A stretch of 64,000 bases of DNA, taken from contig JAJZTQ010000010.1 of the NCBI GenBank assembly GCA_021848825.1, positions 1 to 64,000 on the forward strand, written 5' to 3'. Positions 1 through 64,000 of this stretch are shown here, piece by piece. How positions within the stretch are numbered: position 1 is the first letter of the stretch; each line of letters starts with the position of its first letter. The translations under genes and the position numbers were made by a program. The notes under the pieces are model-generated. The model was not told where the DNA came from. It did not search any database and saw only the letters and a program-made list of their open reading frames with translations. This DNA is from Pseudomonadota bacterium (lineage in GTDB: Bacteria > Pseudomonadota > Gammaproteobacteria > Burkholderiales > JABEVD01).

Positions 1-99
1 CTTGATCCTCATGCCTGGCTGAAGGAAACCTTGGAAAAACTTCCGGCTTGGCCTAACAGCCGCATCGACGAACTGCTGCCATTCCCGAAAAACATCTGA
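1..99 (+). CDS. IS66 family transposase, C-terminal end (partial)
   Basis: The reading frame is open from the window edge and ends at a TGA at 97-99. The 32 residues contain DPHAWLKETLEKLP and then WPNSRIDELLP, the characteristic C-terminal tail of IS66-family (TnpC) transposases. Only the last part of the gene is in view, so intactness cannot be judged. It is followed at once by an IS66-type terminal inverted repeat. Confidence 0.8.
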   Translation, partial: LDPHAWLKETLEKLPAWPNSRIDELLPFPKNI

Positions 100-108
100 A
101 CGCAACGT

Positions 109-127
109 GGGCGCGCCGGACGCTTAC
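109..127 (+). repeat. IS66-type right terminal inverted repeat
   Basis: The stretch after the transposase stop reads, on the minus strand, GTAAGCGTCCGGCGCGCCC. It starts with the GTAAGC terminus typical of IS66 elements, and so marks the right edge of the element whose body lies left of the window. Confidence 0.6.
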
Positions 128-282
128 CATCATGTTCCTTTCAATTCCTGTTGATCGTTATGGTCATATTGGCATTTCCGGCAATAAACTCGGATAAATC
201 CAGATTTCAGCATTGCATGCTGGATACGATTTACAGGCGATTGGTACATGCATCTGGCACACCCACAATCCGTCCGAGCGTG
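128..282. other. 155-bp spacer between two IS elements
   Basis: No convincing gene is visible. A minus-strand reading frame crosses it and contains CysXXCys pairs, but it extends into the neighbouring IS end. Positions 228-248 are a perfect 21-bp inverted copy of 9248-9268 near the integrase, so this is probably a remnant of a repeated gene or element. Confidence 0.4.
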
Positions 283-346
283 TTGCCTCACGTAAAAATG
301 TAAGTGAACGGTGATTCGTTGCCTCATCTAAAAATCTGAGTCAAAC
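283..346 (+). repeat. Left end of the outer IS: two copies of a TTGCCTCA repeat
   Basis: Copy one (283-309) begins TTGCCTCACGTAAAAATG and copy two (319-346) begins TTGCCTCATCTAAAAATC. The two are 36 bp apart start to start. The reverse complement of the right end shows the same pair, so these are probably tandem transposase-binding sites. Confidence 0.65.
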
Positions 347-625
347 CATCCGGATTTCCTGGTTGTTCTGTCGACAAATTGTACTGGATTTTGCATTTCG
401 TCGGCGGCGTGCGGCCATGGCAGTCAGGCGGTTCTGCAATTGCACGATCTCCCGTTTCAGTTGTGCCGGGTTGAGGGCCTCATATTCTGCCTTGAGCCGA
501 TTCTTGATCGCCTGGTCGATGTCCGGCATGGCCAGGAGCCGATGATAAGGCGTTTTCGGTTGGTAATCCCCCCTGAAAAAAGTAGGGATTAGAAGTAGAA
601 TTTTCTCGATAAGAGGAGGTTCTAT

Positions 626-889
626 ATGAAGCAGTCGAAATTTTCGGACAGTCAGATCATCGAAGCGATCAAACGTATTGAAGGGGGGTACCCTGTTCCC
701 GAGTTGTGCCGTGAGCTGGGCATCAGCACGGCCACATTTTACAAGTGGCGCTCGAAGTACGGCGGGATGGATGCATCGATGATGTCGCGAATGAAGGAAC
801 TCGAGGCCGAGAATGCGCGGTTGAAGCGGATGTACGCTGAGGAGCGCCTGAAGGGTGACATCCTGAAGGAGATTCTGGGAAAAAAGTAG
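626..889 (+). CDS. IS3 family transposase OrfA
   Basis: This 87-aa protein binds the IS ends. It has an HTH ([20 protein letters not shown], then [19 protein letters not shown]) followed by a coiled-coil, leucine-zipper-like tail ([14 protein letters not shown]). A ribosome binding site AGGAGG lies at 613-618. The heptamer AAAAAAG at 880-886, just before the TAG stop, is a classical -1 slippery site whose shift leads into orfB. Confidence 0.9.
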
Positions 890-1713
890 TGCGGCCATCT
901 CGACGGCGCGAGATGGCCAAAGACTTGGTTGCTGGCAGAGGACTCAGCATCCGGTTGGCTTGCGAGATCATGGGAATCAGCGAGAGTTGTTACCGGTACC
1001 AGGCGAAACTGGATTCGGAGAATGAGGAAATCGCCAACTGGCTGTTGCGCCTGACGGACAATCACCGGAATTGGGGATTCGGGTTGTGCTTCCTATATTT
1101 GCGAAACGTCAGGGGTTTTGGCTGGAACCACAAGCGGGTATACCGGATTTACCGTGAACTGGAGCTGAATCTGCGCATCAAGCCGAGGAAGCGACTGGTG
1201 CGTGAGAAGCCGGACGCGCTGACTGTTCCTGAAGACATCAACCAGGTTTGGTCGATGGATTTCATGCATGACCAGCTGGAGGACAGCAGAAGTTTCCGGT
1301 TGCTCAACGTGATCGATGATTTCAACCGTGAAGCATTGGGGATCGAGTTGGACTTTTCGTTGCCGTCCGAGCGAGTAATCCGGACATTGAGCCAGATCAT
1401 CGAATGGCGAGGCAAGCCTCTGGCTATTCGCTGCGATAACGGTCCGGAATACATCAGCGGTCTGTTGCAGGAATGGGCTTTCCGGCAGGATATTCGAATC
1501 GAATACATCCAGCCGGGCAATCCGCAGCAGAATGCTTATGTCGAACGGTTCAACCGGACGGTCCGGTACGAATGGTTATCCATGTACCTGTGGAAAGATC
1601 TCGACGAGGTCAGTTTTTTTGCGACGAACTGGATGTATGAGTACAATCATGAACGCCCTAACATGGCCTTGGGCGGGATCACCCCGAAACAGCGGTTGGC
1701 CATGGCCGCGTAA
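889..1713 (+). CDS. IS3 family transposase OrfB
   Basis: This is the catalytic rve domain of the IS3 transposase, 274 aa if read from the GTG that overlaps the orfA stop. DDE signatures are visible: [21 protein letters not shown], and [15 protein letters not shown] with the catalytic Glu. It lies in the -1 frame relative to orfA, so it is probably made as an OrfAB fusion by frameshifting at 880-886. Confidence 0.9.
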
Positions 1714-2819
1714 CTCTACTTCTGAGCCCCATCTAAATTGGGGGGATTACCGGTTCATCGTGGAATTTTCTGACTCTGGCGCCGTTGCGCTCCTTGGCCT
1801 TGAGCTTCATGACCGGCTGGAAGTAGTTGGTATAGAGCCTCAGGTAGCCGTAGAGCGTGTTCAACAACCGCAGCTGGGCAGATGAATCATAGCGCGCATA
1901 GCCCACCGCCCGGCGCACCACCGAGTAATTCTTCTGCTCGACGAAGCAGCCGTCGTTTTTCTTCCCTGCCCGCCCCCGGGTGAAGCTGATCCGCTCTCCC
2001 TGGCAATAGCGCAATAGCTGATTGTTGATGAACTCCGAGCCGTTGTCGGAATCGATGCCCAAAAGCGGGAAGGGTAGACGATTGCGAATCGATTTCAATG
2101 CGCCGAATACCCAGACCTGCGCCTTGTTGATCACCGCTTCGGTCTCCGTCCAGCCACTCGCCACGTCCGTGACGTCCAGTGTCTGACAAAAGTCCCCGCT
2201 CGCGTCGCCTCCGTCATGCCCGACCAGATCGATTTCCACAAACCCGGCCTGATGCTCGTTCCACTCGGTAAAGGTGCGGATCGGAATCTGATGCTTGAGC
2301 AGCGTTCCGGGCTTGGTGCCACTGCGGCCTCGCAGTGCCCATTTCTTCCGCTCCGGAGCCAGCAGCCGATCGATGGTTGCCGCGCTGATCGACAGCAGCT
2401 TACGGCGAATCTCGTCGTTCAGTTCGATCTCATGATGCCGCTCCAGCGCCGGAACGACCTCCGGTAGAATCGCAGCCAGCCGCTTGCCGCAGATGAAGTC
2501 CAGGATCTCCCAGATCGCCTTCAGGTGCTCACGCACGCCTTCATCGTAAAGACGCGGCCTGGTCCGCTTGACCTTCTTGCCAAGGTCGCCAACCAGCCGA
2601 ACCCGCCTCCCCATCCGGAGCGTCTTGCCCTGTCCACGCAACAGCCTCACCGCATACCATCGGTGATAGCCGGTCAAGGCAATCAGTTCATCCAGAATCG
2701 CTCCCTTCCCTTTCTTCCCTGCTTTACGGTATCGCTCCGACCATGCCTTGATCACCGCTTGTCTCTCGCTCATCATCAACCTCACTTTGCCTCCTGTCCC
2801 ATCTCCCCGGACAGCTCAT

Positions 2820-2880
2820 TTCACTTACATTTCTTACGTGAGGCAACGTATCTATTTCGCTTACATTTTTGATGAGGCAA
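2820..2880 (-). repeat. Right end of the outer IS: two copies of the repeat, inverted
   Basis: Read on the minus strand, the copies begin TTGCCTCATCAAAAATG (2880-2855) and TTGCCTCACGTAAGAAATG (2846-2820). They mirror the left end with similar spacing. Confidence 0.65.
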
Positions 2881-2889
2881 TTCGCCGAG

Positions 2890-2917
2890 TTGACAAACGC
2901 GCCTCGCATGGTATGCT
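2890..2917 (+). promoter_or_regulatory. Candidate sigma-70 promoter
   Basis: TTGACA at 2890-2895 and TATGCT at 2912-2917 are separated by 16 bp, just outside the outer IS right end. They point at the gene starting at 2988. Confidence 0.5.
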
Positions 2918-2987
2918 TTTTTTCATGAAGCAACCTCAGGGAAGCGTCCGCATCAGTTGCGGCGTCGATTACCTATGAGAGGTTGCC

Positions 2988-3446
2988 ATGCACAAGATTG
3001 TACTCACCCACATTCCCGGTTTTCACGGGTATTGTTCCAGACACGTCATCGACTTTTCGGCCAGAACTGGTATCTCGGAAGCGGAAATCATTATTGCCGC
3101 CATCGATGACTATGCCGACAGCCCCGATATTATCGGCTTTCCCTTCGACGACATCCTGAAATACTGCTATCGCGATATCGGGCTGGAGATCGATCAGCCA
3201 CGATTCGAGAAACTGCAATCCGTTCATCATGACATCGAAGAGGCCATGCGGATAGCGATTGCCAAGTTCTTCGCCGATGTGTTCAGAAACCGTTGTATCT
3301 CCTTCCCCCACCTGAATTCGACACGGAAATCACCGTTCCTGGAGATGCTGGCCCGGGCCCTGTATGGGGATTGCTCGTTCACAGGTTCGTCTAGTGAGGT
3401 ACAGAACCGTCTCCGACGGCAAGGGGCTAAGCCCCTTGACCCGTAG
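2988..3446 (+). CDS. Hypothetical protein (152 aa)
   Basis: No family is recognised. The start at 2988 has a plausible Shine-Dalgarno (GAGAGG at 2976-2981) and a promoter-like sequence upstream. The first 120 residues look like a soluble, mixed alpha/beta acidic protein (AEIIIAAIDDYADSPDI). The last 25 residues (after SFTGSS) run into the GC-rich hairpin block that follows and may be read-through into non-homologous sequence, so the native C-terminus may be lost. It sits between an IS end and non-coding DNA. Confidence 0.5.
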   Translation: MHKIVLTHIPGFHGYCSRHVIDFSARTGISEAEIIIAAIDDYADSPDIIGFPFDDILKYCYRDIGLEIDQPRFEKLQSVHHDIEEAMRIAIAKFFADVFRNRCISFPHLNSTRKSPFLEMLARALYGDCSFTGSSSEVQNRLRRQGAKPLDP

Positions 3447-3970
3447 CAAGAAGAGCCAAACCGCCTCCGGCTGGGCGAGATGGGAAGGGACCCTCATTCG
3501 CGGTTCCCTTCCCCCTCCCTTCTCCCCATCCTTTCCCTGTAGGCTGGCATGGGAATCCCTCTCGATGGAAACGTTCGCCGGCCGTTGGCGGCAACAGAAC
3601 CTTTATGCGTCGTTCACTCCGGAATCCGCAAATCTTCCGGCGCTTGCAGGGTTGCGGCCCGCCCGGGCCGTTGCGCCCAGGCTAGCCGAAGGGAAAGGCC
3701 GTCCGCCCCTTGAAAGATTTCGGTTCTCCGGTTCACGGCCTATCTGTTTTGATCGGTCAGCTCTTTGTACATCGAAGAAGGTGGGACGCGGCGGAGAACT
3801 TCGCCGCCCTCATCCGTTCCCCGTGCGCTAAAATCGGATGGAAGCCCAGGGAACGCATCCGTGCTCGCGTTTCGCAGCATCCCTTAGTTGAGCGGCGGAA
3901 TTCATTATAGTTTTCGTGGACCACCAAGCCGTCTTCGCAGCTCATGGACATGAACACGTCGTCGACGAAT
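3447..3970. other. Gene-poor GC-rich block with hairpins
   Basis: No convincing gene. It contains several perfect or near-perfect hairpins: AAGGGGC-TAA-GCCCCTT (3420-3436, starting inside the preceding gene), GGGAAGGGA pairing with TCCCTTCCC around 3480-3515, GCGGCCCGCCCGGGCCGTTGC around 3655, and GGCGGAGAACTTCGCCGCC around 3790. Open frames across it have low-complexity translations. A structured transcript or decayed element is possible. A 61-66-residue minus-strand frame at 3757-3957 is a weak gene candidate. Confidence 0.4.
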
Positions 3971-4264
3971 TCACCGCCCGAAGATCCGTTTGATCTTGTC
4001 CACTTTCCCTCGCATAGTCGGATCCAGCTTCACGATGATTTCCAGCACTTCGATCAGGTCGTCAATGAAGTAAGGCATGCTGACCTCATGCGCCCAGTTC
4101 ATTTGTTCCCGGGTGCGGATCTCCTCGATGTTGATTCCCGCGCGCGCGAACTGGCTGCCGTAGATTTTCCTGCCCTCCGGCGTGACGCGCACCCGCCCTG
4201 TCGTTATATCCTCGATGAAGTACGGGTTGCCTTCAATCGGTTTGCCAGGTCCTTCGGCCGTCAT
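3971..4264 (-). CDS. Hypothetical protein (97 aa), last gene of the island operon
   Basis: A small soluble protein beginning MTAEGPGKPIEGNPYFIEDI with a C-terminal helical segment (FIDDLIEVLEIIVKLDP). No family is recognised. It starts 13 bp after the preceding two-TM gene and is probably co-transcribed with the nuclease operon that begins at the XRE gene. Confidence 0.55.
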   Translation of the reverse strand: MTAEGPGKPIEGNPYFIEDITTGRVRVTPEGRKIYGSQFARAGINIEEIRTREQMNWAHEVSMPYFIDDLIEVLEIIVKLDPTMRGKVDKIKRIFGR

Positions 4265-4277
4265 GGAATGCCCCTGT

Positions 4278-4733
4278 TCATGCCGTGACCGCGACGTAAA
4301 TCATGACGATCGCCATGATTCCCAGGATGACCATGATGCCATAGGAAATGTACCGGGCATGGCGCTGCTTGGGGGTATCCGGCAGTTTCCTGTCGGTGTT
4401 CGCGGTAGCGAGGACTGCGTCTGCGGACAGCGTGACGAAACGATCGTCGTCCAGCAGGATGGTGTGTTCTCGGCCAAACAGGCTCGAGTCGTGCCTCGCC
4501 ACCACGGTGCAATTCCCCGATTGCCGTTCCGGATTCATCCCGAGGCTCTTCAGATAGCCGCACCCCTGCTCCGTCAGGATCAGACGGGTGCTGTGCATTT
4601 CCAGATACCGCTGCTCCCAGAAAGACACCAGCAAGCAGGGGAAGACAATGAATAACGCACTCAGGAACAGGCAGCCTCTGTATCGCCGCGCCTTGTTGAC
4701 GGGCAGCGTTTCACTTTCCATTTCGGTTGTCAT
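4278..4733 (-). CDS. Hypothetical membrane protein, two TM segments (151 aa)
   Basis: A first transmembrane stretch lies at about residues 19-41 (GCLFLSALFIVFPCLLVSFW) and a second at the C-terminus (IMVILGIMAIVMIYVAV). The roughly 85-residue domain between them is predicted to sit on one side of the membrane and has two cysteines. Its ATG overlaps the stop of the upstream membrane gene, which is strong evidence for translational coupling. Function unknown. Confidence 0.6.
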   Translation of the reverse strand: MTTEMESETLPVNKARRYRGCLFLSALFIVFPCLLVSFWEQRYLEMHSTRLILTEQGCGYLKSLGMNPERQSGNCTVVARHDSSLFGREHTILLDDDRFVTLSADAVLATANTDRKLPDTPKQRHARYISYGIMVILGIMAIVMIYVAVTA

Positions 4734-5005
4734 GGCTTGAACCTCATCAGTTGGATTATTTCCCGAAGATCCTGGCGAACCGTGTCCAATGCGACCCGGC
4801 AGAATTCATTGAAATATTTCCTGTCGCAAAACAGGTAAATGCCGCCGAACACGGCCAGCATCAGTATCCCCATTCCTGCCGCAATCCAGACGACCACCTG
4901 AAGCACAGTCCAGTGCCGGAACAGCACTAGCCATATGGTCAGGAGCGCCCAACCCAGCATGGCGAGCGGCACAGCCCACGGCAATCCCTTCCCGTGCGCT
5001 TCCAT
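4730..5005 (-). CDS. Hypothetical membrane protein, two TM segments (91 aa)
   Basis: Two hydrophobic helices (AMLGWALLTIWLVLF and VVVWIAAGMGILMLAVFGG) are followed by a cytosolic tail rich in charged residues (FNEFCRVALDTVRQDLREII). It starts directly after the stop of the 95-aa gene and its stop overlaps the next start. Function unknown; it is probably a partner of the neighbouring membrane protein. Confidence 0.6.
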   Translation of the reverse strand: MEAHGKGLPWAVPLAMLGWALLTIWLVLFRHWTVLQVVVWIAAGMGILMLAVFGGIYLFCDRKYFNEFCRVALDTVRQDLREIIQLMRFKP

Positions 5006-5293
5006 TCAGAGACCCGCCCGCCGGAAGAACACGGTATTCAAGGCATGCAGGCGCATGTGAAAGTCCATGGTCGTGATGTGCCCAAGCTGGAGCAGGGAGA
5101 ATAGAATGCCGAAAGCGGTGTTGCGGTAACCGGCGAGGACGGTCGACTCATGCTTTTTGTCGTCCAGCTCGAAATGCTCATCGTAATCCCGGATGAATCG
5201 CACCCAGTCGTCGAACAGGGCCAGCAGATGGCTGACCCGCTTGTCCTCGTACTCGAATTCACGCATATATTTCTTAAGTTCGGATTCCTTCAT
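5006..5293 (-). CDS. Hypothetical protein (95 aa)
   Basis: Start chosen at 5293 because the minus strand shows GAGGAGG five bases before this ATG (MKESELKKYMREFEYEDK). The protein is a soluble, mostly helical, charged polypeptide (DDWVRFIRDYDEHFELDD). No family is recognised. It lies 45 bp after the nuclease gene in the same operon. Confidence 0.55.
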   Translation of the reverse strand: MKESELKKYMREFEYEDKRVSHLLALFDDWVRFIRDYDEHFELDDKKHESTVLAGYRNTAFGILFSLLQLGHITTMDFHMRLHALNTVFFRRAGL

Positions 5294-5338
5294 CTCGCCT
5301 CCTCTCAAATAAATGAATTGCAGCATGTCCCGCGGCAC

Positions 5339-6235
5339 CTACAGCACGTCCTGATAGGACTGCCGGATGATGCCGAACACGTATTCCAGGTCTTTCGTAT
5401 CCTTCAGGATGATCCGGCGGTTCATGGTGACGACATATCCCTGCGCAATGGGCTGAACCATGTTCCTGGGATCCTGGTAATCGATGGGCCGCAGGTCGAT
5501 CACCAGTTTCTCCTTCCTGATCTGGATCTCGGCAAAGTGCTTGGTGACCGCATAGGCGGCGCCGCGTCGATTGGGCTTCTCCAGGATGTGTTCGTCGATG
5601 GCGAGAATCCACTCCCTGAGCTCATCGAAGAGGTTCTGCACCAGGAGGCTGGCATGCGTCTGTTGCTTCACCACCTCGATGACCGTCAGGTTCGTGTTCT
5701 CCGTTACCGGAGGAAGTGAATTCGCACTGGTCTGTGCTTCCGACCCGGAAACCAGATCCAGGGTGAATATGTCATCCTCGTACTGGCGATGCCGGTACAG
5801 CTCGATCCTCAGCGGGACCATCTCAACGGTATCGTAGTCGTAGCGGTTGAAGGATTCCGCGACGCAGATGATTCTCGGGTGAAGCCAGTCGAGCTTGATG
5901 CTGTCGGCCAGGTCCTTGCCCAACTTGTTGATCATCAGCATCCGGAAGAACTCCGGGCGCTGGGCTTTCAGCCATTTCAGGTAGGAGAGCGCCTGATTGA
6001 TGACACTGTTATTCCGGTCCCGCTTGTACTCGATGATCACCGGCGCACCGTTGAGATCAACGGCCAGGGTATCGATCCTTCGGCCACTCGACGTGGGATA
6101 CTCGGAATGCAGGTAATGCAGTTCGAGCACTTCCATGAGGTTCGCTTCGATCAGACGCTGCAGTTCTTTCTCCCTGTTGCAGGGCAGGGCCGAGAGGGCC
6201 TGGAGTTTTCCGTCGCGGTTGGCAAATACGGGCAT
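5339..6235 (-). CDS. NucS-like/DUF91 nuclease with C-terminal DUF5655 domain (298 aa)
   Basis: The N-terminal half shows a PD-(D/E)XK-type core: REKELQRLIEANL, then RRIDTLAVDLNG, then VIIEYKRD with the Asp and Glu-X-Lys of the active site. The C-terminal ~100 residues (LREWILAIDEHILEKPNRRG and onward) fit the DUF5655 domain. Proteins of this architecture are predicted DNA endonucleases of unknown target. It starts 15 bp after the XRE gene and heads a run of four small genes, so an anti-phage or self-maintenance role in the island is plausible but unproven. Confidence 0.75.
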   Translation of the reverse strand: MPVFANRDGKLQALSALPCNREKELQRLIEANLMEVLELHYLHSEYPTSSGRRIDTLAVDLNGAPVIIEYKRDRNNSVINQALSYLKWLKAQRPEFFRMLMINKLGKDLADSIKLDWLHPRIICVAESFNRYDYDTVEMVPLRIELYRHRQYEDDIFTLDLVSGSEAQTSANSLPPVTENTNLTVIEVVKQQTHASLLVQNLFDELREWILAIDEHILEKPNRRGAAYAVTKHFAEIQIRKEKLVIDLRPIDYQDPRNMVQPIAQGYVVTMNRRIILKDTKDLEYVFGIIRQSYQDVL

Positions 6236-6250
6236 GATGTCCTCAGAACT

Positions 6251-6553
6251 TCAGCCGAAGCTGCGTGGAACGACCGGAAGGCCAAGACCTTCCGGAAAGT
6301 CTTCGCGGCGCAGGATGCCGCAGAACAGGAACAGCTCGACCAGCGAGATGCCGAGAAAGTCTGCCAGGATGCGCTGCTTCGCCCGCTTCAGGCCGCTGAT
6401 CTTCCGAGCCCCGTTCGTGAGCGAGGCCATATGTATATGACTGATGCCGAGATGGCGCGCGCTGTCCTGGAGATTCCAGCCGCGGCGCCTGTTCTCGTTG
6501 TGGATGGCGTTGACCAACTCGATGCTTTCCATTCCCTTTTTACAACGTTTCAT
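6251..6553 (-). CDS. XRE-type DNA-binding protein (about 100 aa)
   Basis: This is a small HTH protein with WNLQDSARHLGISHIHMASL as helix-turn-helix and RAKQRILADFLGISLVEL behind it. I chose the internal ATG at 6553 (MKRCKKGMESIEL), though an upstream in-frame ATG at 6592 exists. It heads the nuclease operon and is divergent from a second XRE gene, with palindromic sites between them, so autoregulation of the operon is likely. Confidence 0.7.
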   Translation of the reverse strand: MKRCKKGMESIELVNAIHNENRRRGWNLQDSARHLGISHIHMASLTNGARKISGLKRAKQRILADFLGISLVELFLFCGILRREDFPEGLGLPVVPRSFG

Positions 6554-6594
6554 GTAATGTCCTCCATAAAATAAGGTTACGTAGAACTTCAAAA

Positions 6595-6683
6595 GTCACT
6601 CTTGAATAACGTTTTGTCATCCTGAATGACACTTTAAATCAAATATTGACGTTCTGCAAGAGCAATTGCCATTCTGAATGCAA
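6595..6683. promoter_or_regulatory. Operator cluster between divergent XRE genes
   Basis: Four related sites follow one another: GTCACTCTTGAATAAC (6595-6610), the palindrome GTCATCCTGAATGAC (6616-6630), GACGTTCTGCAAGAGC (from 6648) and TTGCCATTCTGAATGCAA (6666-6683). All carry a CTTGAAT/CTGAAT-like core. Their position between two divergently transcribed HTH genes suggests lambda-like operators. Confidence 0.6.
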
Positions 6684-6702
6684 TATTTATACGGTGAATG
6701 AA

Positions 6703-6921
6703 ATGATCAGGTGCCATCTGTCCCGGATGATGGGCGAACGCAAAATGAAAATAGCTGATGTGGCCAGAGAAACTGGCTTACACAGAAATACCGTAACCTT
6801 GCTTTACAATGAGACTGCAAGCCGGGTAGACATGGAGGCGATAGAGAAGCTCTGTCACCTTTTCAATTGCAGTGTCGGTGATCTCTTTGAGTACATTCGG
6901 GAGAAAACTACCAATATATAG
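6703..6921 (+). CDS. Cro/C1-type HTH regulator (72 aa)
   Basis: A compact HTH_XRE domain: MKIADVARETGLHRNTVTLL with a second helical part ending LFNCSVGDLFEYI, typical of short Cro-like regulators. Start taken at 6703 (MIRCHLSRMMGERKMK), though an upstream ATG at 6646 would add 19 residues. It is divergent from the nuclease operon and shares its operator region. Confidence 0.75.
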   Translation: MIRCHLSRMMGERKMKIADVARETGLHRNTVTLLYNETASRVDMEAIEKLCHLFNCSVGDLFEYIREKTTNI

Positions 6922-7015
6922 AGTCTAGGGCTGCGGTACGCTCTTTCCGGTGATTCCTGACGCGACGCTATGCGGACATGCTGCTGCGGACATGCGACGA
7001 ACTGAAGTGAAGATT

Positions 7016-7123
7016 ATGAATATCAATGTTCGACCCATTGAACTACCCCCAAGAAGGATACTAAAGGCTGTCCAGTCACCGATTCAGCGAAAAATAATTA
7101 ATATCAACCTACACCTAAATTAG
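7016..7123 (+). CDS. Possible small ORF (35 aa)
   Basis: The frame begins MNINVRPIELPPRRILKAVQ and ends 6 bp before the next gene, with weak GAAG upstream. The spacing suggests a translated leader or small partner, but there is no homology argument. The preceding 90 bp contain a tandem TGCGGACATGC repeat. Confidence 0.25.
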   Translation: MNINVRPIELPPRRILKAVQSPIQRKIININLHLN

Positions 7124-7129
7124 AGAATA

Positions 7130-7405
7130 ATGAGCGAATTTCAAAAAACACTTATCGAGTTTGCCTGGTACATGAATGCTTTCGGTTTTGCACTCATCAT
7201 AGTTACCCGTTTATTTTCCAATACTAAAGCCAGATGGGCCAGTACCGGCGGACTATTGCTTATAATCGCCATCGGCAATGTCTCCAACTTTTTGGTGGCT
7301 GGCATTAACCCGTCCCAAACACTAGCTTCTATTGTCGGCATGGGTATTTACGGGTCTTTGGGGCTACGCTTTATCGGTAATTGGCTGACCGATAGTGCAA
7401 CCTGA
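7130..7405 (+). CDS. Hypothetical small membrane protein (91 aa)
   Basis: Three hydrophobic segments are visible (FAWYMNAFGFALIIVTRLF, TGGLLLIIAIGNVSNFLVAG and IVGMGIYGSLGLRFIG). No family is recognised. The base composition is lower in GC than that of the core genes, in line with island DNA. Confidence 0.55.
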   Translation: MSEFQKTLIEFAWYMNAFGFALIIVTRLFSNTKARWASTGGLLLIIAIGNVSNFLVAGINPSQTLASIVGMGIYGSLGLRFIGNWLTDSAT

Positions 7406-7547
7406 AGCTGGGCTTTACCCGTCTCATTAGTCACCATGCTACTGAAAATATGGGGGACGTCGAGACGGCCAAAACGATCTTCTTTGCGGCAATGTTCAGA
7501 CGGTCAAAAAATTAAACAGTGTATCCGTAAGCACGACGCGGACCGAC

Positions 7548-8017
7548 GCCCCTTCAGGGGGCTAGGATCGGGGTGGTCTGTGAGCCGGCAGGCGCCGGAG
7601 AATGCCTTGGGGGGAGCCGCAAGGAAATCGTCCGGGCTTGCCCCGGCGATAGGGCGCACCCTTGCGCCCGGTTCTGCAGCGGGGGGCGAAGCCCAGCCGC
7701 CCCGAAAGCGAAGCGCTCGGGAACACCTTTCCGGGATGGCCCGTCCAGGGCCAGGAGTGCGGCAGCGCGACCGAGCATTGAACCGAAGGGAAAATGCGAA
7801 GTCCTGAAAAGGTGTTCCCGAGCGGTACGCGAAGGGGGCGGCCTGGTGTTGGCCTTGACTTGCCCGGATGAGCGCTCTGGCGCGAGAGCCCCGATTTTCC
7901 GTGCTTCCCAGCGGAAAATGGGGCGGTCGGGATCGGCTTTTGACCCTTCCCAACCCATACCTGCAAGCATCCGGCACAGTATGAGGCAAGTATGCTCCAG
8001 GTATGGATTGGGAAGGG
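7548..8017 (+). ncRNA. Candidate large structured RNA or structured element (about 470 nt)
   Basis: No credible gene occupies 7406-8056. This part is packed with stems: GCCCC-TTCA-GGGGGC (7548-7562), CCGGGC/GCCCCGG (7632-7646), GGGCGC/GCGCCC (from 7652), a perfect 17-bp long-range pair CGCTCGGGAACACCTTT (7714-7730) with 7808-7824, CCCCGATTTTCCG pairing with CGGAAAATGGGG (7891-7923), and 20-nt arms with one mismatch at 7944-7963 and 7998-8017. Overlapping frames on both strands have low-complexity translations. The layout recalls large RNAs such as HEARO/omega RNA, but no associated nuclease gene is present and the strand is a guess. Confidence 0.45.
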
Positions 8018-8056
8018 ACATGCCAGGGCAATCAGAAGCGTGACAAAGGCCAAAAT

Positions 8057-8821
8057 TCAGATGGAGTGCCAGAGGATCAAGGAATCCAGGTTATGACTTT
8101 CACTCCGTGTCTGGAAATAAACGTGCCGGAAATTCAGTTCGCAAAACTGCATGACGCCGTCCGGAATGAATATGCCATCGGCTCTCCGGTACCATTTCGG
8201 CAACTCATTCTTGATGACGTACTCTTCCATTTTTCTTAGATACCTGTGCATCAACTGAGGACTTTCGAAATGCACCACGCACCTCAAGCTGTCCAGCTTT
8301 GCAAAGAATCGGTCCAATTCCCCGCCAGATTTTCCAGAAAGCTCGACCTCGATATATACCCCAAAAAAGGCGTCCTCATCCGCCAAGTGTTGGCAAAGCA
8401 GCATTACATCGGGGCGAAAGTGGATTCCCGGCCCTTGGGGTTCGACCGTGTAATCTAACGCTATTCCCGAGAAGGGGATGCCGTTCCCCCGGAATGACTC
8501 TATCACGATTCTCTGGGCGATCAGGGTATGCGCCATCCTAGCAGCCGAGACTTTCCAGATGTCGACAGGCTCCACCCCTGCCAGATCAGCCCCCTTTCTG
8601 GACAGTCCGAATATTTTCGTGACCGCCTTCCCTTCGACAACAAGACCGGACACCTCTCTCTTCGTCAGTAGCCCTATTTCATGCAGTCGCTCGCCGTAGC
8701 CGCGCATTTTTGCGCCGCTCGCAAGGGTGATGTTTCCAGGAGAGGCGAAGCCGAACTTCCCTACAATATCCAGAACGTCGTAGGTTTTCTGCTGTGCACG
8801 GGTTCTGGGATTAGCCGTCAT
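8057..8821 (-). CDS. Hypothetical protein, replication-relaxation-like (254 aa)
   Basis: The N-terminal ~80 residues look like a winged helix (TYDVLDIVGKFGFASPGNI and onward). The C-terminal half has HFRPDVMLLCQ and GVYIEVELSGKSGGELDRFF, a pattern like the nuclease-fold domain of Replic_Relax/mobilisation-associated proteins. A plasmid- or ICE-derived relaxation accessory role is the best guess. It lies between the structured RNA block and an AlpA-like gene, in keeping with mobile DNA. Confidence 0.5.
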   Translation of the reverse strand: MTANPRTRAQQKTYDVLDIVGKFGFASPGNITLASGAKMRGYGERLHEIGLLTKREVSGLVVEGKAVTKIFGLSRKGADLAGVEPVDIWKVSAARMAHTLIAQRIVIESFRGNGIPFSGIALDYTVEPQGPGIHFRPDVMLLCQHLADEDAFFGVYIEVELSGKSGGELDRFFAKLDSLRCVVHFESPQLMHRYLRKMEEYVIKNELPKWYRRADGIFIPDGVMQFCELNFRHVYFQTRSESHNLDSLILWHSI

Positions 8822-8879
8822 TTCTCTCGCCCCCCTGCAAGTGAAGAAAAATCAGCTTGGAACATATCGATTCGGCTGA

Positions 8880-9083
8880 TCATTGGACACCTCCCTGGGA
8901 GGTGATCCATAGGTTCAGTTCCGATGCTCTCCAGGCGGACCGACGGGTGCCGGTGATCTTGACGGGCTGAGGGAACTTGCCCTCGGCTATTAAGGAGTAG
9001 ATCGTCGTTTTTGAGAGACTCGTTACTTGCTTGACAGTCTCAAGATCGAGAAAAGAATCCTCGATGACAGGTGAAAAAGCCAT
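8880..9083 (-). CDS. AlpA-family HTH regulator / excisionase-like (67 aa)
   Basis: The helix-turn-helix LETVKQVTSLSKTTIYSLIA followed by EGKFPQPVKITGTRRSAWRA is the hallmark of AlpA/MerR-like excisionases that accompany P4-type integrases. Start placed at the MAFSPV methionine (9083); an ATG two codons upstream is equally possible. It lies 250 bp downstream of the integrase gene on the same strand and probably controls excision or integrase expression. Confidence 0.8.
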   Translation of the reverse strand: MAFSPVIEDSFLDLETVKQVTSLSKTTIYSLIAEGKFPQPVKITGTRRSAWRASELNLWITSQGGVQ

Positions 9084-9332
9084 GACCAAACCTCGCCAAT
9101 TCGTTGGAAAATTTGCGAAATCTGTCGATGCACTTCGTTCAGTTTTGGGTCGGGAAACCCGTGGGTTAACTGAATACTGTCAGGTTACCTATTTTTAACC
9201 ATCGAATCAAAATTAATTTTTTAACGATTAATCTTTTTACGAAAGCTTGTACCAATCGCCTGTAAATCTTTTCCAGCGGCGAGATCAGTCGATGATTCGT
9301 GAAGCACCTGGGGCAGGCGGGAACCTGCCCCT
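9084..9332. other. Integrase-excisionase spacer
   Basis: No gene is seen. It contains the 21-bp sequence shared in inverted orientation with 228-248 (here 9248-9268) and a strong hairpin GGGGCAGG-CGGGAA-CCTGCCCC around 9310-9331 just after the integrase stop. The hairpin may end integrase transcription, though no U-run follows it. Confidence 0.4.
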
Positions 9333-10571
9333 TCACCTTTCGTGAACTTTGAACTCGTAAATCTGTGCACCATTTTTCAACTGATCGAGACGATCCGCCC
9401 ATGCCTGTATCATTTTCTTTCTCTGTTCCATCTGAAGCCGAGATATGTCGCGTTTGTAAGCTGCCCTGATTTCATTGGGGTCGGCATGGGCCAGCTGCAA
9501 TTCAATGATTCGAACGTCGTACCCTAATTGCTCAAGGTTCGTACTCGCCATCGCCCGGAAGCCGTGCGCGGTCATTTCTTCCTTACCATACCCCATGCGT
9601 CGAATCGCAGTCAGCAAGGCCATGTCGGAAATTGGCCTGCTCCTCGAAGTTGAGGATGGAAAAAGATATTTTCCTGCTCCGGTTATCGTCCTGAGGCTCT
9701 CAACGATTTCCAAAGCCTGGGTGGACAGCGGCACCACATGCTCACGCTTCATCTTCATTTTTTGGGCAGGAATGACCCACTCAGCCTTATCTACATCTAT
9801 CTCTTCCCATTCGGCATGCCGAAGTTCGCCGGGACGGACAAAGAACAGGGGTGCAAGCTTTAAGGCATGTCTGACTATTTCACCACCCTTATATTCATCG
9901 ATGCTCCGCAGCAATGCGCCAACCTCTTCCGGTTTGACGAGCGCACCAAGATGCTTGCCACGGGAAGGCGGCAAAGCCCCCCTAAGGTCTCCCGTGATAT
10001 CCCGTTCAACCCTGCCGGTTGCCACGGCATAGCGCCATACCTGACCACAGTTTTGCAAGAGGCGATGCGCTGTTTCCAATGCTCCTCGGGATTCAACTTT
10101 TCGCAATGCGGTGAGCAACGCGGCAGGCGTGATGGATTTCATCTCCTTTTTTCCGAGATACGGAAACAGGTCTCGCTCCAGGCGACGGATTATCTTATCA
10201 GCGTGGCTGCCTACCCATTGAGAAGAAAATTTCTGGAACCACTCACGCGCAATATTCTCTACAGTCTCTTCTGAGGCAACAGCAGCTTCGATCTGGGCAG
10301 CGCGACCTTCCTTCTTTATCTCCATCGGGTCAGCACCATTAGCCAGAAGCTTACGCGCTTCATAAGCTCGCTCACGGGCATCTTTAAGCCCAATCAATGG
10401 ATATTGCCCAATTGAAAATGTTTTTTCCTTGCCGCCGAACCTGTATCTCAGCCACCATAGCTTTTTGCCGTTCGGCTGAACGATCAGCACAAGTCCATCC
10501 CCATCGCTGATCTTGTACAGCTTCTCCTTTGGCTGCGCAGCCTGTATCGCCTTGTCGTTGAGTTTACCCAT
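9333..10571 (-). CDS. P4-type tyrosine integrase (about 412 aa)
   Basis: Site-specific recombinase of the island. The N-terminal arm-binding DUF4102 domain (MGKLNDKAIQAAQPKEKLYK, then DGDGLVLIVQPNG) is followed by a core-binding domain and the catalytic domain, with Arg in VRPGELRHAEW, HGFRAM (His-X-X-Arg), LAHAD and the nucleophile Tyr in RAAYKR. It lies next to the ssrA 3' end, the presumed attachment site. Start chosen at MGKLN; two codons upstream another ATG exists. Confidence 0.9.
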   Translation of the reverse strand: MGKLNDKAIQAAQPKEKLYKISDGDGLVLIVQPNGKKLWWLRYRFGGKEKTFSIGQYPLIGLKDARERAYEARKLLANGADPMEIKKEGRAAQIEAAVASEETVENIAREWFQKFSSQWVGSHADKIIRRLERDLFPYLGKKEMKSITPAALLTALRKVESRGALETAHRLLQNCGQVWRYAVATGRVERDITGDLRGALPPSRGKHLGALVKPEEVGALLRSIDEYKGGEIVRHALKLAPLFFVRPGELRHAEWEEIDVDKAEWVIPAQKMKMKREHVVPLSTQALEIVESLRTITGAGKYLFPSSTSRSRPISDMALLTAIRRMGYGKEEMTAHGFRAMASTNLEQLGYDVRIIELQLAHADPNEIRAAYKRDISRLQMEQRKKMIQAWADRLDQLKNGAQIYEFKVHER

Positions 10572-10667
10572 AATCACTCCCCGTGGTCGTCATTGTGGAT
10601 AACGATCATTACCCACCGTTACCCACAGATTACCTTGTTACCCACAGATTAGCAATCCATTACCCAC
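10564..10667 (-). repeat. TTACCCAC direct repeats, putative integrase arm sites
   Basis: TTACCCAC occurs at 10609-10616, 10619-10626, 10638-10645 and 10660-10667, with a variant TTACCCAT at 10564-10571 at the integrase start. Two of the copies share the extension TTACCCACAGATTA. The array lies between the integrase start and ssrA, where arm-type sites are expected. Confidence 0.6.
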
Positions 10668-10764
10668 AAAAAAGGCGGCAGAAGACGATCTTTCGCGAAC
10701 AATGACGAACCTTAACGGAATCGCGAAAATTTCATAACGTCATGATAATTTTGAATTATAAATG

Positions 10765-10796
10765 AAAAAAGCCTGTCTTTTCAGGGACAGGCTTTT
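10765..10796 (-). terminator. Rho-independent terminator of ssrA
   Basis: The arms AAAAGCCTGTC (10767-10777) and GACAGGCTTTT (10786-10796) form a stem. On the minus strand it is followed by a T-run, about 40 nt downstream of the tmRNA CCA end. Confidence 0.85.
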
Positions 10797-10803
10797 AGGC
10801 TAA

Positions 10804-11159
10804 TGGTGGAGGCGGCGGGAATCGAACCCGCGTCCGCAAGCCCTCTACAGGCAGTTCTACATACTTAGTCCGGTTGATTGAATTTGACCCTGGCACGCCA
10901 GCCGAACAGGCTTGCTTCGGGCGAGTCGCCTATTGTTTAACCCCCTGCAAAGCGACCCTGCAAGGCGCGATTCCATGTAAATGACTCCGCTGCCCTTGCG
11001 GGCCCGGCCCATGGACTGCCGGTGCGGAGGCTAGGCCTTAAGCGGCCAGTGCGAAAGTTTCGTCGTTTGCGACTATTGGTTTCCAGCTTTTAACGAGGTG
11101 ACTGGTCCTCGGTATGCCCCACTCTGCTTTGCAACCCACGTCGAAACCAGGTCGCCCCC
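10804..11159 (-). ncRNA. ssrA: tmRNA (transfer-messenger RNA)
   Basis: Ribosome-rescue RNA. The 5' end GGGGGCG (11159-11153) pairs with CGCCTCC before the encoded CCA at 10806-10804. The T-arm sequence GGTTCGATTCCCGCCGCC is intact. The internal reading frame encodes the proteolysis tag ANDETFALAA followed by TAA around 11040-11070. It is single-piece, not permuted. An integrase lies at its 3' side, so the 3' end is probably the att site. Confidence 0.97.
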
Positions 11160-11224
11160 GGTTCGATATGCACCGCTACTATATCATGCGGTCATCGATA
11201 TAGACAGAAGCGTAACGGGATAGT

Positions 11225-11872
11225 TCAGTCGATGAAGGAAAGGAGATCGAGCGGATGGTCTATGTAGCCGTGCGCCCCCCAACTTTCCTGGTTTCCTCCG
11301 GAAAGATAGCCGTAGTTCGCAACGATGGGGGTCATCCCTGCGGCGAGGCTCGCCTCGACATCGCGCCTGTCGTCGCCGAGATAGAGGCAGCGGGAAGGCT
11401 GGACGGAAAGCTTGCCTGCCGCGAAGAGAAGCGGTTCGGGATGGGGCTTGGCGTGCATGCAGCTGTCCCCTCCCACCACCACGCCTGCCGTGAGCCCGAG
11501 CAGCCTGACGAGCGGTTCGGTGTATTTCATCGGCTTGTTCGTGACGATTCCCCAGGCAATGCCCCTCTTTTCCATTTCCTCCAAAAGCGCCCGGGTGCCG
11601 TCGAAAAGCTTCGTTTCCCTGCACAGGTTTTCCATGTAGATTTCAAGGAATCCCTGCCTCAGCTCCTCGTACCCCTGATCCCGGGGGCCGACGGAAAAGC
11701 CCAGGCCGAGCAGCCCCCTGACCCCGTTTGAGGCCTGCGGCCTGATCGATTCGAGCGAAAGCGCGGGAAGCCCCCTCTCCGCAAGCAGGGAATTGAGCGC
11801 AAAACCCAGATCCGGAGCCGTGTCGGCGAGGGTTCCGTCGAGATCGAAAAGAACCGCCGTCAAGCCCTGCAC
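11225..11872 (-). CDS. gph: Phosphoglycolate phosphatase
   Basis: HAD-superfamily hydrolase (215 aa) that removes phosphate from 2-phosphoglycolate. Motif I is [12 protein letters not shown], motif II is in WGIVTNKP, and motif III/IV is [12 protein letters not shown]. The start overlaps the ubiG stop by 13 bp, so it is translated from the mtaD-ubiG-gph operon. The ubiG-gph arrangement is common in proteobacteria. Confidence 0.9.
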
Positions 11873-12552
11873 CAGAGAATGTAATTGACGTCGACGTCCC
11901 CGCGTCCGAGCGAATAGTTCTTGACGAAAGGATCGTATTTCAGGCCGATCAGGTCCTCCATTTCAAGCCCGGCATCCCTGCAGAAATGGGCGAGCTCGGA
12001 GGGCTTGATGAATTTCGAGTAATCGTGCGTTCCGCGGGGAAGCATGTTGAGGATGTATTCCGCCCCCAATACGGCATAGAGATAGGATTTCGAATTCCTG
12101 TTGAGGGTGGAGAAGAAAACATGACCGCCAGGCTTCACGAGCCTCGCGCAGGCCTCCACGACGCTCTCCGGATCGGGGACATGCTCGAGCATTTCCATGC
12201 AGGTGACGACATCGTAATGATTCGGGCGCTCGAGCGCGAAATCCTCGGCCGAACGGGACACGTATTCCACCTCATGCCCGCTCTCGAAGAGATGCAGCCT
12301 CGCGACATTGAGGGCCTTGTCGCTCATGTCTATCCCTGTCACCTTCGCGCCCTTTGCCGCCATCGATTCGGCGAGGATCCCTCCTCCGCACCCGACGTCC
12401 AGAACGGTCTTTCCCGAAAGCGCCGCATTCCTGTCTATGTAGTCGAGCCTCAAGGGGTTGACGTCGTGCAGCGTCTTGAACTGCCCGTTCCTGTCCCACC
12501 AGTGATGCGCATTGTGGCTGAATTTCTCTATCTCTACCTGATCAACGTTCAT
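11860..12552 (-). CDS. ubiG: Ubiquinone biosynthesis O-methyltransferase UbiG
   Basis: SAM-dependent methyltransferase catalysing both O-methylations of ubiquinone synthesis (230 aa). It starts [20 protein letters not shown]. Motif I is [16 protein letters not shown], with TGIDMSD and [13 protein letters not shown] behind it. The ATG overlaps the upstream mtaD stop (ATGA), and a longer frame from 12585 has no support. Confidence 0.95.
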
Positions 12553-13874
12553 TTCAATTTCCCCTCTTCTATCCTGTCCTTCCACCAGGCCGCCTTGGCA
12601 ACCAGCGCCTGTTCATCCAGCGATGTGAATTGTCCTTCGCTTACCCTGATCTTGCCGTCTATCCAGACATGGCTCACATGCTCGCGCCCTGTCGCGTAGA
12701 CGAGATGGGAAAGCGGATCGTATATCGGCGATATCTCGCTCCCCGTCATTTCGACGGCAACCATGTCGGCCCGCTTTCCCGGAACGAGCGAACCTATCTC
12801 GCCATCGAGCCCCAGCGCCCTTGCGCCGTTCAATGTCGCCATCTCCAGCGCGGCTCTTGCGGGAAGCGCATCCGCCCTTCCGCTCATGCCCTTCGCAAGC
12901 AGCGCCGCGAGCCTCATCTCGGCAAACATGTCGGAGCGGTTGTTGCTCGCAGCGCCGTCCGTCCCGAGCCCCACGTTGATTCCGGCATCCATCATCTCGA
13001 CGACAGGCGCAAATCCGCTTGCAAGCTTCAGGTTGGAAGTCGGGCAATGCGCGACATGGCAGCCGTGATTCGAAAGAAGATCGATCTCTTCGCTCCCGGA
13101 ATGAACCATGTGCACGGCGATCAGATTGGGGCCGAGCAGGCCGAGCTTCGAGAGCCGCGATACCGGATTCAGGCCGTATTGTTCGATGCTTCCCTTCAAT
13201 TCATCTCTCGTCTCGTTGAGATGGATGTGGATTGGAAGATCCAGTTCTTCCGCATAGGTGAGGATTTTCGAAAATGACTTGTCGCTCACCGTATAAGGCG
13301 CATGCGGCGCGAAGAAGAAGGAAAGCATCGGATTCGAGCCGAATTCGTCCCTGACTTCGAGACCCTTGCTGATGTAATCGTCACAATCCGCCGCATAGGG
13401 CGTGGAAAAGTCGAGCACCACCATGCCGATTGCGGCGCGCATGCCTGAATCGAGAACGGCCTTGGCGGCCGAACCCGGAAAGAAATACATGTCGTTGAAT
13501 ACGGTCGTTCCGCCCTTCATCATCTCGGCGCAGGCGAGCCTCGTTCCGTCATACACGAATTCCTGCCCGAGATGCCGCTTCTCGGCAGGCCAGATGTGGT
13601 CGGACAACCATTCCATCAGCGGGATGTCGTCCGCCATGCCGCGCATCAGCGCCATCGCCGCATGGGTATGGAGATTGACGAGCCCCGGGATCAACACATG
13701 GTTCTTCAGGGAATAGCGATCCTTCGCATCATAGATGCGGCTCGCCTCGATGCTCGGCAGAATCGCCAGTATCCTGCCTTCGTCGATTGCAACAGCATGA
13801 TTTTCTAGCACGACCGAAGGCTCGACGGGAATCACCCATCGCGCATCGACCAGCAAATCGACATTCTGGGCCAT
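12549..13874 (-). CDS. mtaD: Amidohydrolase, MTA/SAH deaminase-like (TRZ/ATZ family)
   Basis: 441 aa from [13 protein letters not shown]. Metal-dependent deaminase, probably of 5'-methylthioadenosine or S-adenosylhomocysteine. Metal ligands are visible in [41 protein letters not shown] and [11 protein letters not shown]. Adjacent methyltransferase ubiG (a SAH producer) fits the role. The start was chosen at 13874; the frame continues upstream through a terminator-like hairpin that is better read as leader. Confidence 0.85.
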
Positions 13875-13880
13875 GAATGC

Positions 13881-13953
13881 AAAAAAGCCCCTGAGGGGGC
13901 CCCGGTTGGAACATGCAATGGGAGCATCATAACATAAAAAAACTTGCATGCAA
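13881..13953 (-). promoter_or_regulatory. mtaD promoter and terminator-like leader hairpin
   Basis: On the minus strand a promoter TTGCAT (13953-13948), 16-bp spacer and TATGAT (13931-13926) would start transcription near 13919. The short leader contains GCCCC/GGGGC (13900-13887) followed directly by six T (13886-13881), 7 nt before the ATG. The AGGGG in the stem is also the only Shine-Dalgarno candidate. No upstream gene on this strand needs terminating, so this looks like an attenuator. Confidence 0.5.
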
Positions 13954-14040
13954 TTTGGACCGGCAAATGTTAAAATCGGGGATCAAACCGCTTGCTGAAA
14001 CTTATAAATCAAGATCTTCTAAGCCTAACGGCAACAGTCA

Positions 14041-16572
14041 ATGGAACAATTCGCTAAAGAAACCCTCCCCGTCAGCCTAGAAGAGGAAATGCGCCATTCC
14101 TATCTCGATTACGCCATGAGCGTGATCGTGGGGCGAGCGCTTCCCGATGTCAGGGACGGCCTGAAACCCGTTCATCGCCGCGTGCTCTATGCCATGCACG
14201 AGCTTTCGAACGACTGGAACAGGCCGTACAAGAAGTCCGCACGTATCGTCGGCGATGTCATCGGTAAATACCATCCCCATGGCGACACGGCGGTCTACGA
14301 CACCATCGTCAGGATGGCGCAGGATTTTTCGCTGCGCTACACGCTGGTGGACGGTCAGGGCAATTTCGGTTCTGTGGATGGCGACAATGCGGCTGCGATG
14401 CGCTACACCGAAATCAGGATGGCGAGGATAGGCCACGAACTCCTCGCCGATCTCGACAAGGAAACGGTCGATTTCGGCCCCAACTACGACGGATCCGAAC
14501 AGGAACCGCTCGTCCTTCCGGCGAAAATCCCCAATCTTCTGATCAACGGCTCGTCCGGAATCGCAGTCGGGATGGCGACCAACATTCCTCCCCACAACCT
14601 TTCCGAAGTGGTGGACGCCTGCCTTGCCCTCCTTGGCAACCCCGAGATTTCGATAGACGAACTGATAGACATCGTTCCGGGGCCGGATTTCCCGACTGCC
14701 GGCATCATCTACGGCGCGGCAGGCGTACGGGAAGGCTACAGGACAGGTAGAGGCCGGGTCGTGATGCGGGCCAGGACCCATTTCGAGGAACTCGACAACC
14801 GCCAGGCGATCATCGTCGACGAGCTCCCCTACCAGGTCAACAAGAAAACCCTCCAGGAAAAGATAGCCGAACTCGTCAGGGAAAAGAAGATAGAAGGCAT
14901 ATCCGACCTCAGGGACGAATCGGACAGGTCGGGCATGCGCGTCGTGATCGAACTGAAGCGCGGGGAAGTGCCGGAAGTGGTGCTCAACAACCTCTTCAAG
15001 CAGACCCAGCTCCAGGACACTTTCGGCATGAATTTCGTGGCGCTCGTCGACAACCAGCCCAGGCTCCTGAACCTGAAGCAGATCCTGGAAGCCTTCCTGA
15101 GGCACAGGTTCGAGGTCGTGACGAGAAGGAACGTCTACGAACTCAGAAAGGCGAGGGAGAGAGGCCATATCCTGGAAGGATTGGCTGTCGCGCTTTCGAA
15201 TGTCGACGAGATCATAGCGCTCATCAAGGCTTCCCCTTCCCCTTCGATCGCGAAGGAAGCGCTGATGGGGAAAGCATGGCGCTCGAAGCTCGTCGAGGAG
15301 ATGCTTGCTCGCGCGATCGACTCGAGGCCTGAAGGGCTTGCCCAGGAATATGGATTGAAGGATCAGGGCTATCATCTTTCGGAAGCCCAGGCTCAGGCGA
15401 TACTCGAACTCAGGCTTCAGCGCCTCACCGGGCTCGAGCAGGAAAAGATCGTTTCGGAATACGGCGAAATCATGGAGAAGATCGCCGACCTCATCGACAT
15501 CCTCTCCAAGGCTTCCCGCGTCAACGAGATCATCGCAAACGAGCTTTCCGAAATCAAGCGCCAGTTCGGCGACAAGCGCAAGAGCGAAATCGTCATGCAT
15601 GCGGAAGACCTCTGCCTGGAAGATCTCATCGCGCCAGAGGACCTCGTCGTGACGCTCTCCCACGGCGGCTACATCAAGAGCCAGCCTCTTGACGACTACA
15701 GGGCGCAGAAGCGCGGAGGACGCGGAAAGCAGGCAGCGTCGACCAAGGAAGACGACTTCATAGACAGGCTTTTCATCGCCAACAGCCACGACTACATCCT
15801 CTGCTTCTCCAGCCTGGGACGGGTCTACTGGATCAAGGTCTACGAGGTTCCCCAGGGAAGCAGGACGAGCCGCGGCAAGCCCATCATCAATCTGCTGCCG
15901 CTTGCTGAAAACGAGAAGATCAACGCGATATTGCCGGTGAAGTCATTCGACGAAAATCATTATGTCTTCATGGCGACTTCGAACGGCACGGTCAAGAAGA
16001 CGCCTCTTTCGGAATTCTCGAGGCCGAGAAGCTCGGGAATCATCGCGATCGATCTGGACGAGAACGATTTCCTGATCGGCGTCGTCATCACCTTCGGCCA
16101 TCACGACATCATGCTATTCTCGGATTCAGGGAAGGCGGTCAGATTCGACGAGAACGACGTCAGGGCGATGGGTAGAACGGCGCGAGGCGTCAGGGGAATG
16201 AAGCTTGCTGAGAACAGCCGCGTGATATCGCTCCTTGCAGCCGAAGACGAAAAGCATTCCGTTCTGACGGCGACGGAAAACGGCTATGGAAAGAGAACCC
16301 CCATCGTCGAATACACCCGGCACGGGCGCGGAACGCAGGGGATGATCGCGATCCAGACTTCCGAGCGTAACGGCAAGGTTGTCGCTGCGACGCTCGTCGA
16401 GGAATCGGACGAAATCATGCTGATCACGACAGGCGGCGTACTGATCAGGACGAGGGTCATGGAGATAAGGGAAATGAGCCGGGCAACCCAGGGCGTCACG
16501 CTGATCAACCTTGGGGAAGACGAGAAGCTCGCGGGACTCGAGAAGGTTGTCGAAACTGAGGAGGAAGAATGA
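14041..16572 (+). CDS. gyrA: DNA gyrase subunit A
   Basis: 843 aa, full length. It begins [20 protein letters not shown]; the catalytic Tyr lies in [10 protein letters not shown] and the quinolone-resistance region in [11 protein letters not shown] (Asp and Ala in place of the E. coli Ser83 region need alignment). The C-terminal beta-pinwheel includes the GyrA box QKRGGRGKQ. It heads the long forward operon; its stop overlaps serC (ATGA). Confidence 0.98.
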
Positions 16573-17636
16573 GGGTATACAATTTCAGCGCGGGGCCTGC
16601 CGTATTGCCCGAGGAAGTGCTTCAGACCGCAAGGGACGAAATGCTGGACTGGCACGGTTCAGGCATGTCCGTCATGGAGATGTCTCACCGCGGCAAGGAA
16701 TTCATGGGGATCGCGGCTGAGGCGGAATCGGATCTCAGGGAACTCCTTTCCATTCCTTCGAACTACAAGGTGCTCTTCCTCCAGGGTGGCGCATCCGCCC
16801 AGTTCTCGATGGTCCCGATGAACCTCGTCAGGGGCAAGAAGTCGGCCGACTACATCAACACCGGCGAATGGTCGAAGAAGGCCATCAAGGAAGCGAAGAA
16901 ATACTGCGAAGTGAAGATCGCGGCAAGCTCCGAAGACAGGAATTTCACCTATGCGCCAAAGGAGCTGAAGCTCGATAGTGACGCAGCCTATGTCCATTAC
17001 ACACCCAACGAGACGATAGGCGGGGTGGAATTCAACTGGGTTCCTGAAACCGGGAATGTTCCGCTCGTCGCAGACATGTCGTCCAATATCCTTTCGCGCA
17101 AGATCGACGTTTCGAAATACGGCCTCATCTATGCCGGCGCGCAGAAGAACATCGGCCCTGCGGGGCTGACCATCGTGATCGTCCGCGAAGACCTGATGGG
17201 GGAAACGGTTCCCGGCACGCCGACGATGTTCGACTACAAGATCCATGCCGAAAACGATTCGATGTACAACACCCCACCCACCTACGGCCTCTACATCGCA
17301 GGGCTCGTCTTCAAGTGGCTGAAGAACATGGGCGGAATCGAGAAGATGGAAGCGAAAAACATCGAAAAGGCGAAGATCCTCTACGACTATCTCGACGCCA
17401 GCGAATTCTTCCAGAGCCCAGTCGCCAGGGACGACAGATCCAGGATGAACGTGCCTTTCACGCTCAAGGATGCTTCCCGCGACGAGGCATTCCTGAAGGG
17501 CGCAAAGGCCGCGAACATGGTCCAGTTGAAGGGGCACAGGTCTGTAGGCGGCATGCGCGCATCGATCTACAACGCGATGCCGATGGAAGGCGTGAAGACG
17601 CTTGTCGAATACATGAAGGCATTCGAAAATGCCTGA
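16569..17636 (+). CDS. serC: Phosphoserine aminotransferase
   Basis: 355 aa, PLP enzyme of serine (and pyridoxine) synthesis. It starts [17 protein letters not shown]; the PLP Lys lies in [13 protein letters not shown]; the C-terminal [16 protein letters not shown] is typical. It overlaps gyrA by 4 bp and serA by 8 bp. Arrangement after gyrA is conserved in proteobacterial gyrA-serC-pheA-hisC operons. Confidence 0.97.
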
Positions 17637-18804
17637 TAAATTCGGCATCCTCACGCTCAATTCGATCTCGTCGCTAGGACTGGAGCGATTCCCCTCCTCC
17701 CGCTACGATGTGGGCTCGAAGGTTTCCTCGCCCGATGCGATCCTGCTCCGCTCGTTCAAGATGCACGACATGGCGATCCCCGAATCGGTGATTGCGATCG
17801 GACGCGCCGGGGCAGGCACGAACAACATCCCTGTCAAGAACATGACCGAAAAAGGGATCCCCGTATTCAACACGCCGGGGGCGAACGCCAATGCCGTGAA
17901 GGAGCTCGTTCTCGCCGCGATGCTGATGGGCGCGAGGAATTTGATTCCTGCTATTCAATTTGCCGGGAACCTGAAGGGCGAAGACATCTCGAAACAGGTC
18001 GAGGAAGGAAAGAAAGCCTACGCAGGATTCGAGCTTCCGGGACATACCCTAGGCATCATCGGGCTGGGCGCGATAGGCAGGCTGGTCGCGGATTCCGCGA
18101 TCAGGCTGGGCATGAAAGTCACGGGATATGACCCCGAGATCACGGTCGATGCGGCATGGAGCCTTCCCTCCCAGGTCGTCAGGGCGCACAGCGTTGAAGC
18201 CCTGCTGAAGGCGAGCGACTTCGTCAGCCTGCATGTTCCGCTCGTCGATTCGACCCGGAACCTGATAGACGAGAAGCGCATCGCATCGATGAAGAAAGGA
18301 TCCATCCTGCTCAATTTCGCGAGGGAAGGAATAGTCGACGAAGATGCGGTGATCGATGCACTGGAATCGAAAAAGATCAAATGCTACATCTGCGACTTCC
18401 CGAGCTCTAAGCTGATGGGGAAAGAAGGCGTCGTCGCGCTTCCCCACCTCGGCGCATCCACCAGGGAAGCGGAAGACAACTGCGCCGTGATGGTTTCGGA
18501 CCAGGTGATGGATTATCTTGAAAACGGCAACATCCTGAATTCAGTGAATTTCCCGAACATGGAAATGCCGAGGGAGTCAAGATACCGGGTCGCCATCGTC
18601 AATGCGAATGTGCCCAACATGCTCGGCCAGATATCGACGGCATTCGCGGAAGGCGGCATCAATATCCACAACATGGCCAACAAGTCGAGAGGCGAAATCG
18701 CCTATACCCTGGCCGACATCGATTCACCCGCCCCTTCTTCGGTGATAGAAAAAATCGCATCCATTCCGGGCGTGGTGAGAGTCAGGGACCTGACAGCGAA
18801 ATGA
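17629..18804 (+). CDS. serA: D-3-phosphoglycerate dehydrogenase
   Basis: 391 aa, first step of serine synthesis. NAD-binding motif LGIIGLGAIGRLVADSAIRL, catalytic region LLNFAREGIVDEDAV with the His in LPHLGASTREAEDN, and a C-terminal ACT domain (YRVAIVNANVPNMLGQIS). It is inserted between serC and pheA, giving adjacent serine genes with overlapping ends. Confidence 0.93.
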   Translation: MPDKFGILTLNSISSLGLERFPSSRYDVGSKVSSPDAILLRSFKMHDMAIPESVIAIGRAGAGTNNIPVKNMTEKGIPVFNTPGANANAVKELVLAAMLMGARNLIPAIQFAGNLKGEDISKQVEEGKKAYAGFELPGHTLGIIGLGAIGRLVADSAIRLGMKVTGYDPEITVDAAWSLPSQVVRAHSVEALLKASDFVSLHVPLVDSTRNLIDEKRIASMKKGSILLNFAREGIVDEDAVIDALESKKIKCYICDFPSSKLMGKEGVVALPHLGASTREAEDNCAVMVSDQVMDYLENGNILNSVNFPNMEMPRESRYRVAIVNANVPNMLGQISTAFAEGGINIHNMANKSRGEIAYTLADIDSPAPSSVIEKIASIPGVVRVRDLTAK

Positions 18805-19856
18805 ATGAACTCAAGAAACTCAGGGAATCGATAGACGCAATCGACCTCGAGATTCTCTCCCTGATCAGCAGGCGCGCAGCCTGTGCGAGCCAGATCGGCC
18901 ATCTCAAGAACGGCCCGATATACAGGCCGGAGCGCGAGGCGCAGGTCCTGACGCGGCTCATGGAAAAAAACCCGGGACCGCTTTCCAGCGAGTCCATATC
19001 CCGCCTTTTCGTCGAGATCATTTCCGCATGCAGGGCGCTGGAAGACGGCATGAAAATTGCGTATCTCGGCCCCGAAGGGACATTTTCCCAGCAGGCCGTG
19101 ATCAAGCATTTCGGCCATGCCGCAAAAGCCATCGCCTATCCTTCGATAGACGACATATTCAGGGCTGCGGAATCGGGCAATGTCGACCATGCCGTCGTGC
19201 CTGTCGAGAACACGACCGGCGGAACGATTCCAAGGACGCTCGATCTCCTTCTGAAATCGCCCTTGAAGATATGCGGGGAGATCAACCTCAGGATCCATCA
19301 GAACCTGCTCGGGCGGGACATTTCGAAAATCGAGAAGGTCTATTCCCATTCGCAGTCTCTCCTTCAATGCCATGAATGGCTCAACCAGAACCTCCCGGGC
19401 GTTCCCCGAATGGAAGTATCGAGCAATGCCGAAGCGGCGAGGCTCGCCTCGGAAGACGAGAAGGCAGGCGCGATAGCCGGGGAAGTCGCTGCCGAACGCT
19501 ACGGACTCCCGGTACTTGCTGCAAACATCGAGGACGAGCCGAACAATACCACGAGATTCCTCGTGATAGGGAAGGAAGAGTCCCCCCCCTCCGGATGTGA
19601 CAAGACCTCCCTCGTCTTTTCGGCGAAGAACAGGCCCGGCGCCCTTCACGACCTGCTCTCGCCTTTCGCGAAATGCAACGTCAGCATGACGAAATTCGAG
19701 TCCCGCCCTGCCGGAACAGGCATATGGGAATACAATTTCTTCGCCGACATTGAAGGCCACAGAGATGAAAAGAACATCGCCAAGGCGCTCCACGAGCTCG
19801 AGGAAAAAGCAGCCTTTGTCAAGATATTCGGTTCCTATCCATCCGTAGTCCGCTGA
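18801..19856 (+). CDS. pheA: P-protein: chorismate mutase / prephenate dehydratase
   Basis: 351 aa bifunctional enzyme of phenylalanine synthesis. An N-terminal AroQ mutase (LRESIDAIDLEILSLISRRA) is followed by the dehydratase (IAYLGPEGTFSQQA, VPVENTTGG, NNTTRFLVIGKE) and a C-terminal ACT domain (NRPGALHDLLSPFAKCNVSM) for feedback by phenylalanine. ATGA overlap with serA. Confidence 0.96.
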   Translation: MNELKKLRESIDAIDLEILSLISRRAACASQIGHLKNGPIYRPEREAQVLTRLMEKNPGPLSSESISRLFVEIISACRALEDGMKIAYLGPEGTFSQQAVIKHFGHAAKAIAYPSIDDIFRAAESGNVDHAVVPVENTTGGTIPRTLDLLLKSPLKICGEINLRIHQNLLGRDISKIEKVYSHSQSLLQCHEWLNQNLPGVPRMEVSSNAEAARLASEDEKAGAIAGEVAAERYGLPVLAANIEDEPNNTTRFLVIGKEESPPSGCDKTSLVFSAKNRPGALHDLLSPFAKCNVSMTKFESRPAGTGIWEYNFFADIEGHRDEKNIAKALHELEEKAAFVKIFGSYPSVVR

Positions 19857-19861
19857 AAAAA

Positions 19862-20968
19862 ATGAGCATCGACATCTGCGAAATCACGCCAGCCCATATC
19901 CGCGCGATTTTTCCCTATGCGCCCGGGAAACCGATCTCCGAGCTCGAACGGGAGCTGGGGCTGACGAACATCGTGAAGCTCGCCTCGAACGAGAATCCTT
20001 TGGGGCCCAGCCCGAAAGCGCTGGAAGCGGCTGAAAAGGCGCTTCTCGATATTTCACGCTACCCTGACGGGAACGGCTTCGAGCTCAAGGCCGCGATAGC
20101 GGAGCGCTACGGGGTATCGATGGACAGCATCGTGCTCGGCAATGGCTCGAACGATCTCCTGGAGCTCGCGGCAAGGGCATTCCTCGCGCCGGGACTTTCA
20201 GCCGTTTTCTCTCAGCATGCCTTCGCAGTCTATTCGCTCGCGGTCCAGTCAGCTGGGGCAAAGGGAATCGAGGCGCCTGCGAAAGACTGGGGGCACGACC
20301 TGGAGATGATGTTCTCGATGCTGGAGGCAGACACCAGGATGGTGTTCATCGCCAACCCGAACAACCCCACGGGCACGCTTCTCGGCAAGGAAGAATTGCT
20401 GAGTTTCCTGAAATCGATCCCGCCTTCGATACTCATCGTGCTGGATGAGGCCTATAATGAGTATTTGCCTTCCGGATTCGATTCGGGAAGCGTTTCATGG
20501 CTTGCCGATTTTCCGAACCTGATCGTCACGCGGACCTTCTCGAAGGCATACGGGCTCGCGGGATTGCGGACCGGTTTCGCCCTGGCGAACCCTGCCGTTG
20601 CCGACATGATGAACAGGGTGAGGCAGCCCTTCAATGTCAACAGCGTGGCGCAGGCTGCTGCGGTGGCTGCCCTTTCCGACATTTCATTCCTGGAAAGAAG
20701 CAGAGCGCTCAATTTTGCAGGGATGGAGCAGGTCAGGAAGGGGCTAGAAAACCTGGAACTCGAATACATTCCCTCCTACGGGAATTTTTTGAGCTTCCAT
20801 GTTGGACATGCCCAGGGAATCTACCAGAAGCTTCTGAAGCTCGGCGTCATCGTCAGGCCCATTGCAGGATATGCCATGCCGGAGCACCTCAGGGTCAGCA
20901 TAGGCCTGGAATCTGAAAACGAAAAATTTTTGAAAGCCCTCGAACAGGCTGTCGGAGAAAAAACATGA
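19862..20968 (+). CDS. hisC: Histidinol-phosphate aminotransferase
   Basis: 368 aa class I/II PLP aminotransferase. It begins MSIDICEITPAHIRAIFPYA; VKLASNENPLGPSP, FIANPNNPTGT and the Schiff-base Lys in TRTFSKAYGLAGLR are clear. In this aromatic context it may act on both histidinol phosphate and aromatic keto acids (family knowledge). It overlaps aroF by 4 bp. Confidence 0.93.
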   Translation: MSIDICEITPAHIRAIFPYAPGKPISELERELGLTNIVKLASNENPLGPSPKALEAAEKALLDISRYPDGNGFELKAAIAERYGVSMDSIVLGNGSNDLLELAARAFLAPGLSAVFSQHAFAVYSLAVQSAGAKGIEAPAKDWGHDLEMMFSMLEADTRMVFIANPNNPTGTLLGKEELLSFLKSIPPSILIVLDEAYNEYLPSGFDSGSVSWLADFPNLIVTRTFSKAYGLAGLRTGFALANPAVADMMNRVRQPFNVNSVAQAAAVAALSDISFLERSRALNFAGMEQVRKGLENLELEYIPSYGNFLSFHVGHAQGIYQKLLKLGVIVRPIAGYAMPEHLRVSIGLESENEKFLKALEQAVGEKT

Positions 20969-21981
20969 TCATCATTATGGACCGTGGCGTCACGGAGGAG
21001 CAAATCGGAAACGTCGTTTCCCGAATCAGGGATTCCGGACTCGACGCCAATGTATCGAGGGGCACTGAGCGCACCGTGATCGGCGCCATCGGGGACGAAC
21101 GGAAGCTGGACCCGGAGATGTTCAATTCCCTGTCCGGCGTCGAATATGCGATGCATATCGTCAAGCAGTACAAGATCGTGTCCCGGGAATCCCATGCCGC
21201 CGATACCGTCATAGACATCAGCGGGGTCCCGCTTGGCGGAAAGCAGATCCAGGTCATCGCAGGCCCCTGCTCGGTCGAAACCCAGGAACAGATGGATGTC
21301 GCAGCGAAACATGTTCTTGACGCAGGATGCAGGCTGATGAGGGGCGGCGCATTCAAGCCCAGGACCAGCCCCTATGCCTTCCAGGGAAAGGGAGTGGAAG
21401 GCCTGGACATGTTCGAGAAGGCGGCTGGGCGGCACGGCCTGCCCATCGTCACGGAACTGATGGATGTCCGGATGCTCGATACCTTCCTCGAGCGCGGCGT
21501 CGACGTCATCCAGATCGGCACGAGGAACATGCAGAACTTCGATCTGCTGAAGGAAGTCGGGAAGGTCAGCACCCCTGTCATCCTGAAGCGCGGCATGTCG
21601 GCGACAGTATCGGAATGGCTGATGTCGGCCGAATACATCGCGGCAGGCGGAAACCACAACATCATCTTCTGCGAGCGGGGCGTCAGAACGTTCGAAAACG
21701 CGTACAGGAACATGCTCGACGTGACGGCCATCCCGGTATTGAAGAAGGAGACCCATCTTCCCGTGATCATCGACCCATCTCATGCCGGCGGAAAGGCCTG
21801 GATGGTCCCCGCGCTTTCCAGGGCTGCGATTGCAGCCGGTGCAGACGGCCTCCTCGTCGAGATGCATCCCAATCCCTGCGAAGCATGGTGCGATGCGGAC
21901 CAGGCATTGAATCCGCAGGAATTGAAGGATCTGATGGGGGTTCTCGGGCAGATCGCGCAAGCGCTGGGCCGGGAAATCTGA
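20965..21981 (+). CDS. aroF: 3-deoxy-7-phosphoheptulonate synthase (type Ib, with N-terminal regulatory domain)
   Basis: 338 aa DAHP synthase, first step of the shikimate pathway. An N-terminal ferredoxin-like domain (~70 aa, MIIIMDRGVTEEQIGNVVSR) precedes the catalytic barrel with VIAGPCSVETQEQ, GGAFKPRTSPYAFQG and VIIDPSHAGGKAW. This is the Thermotoga/Bacillus-type architecture rather than the E. coli AroFGH type. Its 5' end overlaps hisC, so it belongs to the operon. Confidence 0.92.
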   Translation: MIIIMDRGVTEEQIGNVVSRIRDSGLDANVSRGTERTVIGAIGDERKLDPEMFNSLSGVEYAMHIVKQYKIVSRESHAADTVIDISGVPLGGKQIQVIAGPCSVETQEQMDVAAKHVLDAGCRLMRGGAFKPRTSPYAFQGKGVEGLDMFEKAAGRHGLPIVTELMDVRMLDTFLERGVDVIQIGTRNMQNFDLLKEVGKVSTPVILKRGMSATVSEWLMSAEYIAAGGNHNIIFCERGVRTFENAYRNMLDVTAIPVLKKETHLPVIIDPSHAGGKAWMVPALSRAAIAAGADGLLVEMHPNPCEAWCDADQALNPQELKDLMGVLGQIAQALGREI

Positions 21982-21982
21982 A

Positions 21983-22417
21983 ATGGAAGAGGGTTTCTCG
22001 ATCGAACTTGAAGAGGTCAGGAACTACCTTTTCGATGTCGATTTCGGAAACTCGAAACTCGTTGTCGACGAACCCCCTCCCCTGGGCGAAGGAAAGGGGC
22101 CTAACGCTTCAAAACTCCTTGCCGCTGCAGTTGCAAACTGCCTCTCCGCAAGCCTCCTTTTCTGTCTGAGAAAATTCAGGAACGAAGTCGAAGGCATGAA
22201 GACCACTGCAAGAACGACTTCGACAAGAAACGAGAAGGGGCGCCTCAGGATAGGCAGCATCGAGGTCACGATCAGGCTCGCGGCGAATTACGACCATCTC
22301 GATCGATGCCTCCTGCAGTTCGAGGATTTCTGCGTGGTGACGGCAAGCGTCCGCCAGGGCATCCCGGTGAAAGTTCAGGTGCTCGGCCCGCAAGGCAATC
22401 TCCTCCATGAAAGCTGA
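21983..22417 (+). CDS. OsmC family protein (144 aa)
   Basis: OsmC/Ohr-like fold: GPNASKLLAAAVANCLSASLLF with the conserved Cys, and a second Cys in FEDFCVVTASVRQGIPV. Members are thiol peroxidases or related. It sits 1 bp after aroF and 3 bp before tyrA, so it is transcribed with aromatic biosynthesis. What it does there is unknown. Confidence 0.85.
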   Translation: MEEGFSIELEEVRNYLFDVDFGNSKLVVDEPPPLGEGKGPNASKLLAAAVANCLSASLLFCLRKFRNEVEGMKTTARTTSTRNEKGRLRIGSIEVTIRLAANYDHLDRCLLQFEDFCVVTASVRQGIPVKVQVLGPQGNLLHES

Positions 22418-22420
22418 TTC

Positions 22421-23269
22421 GTGAAGGTCGCCATCTTCGGCGTAGGCCTGATAGGCGGCTCTTTTTCGCTCGCGCTGAAGAAGGCAGGCCTGGCAGACGA
22501 AGTGATCGGATTCGGTCGCAGCAGTCAGACGCTGGACGAGGCTAAAAAACTTTCCATCATCGACAGGACCGGCGCGATGGAAGACCTGAATGATGCGGAC
22601 CTCGTGCTGATCGCCACCCCTGTCGGCCAGATGCGGGCTGTCATGAAGGGCATTTCTCCTTTCATCGGAAAGCACACCCTGGTCACGGACGGGGGGAGCA
22701 CGAAATGCGACGTGGTCGAGTTCGCGAGAGCGGAATTCGGAGAAAAACTTACCCAGTTTATTCCCGCCCATCCCATAGCAGGAGCGGAGAACAGCGGTCC
22801 GGCTGCCGCAAAAGCGGACCTCTATGTCGGAAAGAAAGTGGTGCTGACCCCGCTTCACGAGAATTCTCCCGAGCTCGTCGAGAAAGCGAAGAAAGTCTGG
22901 GAAGCCTGCGGGGCGAATGTCACCACCATGAAGCCCGAAGAGCATGACGGCGTTTTCGCGACAGTCAGCCATCTCCCCCATCTCCTTTCTTTCGCGCTCG
23001 TGCATGATATTTCGGTCAGGGAAAACAGGGAACTCCTGCTTTCATTCGCAGCTTCCGGATTCAGGGATTTCACCAGGATTGCGGGAAGCTCCCCCGAGAT
23101 GTGGCGGGACATCTGCCTCTCGAACAGGGATGCATTGCTGGTTGAACTCGACCGCTACATGAAGGAGCTCGATGTCATCAGAGCTGCGCTTCAAGAGAAG
23201 GATGCCGAAAAGCTCAAGGAAATCTTCTCGGAAGCGCGCAATATCAGGAACGGCTGGGAACCGAAATAG
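22421..23269 (+). CDS. tyrA: Prephenate dehydrogenase
   Basis: 282 aa. Starts with GTG at 22421. NAD(P)-binding motif [31 protein letters not shown], and the catalytic region [14 protein letters not shown]. Makes 4-hydroxyphenylpyruvate for tyrosine. Immediately downstream lies the aroA-cmk fusion, an order shared by many proteobacteria. Confidence 0.95.
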
Positions 23270-23336
23270 CTCGATTGCCGGGCCTGAATCGCCCGAAAAA
23301 CGCCTACATGCTGCCACGCAAGTTCCTATCACCGTG

Positions 23337-23342
23337 TATAAT
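23337..23342 (+). promoter_or_regulatory. TATAAT -10 element just upstream of aroA-cmk
   Basis: A perfect TATAAT ends 7 bp before the ATG at 23350. If used, the transcript would start at or next to the start codon (leaderless). No clear -35 is visible, and no Shine-Dalgarno precedes the ATG. Confidence 0.35.
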
Positions 23343-23349
23343 TTCGCGG

Positions 23350-25308
23350 ATGAAAAAAGAATATATCGACCTTCCCCCCATGCTCGCTGCGCGCGGCGAA
23401 ATCATCCTCCCCGGATCCAAAAGCATCTCGAACAGGGTCCTGCTTCTCGCAGCCCTTTCCGAAGGAAAAACGGAAATACGCGATCTCCTGCATTCCGACG
23501 ACACGGAAAGGATGCTGGATGCATTGAAAATTCTTGGCGTCGAAATAGAATCCGTTGGGGACAACGCCTATCTCGTGAAAGGCTGCGGCGGCGATTTTCC
23601 CGTAAAGGAAGCGAAGCTTTTTCTGGGCAACGCAGGAACGGCATTCAGGCCCTTGACCGCGGCGCTCGCCTTCATGAATGGCCATTACGAATTGTCCGGG
23701 GTTCCCAGGATGCACGAGCGCCCGATAGGGGATCTCGTGGATGCGTTGAGGCAGGGAGGCGCCAGGATTTCCTATCTCGGGGAAGAAGGCTACCCGCCGC
23801 TGGAAATCAGTCCGGCTGAAATTTCAGGAAGGAATGAAATCTCGGTCAGGGGAAACGTCTCCAGCCAGTTCCTGACAGGCCTGCTGATGGCCCTCCCCCT
23901 CCTCAAGAAAAAGATCGAGCTGAAAGTGGAAGGCGAACTGATATCCAAGCCCTACATCGAAATCACGCTCGAAATCATGAAGCGATTCGGCGTCGATATC
24001 GAAAGACGGGGCTGGGAAAGCTTTTTCATCGGGGACGACTGCAGATACGAGAGTCCCGGGCTCATGCATGTCGAAGGGGATGCCTCATCGGCTTCCTACT
24101 TCCTCGCTGCAGGCGCGATAGGAAAAGGGCCTGTCCGGGTGTACGGGGTCGGAAAGGATAGCATCCAGGGAGACGTGAAGTTTTCCGAAGCGCTTCGTAT
24201 GATGGGCGCGAAAATTTCGATGGGCGAGAACTGGATGGAGGCGAGCTCGACGGGTTTTCTGGAAGCCATAGACATCGACTGCAATGCCATCCCTGACGCG
24301 GCAATGACCTTGGCGGTTGCCGCCCTTTTCGCGAAGGGAAAGACGATTCTCAGGAACATCGCGAGCTGGAAGGTCAAGGAAACGGACAGGATAGCCGCAA
24401 TGGCGAAGGAGCTGCGGAAATTCGGCGCAATCGTCGAGGAAGGGGATGACTTCATCGCCATCACGCCCCCCTCCTCCCACTTTGCCCTTCACGATTCGAT
24501 CGACACCTACGACGACCACAGGATGGCGATGTGCTTTTCCCTCTCGGCATTCGGCACCCATGTCAGGATCAACGATCCTGAATGCGTGGCGAAAACCTTC
24601 CCTGACTATTTCGAAAGATTCTCGAAAATAGCGTTCCCCGTCCCCGTCATTTCGATAGACGGCCCTTCCGCTTCGGGAAAGGGAACGGTTGCGAGCCTGG
24701 TCGCGAAGCATCTCGGCTTCCATTACCTCGACAGCGGCGCGCTCTACAGGATCACGGCGCTCGCTGCGATTCAGGCGGGCCTTTCCCTGGAAGACGAAAA
24801 GGCGGCCTCCATGCTCGCGCAAGGGCTTGATATCAGATTCGAAAACGGCGAAATCAGGCTGAATGGCGAAATCGTCACCGAAGCGATCAGGAGTGAAGTC
24901 TGCTCGAACGGCGCGTCGAAAGTGGCGGCATTGCCTGCCGTGAGGGCTGCGCTTCTGGAACTGCAGAGACAGTTCAGGAAGACGCCGGGGCTGGTTGCCG
25001 ACGGCAGGGACATGGGTTCCACCGTCTTCCCCGATTCGATATTGAAGGTATTCCTGACCGCAAGCGCCGAAGAACGCGCAAAAAGAAGGTATAAACAGTT
25101 GATTGAAAAAGGGGTGAGTGTTAATATGGATACCCTCTTGCAGGATATCATCTCTCGCGACCAGCGCGACAGCGGTCGAAGCGTGGCCCCCCTGCAGAAA
25201 AACCCGGATGCGGAACTGCTCGACACCACCGGAATGGGCATCATGGATGCCGTATCACAGGTGGAGGAATGGTATTCCGCGAAGATTGATCAACCAACCC
25301 CCGTCTGA
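23350..25308 (+). CDS. aroA-cmk: EPSP synthase - cytidylate kinase fusion
   Basis: 652 aa. Residues 1-430 are 3-phosphoshikimate 1-carboxyvinyltransferase ([50 protein letters not shown]). From [20 protein letters not shown] on is cytidylate kinase with its P-loop and [14 protein letters not shown]. The genes are separate neighbours in most bacteria; the fusion couples aromatic synthesis to CMP phosphorylation only by expression. I chose [12 protein letters not shown] at 23350; a longer frame starts at 23275. Confidence 0.93.
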
Positions 25309-25331
25309 CGGGATATTTTAGGTATTTTAAG

Positions 25332-27050
25332 ATGGCTTCTGTCTCCCCTGTTTCCGAAACCCAAGAAAGTTTTGCCTCCCTTTTCGAAGAAAGCCTAGGC
25401 CGCATGGAAATGCGCGCAGGCGAAGTGATCACGGCTGAAGTGGTGCGCGTCGATTACAACGTCGTCGTCGTCAACGCCGGACTGAAGTCCGAGAGCTTCA
25501 TCCCCGTCGAAGAATTCAAGAACGAGAAGGGCGAAATCGAAGTCAAGCCCGGCGACTTCGTCACCGTCGCGATCGAATCGCTGGAAGACGGATACGGCGA
25601 AACCCGCCTTTCCCGCGACAAGGCCAAGCGCCTTGCAGCCTGGCAGGAACTCGAGGATGCGCTGGAGAAAGGAACCGTCGTATCAGGTCTCGTCACGGGC
25701 AAGGTCAAGGGCGGACTCACCGTCATGATCAACGGCATACGCGCATTCCTTCCGGGTTCCCTGGTCGACACCCGCCCCATCAAGGACACCTCTCCTTATG
25801 AAAACAAGGAGCTTGAATTCAAGGTCATCAAGCTCGACAGGAAGCGCAACAACATCGTCGTCTCCCGCCGCGCAGTGATGGAAGCCTCTCTCGGCGCAGA
25901 CCGTCAGGCCCTGCTCGAATCGCTCCAGGAAGGCGCGATGGTCAAGGGCATCGTCAAGAACATCACCGATTACGGCGCATTCGTCGATCTCGGCGGCATC
26001 GACGGCCTGCTTCACATCACCGATCTCGCATGGCGCAGGGTCAAGCATCCTTCGGAAGTGCTGGCAGTGGGCGACGAAGTCGAAGCCAAGATCCTCAAGT
26101 TCGACAAGGAAAAGAACAGGGTCTCCCTGGGACTCAAGCAGCTCGGAGACGATCCGTGGGTCGGCCTCTCCCGCCGCTACCCCACCGGGACAAGGCTTTT
26201 CGGCAAGGTCAGCAACCTCACCGACTACGGTGCATTCGTCGAGATCGAGCCAGGCATAGAAGGTCTCGTCCATGTCTCTGAAATGGACTGGACGAACAAG
26301 AACGTCCATCCCTCCAAGGTGGTCCAGCTCGGCGACGAAGTCGAAGTGATGATCCTGGAAATCGACGAGGATCGCCGCAGGATTTCGCTGGGCATGAAGC
26401 AGTGCATGCCCAATCCCTGGGAAGAGTTCGAAATGAATCACCAGAAGGGCGACAGGGTTCGCGGCCAGATCAAGTCGATCACCGACTTCGGCGTCTTCAT
26501 CGGCCTTGCCGGCGGAATAGACGGCCTCGTCCATCTTTCCGACCTCTCCTGGACCTTGGCCGGCGAAGAAGCGGTACGAAATTACAAGAAGGGTGACGAG
26601 CTCGAAGCCATCGTGCTCTCCATCGACACCGAAAGGGAAAGGATCTCGCTGGGCGTGAAGCAGGCGGAAGGAGATCCCTTCAATGCCTTCGTCGCTGCCA
26701 ACGACAAGAACAGCGTCGTCAGCGGCACCGTCAAGGCAATCGATGCCAAGGGTGCAGTGATCGATCTGGGCAACGACATCACGGGCTATCTGCGCGCATC
26801 TGAAGTGGCGCGGGACAGGGTCGACGACATCAGGAACCATCTGAAGGAAGGCGACAATGTCGAAGCCGTGATCCTCAACATCGACAGGAAGAACCGCACC
26901 ATCAACCTGTCCATCAAGGCAAAGGAACAGATCGAGGAATCCGCAGCGATGCAGAAGATCTCGACCGAAAATGCAGGAAATGCGGGGACGACCAGCCTTG
27001 GCGCACTGCTCAAAGCCAAGCTGGAAGTGAAGAAGAACGAACAACAATAA
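25332..27050 (+). CDS. rpsA: 30S ribosomal protein S1
   Basis: 572 aa with six S1 OB-fold repeats (for example [20 protein letters not shown]-like segments at several points). It binds mRNA and helps load it on the 30S subunit. The position after cmk and before ihfB is highly conserved in proteobacteria. Confidence 0.98.
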
Positions 27051-27060
27051 GGGATTTGCC

Positions 27061-27345
27061 ATGACGAAATCCGATCTCATCAACAGACTCGCCGAAAAGC
27101 ACCCGCAGCTCGTGCTGAAGGACGCAGAAATGGCCGTCAAGATGGTGCTCGACGTGATGGCCTCGGGGCTCGCCTCGGGGCAGCGAATAGAGATAAGGGG
27201 CTTCGGCAGCTTCAGCCTGAATCACAGGCCTGCCAGGATGGGAAGAAACCCGAAATCGGGCGACAAAGTCATGGTTCCCGAAAAATACGTTCCCCATTTC
27301 AAGGCGGGAAAAGAACTGAGAGAGCGAGTCGACGGCAAGAAATAG
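27061..27345 (+). CDS. ihfB: Integration host factor subunit beta
   Basis: 94 aa DNA-bending protein of the HU/IHF family: [35 protein letters not shown], and [15 protein letters not shown] with the intercalating Pro. Follows rpsA by 10 bp. Confidence 0.96.
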
Positions 27346-27419
27346 CCAATCAATTCTCGCAATGGGTTAAAATGGGCGGCATGTCGAAAGATGATGCCGC
27401 TTCTTTTTTCGGACCTGCC

Positions 27420-27668
27420 ATGCGCTATGTTCTCTGGATATTAAGATTGACGCTTTTCCTGCTCCTTTTCGGCTTCGCGCTGAAGAACAACGAGCAGACC
27501 GCGCTGCGCTACTATCTCGGATACCAGTGGCAGGCGCCGCTTTCCCTGATCCTGCTGATATTCTTCACGCTCGGCGTGGGAACAGGCCTGATGGCCAGCC
27601 TCGCCACGATTTTCAGGCAGCGCAGGGAAATCTCCCAGCTCAGGAAGAAGGGAATGGACAAGGGCTAG
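27420..27668 (+). CDS. lapA: LPS assembly protein LapA domain protein
   Basis: About 82 aa from MRYVLWILRLTLFLLLFGFA with two transmembrane helices (second: PLSLILLIFFTLGVGTGLMA) and a basic cytosolic tail. Partner of LapB in controlling LpxC turnover. Upstream in-frame ATGs at 27372 and 27381 exist; I prefer 27420 because family members start at this motif. Confidence 0.85.
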   Translation: MRYVLWILRLTLFLLLFGFALKNNEQTALRYYLGYQWQAPLSLILLIFFTLGVGTGLMASLATIFRQRREISQLRKKGMDKG

Positions 27669-27669
27669 C

Positions 27670-28836
27670 ATGGAAATCCAGTCATGGTGGCTCCTCGCCC
27701 TCCCCTTTTTTTTCGGACTGGGATGGATCGCTGCGAGAATAGACATCAAGCATCTCCTCTCGGAATCGAGAGCGCTTCCCAGATCCTATTTCAAGGGGCT
27801 CAATTTCCTGATGAACGAGCAGCCCGACAAGGCCATCGAGGCCTTCGTCGACGTCATCAAGGTCGAGCCGCAGACCATAGAATTGCACTTCGCGCTGGGC
27901 AGCCTTTTCAGGAGAAGAGGGGAAATCACGCGTGCGATCAGAATGCATCAGTCTCTTCTCGAGCGGGACGACCTGGATGAATCGCAGAAGCGCTACACGC
28001 TCTTCGAAATCGCCCAGGATTACCTGAAGGCGGGCCTCCTGGACCGGGCGGAGGAATCCTTCGTCAAGCTCGAAGGAACGGAGTATGCGGAAGCTTCATT
28101 GCGATTCCTGCTTGAAATCTACGAACAGGAAAAGGACTGGCTGAAGGCGGTCGAGACGGCAAGGCAGCTTGCGAAGGTGACAGGACAGTCCTATCAGAAG
28201 GAAATCGCCCATTTCTATTGCGAACTCGCCTCGCACGAAATGATGAATTCGAAGACGAGCGATGCAAAAGTCCATCTCGAGGATGCGCTGAGCGTGCACA
28301 GGCGATGCGTCAGGTCTAACGTATTGCTGGGAGACCTTGAGGCGAATCTGGGCAATCACGATGAGGCAATAGCGGCCTGGAAACGAATAGAATCCCAAAG
28401 CCCCGATCATCTCTCGCTTGTGTCAAGCAAGATGCTCGATGCCTACGAAAAACTGGGCAGGTTCGAGGAAGGACTCACCTTGATCAAGGGCTATCTTTCG
28501 ACCTATCCCTCGGTCGAGCTGCTAAATGTCGTTTTCGATGCGGAACTGAAAGCGAACGGCGTCGAGTCCGCCTACCACATGGTGAGGGATGAACTGAGAA
28601 AGCACCCTTCCCTGCTCGGGCTCGACAGGCTGCTGGAAGCCCAGCTGATGGAAGCGCCACTGGAGAGAAGGAAGGATCTCGAACTCATCAAGAATCTCGT
28701 CCATCAGCATGCCCAGAATCTTTCCCAGTATCGCTGCGAAAATTGCGGGTTCAATGCGAGACAATTCTACTGGCACTGCCCTGCCTGCGGGGGATGGGAA
28801 ACCTTCCCGCCAAGACAATCCGAAGAAAGAAAATGA
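27670..28836 (+). CDS. lapB: LPS assembly protein LapB (YciM)
   Basis: 388 aa. N-terminal membrane anchor ([20 protein letters not shown]), then TPR repeats ([20 protein letters not shown] and others), and a C-terminal rubredoxin-like metal site with [10 protein letters not shown] and HCPACGGW. It regulates LPS synthesis through FtsH/LpxC. Starts 1 bp after lapA and its stop overlaps pyrF. Confidence 0.95.
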
Positions 28837-29516
28837 AAAAAAACGTTATCGTCGCACTGGACTTTCCGGAAGGAAAAAAGGCGCTCGAGTTCTCCGAAAG
28901 ACTGGATCCATCCCTCTGCAGGCTGAAGGTGGGAAAGGAGCTTTTCACGAGCTCGGGCCCGGATCTCGTTGAAAGCCTGATGAAGAGGGGATTCGAGCTG
29001 TTTCTGGACCTCAAGTTCCACGACATACCCAATACGGTTGCCTCGGCCTGCAAGGCGGCGTCATCCCTCGGCGTATGGATGATGAACGTTCATGCCCTGG
29101 GGGGTTCCGCCATGATGAAGGCGGCAAGGGAAGCGCTCGAAGATTCCTCTTCCATGCTGATCGCGGTCACCCTTCTGACCAGCATGGGGATTGACGACAT
29201 CAGGGAAATCGGGCTCAACGGCGAACCCGACGAGATCGTGAACCGCCTCGCGAGTCTTGCCAAATCCTGCCATCTCGACGGCGTGGTCTGCTCGGCTCGG
29301 GAAGCGTCCATGCTGAGAAGGAAATTCGGCCCCGATTTCCGCCTCGTCACCCCAGGAATCAGACCTTCCGGTTCGGAACCAGGAGACCAGAAGCGCATCA
29401 TGACGCCCAGGGAAGCGATTCTTGCCGGTTCGGACTATCTCGTGATAGGCAGGCCGATCAGGGAAGCGAATGACCCCAACAGGCTGATCGAAAACATCAT
29501 GGAAGAGATAAAGTGA
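28833..29516 (+). CDS. pyrF: Orotidine 5'-phosphate decarboxylase
   Basis: 227 aa barrel enzyme of UMP synthesis. [16 protein letters not shown], the catalytic [14 protein letters not shown] (Asp-X-Lys-X-X-Asp) and VTPGIRPSG are present. The true start is the ATG at 28833, overlapping lapB (ATGA). Confidence 0.97.
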
Positions 29517-30448
29517 AAGTTCCGGTCTTTTCTTCAGCGCATGTCCTCGTCGTCGGCGATGTCATGCTCGACCGATACTGGTTCGGTGAAGTGGAACGCA
29601 TCTCCCCCGAAGCGCCTGTCCCTGTCATCAAGGTCGGAAAAGTGGAGGACCGCGCAGGGGGCGCAGCGAATGTCGCGAGAAACATCGCAGCCCTGGGCGC
29701 AAGATCCACCCTCCTCTCCGTCGTGGGAAAGGACGAAGCCGGGCAAAGCCTCGAGAGACTCGTCAGGAAGGAAGGAGTCAACGCCATTCTGCACGAGGAC
29801 AGCAGCATATCGACCACGATCAAGCTGAGGGCGATAGCGAGGCATCAGCAGCTCCTGAGGATAGATTTCGAAACCCTGCCCAGCTTCGAGATACTCGAAT
29901 CCGTGCTCGCCGACTTCTGCAAGGCTGTCGAAGCTGCGGATGTCGTCATCCTTTCGGATTACGGAAAGGGCGGGCTGGGCCACATCGAAAGCATGATAGG
30001 CATCGCCAGAGATGCAGGAAAGCCGGTGCTGGTCGACCCCAAGGGGGAGGATTATTCGAAATATCGCGGCGCCACGCTGATCACGCCGAACCGAAGCGAA
30101 TTCCGGCAGGTTGCAGGAAGCTGGAAGAACGAAGCGGAGCTTGAGGAAAAGGCGCAGAAGCTCAGGAAGAAGCTCGAACTCGAAGCCCTTCTCGTGACGA
30201 GGAGCGAGGAAGGAATGAGCCTTTTCAGGGAGGAAATGTGTCTTCACGAAGGGGTGACGGCAAAGGAAGTGTTTGACGTCAGCGGCGCGGGCGACACCGT
30301 GATCGCGACATTCGGAACCATGCTCGCCACGGGCGCGTCATTCGAGGAATCGATGAGAATGGCGAACAGGGCTGCGGGCATCGTCGTCGGCAAGCTCGGC
30401 ACGGCGGTCGTGAACCGGGAAGAACTCGAAAATCAGGAGAAAGCATGA
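29513..30448 (+). CDS. rfaE1: D-glycero-beta-D-manno-heptose-7-phosphate kinase
   Basis: 311 aa PfkB-family kinase for LPS inner-core heptose (the kinase half of HldE, here separate). Contains [14 protein letters not shown] and the anion hole/base motif [17 protein letters not shown] start overlaps the pyrF stop. A separate adenylyltransferase (rfaE2) is not in view. Confidence 0.93.
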
Positions 30449-30531
30449 TCATCGTAACAGGCGCGGCGGGTTTTAGCTGCGGCATAACGCAGGCATTAGC
30501 CTTCACTGAAACCCGCGGAGGAAAATCATGA
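30445..30531 (+). pseudogene. 28-codon ghost of the hldD 5' end
   Basis: The frame starts [10 protein letters not shown], the same Rossmann start as hldD 80 bp later ([13 protein letters not shown]), then diverges to [18 protein letters not shown] and stops at a TGA overlapping the hldD ATG. Nucleotides 30445-30475 are a diverged copy of the hldD start. The insert forms GCGGGTTT/AAACCCGC outer arms and a TGCG/CGCA inner stem. It could act as a coupled leader peptide. Confidence 0.5.
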
Positions 30532-31511
30532 CCATGATCGTGACCGGGGCCGCGGGTTTTATAGGATCCAACATCGTCAAGGGGCTCAACGATCGCGGCA
30601 TCAGCGACATCATCGCCGTCGACAACATGAAAGAGTCCAGGAAATTCAGGAACCTCGTGGATTGCGAAATCTCCGATTATTTCGGCAAGGAGAACTTCCT
30701 CGAAAAATTGCCGGAAATGGGAAAAGTCGACGCGATATTCCATCAGGGCGCCTGTTCCGACACCATGGAGTCAGACGGAAGATACATGATGGAGAACAAT
30801 TACCGTTATTCCATGGCGCTGCTGGAATATTGCCAGAAGCATGCCGTTCCATTCATCTATGCCTCGTCCGCTTCCGTTTACGGTTCCGGAAGCGTCTTCA
30901 GCGAATCGCGCGAACATGAAGCGCCCCTGAACGTATACGGCTATTCGAAATTCCTTTTCGACCAGGTGGTGAGAAGAATGCTGCCGAAGAAGACCGCCCA
31001 GATAGCGGGATTCCGCTATTTCAACGTCTACGGTCCGCGCGAATCGCACAAGGGAAGGATGGCCTCTGTCGCCTTCCATTTCTGCAACCAGTTCAGGGAA
31101 AACGGCTGCGTCAGGCTATTCGAAGGCTCCGCTGGATATGGCAACGGCGAACAGAGAAGGGATTTCGTATCTGTCGAAGACGTCGTGAAGGTCAATCTGC
31201 ATTTCCTCGATCATCCTGAAACATCAGGCATATACAACGTCGGAACGGGTTCTTCCGAGCCTTTCAACGCTGTCGCTGTGGCTGCAGTCAACGCATGCCT
31301 GAGACATGAAGGACGGGACGCGATGACGCTTGAAACAATGAAGGAAAAAGGGATGATCCAGTATATTCCTTTCCCGGAAGGCCTCAGGAAGCAGTACCAG
31401 AGCTATACGGAAGCCGACATCGGCGCATTGCGGCAGGCGGGCTATGTCGAGCCCTTTCTGACTGTCGAACAGGGCGTATCGCGCTACATAAGCCAGCTGC
31501 TGAAGCCCTGA
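30528..31511 (+). CDS. hldD: ADP-L-glycero-D-manno-heptose 6-epimerase
   Basis: 327 aa SDR-family epimerase (also called RfaD) completing ADP-heptose for LPS. NAD motif [16 protein letters not shown]; catalytic Tyr-X3-Lys in [24 protein letters not shown] good Shine-Dalgarno (GCGGAGGA) precedes the ATG at 30528. Last gene of the forward run. Confidence 0.97.
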
Positions 31512-31512
31512 A

Positions 31513-31538
31513 AAAAATGCCCACACGGAGCGGGCATA
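31513..31538 (+). terminator. Probable terminator after hldD
   Basis: A short stem ATGCCC/GGGCAT follows the hldD stop within about 20 bp and is followed by an A/T-rich stretch rather than a clean T-run. Confidence 0.45.
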
Positions 31539-31748
31539 ATATACGGAGGGTGATTACTGCAATGGCCATTATACACAAATATATTAGAACTTGCTAATTT
31601 TCTATAAACCTGCATGGATTGACGACTTGCCGGACGGCGCGGCATGATCGATGACTTCCTTTTTGCGGCGCACCGACGAGGCGATCCGGGCGGCTCATTG
31701 CGCACCCGACGCTTTTCGGAAAATTGAACCTTTGATGAGGGGACAAGC

Positions 31749-32156
31749 ATGATTGAAAAAGCGCTGCTGAAGGATGCTGAGCGAGTCGTGCGGATCGTCA
31801 TGATCACCATTCTTTTCACGGCCGGCGCAAGCAAGTTCTTCAGCCATGGCGGTTTCTTCGATTACTACTCCAGGCTGTTTCAGGGCGACCTGAGGATACG
31901 AGTTCCCGCCTTTATCGTGAACGCCTACCTGCAAATCATACCGTACATTGAAATCGGACTGGGCTGCGCGCTGTTCAGCAATCGATACAAGCGGCTTGCC
32001 GTATACGGCTGGTTTGCCTTCATGCTGAGCCTTCTCGTCGGCCATTACATTCTTCAGGAATGGTCCTCCGTCAATCAGATGCTCGACTACTTCTTCCTTG
32101 GCCTGCTGTGCATGGTCCTTCCCAACCACCTCTCCTGGTTTCGCCGCGATGCCTAA
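31749..32156 (+). CDS. DoxX/MauE-like integral membrane protein (135 aa)
   Basis: Four hydrophobic segments (VMITILFTAGASKFFSHGGF, IIPYIEIGLGCALF, WFAFMLSLLVGHYIL and FFLGLLCMVLP). The length and the first-helix pattern fit DoxX/MauE-like proteins, often linked to redox or sulfur metabolism. It converges on the ATP-grasp gene with a 4-bp overlap. Confidence 0.6.
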   Translation: MIEKALLKDAERVVRIVMITILFTAGASKFFSHGGFFDYYSRLFQGDLRIRVPAFIVNAYLQIIPYIEIGLGCALFSNRYKRLAVYGWFAFMLSLLVGHYILQEWSSVNQMLDYFFLGLLCMVLPNHLSWFRRDA

Positions 32157-33298
32157 TCGAGGAGCAGCACCGGGGCAAATCCGCCCCCTTCTGTCCTGAA
32201 ATTGGTCGTCTGCCCCTGGTAGAGCCGGGCTGCGAGAAGCTGGATTTCCCCTCCGTAGGTGAAATTCCTGTAGTCGTATTTCAGACTTCTTCCTTCGATT
32301 TCCAATGCCATGGGCGGCACGAATTCCTGCCACACATAGTCTCCCTGCAGTATTTCATCCCATACCCGCTTCGTCAGCTTTTCTCCCCTGTAGACCGCCT
32401 TCGCGCCATATCCCGAACCGGGCTTGAAGAAAAGATGCCTTCTATTTTCCCAAAGTTTTCCGGAATCTTCCCGTCTGACGATGCCAGTCCTCGCGATGCC
32501 TCTTTCCAGAATTCTGACCGTCTTTTCCGCCACCCCGAATCTCCTCAGGCATTCGGGATCGGAAAGGATGGAGAGATTCCGCTTGTCGGCAAAAAGCGCA
32601 TGCGCCCTTGGATGGGGAGTGAGCACGACGGCATCTTCGAGATAGGCCGCCTTCAACGAAGGATGGAATTCCAGGGAAAAATCGGTCAGCCTGTTGTAGA
32701 CGAGATCAATCTTCTTGTCTTCGAAATAAAGCCCGTCCTTCCTCGATTCCAGACTCTTCGCATCGGCTATTACTGCAGAAATCCCTTTCCTTTCGAAAAG
32801 CTTCTTGAATAGGCAGAATTCGGGATAGAGGAACTGCGATCTGCAATCGTCGTCCACGATTGCGATCCTTTCCAGGACTGCGCTCCCCCTCCTTTGACGC
32901 CATTCCTCCATGAACATGTCGAAAAAGACGTCTTCGAGATGGGTCTCCATTCCCCACGCCCTGAGAAGAAGCAGATTGAGATAAGCTCCGCCCGCATTGG
33001 TGTTGATTTCGATGAGCCTGGGGCCTGTCTCTCCGAGATGGAAATCGTATCCGAAGAAAACGCTTTTCGTTCCGGGATCGAAATTCGATATTTGCGGCGC
33101 CCATTTCAGCACTTCCTGGCGGTAGGGAGCGAGCCCTGCGACATGCTCGATCGCCCGGACGATCTCAGCCATCTTTTCCGCATGCACCCTGGAAACCTGC
33201 ACCCTGTGCGGGGAAAACATCGATGCCGGGAAGGCGACGCCTTCAGATTCGCATTCCTGCCTCAATCTGGAGAAATCGGGAATCAAGCAGCCAGCCAT
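32153..33298 (-). CDS. ATP-grasp-like protein (381 aa)
   Basis: Contains RLIEINTNAGGAYLNLLLLR and a later FFKPGSGYGAKAVYRGEKLT with WQEFVPP, which fit the nucleotide and metal elements of ATP-grasp ligases (possibly circularly permuted, as in glutathionylspermidine synthetase-like proteins). Substrate unknown. It overlaps the SpoIIAA-like gene by 16 bp at the end of the rnr-rlmB operon. Confidence 0.65.
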   Translation of the reverse strand: MAGCLIPDFSRLRQECESEGVAFPASMFSPHRVQVSRVHAEKMAEIVRAIEHVAGLAPYRQEVLKWAPQISNFDPGTKSVFFGYDFHLGETGPRLIEINTNAGGAYLNLLLLRAWGMETHLEDVFFDMFMEEWRQRRGSAVLERIAIVDDDCRSQFLYPEFCLFKKLFERKGISAVIADAKSLESRKDGLYFEDKKIDLVYNRLTDFSLEFHPSLKAAYLEDAVVLTPHPRAHALFADKRNLSILSDPECLRRFGVAEKTVRILERGIARTGIVRREDSGKLWENRRHLFFKPGSGYGAKAVYRGEKLTKRVWDEILQGDYVWQEFVPPMALEIEGRSLKYDYRNFTYGGEIQLLAARLYQGQTTNFRTEGGGFAPVLLLD

Positions 33299-33627
33299 TC
33301 CTCTGCTGCATGCAGGTCGTGGAAAACCTTGATCTCGGCGTCACTGAACATGCTGGAGAGCCATGCCAGAGAACCTATCCACTGGCTGTCGGTGACGACG
33401 GCCACCTTCTCGAATGCATAGGGATGCTTCCTGCCGAACTTGATCTCTTCCACCACCGTGTCGATGGTGTACTTGATCATTTCCGTGAGGTCGAGAAGAA
33501 GGTTGATCTTCCCCTTGAATTCGAGCCTGTAGGCAACCTGGTCTTCGAGTTCCTTCAGATCGGCGAGCGAGAATTCGCCGAAAACGGATGCGCATAACCT
33601 TCTTTCGTTGTGCTCAGTAGTGATCAT
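33283..33627 (-). CDS. SpoIIAA-like (STAS-fold) protein (114 aa)
   Basis: Fits the SpoIIAA-like family: FGEFSLADLKELEDQVAYRL, INLLLDLTEMIKYTIDTVVE and AVVTDSQWIGSLAWLSSMF, with a C-terminal AAEEWL. Role unknown (lipid binding or stress is suggested for the family). Its start overlaps the rlmB stop. Confidence 0.75.
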   Translation of the reverse strand: MITTEHNERRLCASVFGEFSLADLKELEDQVAYRLEFKGKINLLLDLTEMIKYTIDTVVEEIKFGRKHPYAFEKVAVVTDSQWIGSLAWLSSMFSDAEIKVFHDLHAAEEWLAA

Positions 33628-34363
33628 TTTTTTCCTTTTTCATTCGCCGCTGCCGGCATGTCTCGAACATCACGATGCCGCTTGTCACGGAAAGATTGAG
33701 GCTCTCAACCATTCCCTCCATCGGGATCCTGACAAGCCTGTCGCAATTCTCCCTGGTGAGCCTTCTCATGCCAGATCCTTCCGAACCCAGCACCCAGGCG
33801 ACGGGGCCTTCGATGAACGTGTCGCAAAGATCCGATTCTCCATCTTCAGCGGTGCCCATGACCGTCACGCCGGCTTCCTTCAATTGCCTCAATGCCCTCG
33901 CAAGATTGGTCACCGTGACATAGGGAACCGTTTCCGCCGCGCCGCTTGCAACCTTCGCAGCAGTCGCATTCAGCCCGACCGCCCTGTCCTTTGGCGCGAT
34001 GATGGCGTCCACCCCGAAAGCGTCCGCGACCCTCAGGCAGGCCCCGAGATTGTGCGGATCCTGTATCCCGTCAAGAACGAGAAAAAGCGCATCCTTTTCG
34101 AGGGTATCGAGCAGGTCTTCGAGCGCGACATAGCTTCTCGAGTCATCCACCTTTGCAATCACGCCCTGGTGCCTGCCGCTTCCTATCATGCCGTCAAGCC
34201 TCGCCGCATCGACGACATTCACTTTGATTTTATGAATTTCGAGCAGGGATGCAAGCTGCTTTGTGCGCGCATCCCGCCGCCCCTCGGCCAGATAGACTTC
34301 AAGGATGCTCTTCGGGTTCTGTCTGATGCGGCCTGAAACGGCATGAAAACCGAATATCAGCAT
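33614..34363 (-). CDS. rlmB: 23S rRNA (guanosine(2251)-2'-O)-methyltransferase RlmB
   Basis: 249 aa SpoU-family (SPOUT) enzyme. N-terminal substrate-binding domain, then DGIQDPHNLGACLRVADAFG, VASGAAETVPYVTVTNLARA, WVLGSEGSGMRRL and SLNLSVTSGIVMFE, the three SpoU motifs. Directly downstream of rnr, the usual order. Confidence 0.95.
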   Translation of the reverse strand: MLIFGFHAVSGRIRQNPKSILEVYLAEGRRDARTKQLASLLEIHKIKVNVVDAARLDGMIGSGRHQGVIAKVDDSRSYVALEDLLDTLEKDALFLVLDGIQDPHNLGACLRVADAFGVDAIIAPKDRAVGLNATAAKVASGAAETVPYVTVTNLARALRQLKEAGVTVMGTAEDGESDLCDTFIEGPVAWVLGSEGSGMRRLTRENCDRLVRIPMEGMVESLNLSVTSGIVMFETCRQRRMKKEKNDHY

Positions 34364-36537
34364 TACTTCTTCTTGCCTGCGTCAAGCGGCTCGGCATCCA
34401 GCACGAAATCGATCTTGCTGGTCTCGAGATCGACACGGGCCACCTTCACTCTCAGCCTGTCTCCCAGCCTGAATCTGGTCTTTGTCCGCTCGCCGACGAT
34501 CTGGTGAAGGCCCTGATCGAAATGGAAGTAGTCCGCGCCCAGTTCCGATATGTGGACCAGCCCCTCCACATAGATGTCGTCCAGGGCGACGAAAAGCCCG
34601 AAGCCCGTCACACCGCTGATGGAGCCGCCGAAACTCATCCCGACCTTGTCCATCATCCAGTAGCATTTGAGCCAGGCATCGACGTCCCTTGTGGCCTCGT
34701 CCGCCCTTCTCTCCGTTGCCGAACAATGGGCCCCGAGTTCCACCCAGCTTCCCGGACTGTATTTCTTGTCATCGAGGGCCGCCTTGATGGCGCGATGGAT
34801 CAGAAGGTCTGGATAGCGCCTGATCGGCGAGGTGAAATGGGTATAGGATTCGTAGGCGAGCCCGAAATGCCCGACATTTTCCGGACTGTAGACCGCCTGC
34901 TGAAGCGATCTCAGCATCACGGTCTGAAGGAGCTGCGCGTCCGGCCTGTCCCTGATCTTATCGAGCAGCGCGGCGTAATCCTTGGCGTGCGGCTCATCGC
35001 CGCCCTTCAGATCCAGTCCGAATTCCTTCAGGAAATTCCTGAGATTGGCAAGCTTTTCCGGCGTGGGACCTTCGTGGATGCGGTACAACGCAGCCTGTCC
35101 ATGCTTTTTCAGGAATTCCGAGGCGCAGACGTTTGCTGCGAGCATGCATTCCTCGATGAGCCGGTGCGCATCGTTCCTGACGACAGGGACGATCTTTTCT
35201 ATTTTCCCCTGATCGTTGAACAGCATCTGGGTTTCTATGGTTTCGAAATCGATCGCTCCCCGCTTCTTCCGCGCTTTCGCCAGTACGCCATAAAGGGTAT
35301 AAAGCAGCCTGATGTCAGGGAGAAGTGCGGCATGTTCACCTGCAGCCTCTGGATTCTCCAGCATTGCGGCCACCTTCGTATAGGTGAGCCTGGCATGGGA
35401 ATGCATGACGGCTGCATAGAATTTGTAGGACTTGAATTCGCCATGTCCATCGAGCACCATTTCGCAGACCATGCATAGCCTGTCAACCTTTGGATTGAGC
35501 GAACAGAGCTCGTTGGAGAGCGCTTCCGGCAGCATCGGGATCACGCGTCTCGGGAAATAGACCGAATTTCCCCGCTTCAATGCCTCGGAGTCCAGCGCGC
35601 CCTTCTGCTTCACATAGTGGCTGACGTCGGCTATCGCGACATAGAGCCTGTATCCCTTTCCGGCTTTTTCGCAATAGACCGCGTCGTCGAAATCCCTGGC
35701 CGTTTCGCCGTCTATCGTTACAAGGGGAAGATGGCGGATATCCACCCTTCCCTCCATTTCGGACTTCCTGACCTTCTTGGGAAACTTGGCAGCCGCCTTT
35801 TCGACATCATCCGGAAACACATGGGGAAGATCATGCTTTCTCAATGCGATCTCGATCTCCATCCCCGGATCCGCATAATTCCCAAGTATTTCCACGACAC
35901 GCCCGATGGGCTGCATCCGCTTCGAAGGCTGCTCTATGATTTCTATCGTCACAACCTGTCCGGGCTTCGCCCCCCCATGCTCGCCGGGCGGAACGAGGAT
36001 ATCCTGGTTTATTCTCTTGTCTTCGGCCACGACGAAGAGAACGGAATGCTCGACATAGAGCCGCCCGACGAGCCTCGAATTGGCGCGATCCAGCACTTCC
36101 ACGATGGCACCCTCGCGCCTTCCCTTCCGGTCCATCCCGATCTCCCTGACCATCACCCGATCGCCATGGAAGACTTTGTGCATTTCCTTGGCGGAGAGAA
36201 AAAGATCAGGACTGCCGTCATCCGGAATCAGGAAACCAAAACCGTCCGGGTGCCCCTGCACCTTCCCCTTGATGAGATCCAGCTTTTCCACGACGCAGAT
36301 CGCGCCCTTTCTGTTCCTCATGATCTGGCCATCGCGCTCCATCGCCTTGAGCCTGTGCCCGAAGGAATCCGTTTCATGCGGTTCGATTTCGAGGGATTCG
36401 GAAAGTCTTTCGATTGAAACCGGCACACCGAAACTTGCAAGGGTGTCGAGTATGAATTCCCTGCTGGGCAGGGGATTGGGGTACTTCTGCATTTCGCGCT
36501 CGAGGTGGGGATCGAGCGACCTGGCTTTCTTATTCAT
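34363..36537 (-). CDS. rnr: Ribonuclease R
   Basis: About 724 aa 3'-5' exoribonuclease. Winged helix start (SREFILDTLASFGVPVSIER), cold-shock OB domains, RNB catalytic domain (TIDGETARDFDDAVYCEK with the metal-binding Asp residues) and a C-terminal S1 domain ending in a Lys-rich tail. ATG at 36537 preferred; a TTG at 36543 is in frame. Its 5' end overlaps the divergent tRNA promoter. Confidence 0.96.
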   Translation of the reverse strand: MNKKARSLDPHLEREMQKYPNPLPSREFILDTLASFGVPVSIERLSESLEIEPHETDSFGHRLKAMERDGQIMRNRKGAICVVEKLDLIKGKVQGHPDGFGFLIPDDGSPDLFLSAKEMHKVFHGDRVMVREIGMDRKGRREGAIVEVLDRANSRLVGRLYVEHSVLFVVAEDKRINQDILVPPGEHGGAKPGQVVTIEIIEQPSKRMQPIGRVVEILGNYADPGMEIEIALRKHDLPHVFPDDVEKAAAKFPKKVRKSEMEGRVDIRHLPLVTIDGETARDFDDAVYCEKAGKGYRLYVAIADVSHYVKQKGALDSEALKRGNSVYFPRRVIPMLPEALSNELCSLNPKVDRLCMVCEMVLDGHGEFKSYKFYAAVMHSHARLTYTKVAAMLENPEAAGEHAALLPDIRLLYTLYGVLAKARKKRGAIDFETIETQMLFNDQGKIEKIVPVVRNDAHRLIEECMLAANVCASEFLKKHGQAALYRIHEGPTPEKLANLRNFLKEFGLDLKGGDEPHAKDYAALLDKIRDRPDAQLLQTVMLRSLQQAVYSPENVGHFGLAYESYTHFTSPIRRYPDLLIHRAIKAALDDKKYSPGSWVELGAHCSATERRADEATRDVDAWLKCYWMMDKVGMSFGGSISGVTGFGLFVALDDIYVEGLVHISELGADYFHFDQGLHQIVGERTKTRFRLGDRLRVKVARVDLETSKIDFVLDAEPLDAGKKK

Positions 36538-36564
36538 TGACAAAAGCTTAAATTCCTATAAAAT
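36537..36564 (+). promoter_or_regulatory. Promoter of tRNA-Leu
   Basis: TTGACA (36537-36542), 16-bp spacer and TAAAAT (36559-36564) lie 16 bp upstream of the tRNA. The -35 overlaps the rnr start codon on the other strand. Confidence 0.7.
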
Positions 36565-36580
36565 TCCCGTTCCAGGCAAT

Positions 36581-36665
36581 GCCCAGATGGCGGAATTGGT
36601 AGACGCGCACGGTTCAGGTCCGTGTGCCGCAAGGTGTGGAGGTTCGAGTCCTCTTCTGGGCACCA
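36581..36665 (+). tRNA. tRNA-Leu (anticodon CAG)
   Basis: 85 nt with encoded CCA. Acceptor GCCCAGA pairs with TCTGGGC; the anticodon arm CACGG-TTCAGGT-CCGTG gives CAG; a long variable arm (TGCCGCAAGGTGTGG region) and the T-loop GTTCGAGTC are present. Confidence 0.97.
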
Positions 36666-36816
36666 GATTCATATCCCCAAGCATCACCACTCAAAGATGT
36701 CGGCCAGCCCGAGAAGGCTAGCCGAAAGCAGGATTCTATCAGGATTGAGCGGAAAAGTACCGGAATGAATGCACAGCATTCATCAATGGAAAGGAGCGGA
36801 TGCCCGCCCCTATTGA

Positions 36817-37824
36817 TCACGGAAGCTTGGGCTCGTGGATTTTGTCTACGCTCTCGTCTGTCAGGCTGTTCAGGAAGGCGATCAGATCCAGCTTTTCCTT
36901 TCCCGTGAGATCGAGCTTGGTGATGAGCGGATCCTGGTTCTTGTCAGCCGGATTTCCGCCCTTGCTGTAATGATCCACCACCTCCAGAAGCGAAGAAAAT
37001 GCCCCATCGTGCATATAGAAGGCGAAGGTTCCCGAATTGTAAAGCGAAGGGGTCTTGAATTTCCCCTTGTCCGCCGGATTCTTCGTGACGTCATACCTGC
37101 CGAGATCCTCCTTGAGCGGACCGACCTGCGGCACACCGATATTGTGGAAGCCGTTGTCTGTCAGAAGCGGCGGCATATGGCAGGACATGCATTGGCCCTT
37201 CCCCTGGAAGATGGCGAAGCCGCGTTTCGCCGAGGCGGAAATAGCACTCCTGTCGCCGTTCACATAGCGCTGGAAAGGAGAATTGACCGCGTTCAGCGTC
37301 CTTTCGTAGGCAGCGATGGCTTTTGCGATGTTGGGCCCGCTGGCGTCTTCCCCGAAAGCCTTCTGGAATTGCCTGCGGTATCCGGGAATCGAATTGAGGC
37401 GATCGACGATTTCCTTGACGTCTCCGGCCATCTCGCCAGGCGCGCTGATCGGCCCCATGTGCCCGGGCATGGCGCCTGTCTGCTGCTCCAGAGAATCAGC
37501 TCTTCCGTCCCAGAAAAGCGAAGTATAGTAGCCCGAATTCACCCAGGAAGGCGCCCAGCGCCCAAGCTCCCCGCCATGCCCGAACGCCCGCGGCGTGGGC
37601 CCCGCCCCCCCTGTTGCAGGCAGATGGCAGCTCGCGCAGTTCATGGAATCGTTCTTCGAAAGACGAAAATCGAAAAGCAGTTCGTGACCAAGCTCCACCT
37701 TGGCCGCATTCATCGGATTGTCCTTCGGAACGGGAACAGGCGGAAGCTTCCAGATTGAAAGATCGTCGGCATGGCCAATGCCGAAGCTTCCGGCGAGCGC
37801 CAGAAAAAGCAGCGTTTTCTTCAT
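36817..37824 (-). CDS. Di-haem cytochrome c peroxidase (CcpA/MauG family)
   Basis: 335 aa from MKKTLLFLALAGSFGIGHA, a Sec signal peptide, so periplasmic. Two haem-binding motifs CASCH and CMSCH; a TRP-rich FWDGRADSLEQQ region typical of bacterial H2O2-reducing peroxidases; C-terminal KTPSLYNSG and FYMHDGAFSSL. Detoxifies peroxide with electrons from cytochrome c. A palindrome lies in its promoter region. Confidence 0.9.
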   Translation of the reverse strand: MKKTLLFLALAGSFGIGHADDLSIWKLPPVPVPKDNPMNAAKVELGHELLFDFRLSKNDSMNCASCHLPATGGAGPTPRAFGHGGELGRWAPSWVNSGYYTSLFWDGRADSLEQQTGAMPGHMGPISAPGEMAGDVKEIVDRLNSIPGYRRQFQKAFGEDASGPNIAKAIAAYERTLNAVNSPFQRYVNGDRSAISASAKRGFAIFQGKGQCMSCHMPPLLTDNGFHNIGVPQVGPLKEDLGRYDVTKNPADKGKFKTPSLYNSGTFAFYMHDGAFSSLLEVVDHYSKGGNPADKNQDPLITKLDLTGKEKLDLIAFLNSLTDESVDKIHEPKLP

Positions 37825-37915
37825 TGCAGATTCTCCCTTTTTTGTCATTCGTTGGAAAAATATAGCCAAGAATTCAAAGTTTATCAAAATGAATCTTTCA
37901 ATCGGAAGGATAGTC

Positions 37916-37935
37916 TTGTTGCATGATTGCAACAA
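37916..37935. promoter_or_regulatory. Perfect palindrome upstream of the peroxidase gene
   Basis: TTGTTGCA-TGAT-TGCAACAA, 8-bp arms, 92 bp upstream of the peroxidase start. A half copy TTGTTGCA occurs at about 38002 before the porin gene. A regulator site shared by the divergent genes is likely; the regulator is not identified. Confidence 0.5.
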
Positions 37936-38120
37936 ATGAACAAAAAATTAACTTTTTTTCATAAAAATGTCATGTTTCTCCTGTTTAATGCCCGAGGTGC
38001 ACTTGTTGCAGTTTTTTTTTCTTGTTACAGTGCATCAGCTAAAGAAGATGCGGCTTATTTAGTTATATTAGCAGGCTTTTTTCTTTGGCATTCTGAACAT
38101 CTTTAAACAGGGGTCATAAT

Positions 38121-39728
38121 ATGCGAAAGCAAAACATTTTCACCCGGACAACGATCAGCATGCTGGTCGCGTCCAGCCTGGCAGCGATGAGCGTACCCGC
38201 GTTTGCGGCGACCGATGCTGAAATCCAGCAGATGCAGAATGAAATCAAAATGCTCGAGCAGAAGCTCGACGCCATGAAGGCCGATGTGGCGAACACCAAG
38301 GCCGACGTCAAGAAGAACGAGGCTGCGCAGAAAGAAACCGAAGCCAAGGTGACAAAGGCTGAACATTACTTCAACACCGACGAAGCCGTCAGAGGCCTCC
38401 CCACAGGCGGCGGCGTCCGTGTCGGCGGCGCAACGCTGACATTCGGAGGCTTCCTCGCTTCTGAAACGGCGTACCGCTCCAGGAGCCTGCAGGCAGACAT
38501 CAGTTCCCCCTATGGCGCCATCCCGTTTGCGTCTACAATTGCAAACAACCGCTACAATCAGTCCGAATTCCGCGGCACGGAAAGGCAGTCCAGGCTTTCG
38601 TTCGAAGCCAAAGCCAACGTGAGCCCCAGCATCGTCGCAACCGGCTACTATGAAATGGACTTCTTGGGCGCAGCGGTGACTGCAAACCCCAACCAGAGCA
38701 ACTCCTACCAGCCTCGTACCCGCCATGTCTATGCAAACATCGACTGGCTCGATTCGGGATTCCATCTGTTGGCGGGTCAGACATGGTCGCTCGCAACCCT
38801 CCAGACCGAAGGGCTGGACGCGAAACATCACTGGACGCCGCTCACGGTGGATGCACAGTACTCGGTCGGCTTCGACTGGCTGCGTCAGTGGCAGCTCCGC
38901 ATGACCAAGGACTGGGGAAAGAAATACTGGGCTTCGCTTTCTCTCGAGAACTCCCAGACTCACGGTATCGCAGGCACGCTGCCAGCTGGTGTTACCCCCT
39001 ATTCCGGAGTCCTGGCCAGTCCCGGAGGCGCACTATTCTCTGCGAACCCCTACGGGCTGCCGGTTGGCGCAATGTCCTACAACAAGTATCCTGATGTCAT
39101 CCTGAAACTTGCTGCGGACACCAGCATGGGTCACTACGAAATCTACGACCTGTCCAGGAACTTCCAGAGCTCCTCGACTGCTGTTGCAGGCGGTCCCTCG
39201 GTCAACACCTGGACCAACGCCCTCGGCCTCGGCGCCTACATTCCCGTCATTCCGAAGGTTCTCGACATCCAGGCAACCTACCTGAACGGCAAGGGCATCG
39301 GACGCTACGGCACGACCCAGCTGAACGATGGAACCTACGACGCGACCGGCGCATTCATGCCGCTCAAGGGTACGCATTACCTTCTGGGCGCCACCTGGAA
39401 TGCCAATACGGATTGGGTTTTCTACGCCAACTACGGTCTGGAGAAGGTCGACAGCAACACCTATGCATGCGGCGCTGCGACCTGCGGCTTCGGCGACGGA
39501 ACCAATCTTGCTCAGGACAGCGCTCTGAAAGATGCGAAGAACGAAATCGTCGGCTTCTGGTGGAGCTTCTACCATGGCAAGTTCGGCGCCCTGAAGTTCG
39601 GCGCACAGTACACGCATGCCACGCTCGATGCATTCAACACGACCGGCGCAGTTGCAGGCGCTATACCGGGTGTGAACAGCACGACCGACAACATGCTCTT
39701 CACCTCGATCCGCTACTATCCGTTCTGA
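38121..39728 (+). CDS. DcaP-like outer membrane porin (535 aa)
   Basis: Signal peptide (MLVASSLAAMSVPAFA), a short coiled coil (AEIQQMQNEIKMLEQKLDAM), then a beta-barrel with aromatic-alternating strands and a terminal Phe (SIRYYPF) for BAM recognition. The coiled coil plus barrel layout fits DcaP/trimeric porins. Substrate not predictable. A strong terminator follows. Confidence 0.8.
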   Translation: MRKQNIFTRTTISMLVASSLAAMSVPAFAATDAEIQQMQNEIKMLEQKLDAMKADVANTKADVKKNEAAQKETEAKVTKAEHYFNTDEAVRGLPTGGGVRVGGATLTFGGFLASETAYRSRSLQADISSPYGAIPFASTIANNRYNQSEFRGTERQSRLSFEAKANVSPSIVATGYYEMDFLGAAVTANPNQSNSYQPRTRHVYANIDWLDSGFHLLAGQTWSLATLQTEGLDAKHHWTPLTVDAQYSVGFDWLRQWQLRMTKDWGKKYWASLSLENSQTHGIAGTLPAGVTPYSGVLASPGGALFSANPYGLPVGAMSYNKYPDVILKLAADTSMGHYEIYDLSRNFQSSSTAVAGGPSVNTWTNALGLGAYIPVIPKVLDIQATYLNGKGIGRYGTTQLNDGTYDATGAFMPLKGTHYLLGATWNANTDWVFYANYGLEKVDSNTYACGAATCGFGDGTNLAQDSALKDAKNEIVGFWWSFYHGKFGALKFGAQYTHATLDAFNTTGAVAGAIPGVNSTTDNMLFTSIRYYPF

Positions 39729-39754
39729 TTCACAGGAACAGGTACTACGTAATC

Positions 39755-39787
39755 AACCCGACCACTCTAGAGTGGTCGGGTTTTTTA
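39755..39787 (+). terminator. Rho-independent terminator of the porin gene
   Basis: CCCGACCACT-CTAG-AGTGGTCGGG followed by six T. Confidence 0.95.
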
Positions 39788-39933
39788 TTTTGCGTCCGCG
39801 GTCAGCGCAGTACAACGCCCCTCACATCGACTTTGCTTGGGGCAGGCTCACTCGGGTGACGCCCGAAGCAGGGATTGTGCCAGGTCTTGAAATATCAGTT
39901 TTTCTTCCCACTTTGCAATTCGCGGAACGGAAT

Positions 39934-39958
39934 ATGCCATATACTGATGCCATATACT
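39934..39958. promoter_or_regulatory. Direct repeat ATGCCATATACT x2 in the vapBC promoter
   Basis: Two adjacent copies of ATGCCATATACT (39934 and 39947) precede the canonical vapB start position. They are candidate VapB(C) operators or part of the promoter. Confidence 0.4.
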
Positions 39959-40192
39959 ATTCATGGAGCAAGCTTTGGCGAAAACAACCGCTCACAGGCT
40001 GTCAGGTTGCCGGCTGAATTGCGCTTGCCGGAAGGCGTGAAACAAGTCAGTATCCGCGCACGAGGGCATGAACGGATTATCGCCCCGCTCTCTGAAACAT
40101 GGGACAGCTTTTTCATCAACCCAGCCATGGTTACGGAAGACTTCATGGAAGAACGCGCCCCCCAGGAGCAACTGGAACGCGAAGCCTTTTGA
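39947..40192 (+). CDS. vapB: VapB-type antitoxin (N-terminus altered)
   Basis: 81 aa in the open frame. The AbrB/SpoVT core NNRSQAVRLPAELRLPEGVK and the C-terminal toxin-binding tail (WDSFFINPAMVTEDFMEERA) are clear. The family usually begins MEQA...F-ENNRSQAV. Here ATG GAG CAA GCT at 39963 is present but one frame off, so a single-base loss seems to have moved the start to 39947. Overlaps vapC (TGATG). Confidence 0.75.
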   Translation: MPYTIHGASFGENNRSQAVRLPAELRLPEGVKQVSIRARGHERIIAPLSETWDSFFINPAMVTEDFMEERAPQEQLEREAF

Positions 40193-40593
40193 TGCTGAAA
40201 TATCTTCTTGATACCAACATCGTCATATACGTCATCAAGCGCAGACCGATCGAAGTCCTTGGAACATTCAATGCGAATGCGGAAAGGATGGCGATTTCCT
40301 CCATTACCTTGGCCGAATTGCTTCACGACGTGGAGAAAAGCAGTAGGCCGGACACAAACCTGGCCGTGGTGGAAGATTTTTGCAGCCGCCTGGATATCCT
40401 CTCCTACACGGCAAAGGCGGCTCAACACTATGGTTCGATCAGGGCAGCGCTCGAACGATCCGGCCAGCCGATCGGCATAAATGACCTTCATATAGCCGCC
40501 CACGCAAGAAGCGAAGGGTTGATACTGGTAACGAATAACCTGAAGGAATTTTCCAGGGTTCCATCGCTCCAGACCGAGAGCTGGATTACCTGA
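40192..40593 (+). CDS. vapC: VapC-type PIN-domain ribonuclease toxin
   Basis: 133 aa. PIN acidic residues in YLLDTNIVIYVIKRRP, TLAELLHDVEKS, NDLHIAAHAR and VTNNLKEFSRV. It cleaves RNA (tRNAs in studied members) unless bound by VapB. Starts inside the vapB stop. Confidence 0.9.
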   Translation: MLKYLLDTNIVIYVIKRRPIEVLGTFNANAERMAISSITLAELLHDVEKSSRPDTNLAVVEDFCSRLDILSYTAKAAQHYGSIRAALERSGQPIGINDLHIAAHARSEGLILVTNNLKEFSRVPSLQTESWIT

Positions 40594-40596
40594 ATT

Positions 40597-40866
40597 TCAC
40601 GTTCTCGTCTTCAGCCGGTCGATCTCTTCGAGAAGATCGGCGACAAGCGCAGCGAGCTCCGGAGCAGCATCGAAGTTTCTTTCGACATCGCTCATCCTTT
40701 TCGCCCTTTTCAGGTCATGTGACGAGAATCCTTCTTCCCTTTCGATGAAATAACCTTCCTTCACCCTGCAGCTGAGCCACGCCTCTTCAACCCTGCAAAG
40801 GAATGCCGCCTCCTCGATCGACATGAATTCGACGAGACTTGCCGTGAGAACTTCGTCTTTTTCCAT
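40597..40866 (-). CDS. cbpM: Chaperone modulatory protein CbpM
   Basis: 89 aa MerR-like HTH protein (MSIEEAAFLCRVEEAWLSCR) that binds and inhibits CbpA. Follows cbpA by 1 bp on the minus strand, the standard pairing. Confidence 0.85.
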   Translation of the reverse strand: MEKDEVLTASLVEFMSIEEAAFLCRVEEAWLSCRVKEGYFIEREEGFSSHDLKRAKRMSDVERNFDAAPELAALVADLLEEIDRLKTRT

Positions 40867-40867
40867 C

Positions 40868-41743
40868 TCATCCCCTCCTGCGCGGATCGAAAGCGAGTTC
40901 TCTCGCCATGGTCTCGTATATTTCCCTCGCCTTCGGCGTATCGGCTGAAGGCAGGACGACCTGGATATCTATCAGCAGATCCCCGGGAGGATTGCCGGGT
41001 ATCCCCTTTCCGTGAACTCTCAACTGCTTCCCGCCCTGGGCGCCTGAAGGAATCCGGACCTTGAGCGCCCCTCCGGGCAAATCGACCGGAATCACCGCCC
41101 CGAGCGCCGCTTCCCATGGCGAGATGGGCAGCGTCAGACGGATGTCCCGGCCTTCCACATGGTATCTTTCATGCGACCTGAAATGGACTTCGAGGAGCAG
41201 GTCGCCCTGCCCTCCCTGGCCCGCAAGGCGTATCATCTGCCCGGCCGCCACGCCTTTGGGAATCCTGACCTTCAGCGTGCGATTCTCGACAAAAACCCTG
41301 CCATTTCCATCCATTTTCGGCACACGAAGGTTGATCTGTCTGACCGCGCCGTTGAGGGCATCTTCTATATCGAGCAGGATCTTAGCGTGATGATCCTCTC
41401 CGCGTCCTGTGAAGCCGCCGAAAAGCTCCGAAAAGAAATCGCTGAATTCGCCAGAAGAAAATCCCTTTCCGGAGAATTCGAAACCCGCGTCCCAGTCCGG
41501 AGGCGGACTGAAGTCCTGCCCCTGCCTGTATCCGCTTCCCAATTGATCGTAGGCTGCCCGCTTTTCGGGGTCTGAAAGAACGGCATAGGCTTCGTTGACT
41601 TCCTTCATTTTCTGCTCGGCATCCTTTTCCTTCGAAACATCAGGATGGTATTTTCGAGCGAGTTTCCTGAAGGCCTTCTTGATCTCGTCGGAAGAAGCGC
41701 TTCGCTCTACCCCGAGGATTTCGTAATAGTTCAGAAATTGCAT
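40868..41743 (-). CDS. cbpA: Curved DNA-binding protein CbpA (DnaJ family)
   Basis: 291 aa. J domain with [20 protein letters not shown] and the HPD in [13 protein letters not shown], a Gly/Phe linker, and two C-terminal substrate-binding domains; no zinc finger. Start 41743 has AGGGAG upstream. DnaK co-chaperone and nucleoid-associated protein. Confidence 0.92.
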
Positions 41744-41821
41744 GTCTGCTCCCTTCAATGCAATAAATGAAGCCTATTCCGACCAGTCCAAGGGAGAAAG
41801 GGCGGCGCAATGCCGCCCTCC

Positions 41822-42442
41822 TCAGCGCTGTGGCACCAGAAAGCCGTAAGAAGGAAGATTCTCAGTCTCTCTGGAGATCACAGGCTTCCTCGAAGGAATC
41901 GGAGCGCCCGAGACGACAACGGCCTTGGCAAAGCCTCTGACCACGGTCATCCCGCACAACGCGATGTTGGGAAAATCGAGCGCATCCGTTCCTTCGCAAA
42001 CGCCGGCATATTTCCTGACAGGCGTGGATCCGGAACTGGAAACGTGAAAATCATCGCAGGAAAGAAGCCGCACATCCATCGGCACGACATCCCCCTCGGA
42101 AAGCACGACGAGGTCTCCAGGAACGAGTTCGCTAACAGGAATTTCGCGCATTTGAGGTCCGCCAGACACGAGGTTCACATTGAAAATCGCTGCGATTTCT
42201 CCGGGAACGATCGCGCGCCTGTCCCGTCTCAACACTCGAACTGTTTCCCCGCCCCTCTTTTCATGGGAGAAAAAGCTCATCCTGTCCTCCGCCTCCCGGT
42301 CGAACAGCCCTTCCTCGGAAGTATCGAGCCACTGGAGGAGCGCATCGCGCTCGAGCCTTGCCGCCTTGGCAAGAGATTGGTTGCGGACGCGCCCGAAAAG
42401 GCGCACCAATGCATTTTGAAACGAACGCAGATCAAAGGTCAT
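41822..42442 (-). CDS. Orphan P-type ATPase actuator-domain protein (206 aa)
   Basis: Residues ~60-185 match the actuator domain of MgtA/PMCA-like ATPases: REIPVSELVPGDLVVLSEGD, VVPMDVRLLSCDDFHVS, and GMTVVRGFAKAVVVSGA. The catalytic Thr-Gly-Glu-Ser is replaced by Ser-Gly-Ser-Thr. There are no transmembrane helices, no phosphorylation (DKTGT) or nucleotide domain, and no adjacent remainder. A Shine-Dalgarno AGGAGG precedes the ATG, so it looks expressed rather than merely decayed. Confidence 0.7.
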   Translation of the reverse strand: MTFDLRSFQNALVRLFGRVRNQSLAKAARLERDALLQWLDTSEEGLFDREAEDRMSFFSHEKRGGETVRVLRRDRRAIVPGEIAAIFNVNLVSGGPQMREIPVSELVPGDLVVLSEGDVVPMDVRLLSCDDFHVSSSGSTPVRKYAGVCEGTDALDFPNIALCGMTVVRGFAKAVVVSGAPIPSRKPVISRETENLPSYGFLVPQR

Positions 42443-42657
42443 TTCTGCCTCCTAAAAGACGAATTCGGCCATGCTGTACATGTCCGGTTGGGTCAAATGG
42501 AAGGCTAAAGATCGGCCTTCCCGCATTGCCTAGCGGGAAGCACCGGATTGAAGGCGGCTTACGCTAGGCGGTCAGATTACAGCAACTGTCCAAGGCGAAA
42601 GCCTCCCTATTAATGAAGATATTGTAATTTTACAACTTAAGATCGATCTTTTCAATA
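42443..42657 (-). promoter_or_regulatory. Structured 5' leader of the actuator-domain gene
   Basis: This 215-bp gap has stems CTTCCCGC/GCGGGAAG (about 42517-42540) and CCGCCTAGCG/CGCTAGGC pairings, plus a GGGAGGC-TTTC-GCC hairpin. A structured leader controlling the ATPase-like gene is possible. It does not match any riboswitch consensus I can recall well enough to name. Confidence 0.3.
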
Positions 42658-43422
42658 TCAGAGAAAAGCATCCGATCGAATTTCCGGAAGGATTTCGAAA
42701 CCCGGCCTTGCAAAGTGATAACCCTGGAAGAGGAAGATCCCGGCGTCCTTCAGCCAGTGATACTCCTCCGAAGTTTCGACACCCTCCGCGATGATGCCGA
42801 TCGATAATTCGCTGCAGACCTGCACGATGCCCTTGACTATCGCCTGCCTCGGCCGGTTGGAATCAATCCCCCTTATCAGCTTCATGTCCAGCTTGATGAA
42901 ATCGGGCTGGAATTCGCTCAGCAGATTGAGACCGGCATAACCTGCGCCGAAATCGTCGATGGCAGTCCGAAATCCATGCTTCCGATATTCCTGAATGATC
43001 GCGAGCAGGTGGGCGTGGTCGGTGATTTCCTCGCCTTCCGTCACCTCGAAAATGATCCTTCCAGTCGGAAAGCCGTATTGATCTGCAGCAGCCAGCGTCG
43101 TGCGTATGCAGAGCTCAGGCTTGTAGACTGCATTTGGATAGAAATTGATGTTCACATTGACAGGGCATTGCAGCTGCGCAGCCATCCTGACGACCCTCAC
43201 CCTGCAGGACTGGTCGAAGCGATAGCGGGTCTGGTCGTTCAGCCTGTCAAGAACCGTATTCGCAGGTTCGTTGGCAGGTCCTCTGACAAGCGCCTCATGG
43301 GAGAATATTTCCCGCTTGAGACAATCGACGATCGGCTGGAAGGCAAAGGAAAAATCGATATCGAGCCCGGCCCCATCGATACAGTTCCTGCAGGAGAGCT
43401 CGGTAAAATCCCTTGAATCCAT
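42658..43422 (-). CDS. EAL-domain c-di-GMP phosphodiesterase (254 aa)
   Basis: Stand-alone EAL domain: HEALVRGP, NVNINFYPNAV, FEVTEGEEI, AIDDFGAGYAGLNLL, KLDMKLIRG, AEGVETSEEY and QGYHFARP keep the metal and catalytic residues, so hydrolysis of c-di-GMP is likely. Two N-terminal cysteines (LSCRNCIDG) and no other sensory domain. Confidence 0.9.
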   Translation of the reverse strand: MDSRDFTELSCRNCIDGAGLDIDFSFAFQPIVDCLKREIFSHEALVRGPANEPANTVLDRLNDQTRYRFDQSCRVRVVRMAAQLQCPVNVNINFYPNAVYKPELCIRTTLAAADQYGFPTGRIIFEVTEGEEITDHAHLLAIIQEYRKHGFRTAIDDFGAGYAGLNLLSEFQPDFIKLDMKLIRGIDSNRPRQAIVKGIVQVCSELSIGIIAEGVETSEEYHWLKDAGIFLFQGYHFARPGFEILPEIRSDAFL

Positions 43423-43594
43423 GGTGGCTGATTGCCGGAAAAACCGGATTATCTCAACTGAAACCCTGCCTCATCGCGGTGCATTCTTTTACACTGCTGC
43501 TTCATGCAGGTTCAGATTTCTTGAAAAGGCCAACACGATCATCCTATCTTATTGATTTTAAATGAACGATATGGCTGGCATCGAAATTGCTTGA

Positions 43595-43665
43595 TGAAGG
43601 GTGAAAGCAGTCCCTGCTTTCACCCCTCCTCCAACTTGCGGGCGCTTTATGCGCCCGATTTTTTT
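43595..43665 (+). ncRNA. Small-RNA-like double hairpin with terminator
   Basis: A perfect 12-bp stem GGGTGAAAGCAG-TCC-CTGCTTTCACCC (43599-43625) is followed by a terminator CGGGCGC-TTTAT-GCGCCCG and seven T (43639-43665). No plus-strand gene lies upstream for the terminator to serve. A weak promoter-like TTGAAA...TATCTT precedes it. It converges on the 34-aa gene below and would overlap its stop. Confidence 0.4.
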
Positions 43666-43768
43666 ACTTGTTCTTCCGCTTGAAGTTTCCGTCGTCAGAC
43701 AGAAGAATCACAGCGGGAAGAATGACATTGGTGCAGAAGAAAAGTATGTACCAGGCATGAACGTCCAT
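43664..43768 (-). CDS. Single-pass membrane microprotein, copy 1 (34 aa)
   Basis: The short frame reads MDVHAWYILFFCTNVILPAV and ends SDDGNFKRKNK: one transmembrane helix with a Cys and a positively charged C-terminus. Minus-strand Shine-Dalgarno AAGGAGC. A paralogue with the same layout lies 210 bp upstream, which argues that both are real. Confidence 0.7.
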   Translation of the reverse strand: MDVHAWYILFFCTNVILPAVILLSDDGNFKRKNK

Positions 43769-43977
43769 TTTGATTGCTCCTTGTTTAATTTATTCAGCAG
43801 ACTTGAACGACAACCTCACCCCCGTCCAAGACGTAAAAAGTATGCGCTCAGGAGCAAATTAAATCAAGGGGAAAGAGGGATTTGTTGTGCAAAACCAACC
43901 CTCTCCAGCTTGATGCTGCGATGGACTTTCTACCAAGGGTGGAAGCTGGCCTCCCACCCCTGCCGCGCGTTCAGACC

Positions 43978-44082
43978 TTAGCGGCCTTTCCTCTGGTAGT
44001 TGCCGTCATCCAGAAGGAGAATCAGGCCGGGAATCACGAAAGTGGTGCAGAAAAAGATGATGTACCAGGTATGGACGTCCAT
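43978..44082 (-). CDS. Single-pass membrane microprotein, copy 2 (34 aa)
   Basis: Reads MDVHTWYIIFFCTTFVIPGL and ends DDGNYQRKGR. It shares the MDVHxWYIxFFCT start, the Pro in the helix and the DDGN-(Y/F) tail with copy 1, at identical length. Shine-Dalgarno AGGAGA. It lies 168 bp downstream of the thioredoxin gene at the end of the dsr cluster; a subunit or assembly factor of a membrane redox complex is a guess. Confidence 0.75.
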   Translation of the reverse strand: MDVHTWYIIFFCTTFVIPGLILLLDDGNYQRKGR

Positions 44083-44250
44083 TTCATTCTCCTTTTGATT
44101 GGGTTATGCAGCCTTTCAACATCATAACCATGATGTCAGTATGGTTTATAGGGCATAAAAATCGGCGCCGCGCGCCTTCATTCACCATACTCCCATAATG
44201 GTTATTTAAGTATGCGCCTTGAACGGATTTAAATCAAGCGAAGATTGAGT

Positions 44251-44580
44251 CTAGAGATGATCCTTGAGAAACTGCCTGACCCAGTGTTCCGGCTTGGCGC
44301 TGGAGAAGCGACCCAATTCTGCGCCGCCCCTGAACAGGATCACGGTAGGGAAGCCGCGAAGCTTGTATCGACCGGCCAGTTTCATGTTCTCGCCTTCGTC
44401 CACTTCGATTTTGGCGAGCTGCACTTCCCCAGAAAGGTCCCTGACGACACGCTCGAGCACAGGCGTCAGCGCCTTGCAAGGCGGACACCAGTCGGCCCAG
44501 AAATCGACGAGAATGGCGCTTGATGACTCCAGCACTTCCTTTTCGAAGCGCTGCAGGTCGGTATCGAAAACGAAGCTCAT
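44251..44580 (-). CDS. Thioredoxin
   Basis: 109 aa, from MSFVFDTDLQRFEKEV. Active site WADWCPPCKAL (Cys-Pro-Pro-Cys rather than CGPC), and the cis-Pro in RGFPTVILF. ATG overlaps the dsrN stop, so it is co-transcribed with the dsr operon and may reduce DsrC or Dsr-linked disulfides (inference). Confidence 0.9.
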   Translation of the reverse strand: MSFVFDTDLQRFEKEVLESSSAILVDFWADWCPPCKALTPVLERVVRDLSGEVQLAKIEVDEGENMKLAGRYKLRGFPTVILFRGGAELGRFSSAKPEHWVRQFLKDHL

Positions 44581-45986
44581 GCGCTTACCCTGACCGACTC
44601 TTTTCTGCCCATGTTTCGCCTGGTTCTCTCTATGAAAGCGACGAAGCGCGCCGCCCAATAGCATCCGCCTATGCTGCGCTGATGAGTGAACTGCGCAAGC
44701 ATGTTGTTGATGACGATTCCGTCATGTGAGCCGTTTATGCCATGCCCCCTCTTCATCTCATAGGCATACTTGACGTTTTCCGGCAAATTTTCGAGACTGG
44801 AATAATGGAACTCATGTGCTTTCTGAACGTTAGCCTTCGCCATCGGACAGGGCCAGGGATGATTCTCGTCCTCGACCAGATGGACGAATCCCCGCCCGAT
44901 CGGCTTCTTGTGCATGACGATGTCGCCAGGTATCGCGCCGACCATCCCATAGGTACGCCCTTCATGGGTGATCGATCTTGACAGATACATCAGCCCGCCG
45001 CATTCCGCATAGATAGGCATGCCGCCTTGCGCTTTCACCCTGATTTCTTCGCGAAGGGAACGATTCGCTTCGAGTTCGTCGCCGAAAAGTTCGGGAAATC
45101 CGCCCCCTATGAAAAGCGCGTCGACCTCGGGAAGATGCTGATCCTTCATCGTATCGAATTCGACCAGTTCGGCGCCTGCAGATTCGAGCGCCTCGATGTC
45201 GTCGATATAATAGAAGCCGAAGGCCTTGTCCCTGGCAATCCCTATCCTCACCTTTTCCCTTGCGGGGAAGGGCGATATTTCCGGGATCCCAGTGAAGGGA
45301 AGGTCGGGTTTTTCGGCGAGACCCAGGAGTCGATCGAGGTCTACCTGGTCGGCTATCGCCTCCCCTATCTTCCTGATGCGCGCAATCGATTCGCCTGATT
45401 CATTGCTGGGCATGAGCCCGAGATGACGCTCCACGATTTCGAGGCGCTCGTCGTGATGCACCGCCCCTATGACAGGCACATCCGTATAATGCTCTATGAC
45501 TGCCCTCAGCTTCGATTCATGACGTGCGCCCCCGAGATTGTTGAGGATCACGCCTGCGATCGATATGTCCTTGTCGAAAGCCTGATATCCGAGAATCAGG
45601 GGCGCGATCCCCCTCGTCATGCCTCTCGAATCGATCACGAGCACGACGGGAAGATCGAGAAGCTTGGCCAGCGCCGCGTTGCTGTTGCTGCCATCCAGAG
45701 CGAGCCCGTCGTACAAGCCCTTGTTTCCCTCTACCAGGCCGATTTCGGCGCCAGATGCATGGCGATAGAATGTGGAAATCACATCTTCGTCGTTCATCAG
45801 GTACAGATCGAGATTGCGGCAGGAACGACCCGACGCCTCCGAAAGCCACATCGGATCGATGTAGTCGGGCCCCTTCTTGAATGGCTGAACGACCAGCCCT
45901 TTCGACTTGAGGGCGGCGCAAAGCCCGATGCTGATCGTGGTCTTCCCTGAAGACTTGTGGGCAGCCGAAACGAGCAGCCTTTTCAT
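44577..45986 (-). CDS. dsrN: DsrN, cobyrinate a,c-diamide synthase-like amidase
   Basis: 469 aa CbiA-type glutamine amidotransferase: P-loop-like AAHKSSGKTTISIGL, VEGNKGLYDG, and a C-terminal class I GATase with YAECGGLMYL nucleophile Cys. In dsr clusters it is thought to amidate sirohaem for DsrAB. Without the context cobB/cbiA would be the call. Confidence 0.9.
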   Translation of the reverse strand: MKRLLVSAAHKSSGKTTISIGLCAALKSKGLVVQPFKKGPDYIDPMWLSEASGRSCRNLDLYLMNDEDVISTFYRHASGAEIGLVEGNKGLYDGLALDGSNSNAALAKLLDLPVVLVIDSRGMTRGIAPLILGYQAFDKDISIAGVILNNLGGARHESKLRAVIEHYTDVPVIGAVHHDERLEIVERHLGLMPSNESGESIARIRKIGEAIADQVDLDRLLGLAEKPDLPFTGIPEISPFPAREKVRIGIARDKAFGFYYIDDIEALESAGAELVEFDTMKDQHLPEVDALFIGGGFPELFGDELEANRSLREEIRVKAQGGMPIYAECGGLMYLSRSITHEGRTYGMVGAIPGDIVMHKKPIGRGFVHLVEDENHPWPCPMAKANVQKAHEFHYSSLENLPENVKYAYEMKRGHGINGSHDGIVINNMLAQFTHQRSIGGCYWAARFVAFIERTRRNMGRKESVRVSA

Positions 45987-47155
45987 TCGTCTTTGGGCAG
46001 GAAATTGAGCGCTCTCACGCCCACTGTCGTGATCAGGAAGGCAATCCCCAGCCCCCCTGTCCCGAGCAGTATCTCGGGTAGACTCGGCGAATACTGCGCA
46101 ATCTGTCCGTCACCGAAAGTGCTGCTGATGACCTCGTATCCGGGGAAAATCATGAGCGGGAATGCCTGACCGCCGATGATGAACACATAGAGAAAAGAAA
46201 AACTGCCGAGCACGACGAGGATGGATGCCAAGAGAACATGGCGCTGAGTCCCCATTTTCGGCGAATAGATCAGGAAAAGAGGGAGCACGCTGCCTATCAG
46301 GAAATAACCCGCCCAGAAAAGAATCGGATAGATTCCCCCATCGACGAGAATGAATTTCTCGAATGCAGTCTGTTTGGCGAAATAGATATTCGTCAGGTGA
46401 TAGATCGCCACCAGATAGATCACGCCCAGAATGAAAATGCCGAGCAGATTCTTCAGGCGCGTGAGGATCGCAGGATTAAGCGCCATCTCGTTCCAGCCGT
46501 ACATGGCAGACTGAACGATCATGAATACCGCAAGCCCCCAGGCGAAGGACATGACGATGAACATCGGCGGAAGGATCGCGTTGCCGTATGCCTGCCTTGC
46601 CACCAGGAAGGCGAAGATCAAGCCCGTTCCCGTGGTCAGGATGAATCGCCAGGCGAAGACGGCAAGCCCCGCGGCCTTGGACAATGGATTCATGCGCTTT
46701 TCCATCATCGTCCAGAGATAGATCGCAACGAAGGCGACGAGCCCTGAATAGAGAAAGACGTTCCAGGCGAAAACCGAGGTCGGGTTGATGTGCGTCGCCG
46801 CGACGATCACCCTTTCAGGCCTGCCCAGATCGAGCATCAGCACAGTGAGCCCGCCTGCAAGCATGGCGATCGAGAGAAGCCCTGAAAGCGGCGCCCTCGC
46901 CTTGTAGGGCGTCTTGCCGAAAACGGAGCCTACGGATGCGACATTGAGCACGCCCGATGCGGAAACGATCAGGAATATCGCGAAAACATGAGGCATGCCC
47001 CAGACGACCTGGTTGCTCATGCCGGTCACGATATGTCCGTGCTCTTCCATGTAATGGGCCGCAAAAAGACCCGCCATGACAACCAGCAGGCCTAGCCCAA
47101 CCAGGAAATAGAAATTGCGGATATCCCGCCTTCCCTTCTGCAAAGCATCCATCAC
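45983..47155 (-). CDS. dsrP: DsrP, NrfD-like quinol-interacting membrane subunit
   Basis: 390 aa with about ten transmembrane helices (NrfD/PsrC family). Part of DsrMKJOP, which exchanges electrons between the quinone pool, periplasm and DsrC. Overlaps dsrO and dsrN by 4 bp each. Confidence 0.93.
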   Translation of the reverse strand: MMDALQKGRRDIRNFYFLVGLGLLVVMAGLFAAHYMEEHGHIVTGMSNQVVWGMPHVFAIFLIVSASGVLNVASVGSVFGKTPYKARAPLSGLLSIAMLAGGLTVLMLDLGRPERVIVAATHINPTSVFAWNVFLYSGLVAFVAIYLWTMMEKRMNPLSKAAGLAVFAWRFILTTGTGLIFAFLVARQAYGNAILPPMFIVMSFAWGLAVFMIVQSAMYGWNEMALNPAILTRLKNLLGIFILGVIYLVAIYHLTNIYFAKQTAFEKFILVDGGIYPILFWAGYFLIGSVLPLFLIYSPKMGTQRHVLLASILVVLGSFSFLYVFIIGGQAFPLMIFPGYEVISSTFGDGQIAQYSPSLPEILLGTGGLGIAFLITTVGVRALNFLPKDE

Positions 47156-47871
47156 AACCCCTCGTAATGAAGGCCGGGATCGACCCCGAGATCAGCCCTG
47201 AGCTGGGTCGATGCAACCTCCTTCAGTCTTTTCGAAATCTCGCTGTTCGGGTCATTGAGATTCCCGAAAAGGATAGCCTTGTGTCCAGCTTTCGAGCAGG
47301 CCTCCGCGCAGGCCGTAATGTCTTTTCCACGGTCTATCCTCTGAACGCAGAACGTGCAGCTTTCGACCGTTCCCTTTCCTCTCGGCACCTCGGGCTTCTG
47401 GTCATGGAGCGGCTCGTGAACGAAGGAGCGCGCCTTGTAGGGACAGGCCATCATGCAGTAGCGGCAGCCGATGCACAGATGCCGGTCGACGAGCACGATG
47501 CCGTCAGCACGCTTGAACGAAGCCCCTGTCGGGCACACGTCCACGCATGGCGGCTCGGCGCAATGCTGGCACATCATAGGAAGGGAAGTGACCCTTCCCG
47601 TCTTGACGTTCTTGAGTTCGACCTTCCTGATCCACTGCTCGTCGGTCGGACCTGTCTTCCCGGGAAGCCCGTTTTCCTTGTTGCATGCCTTGACGCAATC
47701 ATCGCAGCCTTCTTCGCACTGGCTGGTATCGATCAGCATGCCCCATCTCACTGCGCTCGATGCCGGCTGATTCGCGCGTGCGAGATCATAAAGCATCATG
47801 CCCGGAGCAACGGCAAGCCCAGCCATCATCGCCGAGCCGCGCAGAAAATCGCGCCTGTTGATTTCGCTCAT
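47152..47871 (-). CDS. dsrO: DsrO, periplasmic ferredoxin-like iron-sulfur protein
   Basis: 239 aa with a Tat signal (NRRDFLRGSAMMAGLAVAPG). Ferredoxin cysteine clusters in CEEGCDDCVKAC, CQHCAEPPCVDVCPTGA, CIGCRYCMMACPY and CTFCVQRI. Electron transfer unit of DsrMKJOP. Confidence 0.95.
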   Translation of the reverse strand: MSEINRRDFLRGSAMMAGLAVAPGMMLYDLARANQPASSAVRWGMLIDTSQCEEGCDDCVKACNKENGLPGKTGPTDEQWIRKVELKNVKTGRVTSLPMMCQHCAEPPCVDVCPTGASFKRADGIVLVDRHLCIGCRYCMMACPYKARSFVHEPLHDQKPEVPRGKGTVESCTFCVQRIDRGKDITACAEACSKAGHKAILFGNLNDPNSEISKRLKEVASTQLRADLGVDPGLHYEGL

Positions 47872-48245
47872 TTGGCGACCTCCTTGAGCGTTTGGCTTAC
47901 GGTTTCAGGACGGCTGGAATGGCATTCGAAACAATCTATCTTGACCGCAGCATAGACATGGCATCCCTGGCAGAAATTGCTGTTCGTGCCGAGCACGCTG
48001 TTGTTGACCTTGCTTGCATGGCAATTCACGCAGTTTATCAGGCTGTACCTGCCGATCACGCCCTGGTGCACCGTGATGTAGCGCTGTTTTTTCAGCAGGT
48101 CGCCATGATTGAGCTTCATGAATTTCGGATCGTTTACGCAATGCCCACCCTTGCCGATGTCGAGGTGCGGCACCCCGACATCCGCAGCGGCGACCCCGGA
48201 AACCATGAGCGCCAGGGCCAGAAGGACCGATTGAAGCGCTTTCAT
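47868..48245 (-). CDS. dsrJ: DsrJ, periplasmic triheme cytochrome c
   Basis: 125 aa from MKALQSVLLALALMVSGVAA (signal peptide). Three haem motifs CVNCH, CQGCH and CFECH, as in known DsrJ. The start at 48245 follows the dsrL stop closely; a much longer frame overlapping dsrL is not credible. Confidence 0.93.
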   Translation of the reverse strand: MKALQSVLLALALMVSGVAAADVGVPHLDIGKGGHCVNDPKFMKLNHGDLLKKQRYITVHQGVIGRYSLINCVNCHASKVNNSVLGTNSNFCQGCHVYAAVKIDCFECHSSRPETVSQTLKEVAK

Positions 48246-48247
48246 TC

Positions 48248-50194
48248 CTATTCGCCCAACCCCATCTGGATGTAGCCTGTCGGGCAGACATCGTGGCAGA
48301 TATGGCAGCCGATGCACTTGTTGTAGTCGGTGTCGACGTAGCGCCCGGTGGTAGACTGGCTCTTCTTGACCTTGAACACTGCTGTCTGCGGGCAATAGAC
48401 CACGCAGTTGTCGCATTCGAAGCAGAGTCCGCAGCTCATGCAGCGCTTGGCCTCATTGACGGCGAGCGCTTCGGGAAGCGATTCTATCCTTTCTTCGAAG
48501 TTGCCGAGTGCAGATTCGCGGTCGAGCGTGATGACGTTGCGCTTGTTTCTCGGGGTAAAGGTGAAATGCCCGAGGAACATGTCATCGTGAGGAATGACAT
48601 AGCGGCCGGAGCGGTTGTCGAAGTTGTGAACTGCGACATCGGCATGGTCTGTTCCCCTGATCGGCTCGTGAACCTCTTCGACATGCAGCCCCTTTTCGAC
48701 CATCTTCCTCATCAGGTCGAAAGTGTGAACGTCGATCTTCGGACGCTTCTCGAGCTCTTCCCCTCTCAGGAACCGGTCTATCCCTTCTGCAGCAATGGAG
48801 CCGTGTCCGATTGCAGTGGTCAGAAGATGCGGCCTGATGACGTCGCCCCCTGCGAATACGCCAGGCTTGCCAGGGACCTGGTAATTCTTGTCCGCAGTGA
48901 TCGCGCCTTTGCCGTTGTCGAATTCCTCGAGGCCGGTGAAGTCGACTGCCTGTCCGATAGCCGAGACGATGAGATCAGCCTCTATGTCGCGCTCGGAACC
49001 TTCCTTCTTGACGATCTCCAGGCGTCCACCCGAAATCTTGGCTTCGCATTCCGCGACGCGAAGCGCAGTAGCGCGGCCGTTTCCGTCCTTCACGACGCCG
49101 ACAGGGACGAGTCCGCCCAGAATGGCGATGCCTTCCGCAAGCGCCTGTTCGATCTCGTGCTTGTTCGCCTGCATCTTGTCTATGTTGAAAATCGAGGTCA
49201 ATGTGACTTCCGCCCCCTGCTTCGCGGAAATGCCCGCGACATCGTGAGCCATCTGACCGGCAATGGCGCGCTCGAGATCGGTCGGCTTCGCGTTTTCGAT
49301 ATGGCCGAGACGCCTGGCAACGGTTGCCACGTCGATCGAGGTATCGCCGCCGCCCACCACCACCACGCGCTTTCCGACATACTTCAGCCTGCCGTCGTTG
49401 AATGCGGAGAGGAAAGCAGTCGCCGTCACGACATTGGGCGCGTCGGAATCCGCAACGGGAAGCGCACGCCCTGCCTGCGCGCCCATGCCGAGGAAGACGG
49501 CGTCATATTCCGCCCTGATCTCTTCCATCGTGACATCCTGTCCGATCTTGCAGTTCAGCCTTGTCTTGACGCCGAGATCGAGAATCCTCTGGATTTCCGC
49601 ATCGAGCACATCGCGAGGCGTACGAAAGCCCGGAATGCCATAGCGCATCATCCCGCCCAAGAACTCGTGGTCGTCGAATACCGTGACCTCATGCCCTTTC
49701 ATCGCAAGCTGATAGGCGCAGGAAAGACCGCCCGGCCCGCCGCCTATGATCGCCACCTTCTTTCCTGTGGAAATCTCGGGCTTCCTGTACTGCAGGTTGT
49801 TCGCTATCGCATATTCGCCGAGGAAATGCTCGACCGAATTGATGCCCACATGATCCTCGACTTCGTTCCTGTTGCAACCGGTCTCGCATGGCGCGGGACA
49901 GACGCGCCCCATCACGGATGGGAAAGGATTGGCTTCCGTCAGCCTCCTCCAGGCATATTCCTGCCACTGCATGCCTGCAGGCGGCTTCTCGATGCCGCGT
50001 GCGATCTGCAGGTAGCTCCTGATGTCTTCACCTGCAGGGCAGCTGCCCTGGCAAGGCGGGGTCGACTGGATATAGGTCGGGCACTTGTGCGTATAGCTTG
50101 CCTGGAATATCTGATCGCGCCAGGAGTGAACCTTGTGGTCGCCGTCCTTGTAGCGCCTGAACGTGAGCTTCGTTTCTTCCATGGTTTCTGACAT
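48248..50194 (-). CDS. dsrL: DsrL, NAD(P)H:acceptor oxidoreductase of the oxidative dsr pathway
   Basis: 648 aa iron-sulfur flavoprotein like the GltD-type small subunit of glutamate synthase. N-terminal Cys motifs (CQGSCPAG, CPAPCETGCNRNE), FAD site AIIGGGPGGLSCAY, NAD(P) site VVVVGGGDTSIDVA, and a C-terminal ferredoxin (CMSCGLCFECDNC, CIGCHICHDVCPTG). It marks the pathway as sulfur oxidation: electrons from rDsrAB go to NAD(P). Confidence 0.95.
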   Translation of the reverse strand: MSETMEETKLTFRRYKDGDHKVHSWRDQIFQASYTHKCPTYIQSTPPCQGSCPAGEDIRSYLQIARGIEKPPAGMQWQEYAWRRLTEANPFPSVMGRVCPAPCETGCNRNEVEDHVGINSVEHFLGEYAIANNLQYRKPEISTGKKVAIIGGGPGGLSCAYQLAMKGHEVTVFDDHEFLGGMMRYGIPGFRTPRDVLDAEIQRILDLGVKTRLNCKIGQDVTMEEIRAEYDAVFLGMGAQAGRALPVADSDAPNVVTATAFLSAFNDGRLKYVGKRVVVVGGGDTSIDVATVARRLGHIENAKPTDLERAIAGQMAHDVAGISAKQGAEVTLTSIFNIDKMQANKHEIEQALAEGIAILGGLVPVGVVKDGNGRATALRVAECEAKISGGRLEIVKKEGSERDIEADLIVSAIGQAVDFTGLEEFDNGKGAITADKNYQVPGKPGVFAGGDVIRPHLLTTAIGHGSIAAEGIDRFLRGEELEKRPKIDVHTFDLMRKMVEKGLHVEEVHEPIRGTDHADVAVHNFDNRSGRYVIPHDDMFLGHFTFTPRNKRNVITLDRESALGNFEERIESLPEALAVNEAKRCMSCGLCFECDNCVVYCPQTAVFKVKKSQSTTGRYVDTDYNKCIGCHICHDVCPTGYIQMGLGE

Positions 50195-50224
50195 TTCCTG
50201 CCTCCGAAAGATATTTAAGTAAGA

Positions 50225-51757
50225 TTATTTGTCGCCGAGTTTGATTGCATTGCTGACGAGCTGATGTACACCACCCACCATGCGCATGTTGAACCCATAG
50301 TAAGGCAGAACCTTTGTGAACTGCGTCTTGCAGATCGCGCAGATCGTCGCCATGAAATTCACCTTGTCGCGATCCGCCACTTCCTTCAGCGCTTCCATTC
50401 TGGGCAGCGCCCCCTTCACTCTGAGGTCCATCAAATCGTCAGTCAGGAGACCGCCGCCGCCACCGCAGCAGAATGTCTTTTCCCTCGTGGTGCCTTCGTT
50501 CATTTCCACGAAATGGTTGGCCGCCGCCCTGATGATGCTCCTTGGAATCTCGAACTGGCCGCCCATCATGTCGCCCATCCTGGAACCCCTTGCAACATTG
50601 CAGGAATCGTGGAAGGTGATGACCAGATGGTCGTTCGCCTCTGGCTCGAGCGTGATAGCCTGACGCTGGATCAGATCCCATGTCACTTCGCATATGTGCG
50701 AAGGCTGCTTGTAGCGATGGTCAAGCTGCTTTTGCAGCATCAGCGCGAAGCGGTCTGCGGGATCGGCGCCGTCGCCTATTCCGGTCAGCGTGTTCCAGAA
50801 ACTGTAGGCAACGCGCCATGCATGGCCGCACTCCCCAACGACGATTCGCTTCACGCCGAGCTCGAGGGCCGCTTCCCTGATGCGCAGCGCGATCTTTCTG
50901 AGCTGATCGTAGCTTCCTATGAAAAGGCCGAAATTCCCGCCTTCCGAAGCTTTCGACGAAAGCGTCCAGGAAATTCCAGCAGCATGGAATACCTTCGCGT
51001 AACCAACCAGGCTGTCGATATGGGGTTCGGCGAAGAAATCAGCCGAGGGCGTGATCAGCAGCACTTCAGCGCCCTGCACGTCGAGCGGGAAGCGGACGTC
51101 GATTCCTGTGTCTTCCTTGACGTCTTCCTCCAGCCCTTCCAGCGTATCCGTGAGCGCAGGCCCGGGAAGACCCAGATTGTTTCCTATCTTGTGAACCTTG
51201 CCGATGATTTCGTTGGCGTATTTCTGCCCGTATCCGACTGAATCGAGAATCTCGCGCGCCGCCATCGTGACTTCGGCGGTATCGATTCCGTAAGGACAGA
51301 AAACCGAACAGCGCCTGCATTCAGAGCACTGATGATAGTAGCTGTACCATTCATCCAGCACTTCCTTCGTCAGATCCCGCGCGCCGACCAGCTTAGGGAA
51401 AAGTTTGCCGGGAATCGTGAAGTATCTGCGATAGACGGAACGAAGCAGATCCTGGCGAGCAACAGGCATGTTCTTCGGATCCTGCGTGCCGATGAAATAA
51501 TGGCACTTGTCCGAACATGCGCCGCAATGAACGCAGGCATCGAGATAGACCTTGAGCGACCGGTATTTGGTCAGCAGTTCGCCCATCTTGGCAATCGCCC
51601 GCTCTTTCCAGTCTTCGACCAGTTCTCCCGGATAGCCGAGCGCTTCCTGGATCTTGTCGCTTGCCACGAAAGGCTTCAGGCCTTCCATTGCGCCCGGCTT
51701 GATGGCCGGAATGATGGGAATGACCCGGTATGGCGGGGCTGTAATCTCTGAAGCCAT
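50225..51757 (-). CDS. dsrK: DsrK, iron-sulfur heterodisulfide-reductase-like subunit
   Basis: 510 aa. Ferredoxin-type CVHCGACSDKCHYF and CSECRRCSVFCPYG, then CCG-type domains ending KTFCCGGGGGLL, as in HdrD. It is the cytoplasmic site that handles the DsrC trisulfide/disulfide. One base separates it from dsrM. Confidence 0.95.
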   Translation of the reverse strand: MASEITAPPYRVIPIIPAIKPGAMEGLKPFVASDKIQEALGYPGELVEDWKERAIAKMGELLTKYRSLKVYLDACVHCGACSDKCHYFIGTQDPKNMPVARQDLLRSVYRRYFTIPGKLFPKLVGARDLTKEVLDEWYSYYHQCSECRRCSVFCPYGIDTAEVTMAAREILDSVGYGQKYANEIIGKVHKIGNNLGLPGPALTDTLEGLEEDVKEDTGIDVRFPLDVQGAEVLLITPSADFFAEPHIDSLVGYAKVFHAAGISWTLSSKASEGGNFGLFIGSYDQLRKIALRIREAALELGVKRIVVGECGHAWRVAYSFWNTLTGIGDGADPADRFALMLQKQLDHRYKQPSHICEVTWDLIQRQAITLEPEANDHLVITFHDSCNVARGSRMGDMMGGQFEIPRSIIRAAANHFVEMNEGTTREKTFCCGGGGGLLTDDLMDLRVKGALPRMEALKEVADRDKVNFMATICAICKTQFTKVLPYYGFNMRMVGGVHQLVSNAIKLGDK

Positions 51758-52486
51758 TTATTTCTCCGCTTCCATTTTTGCGGCCCAGGGCGAAACATGA
51801 CGCTTTTCCCTGGGATTGTCAGGCATGACGCGCGACGGCGAGAAGAAAAGGCCCGGCGCATGCAGCAGTTTGCTGAAAGGAAATATGATCATCAGGGCTG
51901 CAACCAGGGACAGATGGATATAGAGTATCCCGTTAGTCGTTGGCAACGGCTGCCAGTCGAAAACCATGAGTCCCATAAAGAATGCCTTGACCCCGATGAC
52001 GTCGACATGGTCGAGGAATTTCATCGAAAGGCCGGAAATCGCGATGAGGATCAGGAGCCCGAGCATCAGATGGTCAGAAGGCGTGGAGATATACCTCACC
52101 CTGTCGACGAAAATCCTTCGCCCCCAGAGACCTGCAAGGCCCAATATCATCGAAAGCCCGGCATAGATCCCGAACGGCTGCACCATGTCCACCCATGACC
52201 AGACAGGCTGGGTGAAATACCTGAGATGTCTCATCAGGACGAGCGCCAGGCTCAGGTGGAAAATCCAGCCGAACGCCCATGTCCAGAGGCTGCCCTTGAA
52301 AAGGCTCTCGAAGAAGACAACCTCTCTGAACATGCGAAAAGCGACACCCCCTCCTGTCGTGGGAGCAGGGGTCGTCGGAATCACCAGAGGCGCAGGGGTA
52401 CGCGCATAATCATATATGCGATATCCGACGCCTCCAACAAGGCACAGGGCCGCCACGTAGAAGATCACTGCAAACAAGACACTCAT
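51758..52486 (-). CDS. dsrM: DsrM, membrane b-type cytochrome subunit
   Basis: 242 aa, NarI-like membrane protein with five to six helices and His residues for two haems (WIFHLSLALVLMRHLRYF). Anchors DsrK to the membrane. Confidence 0.93.
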   Translation of the reverse strand: MSVLFAVIFYVAALCLVGGVGYRIYDYARTPAPLVIPTTPAPTTGGGVAFRMFREVVFFESLFKGSLWTWAFGWIFHLSLALVLMRHLRYFTQPVWSWVDMVQPFGIYAGLSMILGLAGLWGRRIFVDRVRYISTPSDHLMLGLLILIAISGLSMKFLDHVDVIGVKAFFMGLMVFDWQPLPTTNGILYIHLSLVAALMIIFPFSKLLHAPGLFFSPSRVMPDNPREKRHVSPWAAKMEAEK

Positions 52487-52516
52487 GACGAATCCCTTAT
52501 GCCTTACCGCTTTGGA

Positions 52517-52852
52517 TCAGATGCAGCCGGTCGGCTTGGGAAGGCCGGCGATTTTGCAAGCCTGCTTGCCCGGGCCGTAGGGGAAAAGTTCGTAGAGATA
52601 CTGGCTGTTTCCCTTCTCGGGCCCAAGCTTCTTGCCGATCGCCTTGGTCAGGACGCGGACAGCGGGAGCGATCTGGAATTCGTCGTAATATTTCCTCAGG
52701 AAATCGATCACTTCCCAGTGCTGCTCGGTCATGTCCAGGTTTTCGGTCTTTGCGATATAGTTGGCGACATCCATGTTCCAGTCTGCGAGATTGACGAGAT
52801 AGCCTTCTTCGTCTGTTTCATAGGATTTGCCGTTGACTTCGATCTGGGGCAT
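52517..52852 (-). CDS. dsrC: DsrC sulfur carrier with both conserved cysteines
   Basis: 111 aa. MPQIEVNGKSYETDEEGYLV to the C-terminal arm GPGKQACKIAGLPKPTGCI with both cysteines (Cys in QAC and the penultimate Cys), the mark of true DsrC that forms the trisulfide with DsrAB. Confidence 0.97.
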   Translation of the reverse strand: MPQIEVNGKSYETDEEGYLVNLADWNMDVANYIAKTENLDMTEQHWEVIDFLRKYYDEFQIAPAVRVLTKAIGKKLGPEKGNSQYLYELFPYGPGKQACKIAGLPKPTGCI

Positions 52853-52876
52853 TTCATTCTCCTCTGTAGTGGTGGT

Positions 52877-53173
52877 TCAAAGCCAGGATTGGCAGGTTCT
52901 GTTTGCGGCGACGAGCTCGACGAATCCGTCGTATCCCACGGTCGTCACGCCTTCGATTACGCGATCGGCAAGACCGCGCGCTTCCAAGTCGGGCAAGAGC
53001 GCATAGATTTTGAAGCGGCCCATCGCGTCACGGATCTTCGCCTCATGCGCACTCCCCGAAGTTGCTGCATAGATCGCATCTTCGATCAGCAGGATGTCGC
53101 CCTCCTTTCCCACGCCGAGGCAGGAATCGAGCGAACTGTTGGCGAGCGGAGATTTGTTGATGATGTGGAGCAT
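52877..53173 (-). CDS. dsrH: DsrH, subunit of sulfurtransferase DsrEFH
   Basis: 98 aa TusB-like protein (MLHIINKSPLANSSLDSCLG; AIYAATSGSAHE). With DsrE and DsrF it forms the hexamer that passes sulfur to DsrC. Confidence 0.93.
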   Translation of the reverse strand: MLHIINKSPLANSSLDSCLGVGKEGDILLIEDAIYAATSGSAHEAKIRDAMGRFKIYALLPDLEARGLADRVIEGVTTVGYDGFVELVAANRTCQSWL

Positions 53174-53183
53174 AGTTATCTTC

Positions 53184-53552
53184 CTAGAAACTCAGCAGGA
53201 CGTCCTGCTCTTCCATGAGCTCGCCCATTTCCTTGCGGGAAAGGACGGTCACGTCAACCAGCAGATCATCTTCGCTGAGGCCTCGCGCTTCCATGGACTC
53301 CTTCTCGACATAAAGCTTCTCGATGTCATAGCCTTCGAGTGCGCGATAGGTCGGAGAAAAGTTCTTGGTATCTATCCCCTTCGTCTGCTGTCCCTTTTTT
53401 AGCTGGTAAACGCCGTCATCTAGAAAGGCCAGGGAGACATCCTGATCGAATGCCGCCGTGATCAGCACGACTTCCAGCGCTTCGAGCGCATAGATCGTGC
53501 CATATGGCGCCTTCCGGTTGACGAACATGAATTTTTTGATTCCTTCGCTCAT
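53184..53552 (-). CDS. dsrF: DsrF, subunit of sulfurtransferase DsrEFH
   Basis: 122 aa TusC-like protein from MSEGIKKFMFVNRKAPYGTI. No active-site Cys is expected. Its start was put after the dsrE stop; an upstream in-frame start would overlap dsrE. Confidence 0.92.
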   Translation of the reverse strand: MSEGIKKFMFVNRKAPYGTIYALEALEVVLITAAFDQDVSLAFLDDGVYQLKKGQQTKGIDTKNFSPTYRALEGYDIEKLYVEKESMEARGLSEDDLLVDVTVLSRKEMGELMEEQDVLLSF

Positions 53553-53559
53553 CTTTTCC

Positions 53560-53919
53560 TCAATCGCCGAAAGTGACCAATCTGTCCGCCTGAATTCCGG
53601 CTTCGACAAGCTGGCCCAGACCGGAAATCCTGAAGCCGGGCGCCAGATTCTCGTCCCGGATTCCGCGCCTCAATGCCGCCGCCACGCAGACCACGAGGTC
53701 AACCCCGTGGTCTTCGGCAAGCTTGCTCCACCGGCTGACGACATTCCTGTCATCCTGTGGAGGCTCGGTCAGCTTGGTCGCGTTGTTCACGCCATCGTGA
53801 TAAAAGAATACGCGAGAGACCTCATGCCCCTTCTCGATGGCAGCCTTGCAGAAAAGGTAAGCCGAATCGCTCGCCTGATGCTGGTAAGGCCCCTCGTTCA
53901 CTACAATGCCGAATTTCAT
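53560..53919 (-). CDS. dsrE: DsrE, catalytic subunit of sulfurtransferase DsrEFH
   Basis: 119 aa TusD-like protein. The sulfur-carrying Cys sits in VDLVVCVAAALRRGI. dsrEFH occurs only in sulfur oxidisers' dsr clusters. Confidence 0.95.
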   Translation of the reverse strand: MKFGIVVNEGPYQHQASDSAYLFCKAAIEKGHEVSRVFFYHDGVNNATKLTEPPQDDRNVVSRWSKLAEDHGVDLVVCVAAALRRGIRDENLAPGFRISGLGQLVEAGIQADRLVTFGD

Positions 53920-53928
53920 CTTATCCCT

Positions 53929-55005
53929 TTAGAACCGGATATGCGTGGAAGCATTGAGGTTTGCACGGGAACCGCGCCAATCGTCAACCAGATACTTGGT
54001 GAAGGGCAATTCGGTCTTCTCGAAGAAACGCGGCCAGCCGATGCGCTCGACCCAGTCGGAGAGCCTCTCCCAGGGTCTTGCATCACTCTTGTAGACATGG
54101 AGGATCCGCTTCACCACCTCGCCCACTTCGGTCCAGCGGGGAGGATTGTTGGGAAGACCGGATGCCACCATCTTCATGAAAGTCGGCTTGGCGCGCGCAT
54201 TCGAATTCTTTCCGCCGACCCAGATCGCGATCTTCGAGTATTCGGGATCGTTGATCTGCATCGGTGGGCAGGGGGGATAGCAGGCGCCGCAGCAAACGCA
54301 CTTCGTCTCATCCACTTCCAGAGAAGGTTTGCCGTTGACGAGCGCAGGCCTGATTGCAGCAACAGGGCAGCGCGCCACGACAGCAGGACGCTCGCAGACG
54401 TTGGCGACGAGATCATGGTTGATCTTGGGCGGCTTGGTATGCTGGACGATGATCGCGATGTCAGCCTGCCCGCCGCAATTGATTTCGCAGCAGGAAGTGG
54501 AAAGATGAACGCGGTTGGGCATCTCTTCCTTCTTGAATTCGTCGATCAGATCATCCATCAGCGACTTGACCACGCCCGATGCGTCCGTTCCAGGAATGTC
54601 GCAATGCAGCCATCCCTGGGTATGAGCGATCATCGAAACGGAGTTTCCGGTGCCACCCACGGGGAAGCCGTTTGCTTCGAGCTCGGCGATGAGCGGCGCA
54701 ACCTTGGTCTCGTCCGACACCATGAATTCGATGTTCGAACGGATGGTGAAGCGCACATGGCCTTCGGCGAACCTGTCAGCGATGTCGCAAAGCTTCCTGA
54801 TGGTATAGACATCCATCTGCCGCTGCGTGCCCGCCCTGACAGACCAGACCTGGTCCCCGCTATGGGAGACATGGTGAAGGACGCCAGGACGCGGACGGTC
54901 ATGGTATTTCCAGTTGCCATAGTTCTTGATCAGCGTGGGATGCAAGAACTGCTTGTTGTCCGGCACGCCGCTCTCTACGGGCCGGCGCAATTGGGTCTGA
55001 GACAT
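53929..55005 (-). CDS. dsrB: Reverse dissimilatory sulfite reductase beta subunit
   Basis: 358 aa. Sirohaem/4Fe-4S cysteines in STSCCEINCGG and CERPAVVARC, and ferredoxin domain CVCCGACYPPCPPM. Forms the alpha2beta2 enzyme with DsrA, working oxidatively here to release sulfite from DsrC-bound sulfur. Confidence 0.97.
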   Translation of the reverse strand: MSQTQLRRPVESGVPDNKQFLHPTLIKNYGNWKYHDRPRPGVLHHVSHSGDQVWSVRAGTQRQMDVYTIRKLCDIADRFAEGHVRFTIRSNIEFMVSDETKVAPLIAELEANGFPVGGTGNSVSMIAHTQGWLHCDIPGTDASGVVKSLMDDLIDEFKKEEMPNRVHLSTSCCEINCGGQADIAIIVQHTKPPKINHDLVANVCERPAVVARCPVAAIRPALVNGKPSLEVDETKCVCCGACYPPCPPMQINDPEYSKIAIWVGGKNSNARAKPTFMKMVASGLPNNPPRWTEVGEVVKRILHVYKSDARPWERLSDWVERIGWPRFFEKTELPFTKYLVDDWRGSRANLNASTHIRF

Positions 55006-55016
55006 TGTCTATTCTC

Positions 55017-56306
55017 CTAGGCTTGCTTGGCTTTGATTTTTGCGACTTCCTCGTCCCAGCCGTCAGTCCTGACATAAGGATTCATCCTGGGGCTGGAAAC
55101 CATGTTGGGATCGACATCGATTCCCATCGCGTCGAGGAAATTCACCAGGCCGATACGCTCGATCATCTCGCCAGTGCGCTCGTGCTCCAGCGCATTTTCA
55201 GCGAAGAAGTCGATGATGCGCTGACCGAGATCGACCAGCTCTTCCCTGTCCTCATCCGTCTCGAGCTTCATGAACGGCACAACGACGGTTCCCATCAGGT
55301 CGCCGATCTTGAGCGTACGCTTGCCGCCCACCAGTATCGTGGCGCCCTTGTCTTTTCCGGGCGAAAGCGCGCCGGTCATGACATTGATGCAGTGCATGCA
55401 GCGCACGCAGTCGTGGTTGTCGATTTCGACGGCATGCGTGTCGTTCACCGCCACGCTGGAGATGTGCTCGCCCTTGTTGACATCCTTTATTTCCTTCAAC
55501 CGCACGGCCTTGGTCGGGCAACGCGCAACCACGTCATTGACGAGTTCATTCATGCCGTGTTTTTCGAACCATTTGCGAGCCAAGGCCTCATCCGTCCGGA
55601 TGTTGTCGCGCCATGTTCCGATCACCGCCATGTCGGCACGCTGGATCGAGTTCATGCAGTCGTTGGGGCAACCCGAAAACTTGAACTTGAACTTGTATGG
55701 AAGGGATGGACGATGGATGTCATCGACAAAAGTATTGAGCACGACCCGATGAGCAGCAGCCTCGTCGTAGCAGGACTGCTCGCAGCGAGCAGCACCGACG
55801 CATGACATGGAGGTGCGGACTGCAGGGCCTGCGCCGCCCAGATCGAACCCGAGCTCGTTGATTTCGTCGAATGCGCCCTGAACATTATCGGTCGTGGCGC
55901 CCTGGAACATGATGTCGCCTGATTGACCGTGGAATGCGATCAGGCCCGAGCCGTGACGCTCCCAGATGTCGCACATCTTCCTGAGGACATCGGTGTTGTA
56001 ATGCATGCCTGCAGGAGGCTGCACCCTGAGGGTGTGAAATTCTGCAGCGTCCTTGTAGATGGGCTCGCCGTTGTCGTCCTTGAGCTCGGTGAAGCGGGGA
56101 ATGATGCCGCCGCCGTATCCGAAAACGCCAACCGTGCCGCCTTTCCAGTAACCCTTCTTGGTTTGGTAAGACGTCTCAAGCTGACCCAGGAGGTCAACAG
56201 CCATGTCCTTATCCTGAGCCAAACGTTTCAAGCCCGTCACAAAGCTGGGCCACGGGCCTTTCTCGAGTTCGTCGAGATTCGGCGTGTCATGCAGTTTCTT
56301 AGCCAT
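55017..56306 (-). CDS. dsrA: Reverse dissimilatory sulfite reductase alpha subunit
   Basis: 429 aa. Cys at about 169, 175, 179 (SCVGAARCEQSC) and 213, 217 (SGCPNDC) bind the 4Fe-4S/sirohaem; ferredoxin domain CVRCMHC near residue 300. First gene of dsrABEFHCMKLJOPN. The Shine-Dalgarno is GTAGGAGGA. No dsrR/dsrS are adjacent. It diverges from the orf71/cas6-like operon. Confidence 0.98.
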   Translation of the reverse strand: MAKKLHDTPNLDELEKGPWPSFVTGLKRLAQDKDMAVDLLGQLETSYQTKKGYWKGGTVGVFGYGGGIIPRFTELKDDNGEPIYKDAAEFHTLRVQPPAGMHYNTDVLRKMCDIWERHGSGLIAFHGQSGDIMFQGATTDNVQGAFDEINELGFDLGGAGPAVRTSMSCVGAARCEQSCYDEAAAHRVVLNTFVDDIHRPSLPYKFKFKFSGCPNDCMNSIQRADMAVIGTWRDNIRTDEALARKWFEKHGMNELVNDVVARCPTKAVRLKEIKDVNKGEHISSVAVNDTHAVEIDNHDCVRCMHCINVMTGALSPGKDKGATILVGGKRTLKIGDLMGTVVVPFMKLETDEDREELVDLGQRIIDFFAENALEHERTGEMIERIGLVNFLDAMGIDVDPNMVSSPRMNPYVRTDGWDEEVAKIKAKQA

Positions 56307-56430
56307 GATTCCTCCTACAAGTAAAATTGTTTGGAAAAGTCCTTTCGAACCGTCGGCGATCTTGGTCGCCTGTATTCTAGACGCTCCGCCTGGCGTATAT
56401 TAGACAAGCCTGATAGTTCTATGTAAACTA

Positions 56431-56498
56431 CCCTTCCGGGTTATGAATCATCCCCCCTATAGGCTATAGACGGTTTAGGCTTGCGTCGCGCTCAATAT
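56431..56498 (+). promoter_or_regulatory. Twin CCC-N5-GGY-TAT promoter, copy A (before orf71/cas6-like operon; dsrA divergent)
   Basis: Two co-oriented sites CCCTTCCGGGTTAT (56431-56444) and CCCCTATAGGCTAT (56454-56467), 23 bp apart. The second extends to TATAGAC; 21 bp after it lies CAATAT (56493-56498), about 57 bp before the orf71 ATG. The same architecture precedes tusA-dsrE2 and the tauE operon. It may also affect dsrA, 125 bp away. Confidence 0.75.
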
Positions 56499-56555
56499 TG
56501 CATAATATTGATATAGCAGATTTCAGCAAATTATTATCAGTTAACCATCCTAATA

Positions 56556-56771
56556 ATGACGCAAATCAACGAAATTGAGAAGTTCAGGATACCACTTGGC
56601 GGGCAGGAAATCGAATTGCAGCAGATCGATTTTGCAGAAGGCGGCATGAGCATGCTGCGCATTCGCATCAGGGAAGGCAAGCGCTTCACCATTTTCGATA
56701 TCGACCCTGTTACAGCCGGGCAATGGGCAGATGCGATGAAGAACTGGGCGGAGTCCGTCAATGGCAAGTGA
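56556..56771 (+). CDS. Hypothetical 71-aa protein heading the cas6-like sulfur operon
   Basis: Small soluble beta-rich protein (FRIPLGGQEIELQQIDFAEG; TIFDIDPVTAGQWADAMKNW). No family is recognised. Its stop overlaps the cas6-like start by 11 bp, so the two are coupled. Confidence 0.65.
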   Translation: MTQINEIEKFRIPLGGQEIELQQIDFAEGGMSMLRIRIREGKRFTIFDIDPVTAGQWADAMKNWAESVNGK

Positions 56772-57354
56772 AATCACCGACATCGTTTTCGATCTCGAAG
56801 GGAATTTCCTGCCGGAGGGATATGGGGCTCTGCTCTGGAAGGAATTGGTCCTCGCCCTTCCCTGGCTTGAAAACCAGAATCCTGCCGGCATCCTTCCGAT
56901 AAAAGGGGCATCGAGCGGAAAAGGACTTCTTCTGCCGAGACGCGCCAAGCTGGCATTGCGCATCCCCGCAGAATTTTTCAGAAATGCGCTCGACCTCGAG
57001 GGAAAGACCATCGAGGTAGGCGAAAGCACGCTCAAAATCGGCCGGGGAAAAGAAAGACGGATCGAGGCCTACCCGACCCTGAATTCCCATTTCGTCGTCA
57101 GCGAAATGGACGAGACCGATTTTCTGCACGATGCTGAAGAAAAGATGGGGGAGCTGGGGATTGCCTGCAAATTGATCTGCGGAAAGCACCAGGCTCTGAA
57201 ATATGGCACCGAAACCCTTTCCGGATACAGCCTCGTCGCCTATGACCTGAAGCCGCCAGGATCGATCAGGCTGCAGCATTCCGGGCTTGGGTCCCATCGC
57301 CACATCGGATGCGGCTTCTTCGTCCCGCACAAGACGATAGCAGGACTTGAATGA
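56761..57354 (+). CDS. Cas6/Cmx6-like RAMP-fold protein (197 aa), no CRISPR
   Basis: Resembles the Cas6 type known as Cmx6 (type I-MYXAN): a beta-strand start DIVFDLEGNFLPEGYGALLW, GILPIKGASSGKG, LKIGRGKERRIEAYPTL, and the C-terminal Gly-rich loop LGSHRHIGCGFFVPH. Such proteins process CRISPR RNA. Here there is no repeat array or cas gene; the neighbours are sulfur-relay genes. The identity rests on pattern recognition. An RNA-binding role in sulfur-gene control or tRNA thiolation is speculative. Confidence 0.65.
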   Translation: MASEITDIVFDLEGNFLPEGYGALLWKELVLALPWLENQNPAGILPIKGASSGKGLLLPRRAKLALRIPAEFFRNALDLEGKTIEVGESTLKIGRGKERRIEAYPTLNSHFVVSEMDETDFLHDAEEKMGELGIACKLICGKHQALKYGTETLSGYSLVAYDLKPPGSIRLQHSGLGSHRHIGCGFFVPHKTIAGLE

Positions 57355-57380
57355 TTTTTGACTGTTTGGAGGATAAGAAA

Positions 57381-57710
57381 ATGACATATCATATAAATGG
57401 AGTTGACGTTGAGACCGATGACGATGGCTATCTGCTCGAAGCCGATTTCAGCAAGGAAGCCGTCGAAGTCATCGCAGCGGCCGAAGGCATCGCGCTTACC
57501 GAAAACCACTGGAAAATCGTCGACTACATGCGGGAAGAATATCGCGAAAATGGCCATACCCCGAATTTCAGGAACATGCTGAAGGGTGTTCAGGAATTCT
57601 GGAGTGACGCAGACAGCAAGGCGCTTTACGACCTCTTCCCGATGGGTCCCGCAAAGCAGGGGGCGAAGATCGCCGGACTGCCCCAGCCCTATGGAAAAGG
57701 AGGCTACTGA
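57381..57710 (+). CDS. rspA: DsrC-family protein without cysteines (RspA type)
   Basis: 109 aa from MTYHINGVDVETDDDGYLLE (GGAGGA Shine-Dalgarno). The DsrC/TusE fold ends FPMGPAKQGAKIAGLPQPYG, where both C-terminal cysteines of true DsrC are replaced. There is no Cys at all. DsrC homologues lacking both are called RspA and are thought to be regulatory. The canonical DsrC is 4.8 kb away. Confidence 0.85.
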   Translation: MTYHINGVDVETDDDGYLLEADFSKEAVEVIAAAEGIALTENHWKIVDYMREEYRENGHTPNFRNMLKGVQEFWSDADSKALYDLFPMGPAKQGAKIAGLPQPYGKGGY

Positions 57711-57719
57711 GAAAACATC

Positions 57720-58199
57720 ATGACCAAGTTGAATGCGAATGTCGTGCTCGACATGAAAGGGGTCACCTGCCCTGGCCCCATACTCGGCGCGAAGAAGATG
57801 GTGGACGAACTGGAGAGCGGACAGATCCTGCTTCTCATCTCGGATTGCCCGGGTACACCGGACGATCTCTTCGCCTGGGCGAGGCAGACCGACAACCAGA
57901 TTCTCGAAAGCGCGAAATTGCCAGGCGGCGGAACAGGATATTACATCCTCAAGGGAAAGGGGCATGAATTCAAGGCCAACGTATTGCTCGACATACGCGG
58001 CGTGCTCTGCCCCGGCCCCATCGTTGAAGCCAAGAAGCTCCTCAACGGGATGCAGACAGGCGAAATCCTGAAGCTGACCAGCAACTGCCCCGGCATAAGC
58101 TCGGACATAGAAGGATGGGCCAAGGTCACCGGTGAAACGATACTGGAGTCGATCGAGATCGCGCCGGGCGAATACGATTTCTACATCCGGAAGGGATGA
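57720..58199 (+). CDS. Tandem TusA-TusA sulfur carrier (159 aa)
   Basis: Two complete TusA domains: residues 1-80 (LDMKGVTCPGPILGAKKMVD) and 84-159 (LDIRGVLCPGPIVEAKKLLN), each with the Cys-Pro-X-Pro sulfur-carrying Cys. Single-domain TusA is usual (one is at 61551). The fusion could carry two persulfides or bridge partners. Starts 9 bp after rspA. Confidence 0.9.
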   Translation: MTKLNANVVLDMKGVTCPGPILGAKKMVDELESGQILLLISDCPGTPDDLFAWARQTDNQILESAKLPGGGTGYYILKGKGHEFKANVLLDIRGVLCPGPIVEAKKLLNGMQTGEILKLTSNCPGISSDIEGWAKVTGETILESIEIAPGEYDFYIRKG

Positions 58200-58792
58200 T
58201 GAGGGTAAAGAGCCGCTGGTTCAAGGCAGAACGCGAGAAAACGCCTGAAGAAATCGCAGGCGCCATGGCTTTCATCGTCTGGAAGATCGCACAGAACGGC
58301 CTCAAGAACCTGAGAAGCGCCGACTACGAGATCGAGGCAGGTCCCCGGTATTTCGACTACACCGAGGAATTCCTGATCTTCCTCGTCCAGGTCGCCGACA
58401 GGATCGCGTTTGACAAGCTGGATCAGGATGCGAGGACCGCTTTCACGACGGAACTCGCCCTGAGGGTCGCGGGAAATTTCGCCGAAAACAAGGGAGACAT
58501 CCTCGGGCTTTCCCATGCTTCATGCAAAAGCGAATTCATAGACCGCTACAACGAGAGGACCAACGTCTACGCCGAGTGCGGATTCAACGACGAAGGCCCG
58601 GATTTCGCCTTCTATCGCTATCTCGGACATTGTCTGCTCGAATTCTGCGATGAGCGGGACAGAAGCTGGATCGTCGACAGGATCATGCAGATCGAGGCGC
58701 CTGAAGGCGTCTCTACCGTGAGCCGCGCCATGAAGGGGCTGCTGGATACGGAACCTTCCCACAGGCTGGGGTCGGGAATAGGACCGGACTGA
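58196..58792 (+). CDS. Hypothetical protein (198 aa)
   Basis: Mostly helical soluble protein (EEIAGAMAFIVWKIAQNGLK; FIDRYNERTNVYAECGFND; GHCLLEFCDERDRSW) with four cysteines. No family is recognised. Overlaps the TusA fusion (ATGA) and meets the dioxygenase start at 58792, so it is firmly in the operon. Confidence 0.65.
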   Translation: MMRVKSRWFKAEREKTPEEIAGAMAFIVWKIAQNGLKNLRSADYEIEAGPRYFDYTEEFLIFLVQVADRIAFDKLDQDARTAFTTELALRVAGNFAENKGDILGLSHASCKSEFIDRYNERTNVYAECGFNDEGPDFAFYRYLGHCLLEFCDERDRSWIVDRIMQIEAPEGVSTVSRAMKGLLDTEPSHRLGSGIGPD

Positions 58793-59619
58793 TGTTCCAG
58801 GATCATGGCGCTTACCTGAAATGGCGCGAAAAGAAGTTCGACACCCATCCCGGATCAATCGACGAACTGATCGTCGAAGTCGACGATCTCGAAAATCTCA
58901 GCATGGCTGAACATGAAGCTATCATGGACCGCATCGCCAGAGCCAACATGGCGATCTATGTGAGCCGCAATCCGCTGCCTGACTTGAAGCGTTTCGCAAG
59001 GCAATTCGGCCTGGAAAACCTGGATGCCAACTGGCTTTCCGGCGAAGACGGTATTTCCAGGATAGAGGTCACGGAAGGCGGGAAGGGTTACATTCCGTAT
59101 ACCAACAAGCCGATAAAATGGCATACCGACGGTTATTACAACCCACCCGAGAGAAAAATCCGCGCGATGCTGCTGCATTGCGCTCAAAGCGCTGCTGACG
59201 GGGGGGAAAACAGGCTGATGGATCACGAAATGCTCTATTGCCTCTTGCGCGATCAGAACCCTGGCTACATCGAAGCTTTGTCAAGGCCGGACGCCATGAA
59301 GATCCCGGAAAGGACGGACGAGAACGAAGTAGCGAGGAAGGAAGAAACCGGTCCCGTGTTTTCCTTCGACGAACAGGATCATCTTCACATGCGCTACACG
59401 GCGAGAACGCGGTCCATAGAATGGAAGCAAGACCCGCTCACGCTCGCTGCAGTATCCGCACTCGAATCCATCCTCGCCTTCCCTTCCCCCTACATCTTCA
59501 GAACGAGGCTGGAGTCCGGCATGGGCCTCATCTGCAACAACGTGCTTCACGACAGGTCGGGCTTCGAGGGAAGCGACCGGCTTCTCTTCCGCGCAAGGTA
59601 TTACGACAGAATCAGATAA
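58792..59619 (+). CDS. TauD/TfdA-family Fe(II)/2-oxoglutarate dioxygenase
   Basis: 275 aa. Iron site in KWHTDGYY (His-X-Asp) and distal His in NVLHDRSGF; Arg in LLFRARYYD for 2-oxoglutarate. TauD releases sulfite from taurine, and a substrate such as an organosulfonate would fit the sulfur context, but no transporter is present. Last gene of the operon. Confidence 0.85.
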   Translation: MFQDHGAYLKWREKKFDTHPGSIDELIVEVDDLENLSMAEHEAIMDRIARANMAIYVSRNPLPDLKRFARQFGLENLDANWLSGEDGISRIEVTEGGKGYIPYTNKPIKWHTDGYYNPPERKIRAMLLHCAQSAADGGENRLMDHEMLYCLLRDQNPGYIEALSRPDAMKIPERTDENEVARKEETGPVFSFDEQDHLHMRYTARTRSIEWKQDPLTLAAVSALESILAFPSPYIFRTRLESGMGLICNNVLHDRSGFEGSDRLLFRARYYDRIR

Positions 59620-59735
59620 AAACCCGCCATACCGGTGCCTGGTCTTGAATTATCAGGTGATAATTCAAGACCAGGCACCGCTTTTTTCAAGGCCAGGCAC
59701 CGCTTTTTTTGACAGAATCAAATAAAAAACCCGTC
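59605..59735. repeat. Hairpin element flanked by 25-bp direct repeats
   Basis: A perfect inverted repeat with 23-bp arms (59633-59655 / 59658-59680; starts CGGTGCCTGGTCTTGAATT) is followed by CTTTTTT and a second partial copy of the right arm (59688-59710). GACAGAATCA-(A/G)-ATAAAA and following bases occur at 59605 (inside the tauD end) and again at 59711. It terminates the operon and resembles a REP-like mobile palindrome. Confidence 0.65.
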
Positions 59736-59753
59736 ACCTTTTCAGGCGACGGG
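59724..59753 (-). terminator. Terminator of the FadL-type gene
   Basis: On the minus strand CCCGTC...GACGGG forms the stem and is followed by TTTTTT (59729-59724). Confidence 0.85.
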
Positions 59754-59778
59754 CAGTCGGTGCAGGTACTTCCCAGAC

Positions 59779-61035
59779 TTACCAGCCGTAGGAAATGCCC
59801 AGCGAATCTTCCGACAGGGTGTTGTTTGCAATTCCACCGCCATAAGGCAAGGGGATGGAGTTCGGCGTGCCGTCAACAGTATTCCTGAATGCATGCATGT
59901 AGAACACGGAGATCTCGGACTTGTCCGCAAGCTTCCATGTCGCGCCCAGGGTCGCATTGTCCCTCACGACGCCAGGAGCCAGGATATTGAAGAAAGTCTC
60001 CGTCGAGGGATAAGGCACATTGTTGTGCGTCCATCCCGCCCTCAAGGTCAGGTTGGAATCGTAGTCATGCGAAATGCCGAGCTTGTAGACGGTCAGATTG
60101 CCCCAACCGAATCCAGCGCCTGCATTCGAACCAAGCGGATTGCCGAGCACGGTCATGTTGGCGATAGGGTTCGATATGGAAGGAACGTCGCCATACATGA
60201 TCCTCTGGATGTCGAATGCGACGGTGGTAGTGGGCATCGCCTTGACGGAAATGCCGACGCCGTAGGTTGCAGGAATATCGAACGAGCCCTGCTCTGCGAA
60301 GAGGCCGCTGTACTTGCTGAGCTTGCCCATCCTGGTTTTGGTCTGGTAAGTCGCGCCCAGCGTTACATCCTGGGAAACCTGGCCAATCCAGCCGATATGC
60401 AGACCATAACCTGTCGAGGAATCCGTTCCATTATTGCTGACAGCCGAAGGAGTTTGTGAAGCTCCGGCAAATCCCTGGATACCCTGTGCGGAGAAGCGCT
60501 GGTAGGCAAGGTTCAATGCAACACCGATAGAATTGTTCGCATTGAGCTTCTTCGACCAGGTGGGGGCGATGAAGAGCTGTTCGAGATTGACGCCGCCGTT
60601 TCCGACGCCGCCATAAGCGGCAAAGGGATTGTTGGCATAATCAGTGTTCATCCCGCCGTTGCCGTAGATGGAAACGCCGAGCGAGCTGTCTGAGCTGATC
60701 ATCCTGTTGTAGCCGAAATCCGGGATCAGGAAGTATTTCTTGTCGTTGCCATCGTAACTCCCGTTCGCGCCAGGCGCACCTGCGCCGATGATCTGGGCGC
60801 TCCTGTCAGGAATAAAGAGTTCAGCACCGAAATCGATTCTGTTTCCAACCATCACCATGCCGGCAGGATTGGTGGCTGCAGCGAGAGAATCCTGCGGAAG
60901 CGCGATGCCGACGCCCCCCATGCCTTCCGACTTTACGCCGTATCCGTGCGAAAAATAGCCATTGGTTGCGAAGGCCGCGGGACTGACCAGGCCGCCTGCA
61001 ATCATCATAGAAACCAGCAACTTCCTCTTTTTCAT
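59779..61035 (-). CDS. OmpP1/FadL/TodX-family outer membrane transporter
   Basis: 418 aa. Signal peptide (MKKRKLLVSMMIAGGLVSPA), then NGYFSHGYGVKSEGMGGVG and ATNPAGM, the FadL N-terminal signature, and a C-terminal strand ending SLGISYGW. Imports hydrophobic compounds; in a sulfur oxidiser uptake of hydrophobic sulfur or organics is possible (inference). Confidence 0.9.
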   Translation of the reverse strand: MKKRKLLVSMMIAGGLVSPAAFATNGYFSHGYGVKSEGMGGVGIALPQDSLAAATNPAGMVMVGNRIDFGAELFIPDRSAQIIGAGAPGANGSYDGNDKKYFLIPDFGYNRMISSDSSLGVSIYGNGGMNTDYANNPFAAYGGVGNGGVNLEQLFIAPTWSKKLNANNSIGVALNLAYQRFSAQGIQGFAGASQTPSAVSNNGTDSSTGYGLHIGWIGQVSQDVTLGATYQTKTRMGKLSKYSGLFAEQGSFDIPATYGVGISVKAMPTTTVAFDIQRIMYGDVPSISNPIANMTVLGNPLGSNAGAGFGWGNLTVYKLGISHDYDSNLTLRAGWTHNNVPYPSTETFFNILAPGVVRDNATLGATWKLADKSEISVFYMHAFRNTVDGTPNSIPLPYGGGIANNTLSEDSLGISYGW

Positions 61036-61068
61036 GGTGCCCCTCTCTACTAGTAATAAAAGTACGAC

Positions 61069-61536
61069 TCAAACGAACAGGCAGATATCCGTGTCACCGG
61101 CGAATTCCATGAAGGTTGCCGCACCGCCGAATTCTATTCCGTCGATGAAATCTTTCTTGTCGAATTCGAAAAGATCGACGGTCATCTGGCAGGCGACGAA
61201 TTTCACGTCCGCTTCCTGGCAGAGGTTGCGAAGCTCTTCGAGCGAAGCAACCCCCTTCTTTTTCAGTTTGTCCTTCATCATCATCGTCGCCATGGATTCC
61301 ATGCCCGGCAATACCTGGACGAGAACCGGCATGGGAACAGGCATCGGCATGGCAGGATTGGCAAGCGGGCTGATCTTCACGTCGGAAAGATCCTTCTTCA
61401 GGAGTTGCAGTCCGTAGAAAGTGAAAAAGATCTGCACGTCGTAGCCAAGGGCTGCAGCCGTGGAGCCGAGGATGAAAGGCGGATAGGCCATGTCCAGCGT
61501 GCCCTTGGTTGCGATGATCGCCATTTTCTTGGTCAT
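61069..61536 (-). CDS. dsrE2: DsrE2-type sulfurtransferase (DsrE/F/H-like)
   Basis: 155 aa. Begins MTKKMAIIATKGTLDMAYPP; conserved cysteines near CQEADVKFVACQM; a Met/Pro-rich loop (NPAMPMPVPMPVLVQ) that may be membrane-associated. DsrE2 pairs with TusA in many sulfur oxidisers to route sulfane sulfur to the Dsr pathway. Start is 14 bp after tusA. Confidence 0.88.
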   Translation of the reverse strand: MTKKMAIIATKGTLDMAYPPFILGSTAAALGYDVQIFFTFYGLQLLKKDLSDVKISPLANPAMPMPVPMPVLVQVLPGMESMATMMMKDKLKKKGVASLEELRNLCQEADVKFVACQMTVDLFEFDKKDFIDGIEFGGAATFMEFAGDTDICLFV

Positions 61537-61550
61537 GAGAATATCCCCTG

Positions 61551-61778
61551 TTACTTCTTCTTCATGAAAAATGTGTATTCGCCGTTTGCCTCGGATTGTT
61601 CAAGCAACTCGTTGCCGGTCTGCTTGGCGAAAGCCTGCATGTCCTTGACGGATCCGCAGTCAGTCGACACGACCTTGAGCACTTCTCCCGAAGCCATGTC
61701 GGCAAGCGACTTCTTCGTCTTCAAAATGGGCAGAGGGCAGTTGAGGCCGCGAGCGTCGAGTTCTTTCTGAAAATTCAT
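61551..61778 (-). CDS. tusA: TusA-family sulfur carrier protein
   Basis: 75 aa from MNFQKELDARGLNCPLPILK (Cys-Pro-X-Pro). Shine-Dalgarno CGGAG upstream of the chosen start. Partner of DsrE2; sulfur donor to DsrEFH. Confidence 0.93.
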   Translation of the reverse strand: MNFQKELDARGLNCPLPILKTKKSLADMASGEVLKVVSTDCGSVKDMQAFAKQTGNELLEQSEANGEYTFFMKKK

Positions 61779-61842
61779 GTGTGTCTCCGTTACGTTGATA
61801 AACCCATGTTTCATTGGAATGAAACATGCTAACAATATAATG

Positions 61843-61911
61843 CTATTAGGCGGAATTTGCCATTCACGCGTCTATAGCCGAATCGGGTAATGCAGCCATA
61901 ACCCTCAAGGG
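61843..61911 (-). promoter_or_regulatory. Twin CCC-N5-GGY-TAT promoter, copy B (tusA-dsrE2)
   Basis: Minus strand: CCCTTGAGGGTTAT (61911-61898) and CCCGATTCGGCTAT (61887-61874), 24 bp apart; the second extends to TATAGAC, then 21 bp, then TAATAG (61848-61843), about 64 bp before the tusA ATG. Confidence 0.8.
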
Positions 61912-61971
61912 GGATAAGGTTATAGGCGAGTTGTCGAAATCCCCTTTTCCTGTTTGCCGCCGCCCTATTCA

Positions 61972-62385
61972 TCAATGCTTCCCTGATATCAATCCGGAAG
62001 CAGCGAGAACCAGGATGCCGATCTCGAGTGCGCAGATGGCAATATAGACCCAGTCCTTCCTTTTCGCATAGATAGGCATGACAGCCATGATGCAGAATAT
62101 AGAGCATCCTGAAAGAATCGCAATGCCGATGAAACTGGCGAGATCGCCGTTTCCGAGCATTTCTATCCATCCCCAGCCCTTCGGCATCCCTGTCACCTTC
62201 AGGAATTCCTCTGCAGGCTTGTTCCAGACCTGGGGCAACTCGGAAAGCGGAATCCTGGCAGGCAGAATGCCGAATATATAGGCAATGAATGTGCCGATCA
62301 GGCACAGGAAGCCGGCGAGGGTGCTCCAGTGGAGCCAGTCCGCATAGCGCAGCTGCTCCGATTGCTGCATTTCCTTCATGTCCAT
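61972..62385 (-). CDS. Membrane protein linked to the TauE exporter (137 aa)
   Basis: Start placed at MDMKEMQQSEQLRYADWLHW (62385), overlapping the tauE stop by 10 bp. Three to four hydrophobic segments (STLAGFLCLIGTFIAYIFGI; SFIGIAILSGCSIFCIMAVM; YIAICALEIGILVLAASGLI). DUF1634-like proteins often accompany TauE-family exporters; the match is only positional. Confidence 0.65.
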   Translation of the reverse strand: MDMKEMQQSEQLRYADWLHWSTLAGFLCLIGTFIAYIFGILPARIPLSELPQVWNKPAEEFLKVTGMPKGWGWIEMLGNGDLASFIGIAILSGCSIFCIMAVMPIYAKRKDWVYIAICALEIGILVLAASGLISGKH

Positions 62386-63293
62386 ACCCCGAGCCCTTTC
62401 AGCAACGCCCCGACGCCTGATACGAAAAGCATGGTGATGACGAGACGCCTGATCACGGATGCATTGAGCACGGACAAAAGATGAGCGCCTATCCTGGCGC
62501 CTATCATCATGCCCACAACGGAAGGCACTGCGATGATCGGCAAGATCGCGCCATTGTCCAGGTAATACCACGTCGCCGAAGAGCTCGCCGTGGTCAGGAT
62601 CAGGCTGGATGTCCCTGCAGCGACCTTGAGCGGTGCGCCCATCAGAAGATTGAGAACGGGGACGTTGGCCCAGCCTGCGCCCACGCCGAAAAGCCCGCCC
62701 AGGAAGCCGATCACGAGAAACATCGCCATGCCCAGAGGCGTGCGATGAACATGCCAGTTCACATCGTCGCCGGAAACCGCGTCCCTGAAAACCCCTTGTA
62801 TTCGCAGCGCGCTGGAAAGGGAATCAGCCGCAGGCACATGCGGAAACTCCGACTTCTTGGCCGCAGCCATCAGCGCGACGATGCCGAGTATGGTGAGCCC
62901 GAGGGCGATCTGGACGACATTGGAAGGCAATGCGAGCCCCACCATCGCGCCGCCTATTGCGCTGATGGATGCCCCGAATGCGAGCGGCATGGCAAGTCTG
63001 AGATTGGCAAGCCCCCCCTTCAACAGCGACGGACCCGCAGCAAGTGAACTCGCGAGCGCGACAAGCAGCCCTGCCCCTCGAACGAAATCGAGGTGGAAGG
63101 GAAAGAAGCTTCCCACGATGGGCACGAACAGCACCCCTCCTCCGACGCCCGCAGGAACGGCGACAATGCCCAGAAAGAAACAGACCACGAAAAGCGCGAG
63201 CGGCCATATCCACCAGGTATCAGGCGAGGCTGAAGCCGCTGCAAATGCCGGATGAGCGATGAAAAGCAGTGTGAAAAAAAGCAGGCGCTTCAT
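62376..63293 (-). CDS. TauE/SafE-family sulfite/sulfonate exporter
   Basis: 305 aa with about eight to nine helices after a signal-like start (MKRLLFFTLLFIAHPAFA). GVGGGVLFVPIV, GFLGGLFGVGAGWANVPVLN are the paired family motifs. In this organism it probably exports sulfite made by rDsrAB (inference). Confidence 0.9.
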   Translation of the reverse strand: MKRLLFFTLLFIAHPAFAAASASPDTWWIWPLALFVVCFFLGIVAVPAGVGGGVLFVPIVGSFFPFHLDFVRGAGLLVALASSLAAGPSLLKGGLANLRLAMPLAFGASISAIGGAMVGLALPSNVVQIALGLTILGIVALMAAAKKSEFPHVPAADSLSSALRIQGVFRDAVSGDDVNWHVHRTPLGMAMFLVIGFLGGLFGVGAGWANVPVLNLLMGAPLKVAAGTSSLILTTASSSATWYYLDNGAILPIIAVPSVVGMMIGARIGAHLLSVLNASVIRRLVITMLFVSGVGALLKGLGVWT

Positions 63294-63424
63294 GCCTTCG
63301 CCCGTCCGTCGGACAACCAGACCTTGTCTTCCGCGGGATGGACAGGCAGGGAACAGGTAATATCGCCGATTTCTTTTGCTGGCTCCGAAACGATCAGATC
63401 ATGGAGCGGGATGGATGATGACAT
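63290..63424 (-). CDS. Possible small ORF before tauE (44 aa)
   Basis: The frame runs MSSSIPLHDLIVSEPAKEIG to LSDGRAKA and its TGA overlaps the tauE ATG, suggesting coupling. It is the first frame after promoter copy C. No Shine-Dalgarno is obvious and no family is recognised. Confidence 0.45.
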   Translation of the reverse strand: MSSSIPLHDLIVSEPAKEIGDITCSLPVHPAEDKVWLSDGRAKA

Positions 63425-63476
63425 GATTTAAAAACGATCCTTCCATTTCAGCCGACCTTGGCCCATGGAAACCTTG

Positions 63477-63544
63477 CTATTAGGCGCAATACCGGGTCAC
63501 CATGTCTATAACCGCATCGGGGGGGTGGATATAACCCATATGGG
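63477..63544 (-). promoter_or_regulatory. Twin CCC-N5-GGY-TAT promoter, copy C (tauE operon)
   Basis: Minus strand: CCCATATGGGTTAT (63544-63531) and CCCGATGCGGTTAT (63521-63508), 23 bp apart; the second extends to TATAGAC, then 21 bp, then TAATAG (63482-63477), about 52 bp before the 44-aa ORF. The opposite strand leads to the GAF-protein gene. Confidence 0.8.
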
Positions 63545-63566
63545 GGATGAGTTTTTCCGCAAAGTA

Positions 63567-63594
63567 TTGCAACAAGTAACAAATGATTTATAAT
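63567..63594 (+). promoter_or_regulatory. Promoter of the GAF-domain gene, possibly leaderless
   Basis: TTGCAA (63567-63572), 16-bp spacer, TATAAT (63589-63594). The ATG at 63601 is 6 bp after the -10, so transcription would begin at or next to the start codon. Confidence 0.55.
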
Positions 63595-63600
63595 CAAGCA

Positions 63601-64000
63601 ATGAGCGCAGCAGTGAAGGAATCGGTTCCAGAATCTTACAGCGACGAATGCACGACGCTGATGGAAAGTTTTCTGGGCACGATCGTGAAGATGACCGGTG
63701 CCATTGCAGGCGCTGTGCGCGTCCCATCCATTGATGGGCAGGAGATGCATCTTGTCGGATCCTTCGGTCTTCCCGAGGAAGTCAGCTGCCAGGAACGCAT
63801 CGTCGACTGGGGATGCGGCACCTGCGGAGTCTCTTTGCGCGAAGTGGAAATCCGTTCAGCAGGCGTCGGCGCATGTGCAAAGCGCTCGGGAATAGGCTTT
63901 TTCGGCAAGGAATGCCGAAGCGTGGTCGCGGTTCCCCTCACCAGCCGCGGCAAGATGATCGGCATCTTCAACCTCTTTTTCACCTCCCCCCAGGAAATCG
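63601..64000 (+). CDS. GAF-domain protein, probable sensor histidine kinase N-terminus (partial)
   Basis: 133 residues visible, open at the window edge. A GAF domain (GAIAGAVRVPSIDGQEMHLV; SVVAVPLTSRGKMIGIFNLF) as in NarX/NreB-type kinases of the LuxR-regulator class. It is cysteine-rich: Cys17 and then SCQE, WGCGTCG, GACAK and KECRS within about 50 residues, which may bind an Fe-S cluster or sense thiols. It is divergent from the tauE operon. Kinase identity is inferred. Confidence 0.65.
   Translation, partial: MSAAVKESVPESYSDECTTLMESFLGTIVKMTGAIAGAVRVPSIDGQEMHLVGSFGLPEEVSCQERIVDWGCGTCGVSLREVEIRSAGVGACAKRSGIGFFGKECRSVVAVPLTSRGKMIGIFNLFFTSPQEI

Follow-up and report, generated by a model that had tools for sequence, protein, structure and literature searches.

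Twin sites in front of sulfur genes

The window, meaning the whole 64,000-nucleotide stretch of DNA that was analysed, carries dsrA (55017-56306, minus strand; TIGR02064 match at C37:55020-56276, above the cut-off), which is the first gene of a reverse dsr operon. The reverse Dsr pathway is one of the main ways in which bacteria oxidise sulfur. Divergent from dsrA is an operon that begins with orf71 (56556-56771, plus strand; DUF6967, Pfam PF22295) and continues on the same strand with a gene for a Cas6-like protein (56761-57354; Pfam PF09559, E 2.5e-50; TIGR02807, 125.1 bits with a cut-off of 98.85) and a second DsrC-like gene (57351-57710; Pfam PF04358). The operon driven by the orf71 promoter is given as orf71-cas6-like-dsrC-tusA. 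On the minus strand are a putative tusA (61551-61778), whose name and start codon were assigned from the translation by judgement, dsrE2 (61069-61536; NCBIfam NF047629, 288.1 bits with a cut-off of 210) and tauE (62376-63293; Pfam PF01925), which encodes a member of the TauE/SafE exporter family. The window ends within a plus-strand gene for a histidine kinase (63601-64000, continuing to C37:64716) with Pfam GAF, HisKA_3 and HATPase_c domains.

There are seven exact matches to CCCN5GGYTAT in the window, whereas dinucleotide shuffles averaged 0.54 and none of 100 gave as many as seven. Three co-oriented pairs, with CCC-to-CCC distances of 23, 24 and 23 bp, account for six of these matches; in each pair the proximal copy includes TATAGAC and a -10-like element lies exactly 21 bp past it. 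In front of orf71 (plus strand), the distal copy CCCTTCCGGGTTAT is at 56431-56444, the proximal copy at 56454-56471 and the element CAATAT at 56493-56498. The corresponding minus-strand features are located at 61898-61911, 61870-61887 and 61843-61848 (TAATAG) for tusA-dsrE2, and at 63531-63544, 63504-63521 and 63477-63482 (TAATAG) for the tauE promoter, which in relatives is the promoter of a SoeA-like gene; both of these proximal copies and their TAATAG elements also match the promoter pattern described below. Inspection of the window promoters reveals no good -35 element. The first-pass annotation had reported these six sites, and their coordinates, orientations, sequences, pair spacing and fixed 21-bp phasing were all reproduced. 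For the distance to the first codon it gave 84 to 96 bp; the measured values are 88 bp for orf71, 95 bp for tusA-dsrE2 and 83 bp on the tauE side.

A strict pair pattern has three matches in the entire 2.74-Mb genome, all at sulfur genes, and none in the reversed control. The chance expectation, derived from the density of single sites, is about 0.001-0.002 (0.0012-0.0016). Single sites number 31 genome-wide versus 27 in the control, and are thus considered noise. The seventh match in the window (44192-44205, plus strand) is exact and has no second copy in the surrounding sequence. It was left out of the regulon, since a second site is absent there and it is located elsewhere than sat. Its distal sequence, CCCATAATGGTTAT, recurs within pairs at sat in the relatives G004, G005 and G006. 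A search of the same genome for extra targets with up to three mismatches returned eight matches, three of which are the known promoters, versus seven in the control.

The distal copy in front of orf71 is kept in all nine members of the genus and, read in reverse, would serve as the proximal operator for dsrA. Facing dsrA, the -10-like element TAATATA (56396-56402, minus strand) lies 20 bp past GGGTAGTTTAC, and TAAT is so spaced in 9/9 genus members. This dsrA-facing copy carries GTTTAC in place of TATAGAC, with the geometry unchanged in the same nine genomes.

The 83 bp measured on the tauE side reach a 44-codon ORF (63290-63424, minus strand), whereas the ATG of tauE itself is 214 bp away. 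Translations compared by eye show that this ORF resembles the N-terminus of a SoeA-like protein, and it is probably the remnant of a SoeA-like gene left by a deletion. A genome search found no close SoeA-like gene elsewhere. One of the genomic 'single' sites (C15:18312) proved to be half of a fourth pair, weaker than the other three, which the weight matrix recovers ahead of sat. In the genus of the window, the sat sites point away from sat and there is no TAAT at the expected position on the sat side.

Conservation in the genus, order and class

When the pair pattern is relaxed, at least one pair is present in 9/9 genomes of the genus and none in the control. Alignments were obtained for the promoters of orf71 and tusA-dsrE2 and for the one on the kinase side, with spacing and core kept and flanks that vary. 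Among 300 genomes of the order, relaxed pairs occur in 14, versus one in the control. The five matches outside the genus all adjoin orthologues of the kinase or of the regulator described below, and they face sat, SoeA-like, SQR-like or (in two cases) phosphoesterase genes.

A stricter promoter pattern, consisting of the proximal site, 21 bp and TAAT, was matched at 24 sites, spread over 15 of the 300 genomes, and never in the reversed control. The genes behind these sites are tusA-dsrE2 (7), SoeA-like (6), phosphoesterase (5), tauE (3), sat (1), SQR-like (1) and a transposase-like gene (1). Eighteen sites therefore precede named sulfur genes, the five phosphoesterase genes head sulfur-type genes wherever the downstream DNA could be followed, and the transposase-like gene belongs to an insertion sequence ahead of tusA-dsrE2. 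Loss of the pairs at orthologous promoters, or their frequent occurrence at unrelated genes, had been named beforehand as grounds for abandoning the regulon; the pairs are instead retained throughout the genus, and the pattern sites lie at or near sulfur genes. A scan of 369 genomes from the class, aimed at spread beyond the order, gave matches in two, namely the genome of the window and G477, and the latter match lacks the GG core and is chance-like.

Kinase orthologues, defined by more than 360 bits (a cut-off chosen after seeing the gap between 369.5 and 301.2), are encoded by 55 of the 300 genomes, and dsrA is found in all 55 (52 above the cut-off and 3 partial). The kinase tracks dsrA across the order. 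All 15 pattern-bearing genomes encode the kinase, such that the pattern is present in 15/55 kinase-positive genomes versus 0/245 others. The exact pattern is absent from the other 40 kinase-positive genomes, despite similar recognition helices.

Sites near the kinase gene

Eighty loci were fetched by kinase homology and scored with a weight matrix, using a pair threshold of at least 20. This score is reached in 53/80 loci and in 0/80 reversed sequences; the matrix had been trained on promoters of the genus, which contributes six of the 80 loci, and 47/74 of the remainder are positive. All 53 positive loci have a twin site divergent to the kinase gene and no more than 900 bp away. The neighbouring gene that would be driven varies (SoeA-like, phosphoesterase, sat, tauE or tusA), while kinase, regulator and site remain together.

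Among the 27 loci that have no pair scoring 20, two extend for under 900 bp ahead of the kinase gene and four (L091, L092, L094 and L097) have a weak look-alike 611-664 bp upstream with scores of 7.8-18.5. Sixteen of the 27 come from Rhodocyclaceae/Rhodocyclales (8), Ferrovum/Ferrovaceae (3), Sterolibacterium (2), Desulfobacillus, Sulfuritalea and Zoogloeaceae (1 each). A single recognition-helix change that would explain the motif-negative kinases was considered and rejected, as L103 and L132 share the motif-negative-like helix yet keep the motif.

A wider, kinase-biased set of 92 promoter rows was merged into 85 distinct places because overlapping spacings had double-counted some of them. 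BLAST tags for the 92 rows are phosphoesterase (35), SoeA-like (11), tusA (9), orf71 (9), rhodanese-like (7), tauE (4) and sat (1). The 16 untagged rows comprise five at sat that point away from it, eight SQR-like cases assigned by later comparison or sequence, two transporter-like cases and the insertion-sequence case. TATAGAC is exact in 70/85 places, (T/C)AAT occurs at +21 in 69/85 (CAAT in 8/85) and TAAT at +20 in 6/85. The sequence ATTnCGCYTAAT is kept beyond the usual extent of a -10 element.

A two-component system beside the sites

Directly past the end of the window is the gene for a predicted NarL/LuxR-type response regulator (C37:64713-65381), which overlaps the kinase gene by 4 bp. 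A LuxR-type regulator had been expected next to the GAF protein, and this is where it was found. The regulator that adjoins the sites is of the GerE type, with receiver (PF00072, E 2.2e-25) and GerE (LuxR; PF00196, E 5.4e-19) domains. Together with HisKA_3 (PF07730) and HATPase_c (PF02518) in the partner kinase, these domains place the pair among NarL/FixJ-type two-component systems.

Three cysteines of the kinase (Cys72, Cys75 and Cys92) are conserved in one group of 46 kinases (in 45, 38 and 46 of them, respectively) and in 14/14 of the other; this is a count of conservation and not a contrast, made on a motif-positive list that was set by hand and includes a few pairless loci, such as L095, L096 and L150. 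A fold search indicated no ligand for the GAF domain, in that the matches listed (50 of 1143) are to the cores of kinases, to light-sensing kinases and to a small number of further signalling proteins. A sequence search with the GAF part of the kinase gave no match.

Proposed function of the twin sites

From the sequences, spacing, conservation, target genes and co-occurrence observed, we infer with a probability of roughly 80% that the twin sites are operators of the GAF-kinase-linked NarL/LuxR-type regulator, which would activate a regulon for sulfur oxidation by reverse Dsr. A phosphorylated regulator dimer may occupy each palindrome, ACCC-N4-GGGT, whose right half GGGTTAT is best conserved. 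Relative to the predicted transcription start, the operators would lie about 46 bp (-45.5) and 68-71 bp (-67.5 to -70.5) upstream, with a fixed 21 bp between TATAGAC and a TAATR -10 element. The bound regulator could then recruit RNA polymerase to promoters that lack a good -35. The earlier regulon reading is supported and becomes wider by the dsr operon, sat, SoeA-like, qmo-like and SQR-like genes. The predicted core regulon comprises the dsr operon (via the reversed orf71 operator), orf71-cas6-like-dsrC-tusA, tusA-dsrE2 and sat-apr, and SoeA-like, phosphoesterase-qmo-like, SQR-like and tauE genes are probably members in some species. What the presumably soluble kinase detects, through the cysteine cluster in its GAF domain, is probably either a sulfur intermediate of the cytoplasm, such as sulfane sulfur or sulfite, or the redox state.

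One possibility is that the regulator binds but represses, and that phosphorylation or its loss lifts repression. SoxR and sHdrR, which are known sulfur-oxidation regulators, are repressors according to the portions of the sources at hand (PMC12423496, PMC10451225), and a proximal site so near the -10 element might block polymerase. We consider this arrangement rather unlikely given the lack of a good -35 and the fixed 21 bp from operator to -10 element; the predicted tandem operators near -45 and -70 also resemble the layout for NarL activation at ogt, as far as it is described in the available part of PMC7419079. Another unlikely explanation is that the operators and the sulfur regulon are real, but that some other regulator of dsr genomes binds them and the kinase-regulator pair is a mere neighbour. 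The kinase and dsrA occur together so tightly that co-occurrence alone cannot name the binding protein, and G007 (96% complete) has dsrA and the orf71 pair with no kinase match found. Against this, the site stays by the kinase while the driven gene differs between lineages, its divergent placement holds in every positive locus (in a set fetched by kinase homology), and the five out-of-genus matches from whole-genome searches also adjoin the kinase or regulator.

Activation by the adjacent regulator also has to be weighed against the idea that an alternative sigma factor recognises TATAGAC as its -35 and TAATR as its -10 element, such that the operator is the CCC/GGG part only. The frequency of exact TATAGAC and the conservation past the usual -10 would suit such a promoter, but the dsrA-facing copy keeps the geometry with GTTTAC, and 21 bp is long for a sigma-factor spacer, which makes this quite improbable. 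Chance or neutral relatedness, whereby the pairs are functionless leftovers, can be given hardly any weight. Genus members are closely related, and promoters beside conserved genes change only slowly, but the flanks have altered around an unchanged spacing and core, other families carry pairs with different driven genes, and reversed controls are near zero.

A broader proposal, to which we give somewhat less than even odds, is that wherever reverse Dsr occurs in this betaproteobacterial order it comes with a dedicated two-component switch, also in Gallionellaceae, which are best known as iron oxidisers. A soluble kinase would detect a sulfur intermediate in the cytoplasm by means of a conserved cysteine cluster (persulfide or Fe-S), and its regulator, on twin and partly bidirectional operators, would activate the entire route from sulfane sulfur via DsrAB and sulfite to sulfate.

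Comparison with known regulators

NarL of E. coli is the closest solved structure to the response regulator by sequence (1a04, E 1.6e-44). Its 7-2-7 operators have the motif TACYYMT. The sites described here are instead of the form ACCC-N4-GGGT, and a 7-2-7 arrangement is present in 0/85 places and a single heptamer in 7/85. The kinase has only GAF, HisKA_3 and HATPase_c domains and no Pfam match to HAMP or a nitrate sensor, unlike NarX and NarQ with their HAMP and periplasmic nitrate-sensing domains. NCBIfam equivalog cut-offs are missed for NarL (210.9 of 250), NarQ (176.5 of 553) and NarX (136.8 of 578). Whereas NarX/NarQ-NarL/NarP control the nitrate response, the targets here are sulfur genes. 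The likeness lies in the tandem operators, which at ogt are at -44.5 and -77.5, with activity from -67.5 too, in the available part of PMC7419079, from which the name '7-2-7' is also taken.

Sulfur oxidation is likewise under two-component control in Acidithiobacillus, where, in the available part of PMC6335251, TspS/TspR and RsrS/RsrR act on the Sox system and the S4I thiosulfate pathway, and a cited title terms the Sox system regulator sigma54-dependent. The regulator here differs from TspR in that it has receiver and GerE domains with no AAA+ match in Pfam, and it is associated with reverse Dsr. SoxR and sHdrR of Hyphomicrobium are ArsR-type one-component repressors that control sox and sHdr genes in response to sulfane sulfur, with cysteine-based sensing reported for SoxR; they belong to another family, and the targets given for them in the parts of these sources at hand (PMC12423496, PMC10451225) do not include Dsr.

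We found no description of a twin-site sulfur regulon in the literature listings searched. In the portions of that literature available, the pathways controlled by the named sulfur-oxidation regulators are Sox, S4I or sHdr, one abstract states that little is known of how sulfur oxidisers sense inorganic sulfur compounds, and dsr and sox transcripts of Sideroxydans lithotrophicus ES-1 are reported to rise on thiosulfate with no dsr regulator named. The paired signal and the adjoining sensor-switch genes point to a master switch of sulfur oxidation that has not been described before. For reverse Dsr, the analysis supplies a candidate kinase with its candidate regulator, the exact grammar of the operators and a list of targets. 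In addition, the twin-site tag could assign genes of unknown role, such as that for the Cas6-like protein, to sulfur oxidation.

Twin-site promoters in the source genome and its genus

There are exactly three strict co-oriented pairs of CCCN5GGYTAT in the source genome of the window (55 contigs, 2.74 Mb, 99.7% complete), and these are the pairs that the first-pass annotation had reported before orf71/cas6-like, tusA-dsrE2 and tauE on contig C37 (73,594 bp), whose bases 1-64000 make up the window. The reversed control yields none, and about 0.0012-0.0016 strict pairs per genome are expected from the density of single sites. The TATAGAC of the proximal copies, followed 21 bp later by CAATAT, TAATAG and TAATAG, is also exactly as described. 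Single sites match the window 7 times versus 0.54 expected from shuffled sequence. Genome-wide there are 31 such matches versus 27 for the reversed pattern, and thus single sites are regarded as noise. One lone match, at 44192, sits upstream of the first of two small ORFs arranged in tandem at 43978-44082 and 43664-43768, both on the minus strand, whose products of 34 residues resemble each other (MDVHxWYI...) and are membrane-like.

A relaxed pair pattern is found in all nine genomes available for the family, which belong to a single genus, with 1 to 4 pairs per genome and none in the control. Three of the orthologous places that the pairs occupy are dsrA/orf71, tusA-dsrE2 and the intergenic region on the kinase side; the other is at sat. 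This is the conservation at orthologous promoters to be expected of the proposed regulon. The sat pair of the window's genome lies on another contig (C15, about 18312-18353), with aprA further along it at 21126. In five genomes (G000, G003-G006) this pair is oriented away from sat, and in two others (G001 and G008) sat and the SoeA-like gene diverge from an intergenic region with one twin site, which faces the SoeA-like gene.

The site between dsrA and orf71

The pair before orf71 points toward orf71 as a candidate promoter element, as first annotated; a putative role facing dsrA had been missed. Read on the dsrA-facing strand, the orf71-distal copy is ATAACCC-N4-GGGTAGTTTAC, of which two middle bases vary, followed after 20 bp by TAAT in all nine genus members. 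From centre to TAAT the distance is 33 bp, as against 34 bp at the remaining promoters. Judged from this arrangement, the twin site is a predicted bidirectional element, and the dsr operon itself thereby enters the candidate regulon. The divergent operon includes a Cas6-family gene (56761-57354, plus strand; TIGR02807 over its cut-off) together with DUF6967, DsrC, two TusA domains and a TauD-like gene. Two Ferrovaceae MAG loci (L096 and L150) share the order orf71-cas6-like-dsrC next to dsrA.

Distribution beyond the genus and the candidate target genes

Among 300 genomes drawn evenly from the larger group of the order, the relaxed pair is present in 14 (nine from the genus, four from family f25 and one from f38), with one match in the control. 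In all five genomes outside the genus the match adjoins a kinase or regulator orthologue, and the genes faced are sat (G089), a SoeA-like gene (G224), an SQR-like gene (G282) and a phosphoesterase gene (G032 and G159). In a class-wide scan, 2 of 369 genomes match, the source genome and one other, and the second match is likely due to chance.

A stricter promoter pattern, consisting of the proximal site, 21 bp and TAAT, has 24 sites in 15 of the 300 genomes (families f1, f25, f38 and f49) and none in the control. The downstream genes are tusA-dsrE2 (7), a SoeA-like molybdoenzyme (6), phosphoesterase (5), tauE (3), sat (1) and SQR-like (1). At the remaining site, in G002, a gene that we take to be transposase-like (around 6741-7865 of locus L066, contig C32) is inserted directly behind the tusA-dsrE2 promoter, and tusA starts about 2.3 kb past the twin site. 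Scatter over unrelated genes, which would have spoken against a regulon, is therefore not what the pattern shows, as its sites precede sulfur-related genes or this IS-like case. The phosphoesterase is placed with the sulfur genes by context only: the next gene is QmoA-like at three of its five sites and rhodanese-like at one (G032), and the contig ends at the other (G008). Curated cut-offs are passed by Sat, DsrE2, AprA, DsrA and the YfcE-type phosphoesterase. The names SoeA-like, QmoA/QmoB-like and SQR-like reflect family resemblance and context; in NCBIfam the top-matching models for them (PhsA, HdrA2 and SQR type III) score under their cut-offs.

The two-component system and its proposed operator

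The kinase has GAF_2, HisKA_3 and HATPase_c domains and is 371 amino acids long from the chosen start; Pfam finds no HAMP or other membrane-type domain. Its gene overlaps by 4 bp that of a 222 amino acid response regulator (Response_reg and GerE), so that the LuxR-type regulator expected beside the GAF protein is indeed there, just past the window end. In the 300 genomes, 55 have a kinase profile match of at least 369.5 bits and the next scores 301, a cut-off chosen once this gap was visible. All 15 promoter-pattern genomes are among these 55, and the pattern occurs in none of the other 245. The reported kinase matches of three genus members (G001:C220, G003:C25 and G008:C130) contain in-frame stops, which may reflect assembly error, an alignment end effect or real loss.

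There are 61 genomes with dsrA over its cut-off and three more with partial or split matches (G022, G166 and G262), and these 64 include all 55 kinase genomes (52 over cut-off, three partial). At the kinase cut-off used, no match is present in nine of the 64, two of which have weaker matches (G074, 301 bits; G272, 285 bits). Fisher's p for the association is about 4e-51, a value that ignores relatedness and depends on the post hoc kinase cut-off. In the 48 of 55 genomes compared, kinase and dsrA share a contig in 34 and are at most 30 kb apart in 28.

A two-block weight matrix trained solely on the genus was applied to the best 80 of 208 related loci fetched by kinase homology. A pair scoring at least 20 is present in 53 of the 80 and in none of the reversed sequences, and in every positive locus a pair is divergent to the kinase and less than 900 bp away. 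Six of the 80 loci are from the genus, and 47 of the other 74 are positive. Because the loci were picked by kinase, this result tests adjacency, whereas specificity comes from the 300-genome pattern scans. Record titles of positive loci include Gallionella, Sideroxydans, Nitrosomonadales, Casimicrobiaceae, Rhodoferax and Ferrovum. The other 27 loci, which are negative, comprise eight Rhodocyclaceae/Rhodocyclales, three Ferrovum/Ferrovaceae, two Sterolibacterium, one each of Desulfobacillus, Sulfuritalea and Zoogloeaceae, and a further 11 whose titles are not specific; in several, the recognition helices resemble those of positives. Several Gallionellaceae-type loci (L125, L139, L144, L147, L151, L156 and others) carry a further twin site before an SQR-like gene near the genes for kinase and regulator. 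In two Gallionella-type loci (L127 and L146) the largest ORF behind the twin site encodes a 463 amino acid membrane-type protein with a resemblance to YeiH-type transporters, which was left out of the target counts.

There are 85 distinct promoter places that score at least 25 in the matrix scan of the fetched loci. CCC-to-CCC spacing is 22 bp in 4, 23 in 24, 24 in 21 and 25 in 36, and TAAT stands at +21 in 61, CAAT at +21 in 8 and TAAT at +20 in 6. The most conserved features are CCC-N5-GG, the distal TTAT, the proximal YTATAGAC and ATTnCGCYTAAT at the -10 element. The operator palindrome is ACCC-N4-GGGT, and the NarL 7-2-7 site is found at none of the 85 places. On the assumption of a start site that places the T of TAAT at -12, the operator centres would lie at about -45.5 and -67.5 to -70.5. 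At the ogt promoter the NarL sites are centred at -44.5 and -77.5, and an engineered site at -67.5 is also functional (PMC7419079).

Among 46 kinases that carry the label motif-positive, which is wrong for a few of them, Cys72, Cys75 and Cys92 are conserved in 45, 38 and 46, respectively, and all 14 motif-negative kinases have each of the three. Cys105 is present in 22 of the 46 and in all 14. Such a C-x2-C...C...C cluster points to a possible sensor of the thiol or Fe-S type. The predicted structure of one orthologue (L077) has a mean pLDDT of 82, and the PDB matches listed for it give no hint of a ligand.

Together, these observations support a candidate NarL-type two-component regulon with an operator of its own and important sulfur targets, upholding the twin-site proposal and extending it to dsr, sat and other sulfur genes. 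Among the open-licence PMC papers listed in searches on sulfur regulation, no title or abstract opening describes the regulon, kinase or operator, and the control of these targets is not explained in the parts consulted of PMC6335251, PMC6397845, PMC8788666, PMC10734462, PMC12423496 and PMC10451225.

A probable change of target at the kinase-side promoter

The kinase-side promoter is predicted to drive a SoeA-like gene in four genomes (G002, G003, G224 and G265). No close homologue of this gene is present in the window's genome, where the best matches have 28% identity. There, a 44-codon ORF (63290-63424, minus strand) whose start is like the N-terminus of the SoeA-like protein is followed by tauE, and this ORF is probably an N-terminal remnant of a SoeA-like gene. 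Thus, tauE seems to have inherited a promoter of sulfite oxidation. It also lies behind the same promoter in G004 and G005, and Apr and Sat are still encoded on contig C15 of the window's genome.

Follow-up and report, generated by a model that had tools for sequence, protein, structure and literature searches.

A Cas6-family protein is a near-constant neighbour of dsrA in Gammaproteobacteria

Introduction

Cas6 is the RNA-cutting enzyme of CRISPR immunity, and its G-loop is one of the elements that contact RNA. Two described systems are closest to the protein studied here. The Cas6 of the type I-B CAST Cascade (PDB 8fcj/8fcu, chain B) belongs to an RNA-guided transposition complex, and the type I-MYXAN Cas6/Cmx6 proteins of cyanobacterial plasmids (L115-L117, L119-L121) are encoded beside cas3/cas8/cas7/cas5. 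Sulfur oxidisers offer a different precedent in dsrQ, a published case of a gene kept divergently upstream of dsrA, for which the available text of PMC7596348, citing Lenk et al. 2012, describes a tauD-like gene upstream of dsr clusters.

Here we analysed positions 1-64,000 of contig JAJZTQ010000010.1 (assembly GCA_021848825.1, Pseudomonadota bacterium; Burkholderiales, JABEVD01), a stretch of 64,000 nt that we refer to as the window, in which a Cas6-family gene lies divergent from dsrA. The Cas6 family is known and the sulfur-locus setting is new; a literature search confined to papers outside subscription returned no published report of Cas6 in dsr loci.

Results

A Cas6-family protein with a predicted Cas6 fold

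The open reading frame at 56761..57354 (+ strand) starts with ATG and encodes 197 aa. Its product matched PF09559 (Cas6, Pfam) at 171.6 bits (curated cut-off 26.7, E 2.5e-50) and TIGR02807 (cas6_cmx6, NCBIfam) at 125.1 bits (curated cut-off 98.85, E 3e-36); because both scores exceed their curated cut-offs, the resemblance to Cas6 is not a chance one. Six PADLOC Cas6 models also matched this open reading frame, and the gene is present as a single copy in the host genome. A sequence search of the PDB returned one match, the type I-B CAST Cas6 (E 9e-34). Structure prediction, with window and locus sequences as its only input (57 relatives), gave an AlphaFold model with a pLDDT of 88.8 and a pTM of 0.83, and Foldseek again ranked the type I-B CAST Cas6 first among PDB matches (TM 0.86, rmsd 2.1 A, E 6e-16), followed by further Cas6 structures. 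The window protein is thus predicted to adopt the Cas6 fold of two RRM-like domains. The glycine-rich loop GLGSHRHIGCGFFVPHK is present and almost invariant among relatives, a conservation that is somewhat overstated because the gamma sequences were chosen with a loose G-loop pattern; in the window protein the C-terminal loop reads GLGSHRHIGCGFF, with glycines 175, 177, 183 and 185 nearly invariant. By profile, predicted fold and phylogeny, the product is a real member of the Cas6 family and the RAMP superfamily. This bears out the first-pass annotation, which had noted Cas6-type features and a C-terminal glycine-rich loop and had proposed profile searches as a check on RAMP membership.

Organization of the operon

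Directly upstream lies the gene for the 71-aa DUF6967 protein (PF22295; 56556..56771, +), assigned from its Pfam profile. Its 3' end overlaps the Cas6 ATG by 11 nt, which makes translational coupling plausible; the first-pass annotation had taken such coupling as given, and the overlap is the part of that statement that is seen. The structure model of DUF6967 has a beta4-alpha fold of four strands and one helix. PUR repeats are nucleic-acid-binding, and Foldseek aligned the DUF6967 model to them with a probability of 0.99 and a TM of 0.69, but with a non-significant E of 0.28.

Downstream on the same strand are rspA, encoding a protein of the DsrC/TusE family (57381..57710; PF04358 at 113 bits, DsrC relatives in the PDB), a tandem, two-domain TusA (57720..58199; PF01206 matched twice), a 198-aa protein that has no family match and is kept in the operon of relatives (58196..58792), and a TauD-family protein (58792..59619; PF02668). 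All four had been listed in the initial annotation, and one boundary changes: a longer rspA open reading frame begins at 57351, and a start at 57381 (MTYHING.., after GGAGGATAAGAAA) is more likely, in which case RspA contains no cysteine. The TauD gene is very likely the dsrQ of Lenk et al. 2012, as given in the available text of PMC7596348. On the minus strand, dsrA (55017..56306) and dsrB (53929..55005) run opposite to the Cas6 operon, confirming the divergent arrangement first proposed, and alignment within the genus revealed strongly conserved blocks in the divergent intergenic region (56307..56555). Just 3' of the operon, at 59664-59707, a 22-nt sequence (TTCAAGACCAGGCACCGCTTTT) occurs twice in tandem, perhaps within a terminator region.

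Neighbourhood and co-occurrence with dsrA

A motif scan of GTDB genomes recovered 559 relatives, the best 80 of which were fetched as beta loci. Among these best 80 of 559, the DUF6967 gene lies just upstream of Cas6 in 79 and a divergent dsrA is present in 74, the others running off the contig with the exception of L107. At that locus (L107:9941-10636, Parabeggiatoa) a lone Cas6 of the sulfur clade sits between unrelated housekeeping genes near groEL, with no dsr genes within 10 kb. The usual gamma order is dsrA, then, divergently, tauD, a gene for a protein of 61-71 aa, Cas6 and rspA. Homology of the small gamma protein to DUF6967 was considered and not established (hhalign probability 11%). 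The rspA gene usually adjoins Cas6, with L045, L047 and L048 among the few loci that lack it there. It is followed by a rhodanese-like protein in most beta relatives and in two gamma loci (L163, L165). The window genus has a tandem TusA at this place, and one sulfurtransferase seems to have been exchanged for the other, as shown by the rhodanese-like L108:11063-11908 against the tandem TusA at 57720-58199 of the window. The survey of orthologue neighbourhoods suggested at the outset therefore finds them adjoining dsrAB, not cas genes.

The same association was evident in gene content. Across 369 genomes of the GTDB class Gammaproteobacteria, 111 carry both Cas6 and dsrA, 7 Cas6 only, 8 dsrA only and 243 neither (Fisher p about 7e-75, a nominal value since kin genomes were counted as independent). 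Six of the eight dsrA-only genomes end close to dsrA, the other two being G776 and G914. In each of the seven Cas6-only genomes, the contig with Cas6 also bears a neighbour of the tauD or DsrC/rspA type; G879 has a dsrA fragment as well. In 200 near relatives, 39 genomes have both genes, 4 dsrA only and none Cas6 only; PF09559 thus occurs in 39/43 genomes with dsrA, all 39 with true dsrA, versus 0/157 of the others, and DUF6967 is distributed much as dsrA is (39 genomes). Two of the four exceptions (G128, G150) have contig ends near dsrA. The other two, G089 and G137, retain much of the operon and are natural losses of Cas6: both have DUF6967-TusA-U198 operons without it (L122 and L124, respectively), L122 also without RspA and L124 with a DsrC-like protein in its place that carries a cysteine in its C-terminal region. 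In a separate phylum-wide draw, Cas6 was found in 5/398 genomes, all five in the order of the window. The Cas6-dsrA association is therefore class-wide and goes beyond one odd genome, which the first-pass annotation had understated. In several genomes a second dsrA copy (L125, L127-L130) lies outside the dsr cluster, and the stretches fetched around these copies contain no further recognised dsr gene.

Absence of CRISPR partners

The window contains no CRISPR-like array, its sole close direct repeat being the two-copy 22-nt element at 59664-59707, and the whole host genome gave no match to Cas1, DevR/Cas7 or the RAMP family (PF03787), in line with the initial observation that repeats and other cas genes are lacking. 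The window protein accordingly falls outside what defines a CRISPR-associated Cas6, namely cas genes or an array nearby, or partner genes elsewhere in the genome. Among Cas6-bearing genomes, Cas1 was not found in 27/40 beta and 37/71 gamma representatives, and DevR/Cas7 was not found in any of the 40 beta genomes; some Cas6-bearing genomes do have Cas1. Five genomes of 1.0-1.1 Mb (G612, G710, G818, G848, G910), a size that suggests symbionts, have kept Cas6 and dsrA and have no Cas1 or RAMP matches. No virus-borne copies were confirmed. On a plasmid of Gloeobacter morelensis, a gene annotated as Cas6/Cmx6 (L118:7974-8762) has no other annotated cas genes and lies near genes that carry the annotations PAPS reductase family and DNA methyltransferase; it is perhaps another Cas6 outside CRISPR.

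Residues, charge and selection

We compared 119 sulfur members (80 beta and 39 gamma) with seven sampled CRISPR Cas6 proteins. Glu118 is found in 119/119 sulfur members, Gly141 and Arg61 in 118/119 each, and Lys191 is nearly invariant (Arg in two gamma proteins); all four are absent from the CRISPR relatives. At position 21, where helix 1 begins, the window protein has Tyr and most relatives have His. This N-terminal His is present in 39/39 gamma, 61/80 beta and 6/7 CRISPR members and is replaced by Tyr or Asn in 19/80 beta members, the window's relatives included. Since the search pattern that yielded the 80 beta loci included PHK, conservation of the PHK residues is better judged from PF09559-based matches, in which His190 is Tyr in L018 and L019 and Gln or Tyr in 6/39 gamma proteins. 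The window protein has a pI of 6.2 compared with 9.2-9.6 in the CRISPR members sampled, and median values fall from 9.4 (CRISPR) to 6.8 (beta sulfur) and 5.9 (gamma sulfur), a loss of net positive charge. Together with Tyr21, this loss weakens a plain reading as a Cas6 ribonuclease.

The median dN/dS was 0.14 over 14 pairs, indicating purifying selection on the Cas6-like protein. In trees, the sulfur proteins fell on one side and the seven CRISPR Cas6 proteins on the other (support 100/99), and a quick tree placed beta and gamma sulfur proteins each in their own group; as the CRISPR proteins sampled are few and mostly from cyanobacteria, the direction from CRISPR to sulfur is one that we infer.

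Candidate RNA targets

Lineage and genus alignments pointed to a pair of small hairpins within the leader of dsrA (56355-56370 and 56338-56351, minus strand, together 56338..56370) as a candidate RNA target. Conserved leader hairpins scored z -4.9 to -13.6 in lineage alignments against column shuffles, which ignore dinucleotides. Single-sequence z values against dinucleotide shuffles were near zero (beta -0.45, gamma 0.06), giving no sign that dsrA leaders are on average unusually structured, and two-sided pair changes were not seen in the window genus. With the hairpins also differing between lineages, we set them aside as a general target. Strong conserved hairpins also occur at the dsrB-dsrE and dsrC-dsrM junctions (e.g. 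L049, L055, L110) and after rspA, where several relatives have large inverted repeats. These, too, were rejected as Cas6 targets, since they look like the usual intercistronic or repeat elements and share no common motif by eye. Neither the dsrA leaders nor the intercistronic hairpins thus yielded a convincing RNA target for the sulfur Cas6.

Discussion

That a Cas6 was exapted into a sulfur-oxidation locus is close to certain and far firmer than any mechanism, and it seems to have been a single recruitment of a CRISPR-type protein into sulfur metabolism. The explanation we favour, with a probability of roughly 0.47, is that a Cas6-fold RAMP protein moved out of CRISPR and turned into a single-copy accessory of the reverse (oxidative) Dsr locus, where it probably continues to act on nucleic acid. 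Recruitment would have preceded the split of the beta and gamma lineages. The protein would most likely bind a structured RNA from the dsr region, which His-bearing members perhaps cut, while in the window genus, with Tyr in place of the N-terminal His, binding may remain rather than cutting. In this way the protein, alongside RspA and the small protein encoded upstream (DUF6967 or, in gamma, its counterpart), could tune how the sulfur-oxidation genes are expressed. The family assignment, fold, G-loop, absence of CRISPR partners from the host genome, near 1:1 occurrence with dsrA, neighbourhood, purifying selection and separate clade all favour this explanation, and we also count towards it the beta4-alpha model of DUF6967, weakly PUR-like at E 0.28. 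Retention of the G-loop, and of the His in gamma members, argues for continued nucleic-acid work; the drop in positive charge and the appearance of new invariant residues speak for a role that has changed. Against the favoured explanation stand the negative search for an RNA target, a pI of about 6-7 versus 9.4, the variable His in beta members and the two dsr genomes without Cas6. Its most specific form, in which Cas6 was domesticated once, before the beta/gamma split, as an RNA-acting regulator of reverse Dsr, is more tentative still.

The loss of net positive charge, the variable N-terminal His of beta members and the clade-specific, (nearly) invariant Glu118, Gly141, Arg61 and Lys191, absent from CRISPR relatives, would suit a protein that kept the Cas6 fold and dropped its RNA work, serving with RspA and the small upstream protein as a protein-protein adaptor or as an assembly or maturation factor of the oxidative Dsr machinery. 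The usual position of rspA, encoding a cysteine-free DsrC homologue, beside Cas6 fits this too, whereas the nearly invariant G-loop, the His in all gamma members and the loci without an adjoining rspA (L045, L047, L048) do not. We consider this possible and somewhat less probable than an RNA-acting role. Thiolation of tRNA or another RNA with TusA and RspA, as the first-pass annotation suggested, draws on the presence of TusA and a DsrC/TusE-family protein in the operon and is improbable: tandem TusA is inconstant, with a rhodanese-like protein in most beta relatives, no tRNA-modification enzyme is seen in the operon, and Cas6 tracks dsrA, whereas tRNA thiolation is general. The broader part of that suggestion, a Cas6-family protein in sulfur metabolism, holds in its fixed place in the dsr locus. 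Least probable of all, and largely refuted, is a working CRISPR Cas6 that serves an array elsewhere in the genome in trans. The TIGR02807 score above its cut-off and the Cas1 genes of some Cas6-bearing genomes are compatible with it, but Cas1, DevR/Cas7 and RAMP matches are all missing from the host genome, DevR is absent from 40/40 and Cas1 from 27/40 beta and 37/71 gamma genomes, five 1.0-1.1 Mb genomes keep Cas6 without Cas1, and the dsr neighbourhood is fixed.

The database name 'CRISPR-associated Cas6/Cmx6' obscures the fact that these proteins are near-markers for oxidative Dsr in Gammaproteobacteria, and CRISPR surveys that count such genes from this metabolic setting would need correction. 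A central enzyme of the sulfur cycle has a near-constant and uncharacterised Cas6-like neighbour, in very small genomes as well. If the most specific form of the favoured reading, a single domestication as an RNA-acting regulator, is true, a CRISPR-family ribonuclease or RNA binder would have a core metabolic, non-immune role in well over 100 species, including some with genomes as small as 1 Mb.

Comparison with known systems places the window protein nearest to the type I-B CAST Cas6. Among relatives with a solved structure this one is the closest both in sequence (E 9e-34) and in fold (TM 0.86), and the two share the G-loop and the CGIFVP end. The CAST protein is basic, acts within a transposition complex and lacks the sulfur-clade Glu118, His190 and Lys191. 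The type I-MYXAN Cas6/Cmx6 proteins belong to the same family and have the N-terminal His and the G-loop, but their pI is above 9 and they form a separate clade. Finally, the account of dsrQ in the available text of PMC7596348 makes no mention of a Cas6-family neighbour, whereas the dsrQ-like TauD gene of the window shares its operon with Cas6.

Follow-up and report, generated by a model that had tools for sequence, protein, structure and literature searches.

The window analysed here, a stretch of 64,000 nucleotides, carries six open reading frames that lie head to tail beside the genes for dissimilatory sulfite reductase (Table 1). An earlier note had described them as an operon packed with overlaps or gaps under 30 bp and divergent from dsrA. 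The reading frames were found as described, with -11, 26, 9, -4 and -1 bp between successive genes (negative values are overlaps) and in the orientation opposite to dsrA. The adjoining genes resemble oxidative Dsr clusters such as dsrABEFHCMKLJOPN of Allochromatium vinosum in keeping dsrAB, dsrEFH and dsrC together, and translations read by eye, without HMM searches, revealed an apparently full dsrMKLJOPN set beyond dsrC. An Rfam search of the window returned only a tmRNA and one tRNA. To our knowledge, no description of the dsr pathway groups DUF6967, the Cas6-like protein, RspA, the tandem TusA or rhodanese, Orf198 and an Fe/2OG oxygenase into one unit, and no earlier report of the six-gene module was found in the open-licence literature.

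Table 1. Genes and sequence elements of the module and its surroundings, in positions of the window.
Feature	Position	Strand	Remarks
DUF6967 (orf71)	56556-56771	+	71 aa; PF22295
Cas6-like gene	56761-57354	+	197 aa; PF09559 / TIGR02807
RspA, DsrC paralogue	57381-57710	+	109 aa; no Cys
TusA-TusA tandem	57720-58199	+	159 aa; CPxP in each domain
Orf198	58196-58792	+	198 aa; no known family
TauD-like Fe(II)/2-oxoglutarate dioxygenase	58792-59619	+	275 aa; PF02668
Terminator-like stem-loop	59633-59680	+	20-bp stem and T run; operon end
dsrA	55017-56306	-	divergent partner of module; match 1.1e-154
dsrB	53929-55005	-	followed by dsrE, dsrF, dsrH, dsrC
dsrE2	61069-61536	-	putative operon with tusA
tusA	61551-61778	-	partner of dsrE2, putative operon
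tauE-like exporter	62376-63293	-	third operon with common promoter element
Promoter-like element GGGTTAT-N17-GGCTATAGAC	56438-56471	+	facing module
Operator-like palindrome CTACCC-N4-GGGTTA	56428-56443	none	dsrA/module intergenic region
Second promoter-element copy	61870-61904	-	upstream of tusA-dsrE2
One-mismatch promoter-element copy	63504-63537	-	upstream of tauE

The arrangement recurs in other genomes. In nearly all of 53 loci recovered by tblastn from a sample of the order, dsrA is followed on the opposite strand by DUF6967, Cas6, RspA, a variable slot, Orf198 and the TauD-like gene, and this order is kept across ~27 genera. A scan of GTDB genomes for the signature GCGxFxPHK yielded 559 encoded Cas6-like relatives, and the best 80 of these 559 loci contained DUF6967 in 79 cases, divergent dsrA in 77, RspA in 76 and Orf198 in 74. 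Judging by record names, carriers include Sulfuricella, Sulfuriferula, Thiobacillus, Hydrogenophilus, Tepidiphilus, Sideroxydans and Sulfurimicrobium, among others. Since the 53 loci and almost all of the best 80 GTDB loci keep the order, the grouping of the genes is not due to chance. Outside the order, DUF6967 was present in five sampled genomes. The oxygenase and DUF6967 adjoin a divergent dsrA in four of these and occur together in the fifth with no dsrA within the stretch read; near dsrA, these two were the only module genes in the out-of-order loci. This pattern suggests that the oxygenase and DUF6967 form an older core to which the remaining genes were added later, and that Cas6, RspA and Orf198 are dispensable in some versions of the module. 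In two out-of-order loci the next gene resembles a sirohaem synthase, a name given from reading the sequence.

Within the order, the module genes are confined to genomes with dsrA. Among 300 sampled genomes, 64 of which had a strong dsrA match, Cas6 (PF09559) was detected in 58 of the 64 and in none of the ~236 without dsrA (Fisher p ~1e-55; neither this nor any other co-occurrence statistic was corrected for phylogeny). DUF6967 was found in 54 of 300 genomes and Orf198 in 46 of 240, every one of them carrying dsrA. Cas6 was missing from six dsrA-positive genomes, only two of which (G122 and G145) also lacked DUF6967; the dsr contigs of these two are broken or short, and G122 retains a partial Orf198. 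Distances among module proteins track those of DsrA (Spearman 0.37-0.72, with 0 of 500 permutations as high), which is consistent with joint inheritance, as any co-inherited genes would show the same. A lack of co-occurrence in other genomes had been named beforehand as a possible refutation of the module; because the genes co-occur elsewhere, in order and only with dsrA, the proposed module was not refuted and is supported. Orf198 remains unrecognised, as first noted, having no family match in Pfam or NCBIfam and no credible match in the PDB.

The place of the TusA-TusA gene offers a link to sulfur. In many genera it is held by a two-domain rhodanese of the MST type with an intact CGSGVTAC motif: the loci examined contained the TusA tandem in 24 cases, the rhodanese in 32 and both in one, and in the best 80 of the 559 GTDB loci the corresponding numbers were 19 for the tandem and 54 for the rhodanese. 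The CPxP motif of the tandem was present in the second domain of 25/25 sequences and in the first domain of 22/22 where that domain was present. Both kinds of protein keep the motifs of TusA and of 3-mercaptopyruvate-type sulfurtransferases and differ from their usual counterparts in that TusA is a tandem here and the two interchange in one operon slot. Because two unrelated sulfane-sulfur proteins occupy one place, there is good evidence, at the level of sequence, that the slot encodes a sulfur carrier or donor.

The module also shares a promoter-like element with its surroundings. A twin-site promoter common to the module, tusA-dsrE2 and tauE had been proposed, and GGGTTAT-N17/18-GNCTATANNC indeed occurs exactly twice in the 2.74-Mb genome, upstream of the module and of tusA-dsrE2 (reversed control, 0), with the tauE copy differing at one position. 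Within the genus, the sequence between dsrA and DUF6967 shows strong conservation. Across genera, an ACCC-Nx-GGGT palindrome was found in 39 of 53 dsrA/module intergenic regions against 1.15 expected from mononucleotide shuffles, nearly always with a spacer of 4 or 5 bp, and all 19 occurrences of the strict form TACCC-N4/5-GGGTA within these loci fall in the intergenic regions. The strict form was not found beside dsrA in the loci outside the order. A CsoR/CstR protein (S. aureus cst type) was rejected as the palindrome regulator, as the window's genome encodes no PF02583 protein.

RspA belongs to the DsrC/TusE superfamily (PF04358, 6.7e-33), and its PDB matches are DsrC structures. We take RspA to be the name of a Cys-less DsrC with a regulatory role. 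The protein contains no cysteine, and both functional cysteines at the DsrC C-terminus are gone: within the window, RspA ends in KQGAKIAGLPQPYGKGGY and DsrC in KQACKIAGLPKPTGCI. Relative to DsrC (RspA/DsrC/TusE family, TIGR03342), RspA retains the fold family and the sequence of the C-terminal arm (AGLPxPxGKGGY), and differs in lacking both cysteines and in an arm that ends in GKGGY rather than GCI. Among 59 relatives, 45 are free of cysteine and nearly all end in KGGY. A role as a functional sulfur carrier of the DsrC type was rejected, given the absence of the two C-terminal cysteines. Because the DsrC arm occupies a cavity of DsrAB (PMC3397948), we infer, without binding data, that RspA is a sulfur-inert DsrC decoy. 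A putative regulatory role has been credited to DsrC itself (PMC7787665, citing Venceslau 2014).

The second gene, previously called RNA-binding-like, could be assigned more sharply. Its product is a true member of the Cas6 family, scoring 171.6 bits against PF09559 (cut-off 26.7; 2.5e-50) and 125.1 bits against NCBIfam TIGR02807 (curated cut-off 98.85); RNA binding itself is inferred. In a PDB search its sole relative among solved structures was a type I-B Cas6 (8fcj_B, profile 1e-33), presumably from a CRISPR-associated transposase (type I-B CAST). It shares a full-length family match and the G-rich loop with this protein and with Cas6/Cmx6 of type I-MYXAN CRISPR-Cas (TIGR02807), and differs from them in having no nearby cas genes, in its CG motif (140-141), R61 and PHK tail, all specific to the dsr clade, and in a His-to-Tyr change in the window's genus. 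The loop GLGxxRxxGCGxFxPHK is intact in the window, and across 138 dsr-linked Cas6 sequences GxG..R..GCG is invariant or nearly so.

The catalytic histidine of Cas6 sits just after the first beta-strand (PMC3150331). At the putative equivalent position the window's protein has Tyr21; of the 138 dsr-linked sequences, 101 have His, 31 Tyr and 5 Asn, and 5/5 CRISPR-type relatives, encoded on cyanobacterial plasmids, have His. The loss makes cleavage by the window's protein less likely on sequence grounds but does not exclude it, since CRISPR Cas6 proteins themselves do not all have this histidine (PMC3150331). Tyr accompanied the TusA tandem in 27 cases and the rhodanese alone in none, and His accompanied the rhodanese in 79; the Tyr-TusA pairing may stem from shared ancestry. 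No RNA target of Cas6 was found. A conserved substrate hairpin in the dsrA leader was considered and rejected, as the two short hairpins there are genus-specific, with one-sided changes and no two-sided compensatory change.

Orf71, listed as unrecognised in the earlier note, matches Pfam PF22295 (DUF6967) at 9.8e-32. In two genomes of one genus (L065 and L070) DUF6967 and Cas6 are fused as a single open reading frame, a natural fusion which suggests that the two proteins act together. No report linking Cas6 or DUF6967 to dsr was found in the open-licence literature, though a description elsewhere is possible.

We propose that the six genes form an accessory module dedicated to the oxidative (reverse) Dsr pathway and tune sulfur flux into DsrAB, a reading to which we assign a probability of about 0.5. 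The association was observed in gene order, exclusive co-occurrence with dsrA, conserved active sites, the loss of cysteine from RspA, the gene fusion and the operator-like palindrome; the mechanism is inferred, without functional data. The earlier description as a sulfur-handling module agrees with the active sites conserved in TusA and the rhodanese and with the linkage of the genes to dsrAB, tusA-dsrE2 and tauE. The sulfur relay of oxidative Dsr runs via DsrEFH and DsrC (PMC3397948). In the proposed mechanism, the module would be co-regulated with dsrAB, tusA-dsrE2 and tauE through the conserved operator of the ACCC-N4/5-GGGT type, whose regulator is unidentified. TusA-TusA, or the rhodanese replacing it, would carry or donate sulfane sulfur to the Dsr relay. 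RspA would dock through its kept C-terminal arm at the DsrC site, either in the DsrAB cavity or on some other partner of DsrC, and, since it would dock like DsrC but could not carry sulfur, may gate or sense the flux. The DUF6967-Cas6 pair may bind a structured RNA, for which dsr mRNA and tRNA are candidates, and tune expression, probably without cleavage in the window's genus because His is replaced by Tyr. The oxygenase would add an O2-dependent modification to a pathway protein or small molecule, and all parts together would tune sulfur flux into DsrAB. We put forward only tentatively, as somewhat doubtful, the more specific idea that a Cas6 family member has been permanently recruited from CRISPR, binds an RNA with DUF6967 and, together with the DsrC decoy, couples RNA-level control to DsrAB sulfur flux. 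Oxidative Dsr is a central sulfur oxidation pathway in many bacteria, and its sulfur loading and regulation are poorly known. The present set of six genes, linked exclusively to dsrA and with a defined operator and clear candidate roles, lends itself to direct tests.

By analogy with the TusA-TusBCD-TusE-MnmA thiolation relay, the module might instead make or regulate a sulfur or hydroxyl modification of RNA, perhaps tRNA, with TusA or rhodanese supplying sulfur, the Cas6-like protein and DUF6967 presenting the RNA and the Fe/2OG oxygenase modifying it. This would account for the joint presence of a DsrC/TusE-family protein and a Cas6 RNA-binding fold with sulfur carriers and an oxygenase, as well as for the DUF6967-Cas6 fusion. 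We consider it unlikely, as RspA has no cysteine with which to pass sulfur, linkage to dsrA is strict, and the part that is likely oldest, the oxygenase with DUF6967, adjoins dsrA without Cas6.

The oxygenase raises a further alternative. Its residues H111-x-D113...H253, R263 and R267 are invariant in 59/59 sequences, keeping the iron ligands. The label "tauD-like" holds for the superfamily (2.3e-16) but not for TauD itself: among NCBIfam profiles no TauD equivalog matched, and every specific equivalog fell far below cut-off. The nearest described relatives are 2-trimethylaminoethylphosphonate, trimethyllysine and gamma-butyrobetaine hydroxylases (42, 39 and 25 bits), and the sole PDB match was TmpA (6npb, 3.7e-4); the module oxygenase differs from these in falling below the equivalog cut-offs, in being shorter and in its linkage to dsrA. 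Because it is nearer to these hydroxylases than to taurine dioxygenase, a role in taurine metabolism is not supported by the sequence. The genes could still form a catabolic operon whose oxygenase acts on an organosulfonate or quaternary amine, by cleavage or hydroxylation, with sulfite or another product passing to Dsr or to export by TauE. The intact active site, relatives that hydroxylate trimethylated amines or phosphonates, and the promoter element that tauE has in common with the module would all fit. Such a role is nonetheless improbable: the module has no transporter or sulfonate uptake gene, the TauD match is only at superfamily level, and Cas6, RspA and Orf198 would be left unexplained.

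Much harder to sustain is the view that the genes have unrelated functions and merely travel with dsr as its neighbours. Although no experiment links the six proteins, their order is kept across ~27 genera, TusA-TusA and rhodanese replace each other slot for slot, DUF6967 and Cas6 are naturally fused, and an operator is held in common.

Finally, service of the Cas6-like gene to CRISPR in trans, with an incidental position beside dsr, was rejected as very unlikely: despite a true homologue above the curated cut-off with His kept in 101/138 dsr-linked members, Cas1 was not found in 41 of the 58 Cas6-positive genomes, including the window's own, no cas genes were seen around it in the dsr loci, and within the order it occurs only in dsrA-positive genomes. 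On the basis of cas genes and Cas1, not of genome-wide array searches, the protein is a true Cas6 homologue living without CRISPR. With a cas gene family in a metabolic operon without CRISPR, the annotation "Cas6" in sulfur oxidisers is not evidence of CRISPR immunity. In a quick, midpoint-rooted tree the dsr-linked proteins formed a branch apart from the five cyanobacterial plasmid relatives (SH-aLRT 99), four of which adjoin cas3.

Two short hairpins in the leader of dsrA are conserved in the genus; the second has a 4-base loop, and the changes within them are one-sided (wobble) only. The window's DsrA shares about 69–77% identity with the second DsrA encoded in several genomes of Burkholderiales (loci L110–L115; genomes G145, G167, G088, G182, G062 and G243), where the extra dsrA is solitary, with no dsrB nearby. 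Six DsrC-family proteins were found in the genome G000 (contigs C21, C40, C41 and C27; loci L003–L006). The one on C40 ends in FGSVA at its C-terminus, and a counterpart of it sits within the module at locus L062. Past the module, the terminator stem CGGTGCCTGGTCTTGA recurs in part immediately downstream as caaggccaggcaccgctttttt.

Location of the features described
Feature	Locus	Positions	Strand or scope
Two dsrA-leader hairpins	window	56335-56390	-
Terminator stem and partial repeat	window	59633-59720	
Oxygenase, unnamed 66-82 aa protein, DUF6967, sirohaem-synthase-like gene, in that order	L098	8785-10706	outside the order
Same four-gene order	L100	8694-10785	outside the order
Lone Cas6, Candidatus Parabeggiatoa	L191	8001-8615	
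Cas6 and PAPS-reductase-family gene, Gloeobacter plasmid	L197	2974-5172	

Coordinates in L098 and L100 are given after turning the loci to put dsrA on the minus strand, and their sirohaem-synthase-like label was assigned by reading.

The Candidatus Parabeggiatoa Cas6 bears the PHK signature of the dsr clade, with no dsr gene adjoining it within the stretch examined. No cas3 was present by the Gloeobacter plasmid Cas6 within the stretch seen, and the gene near it belongs to the PAPS-reductase family.
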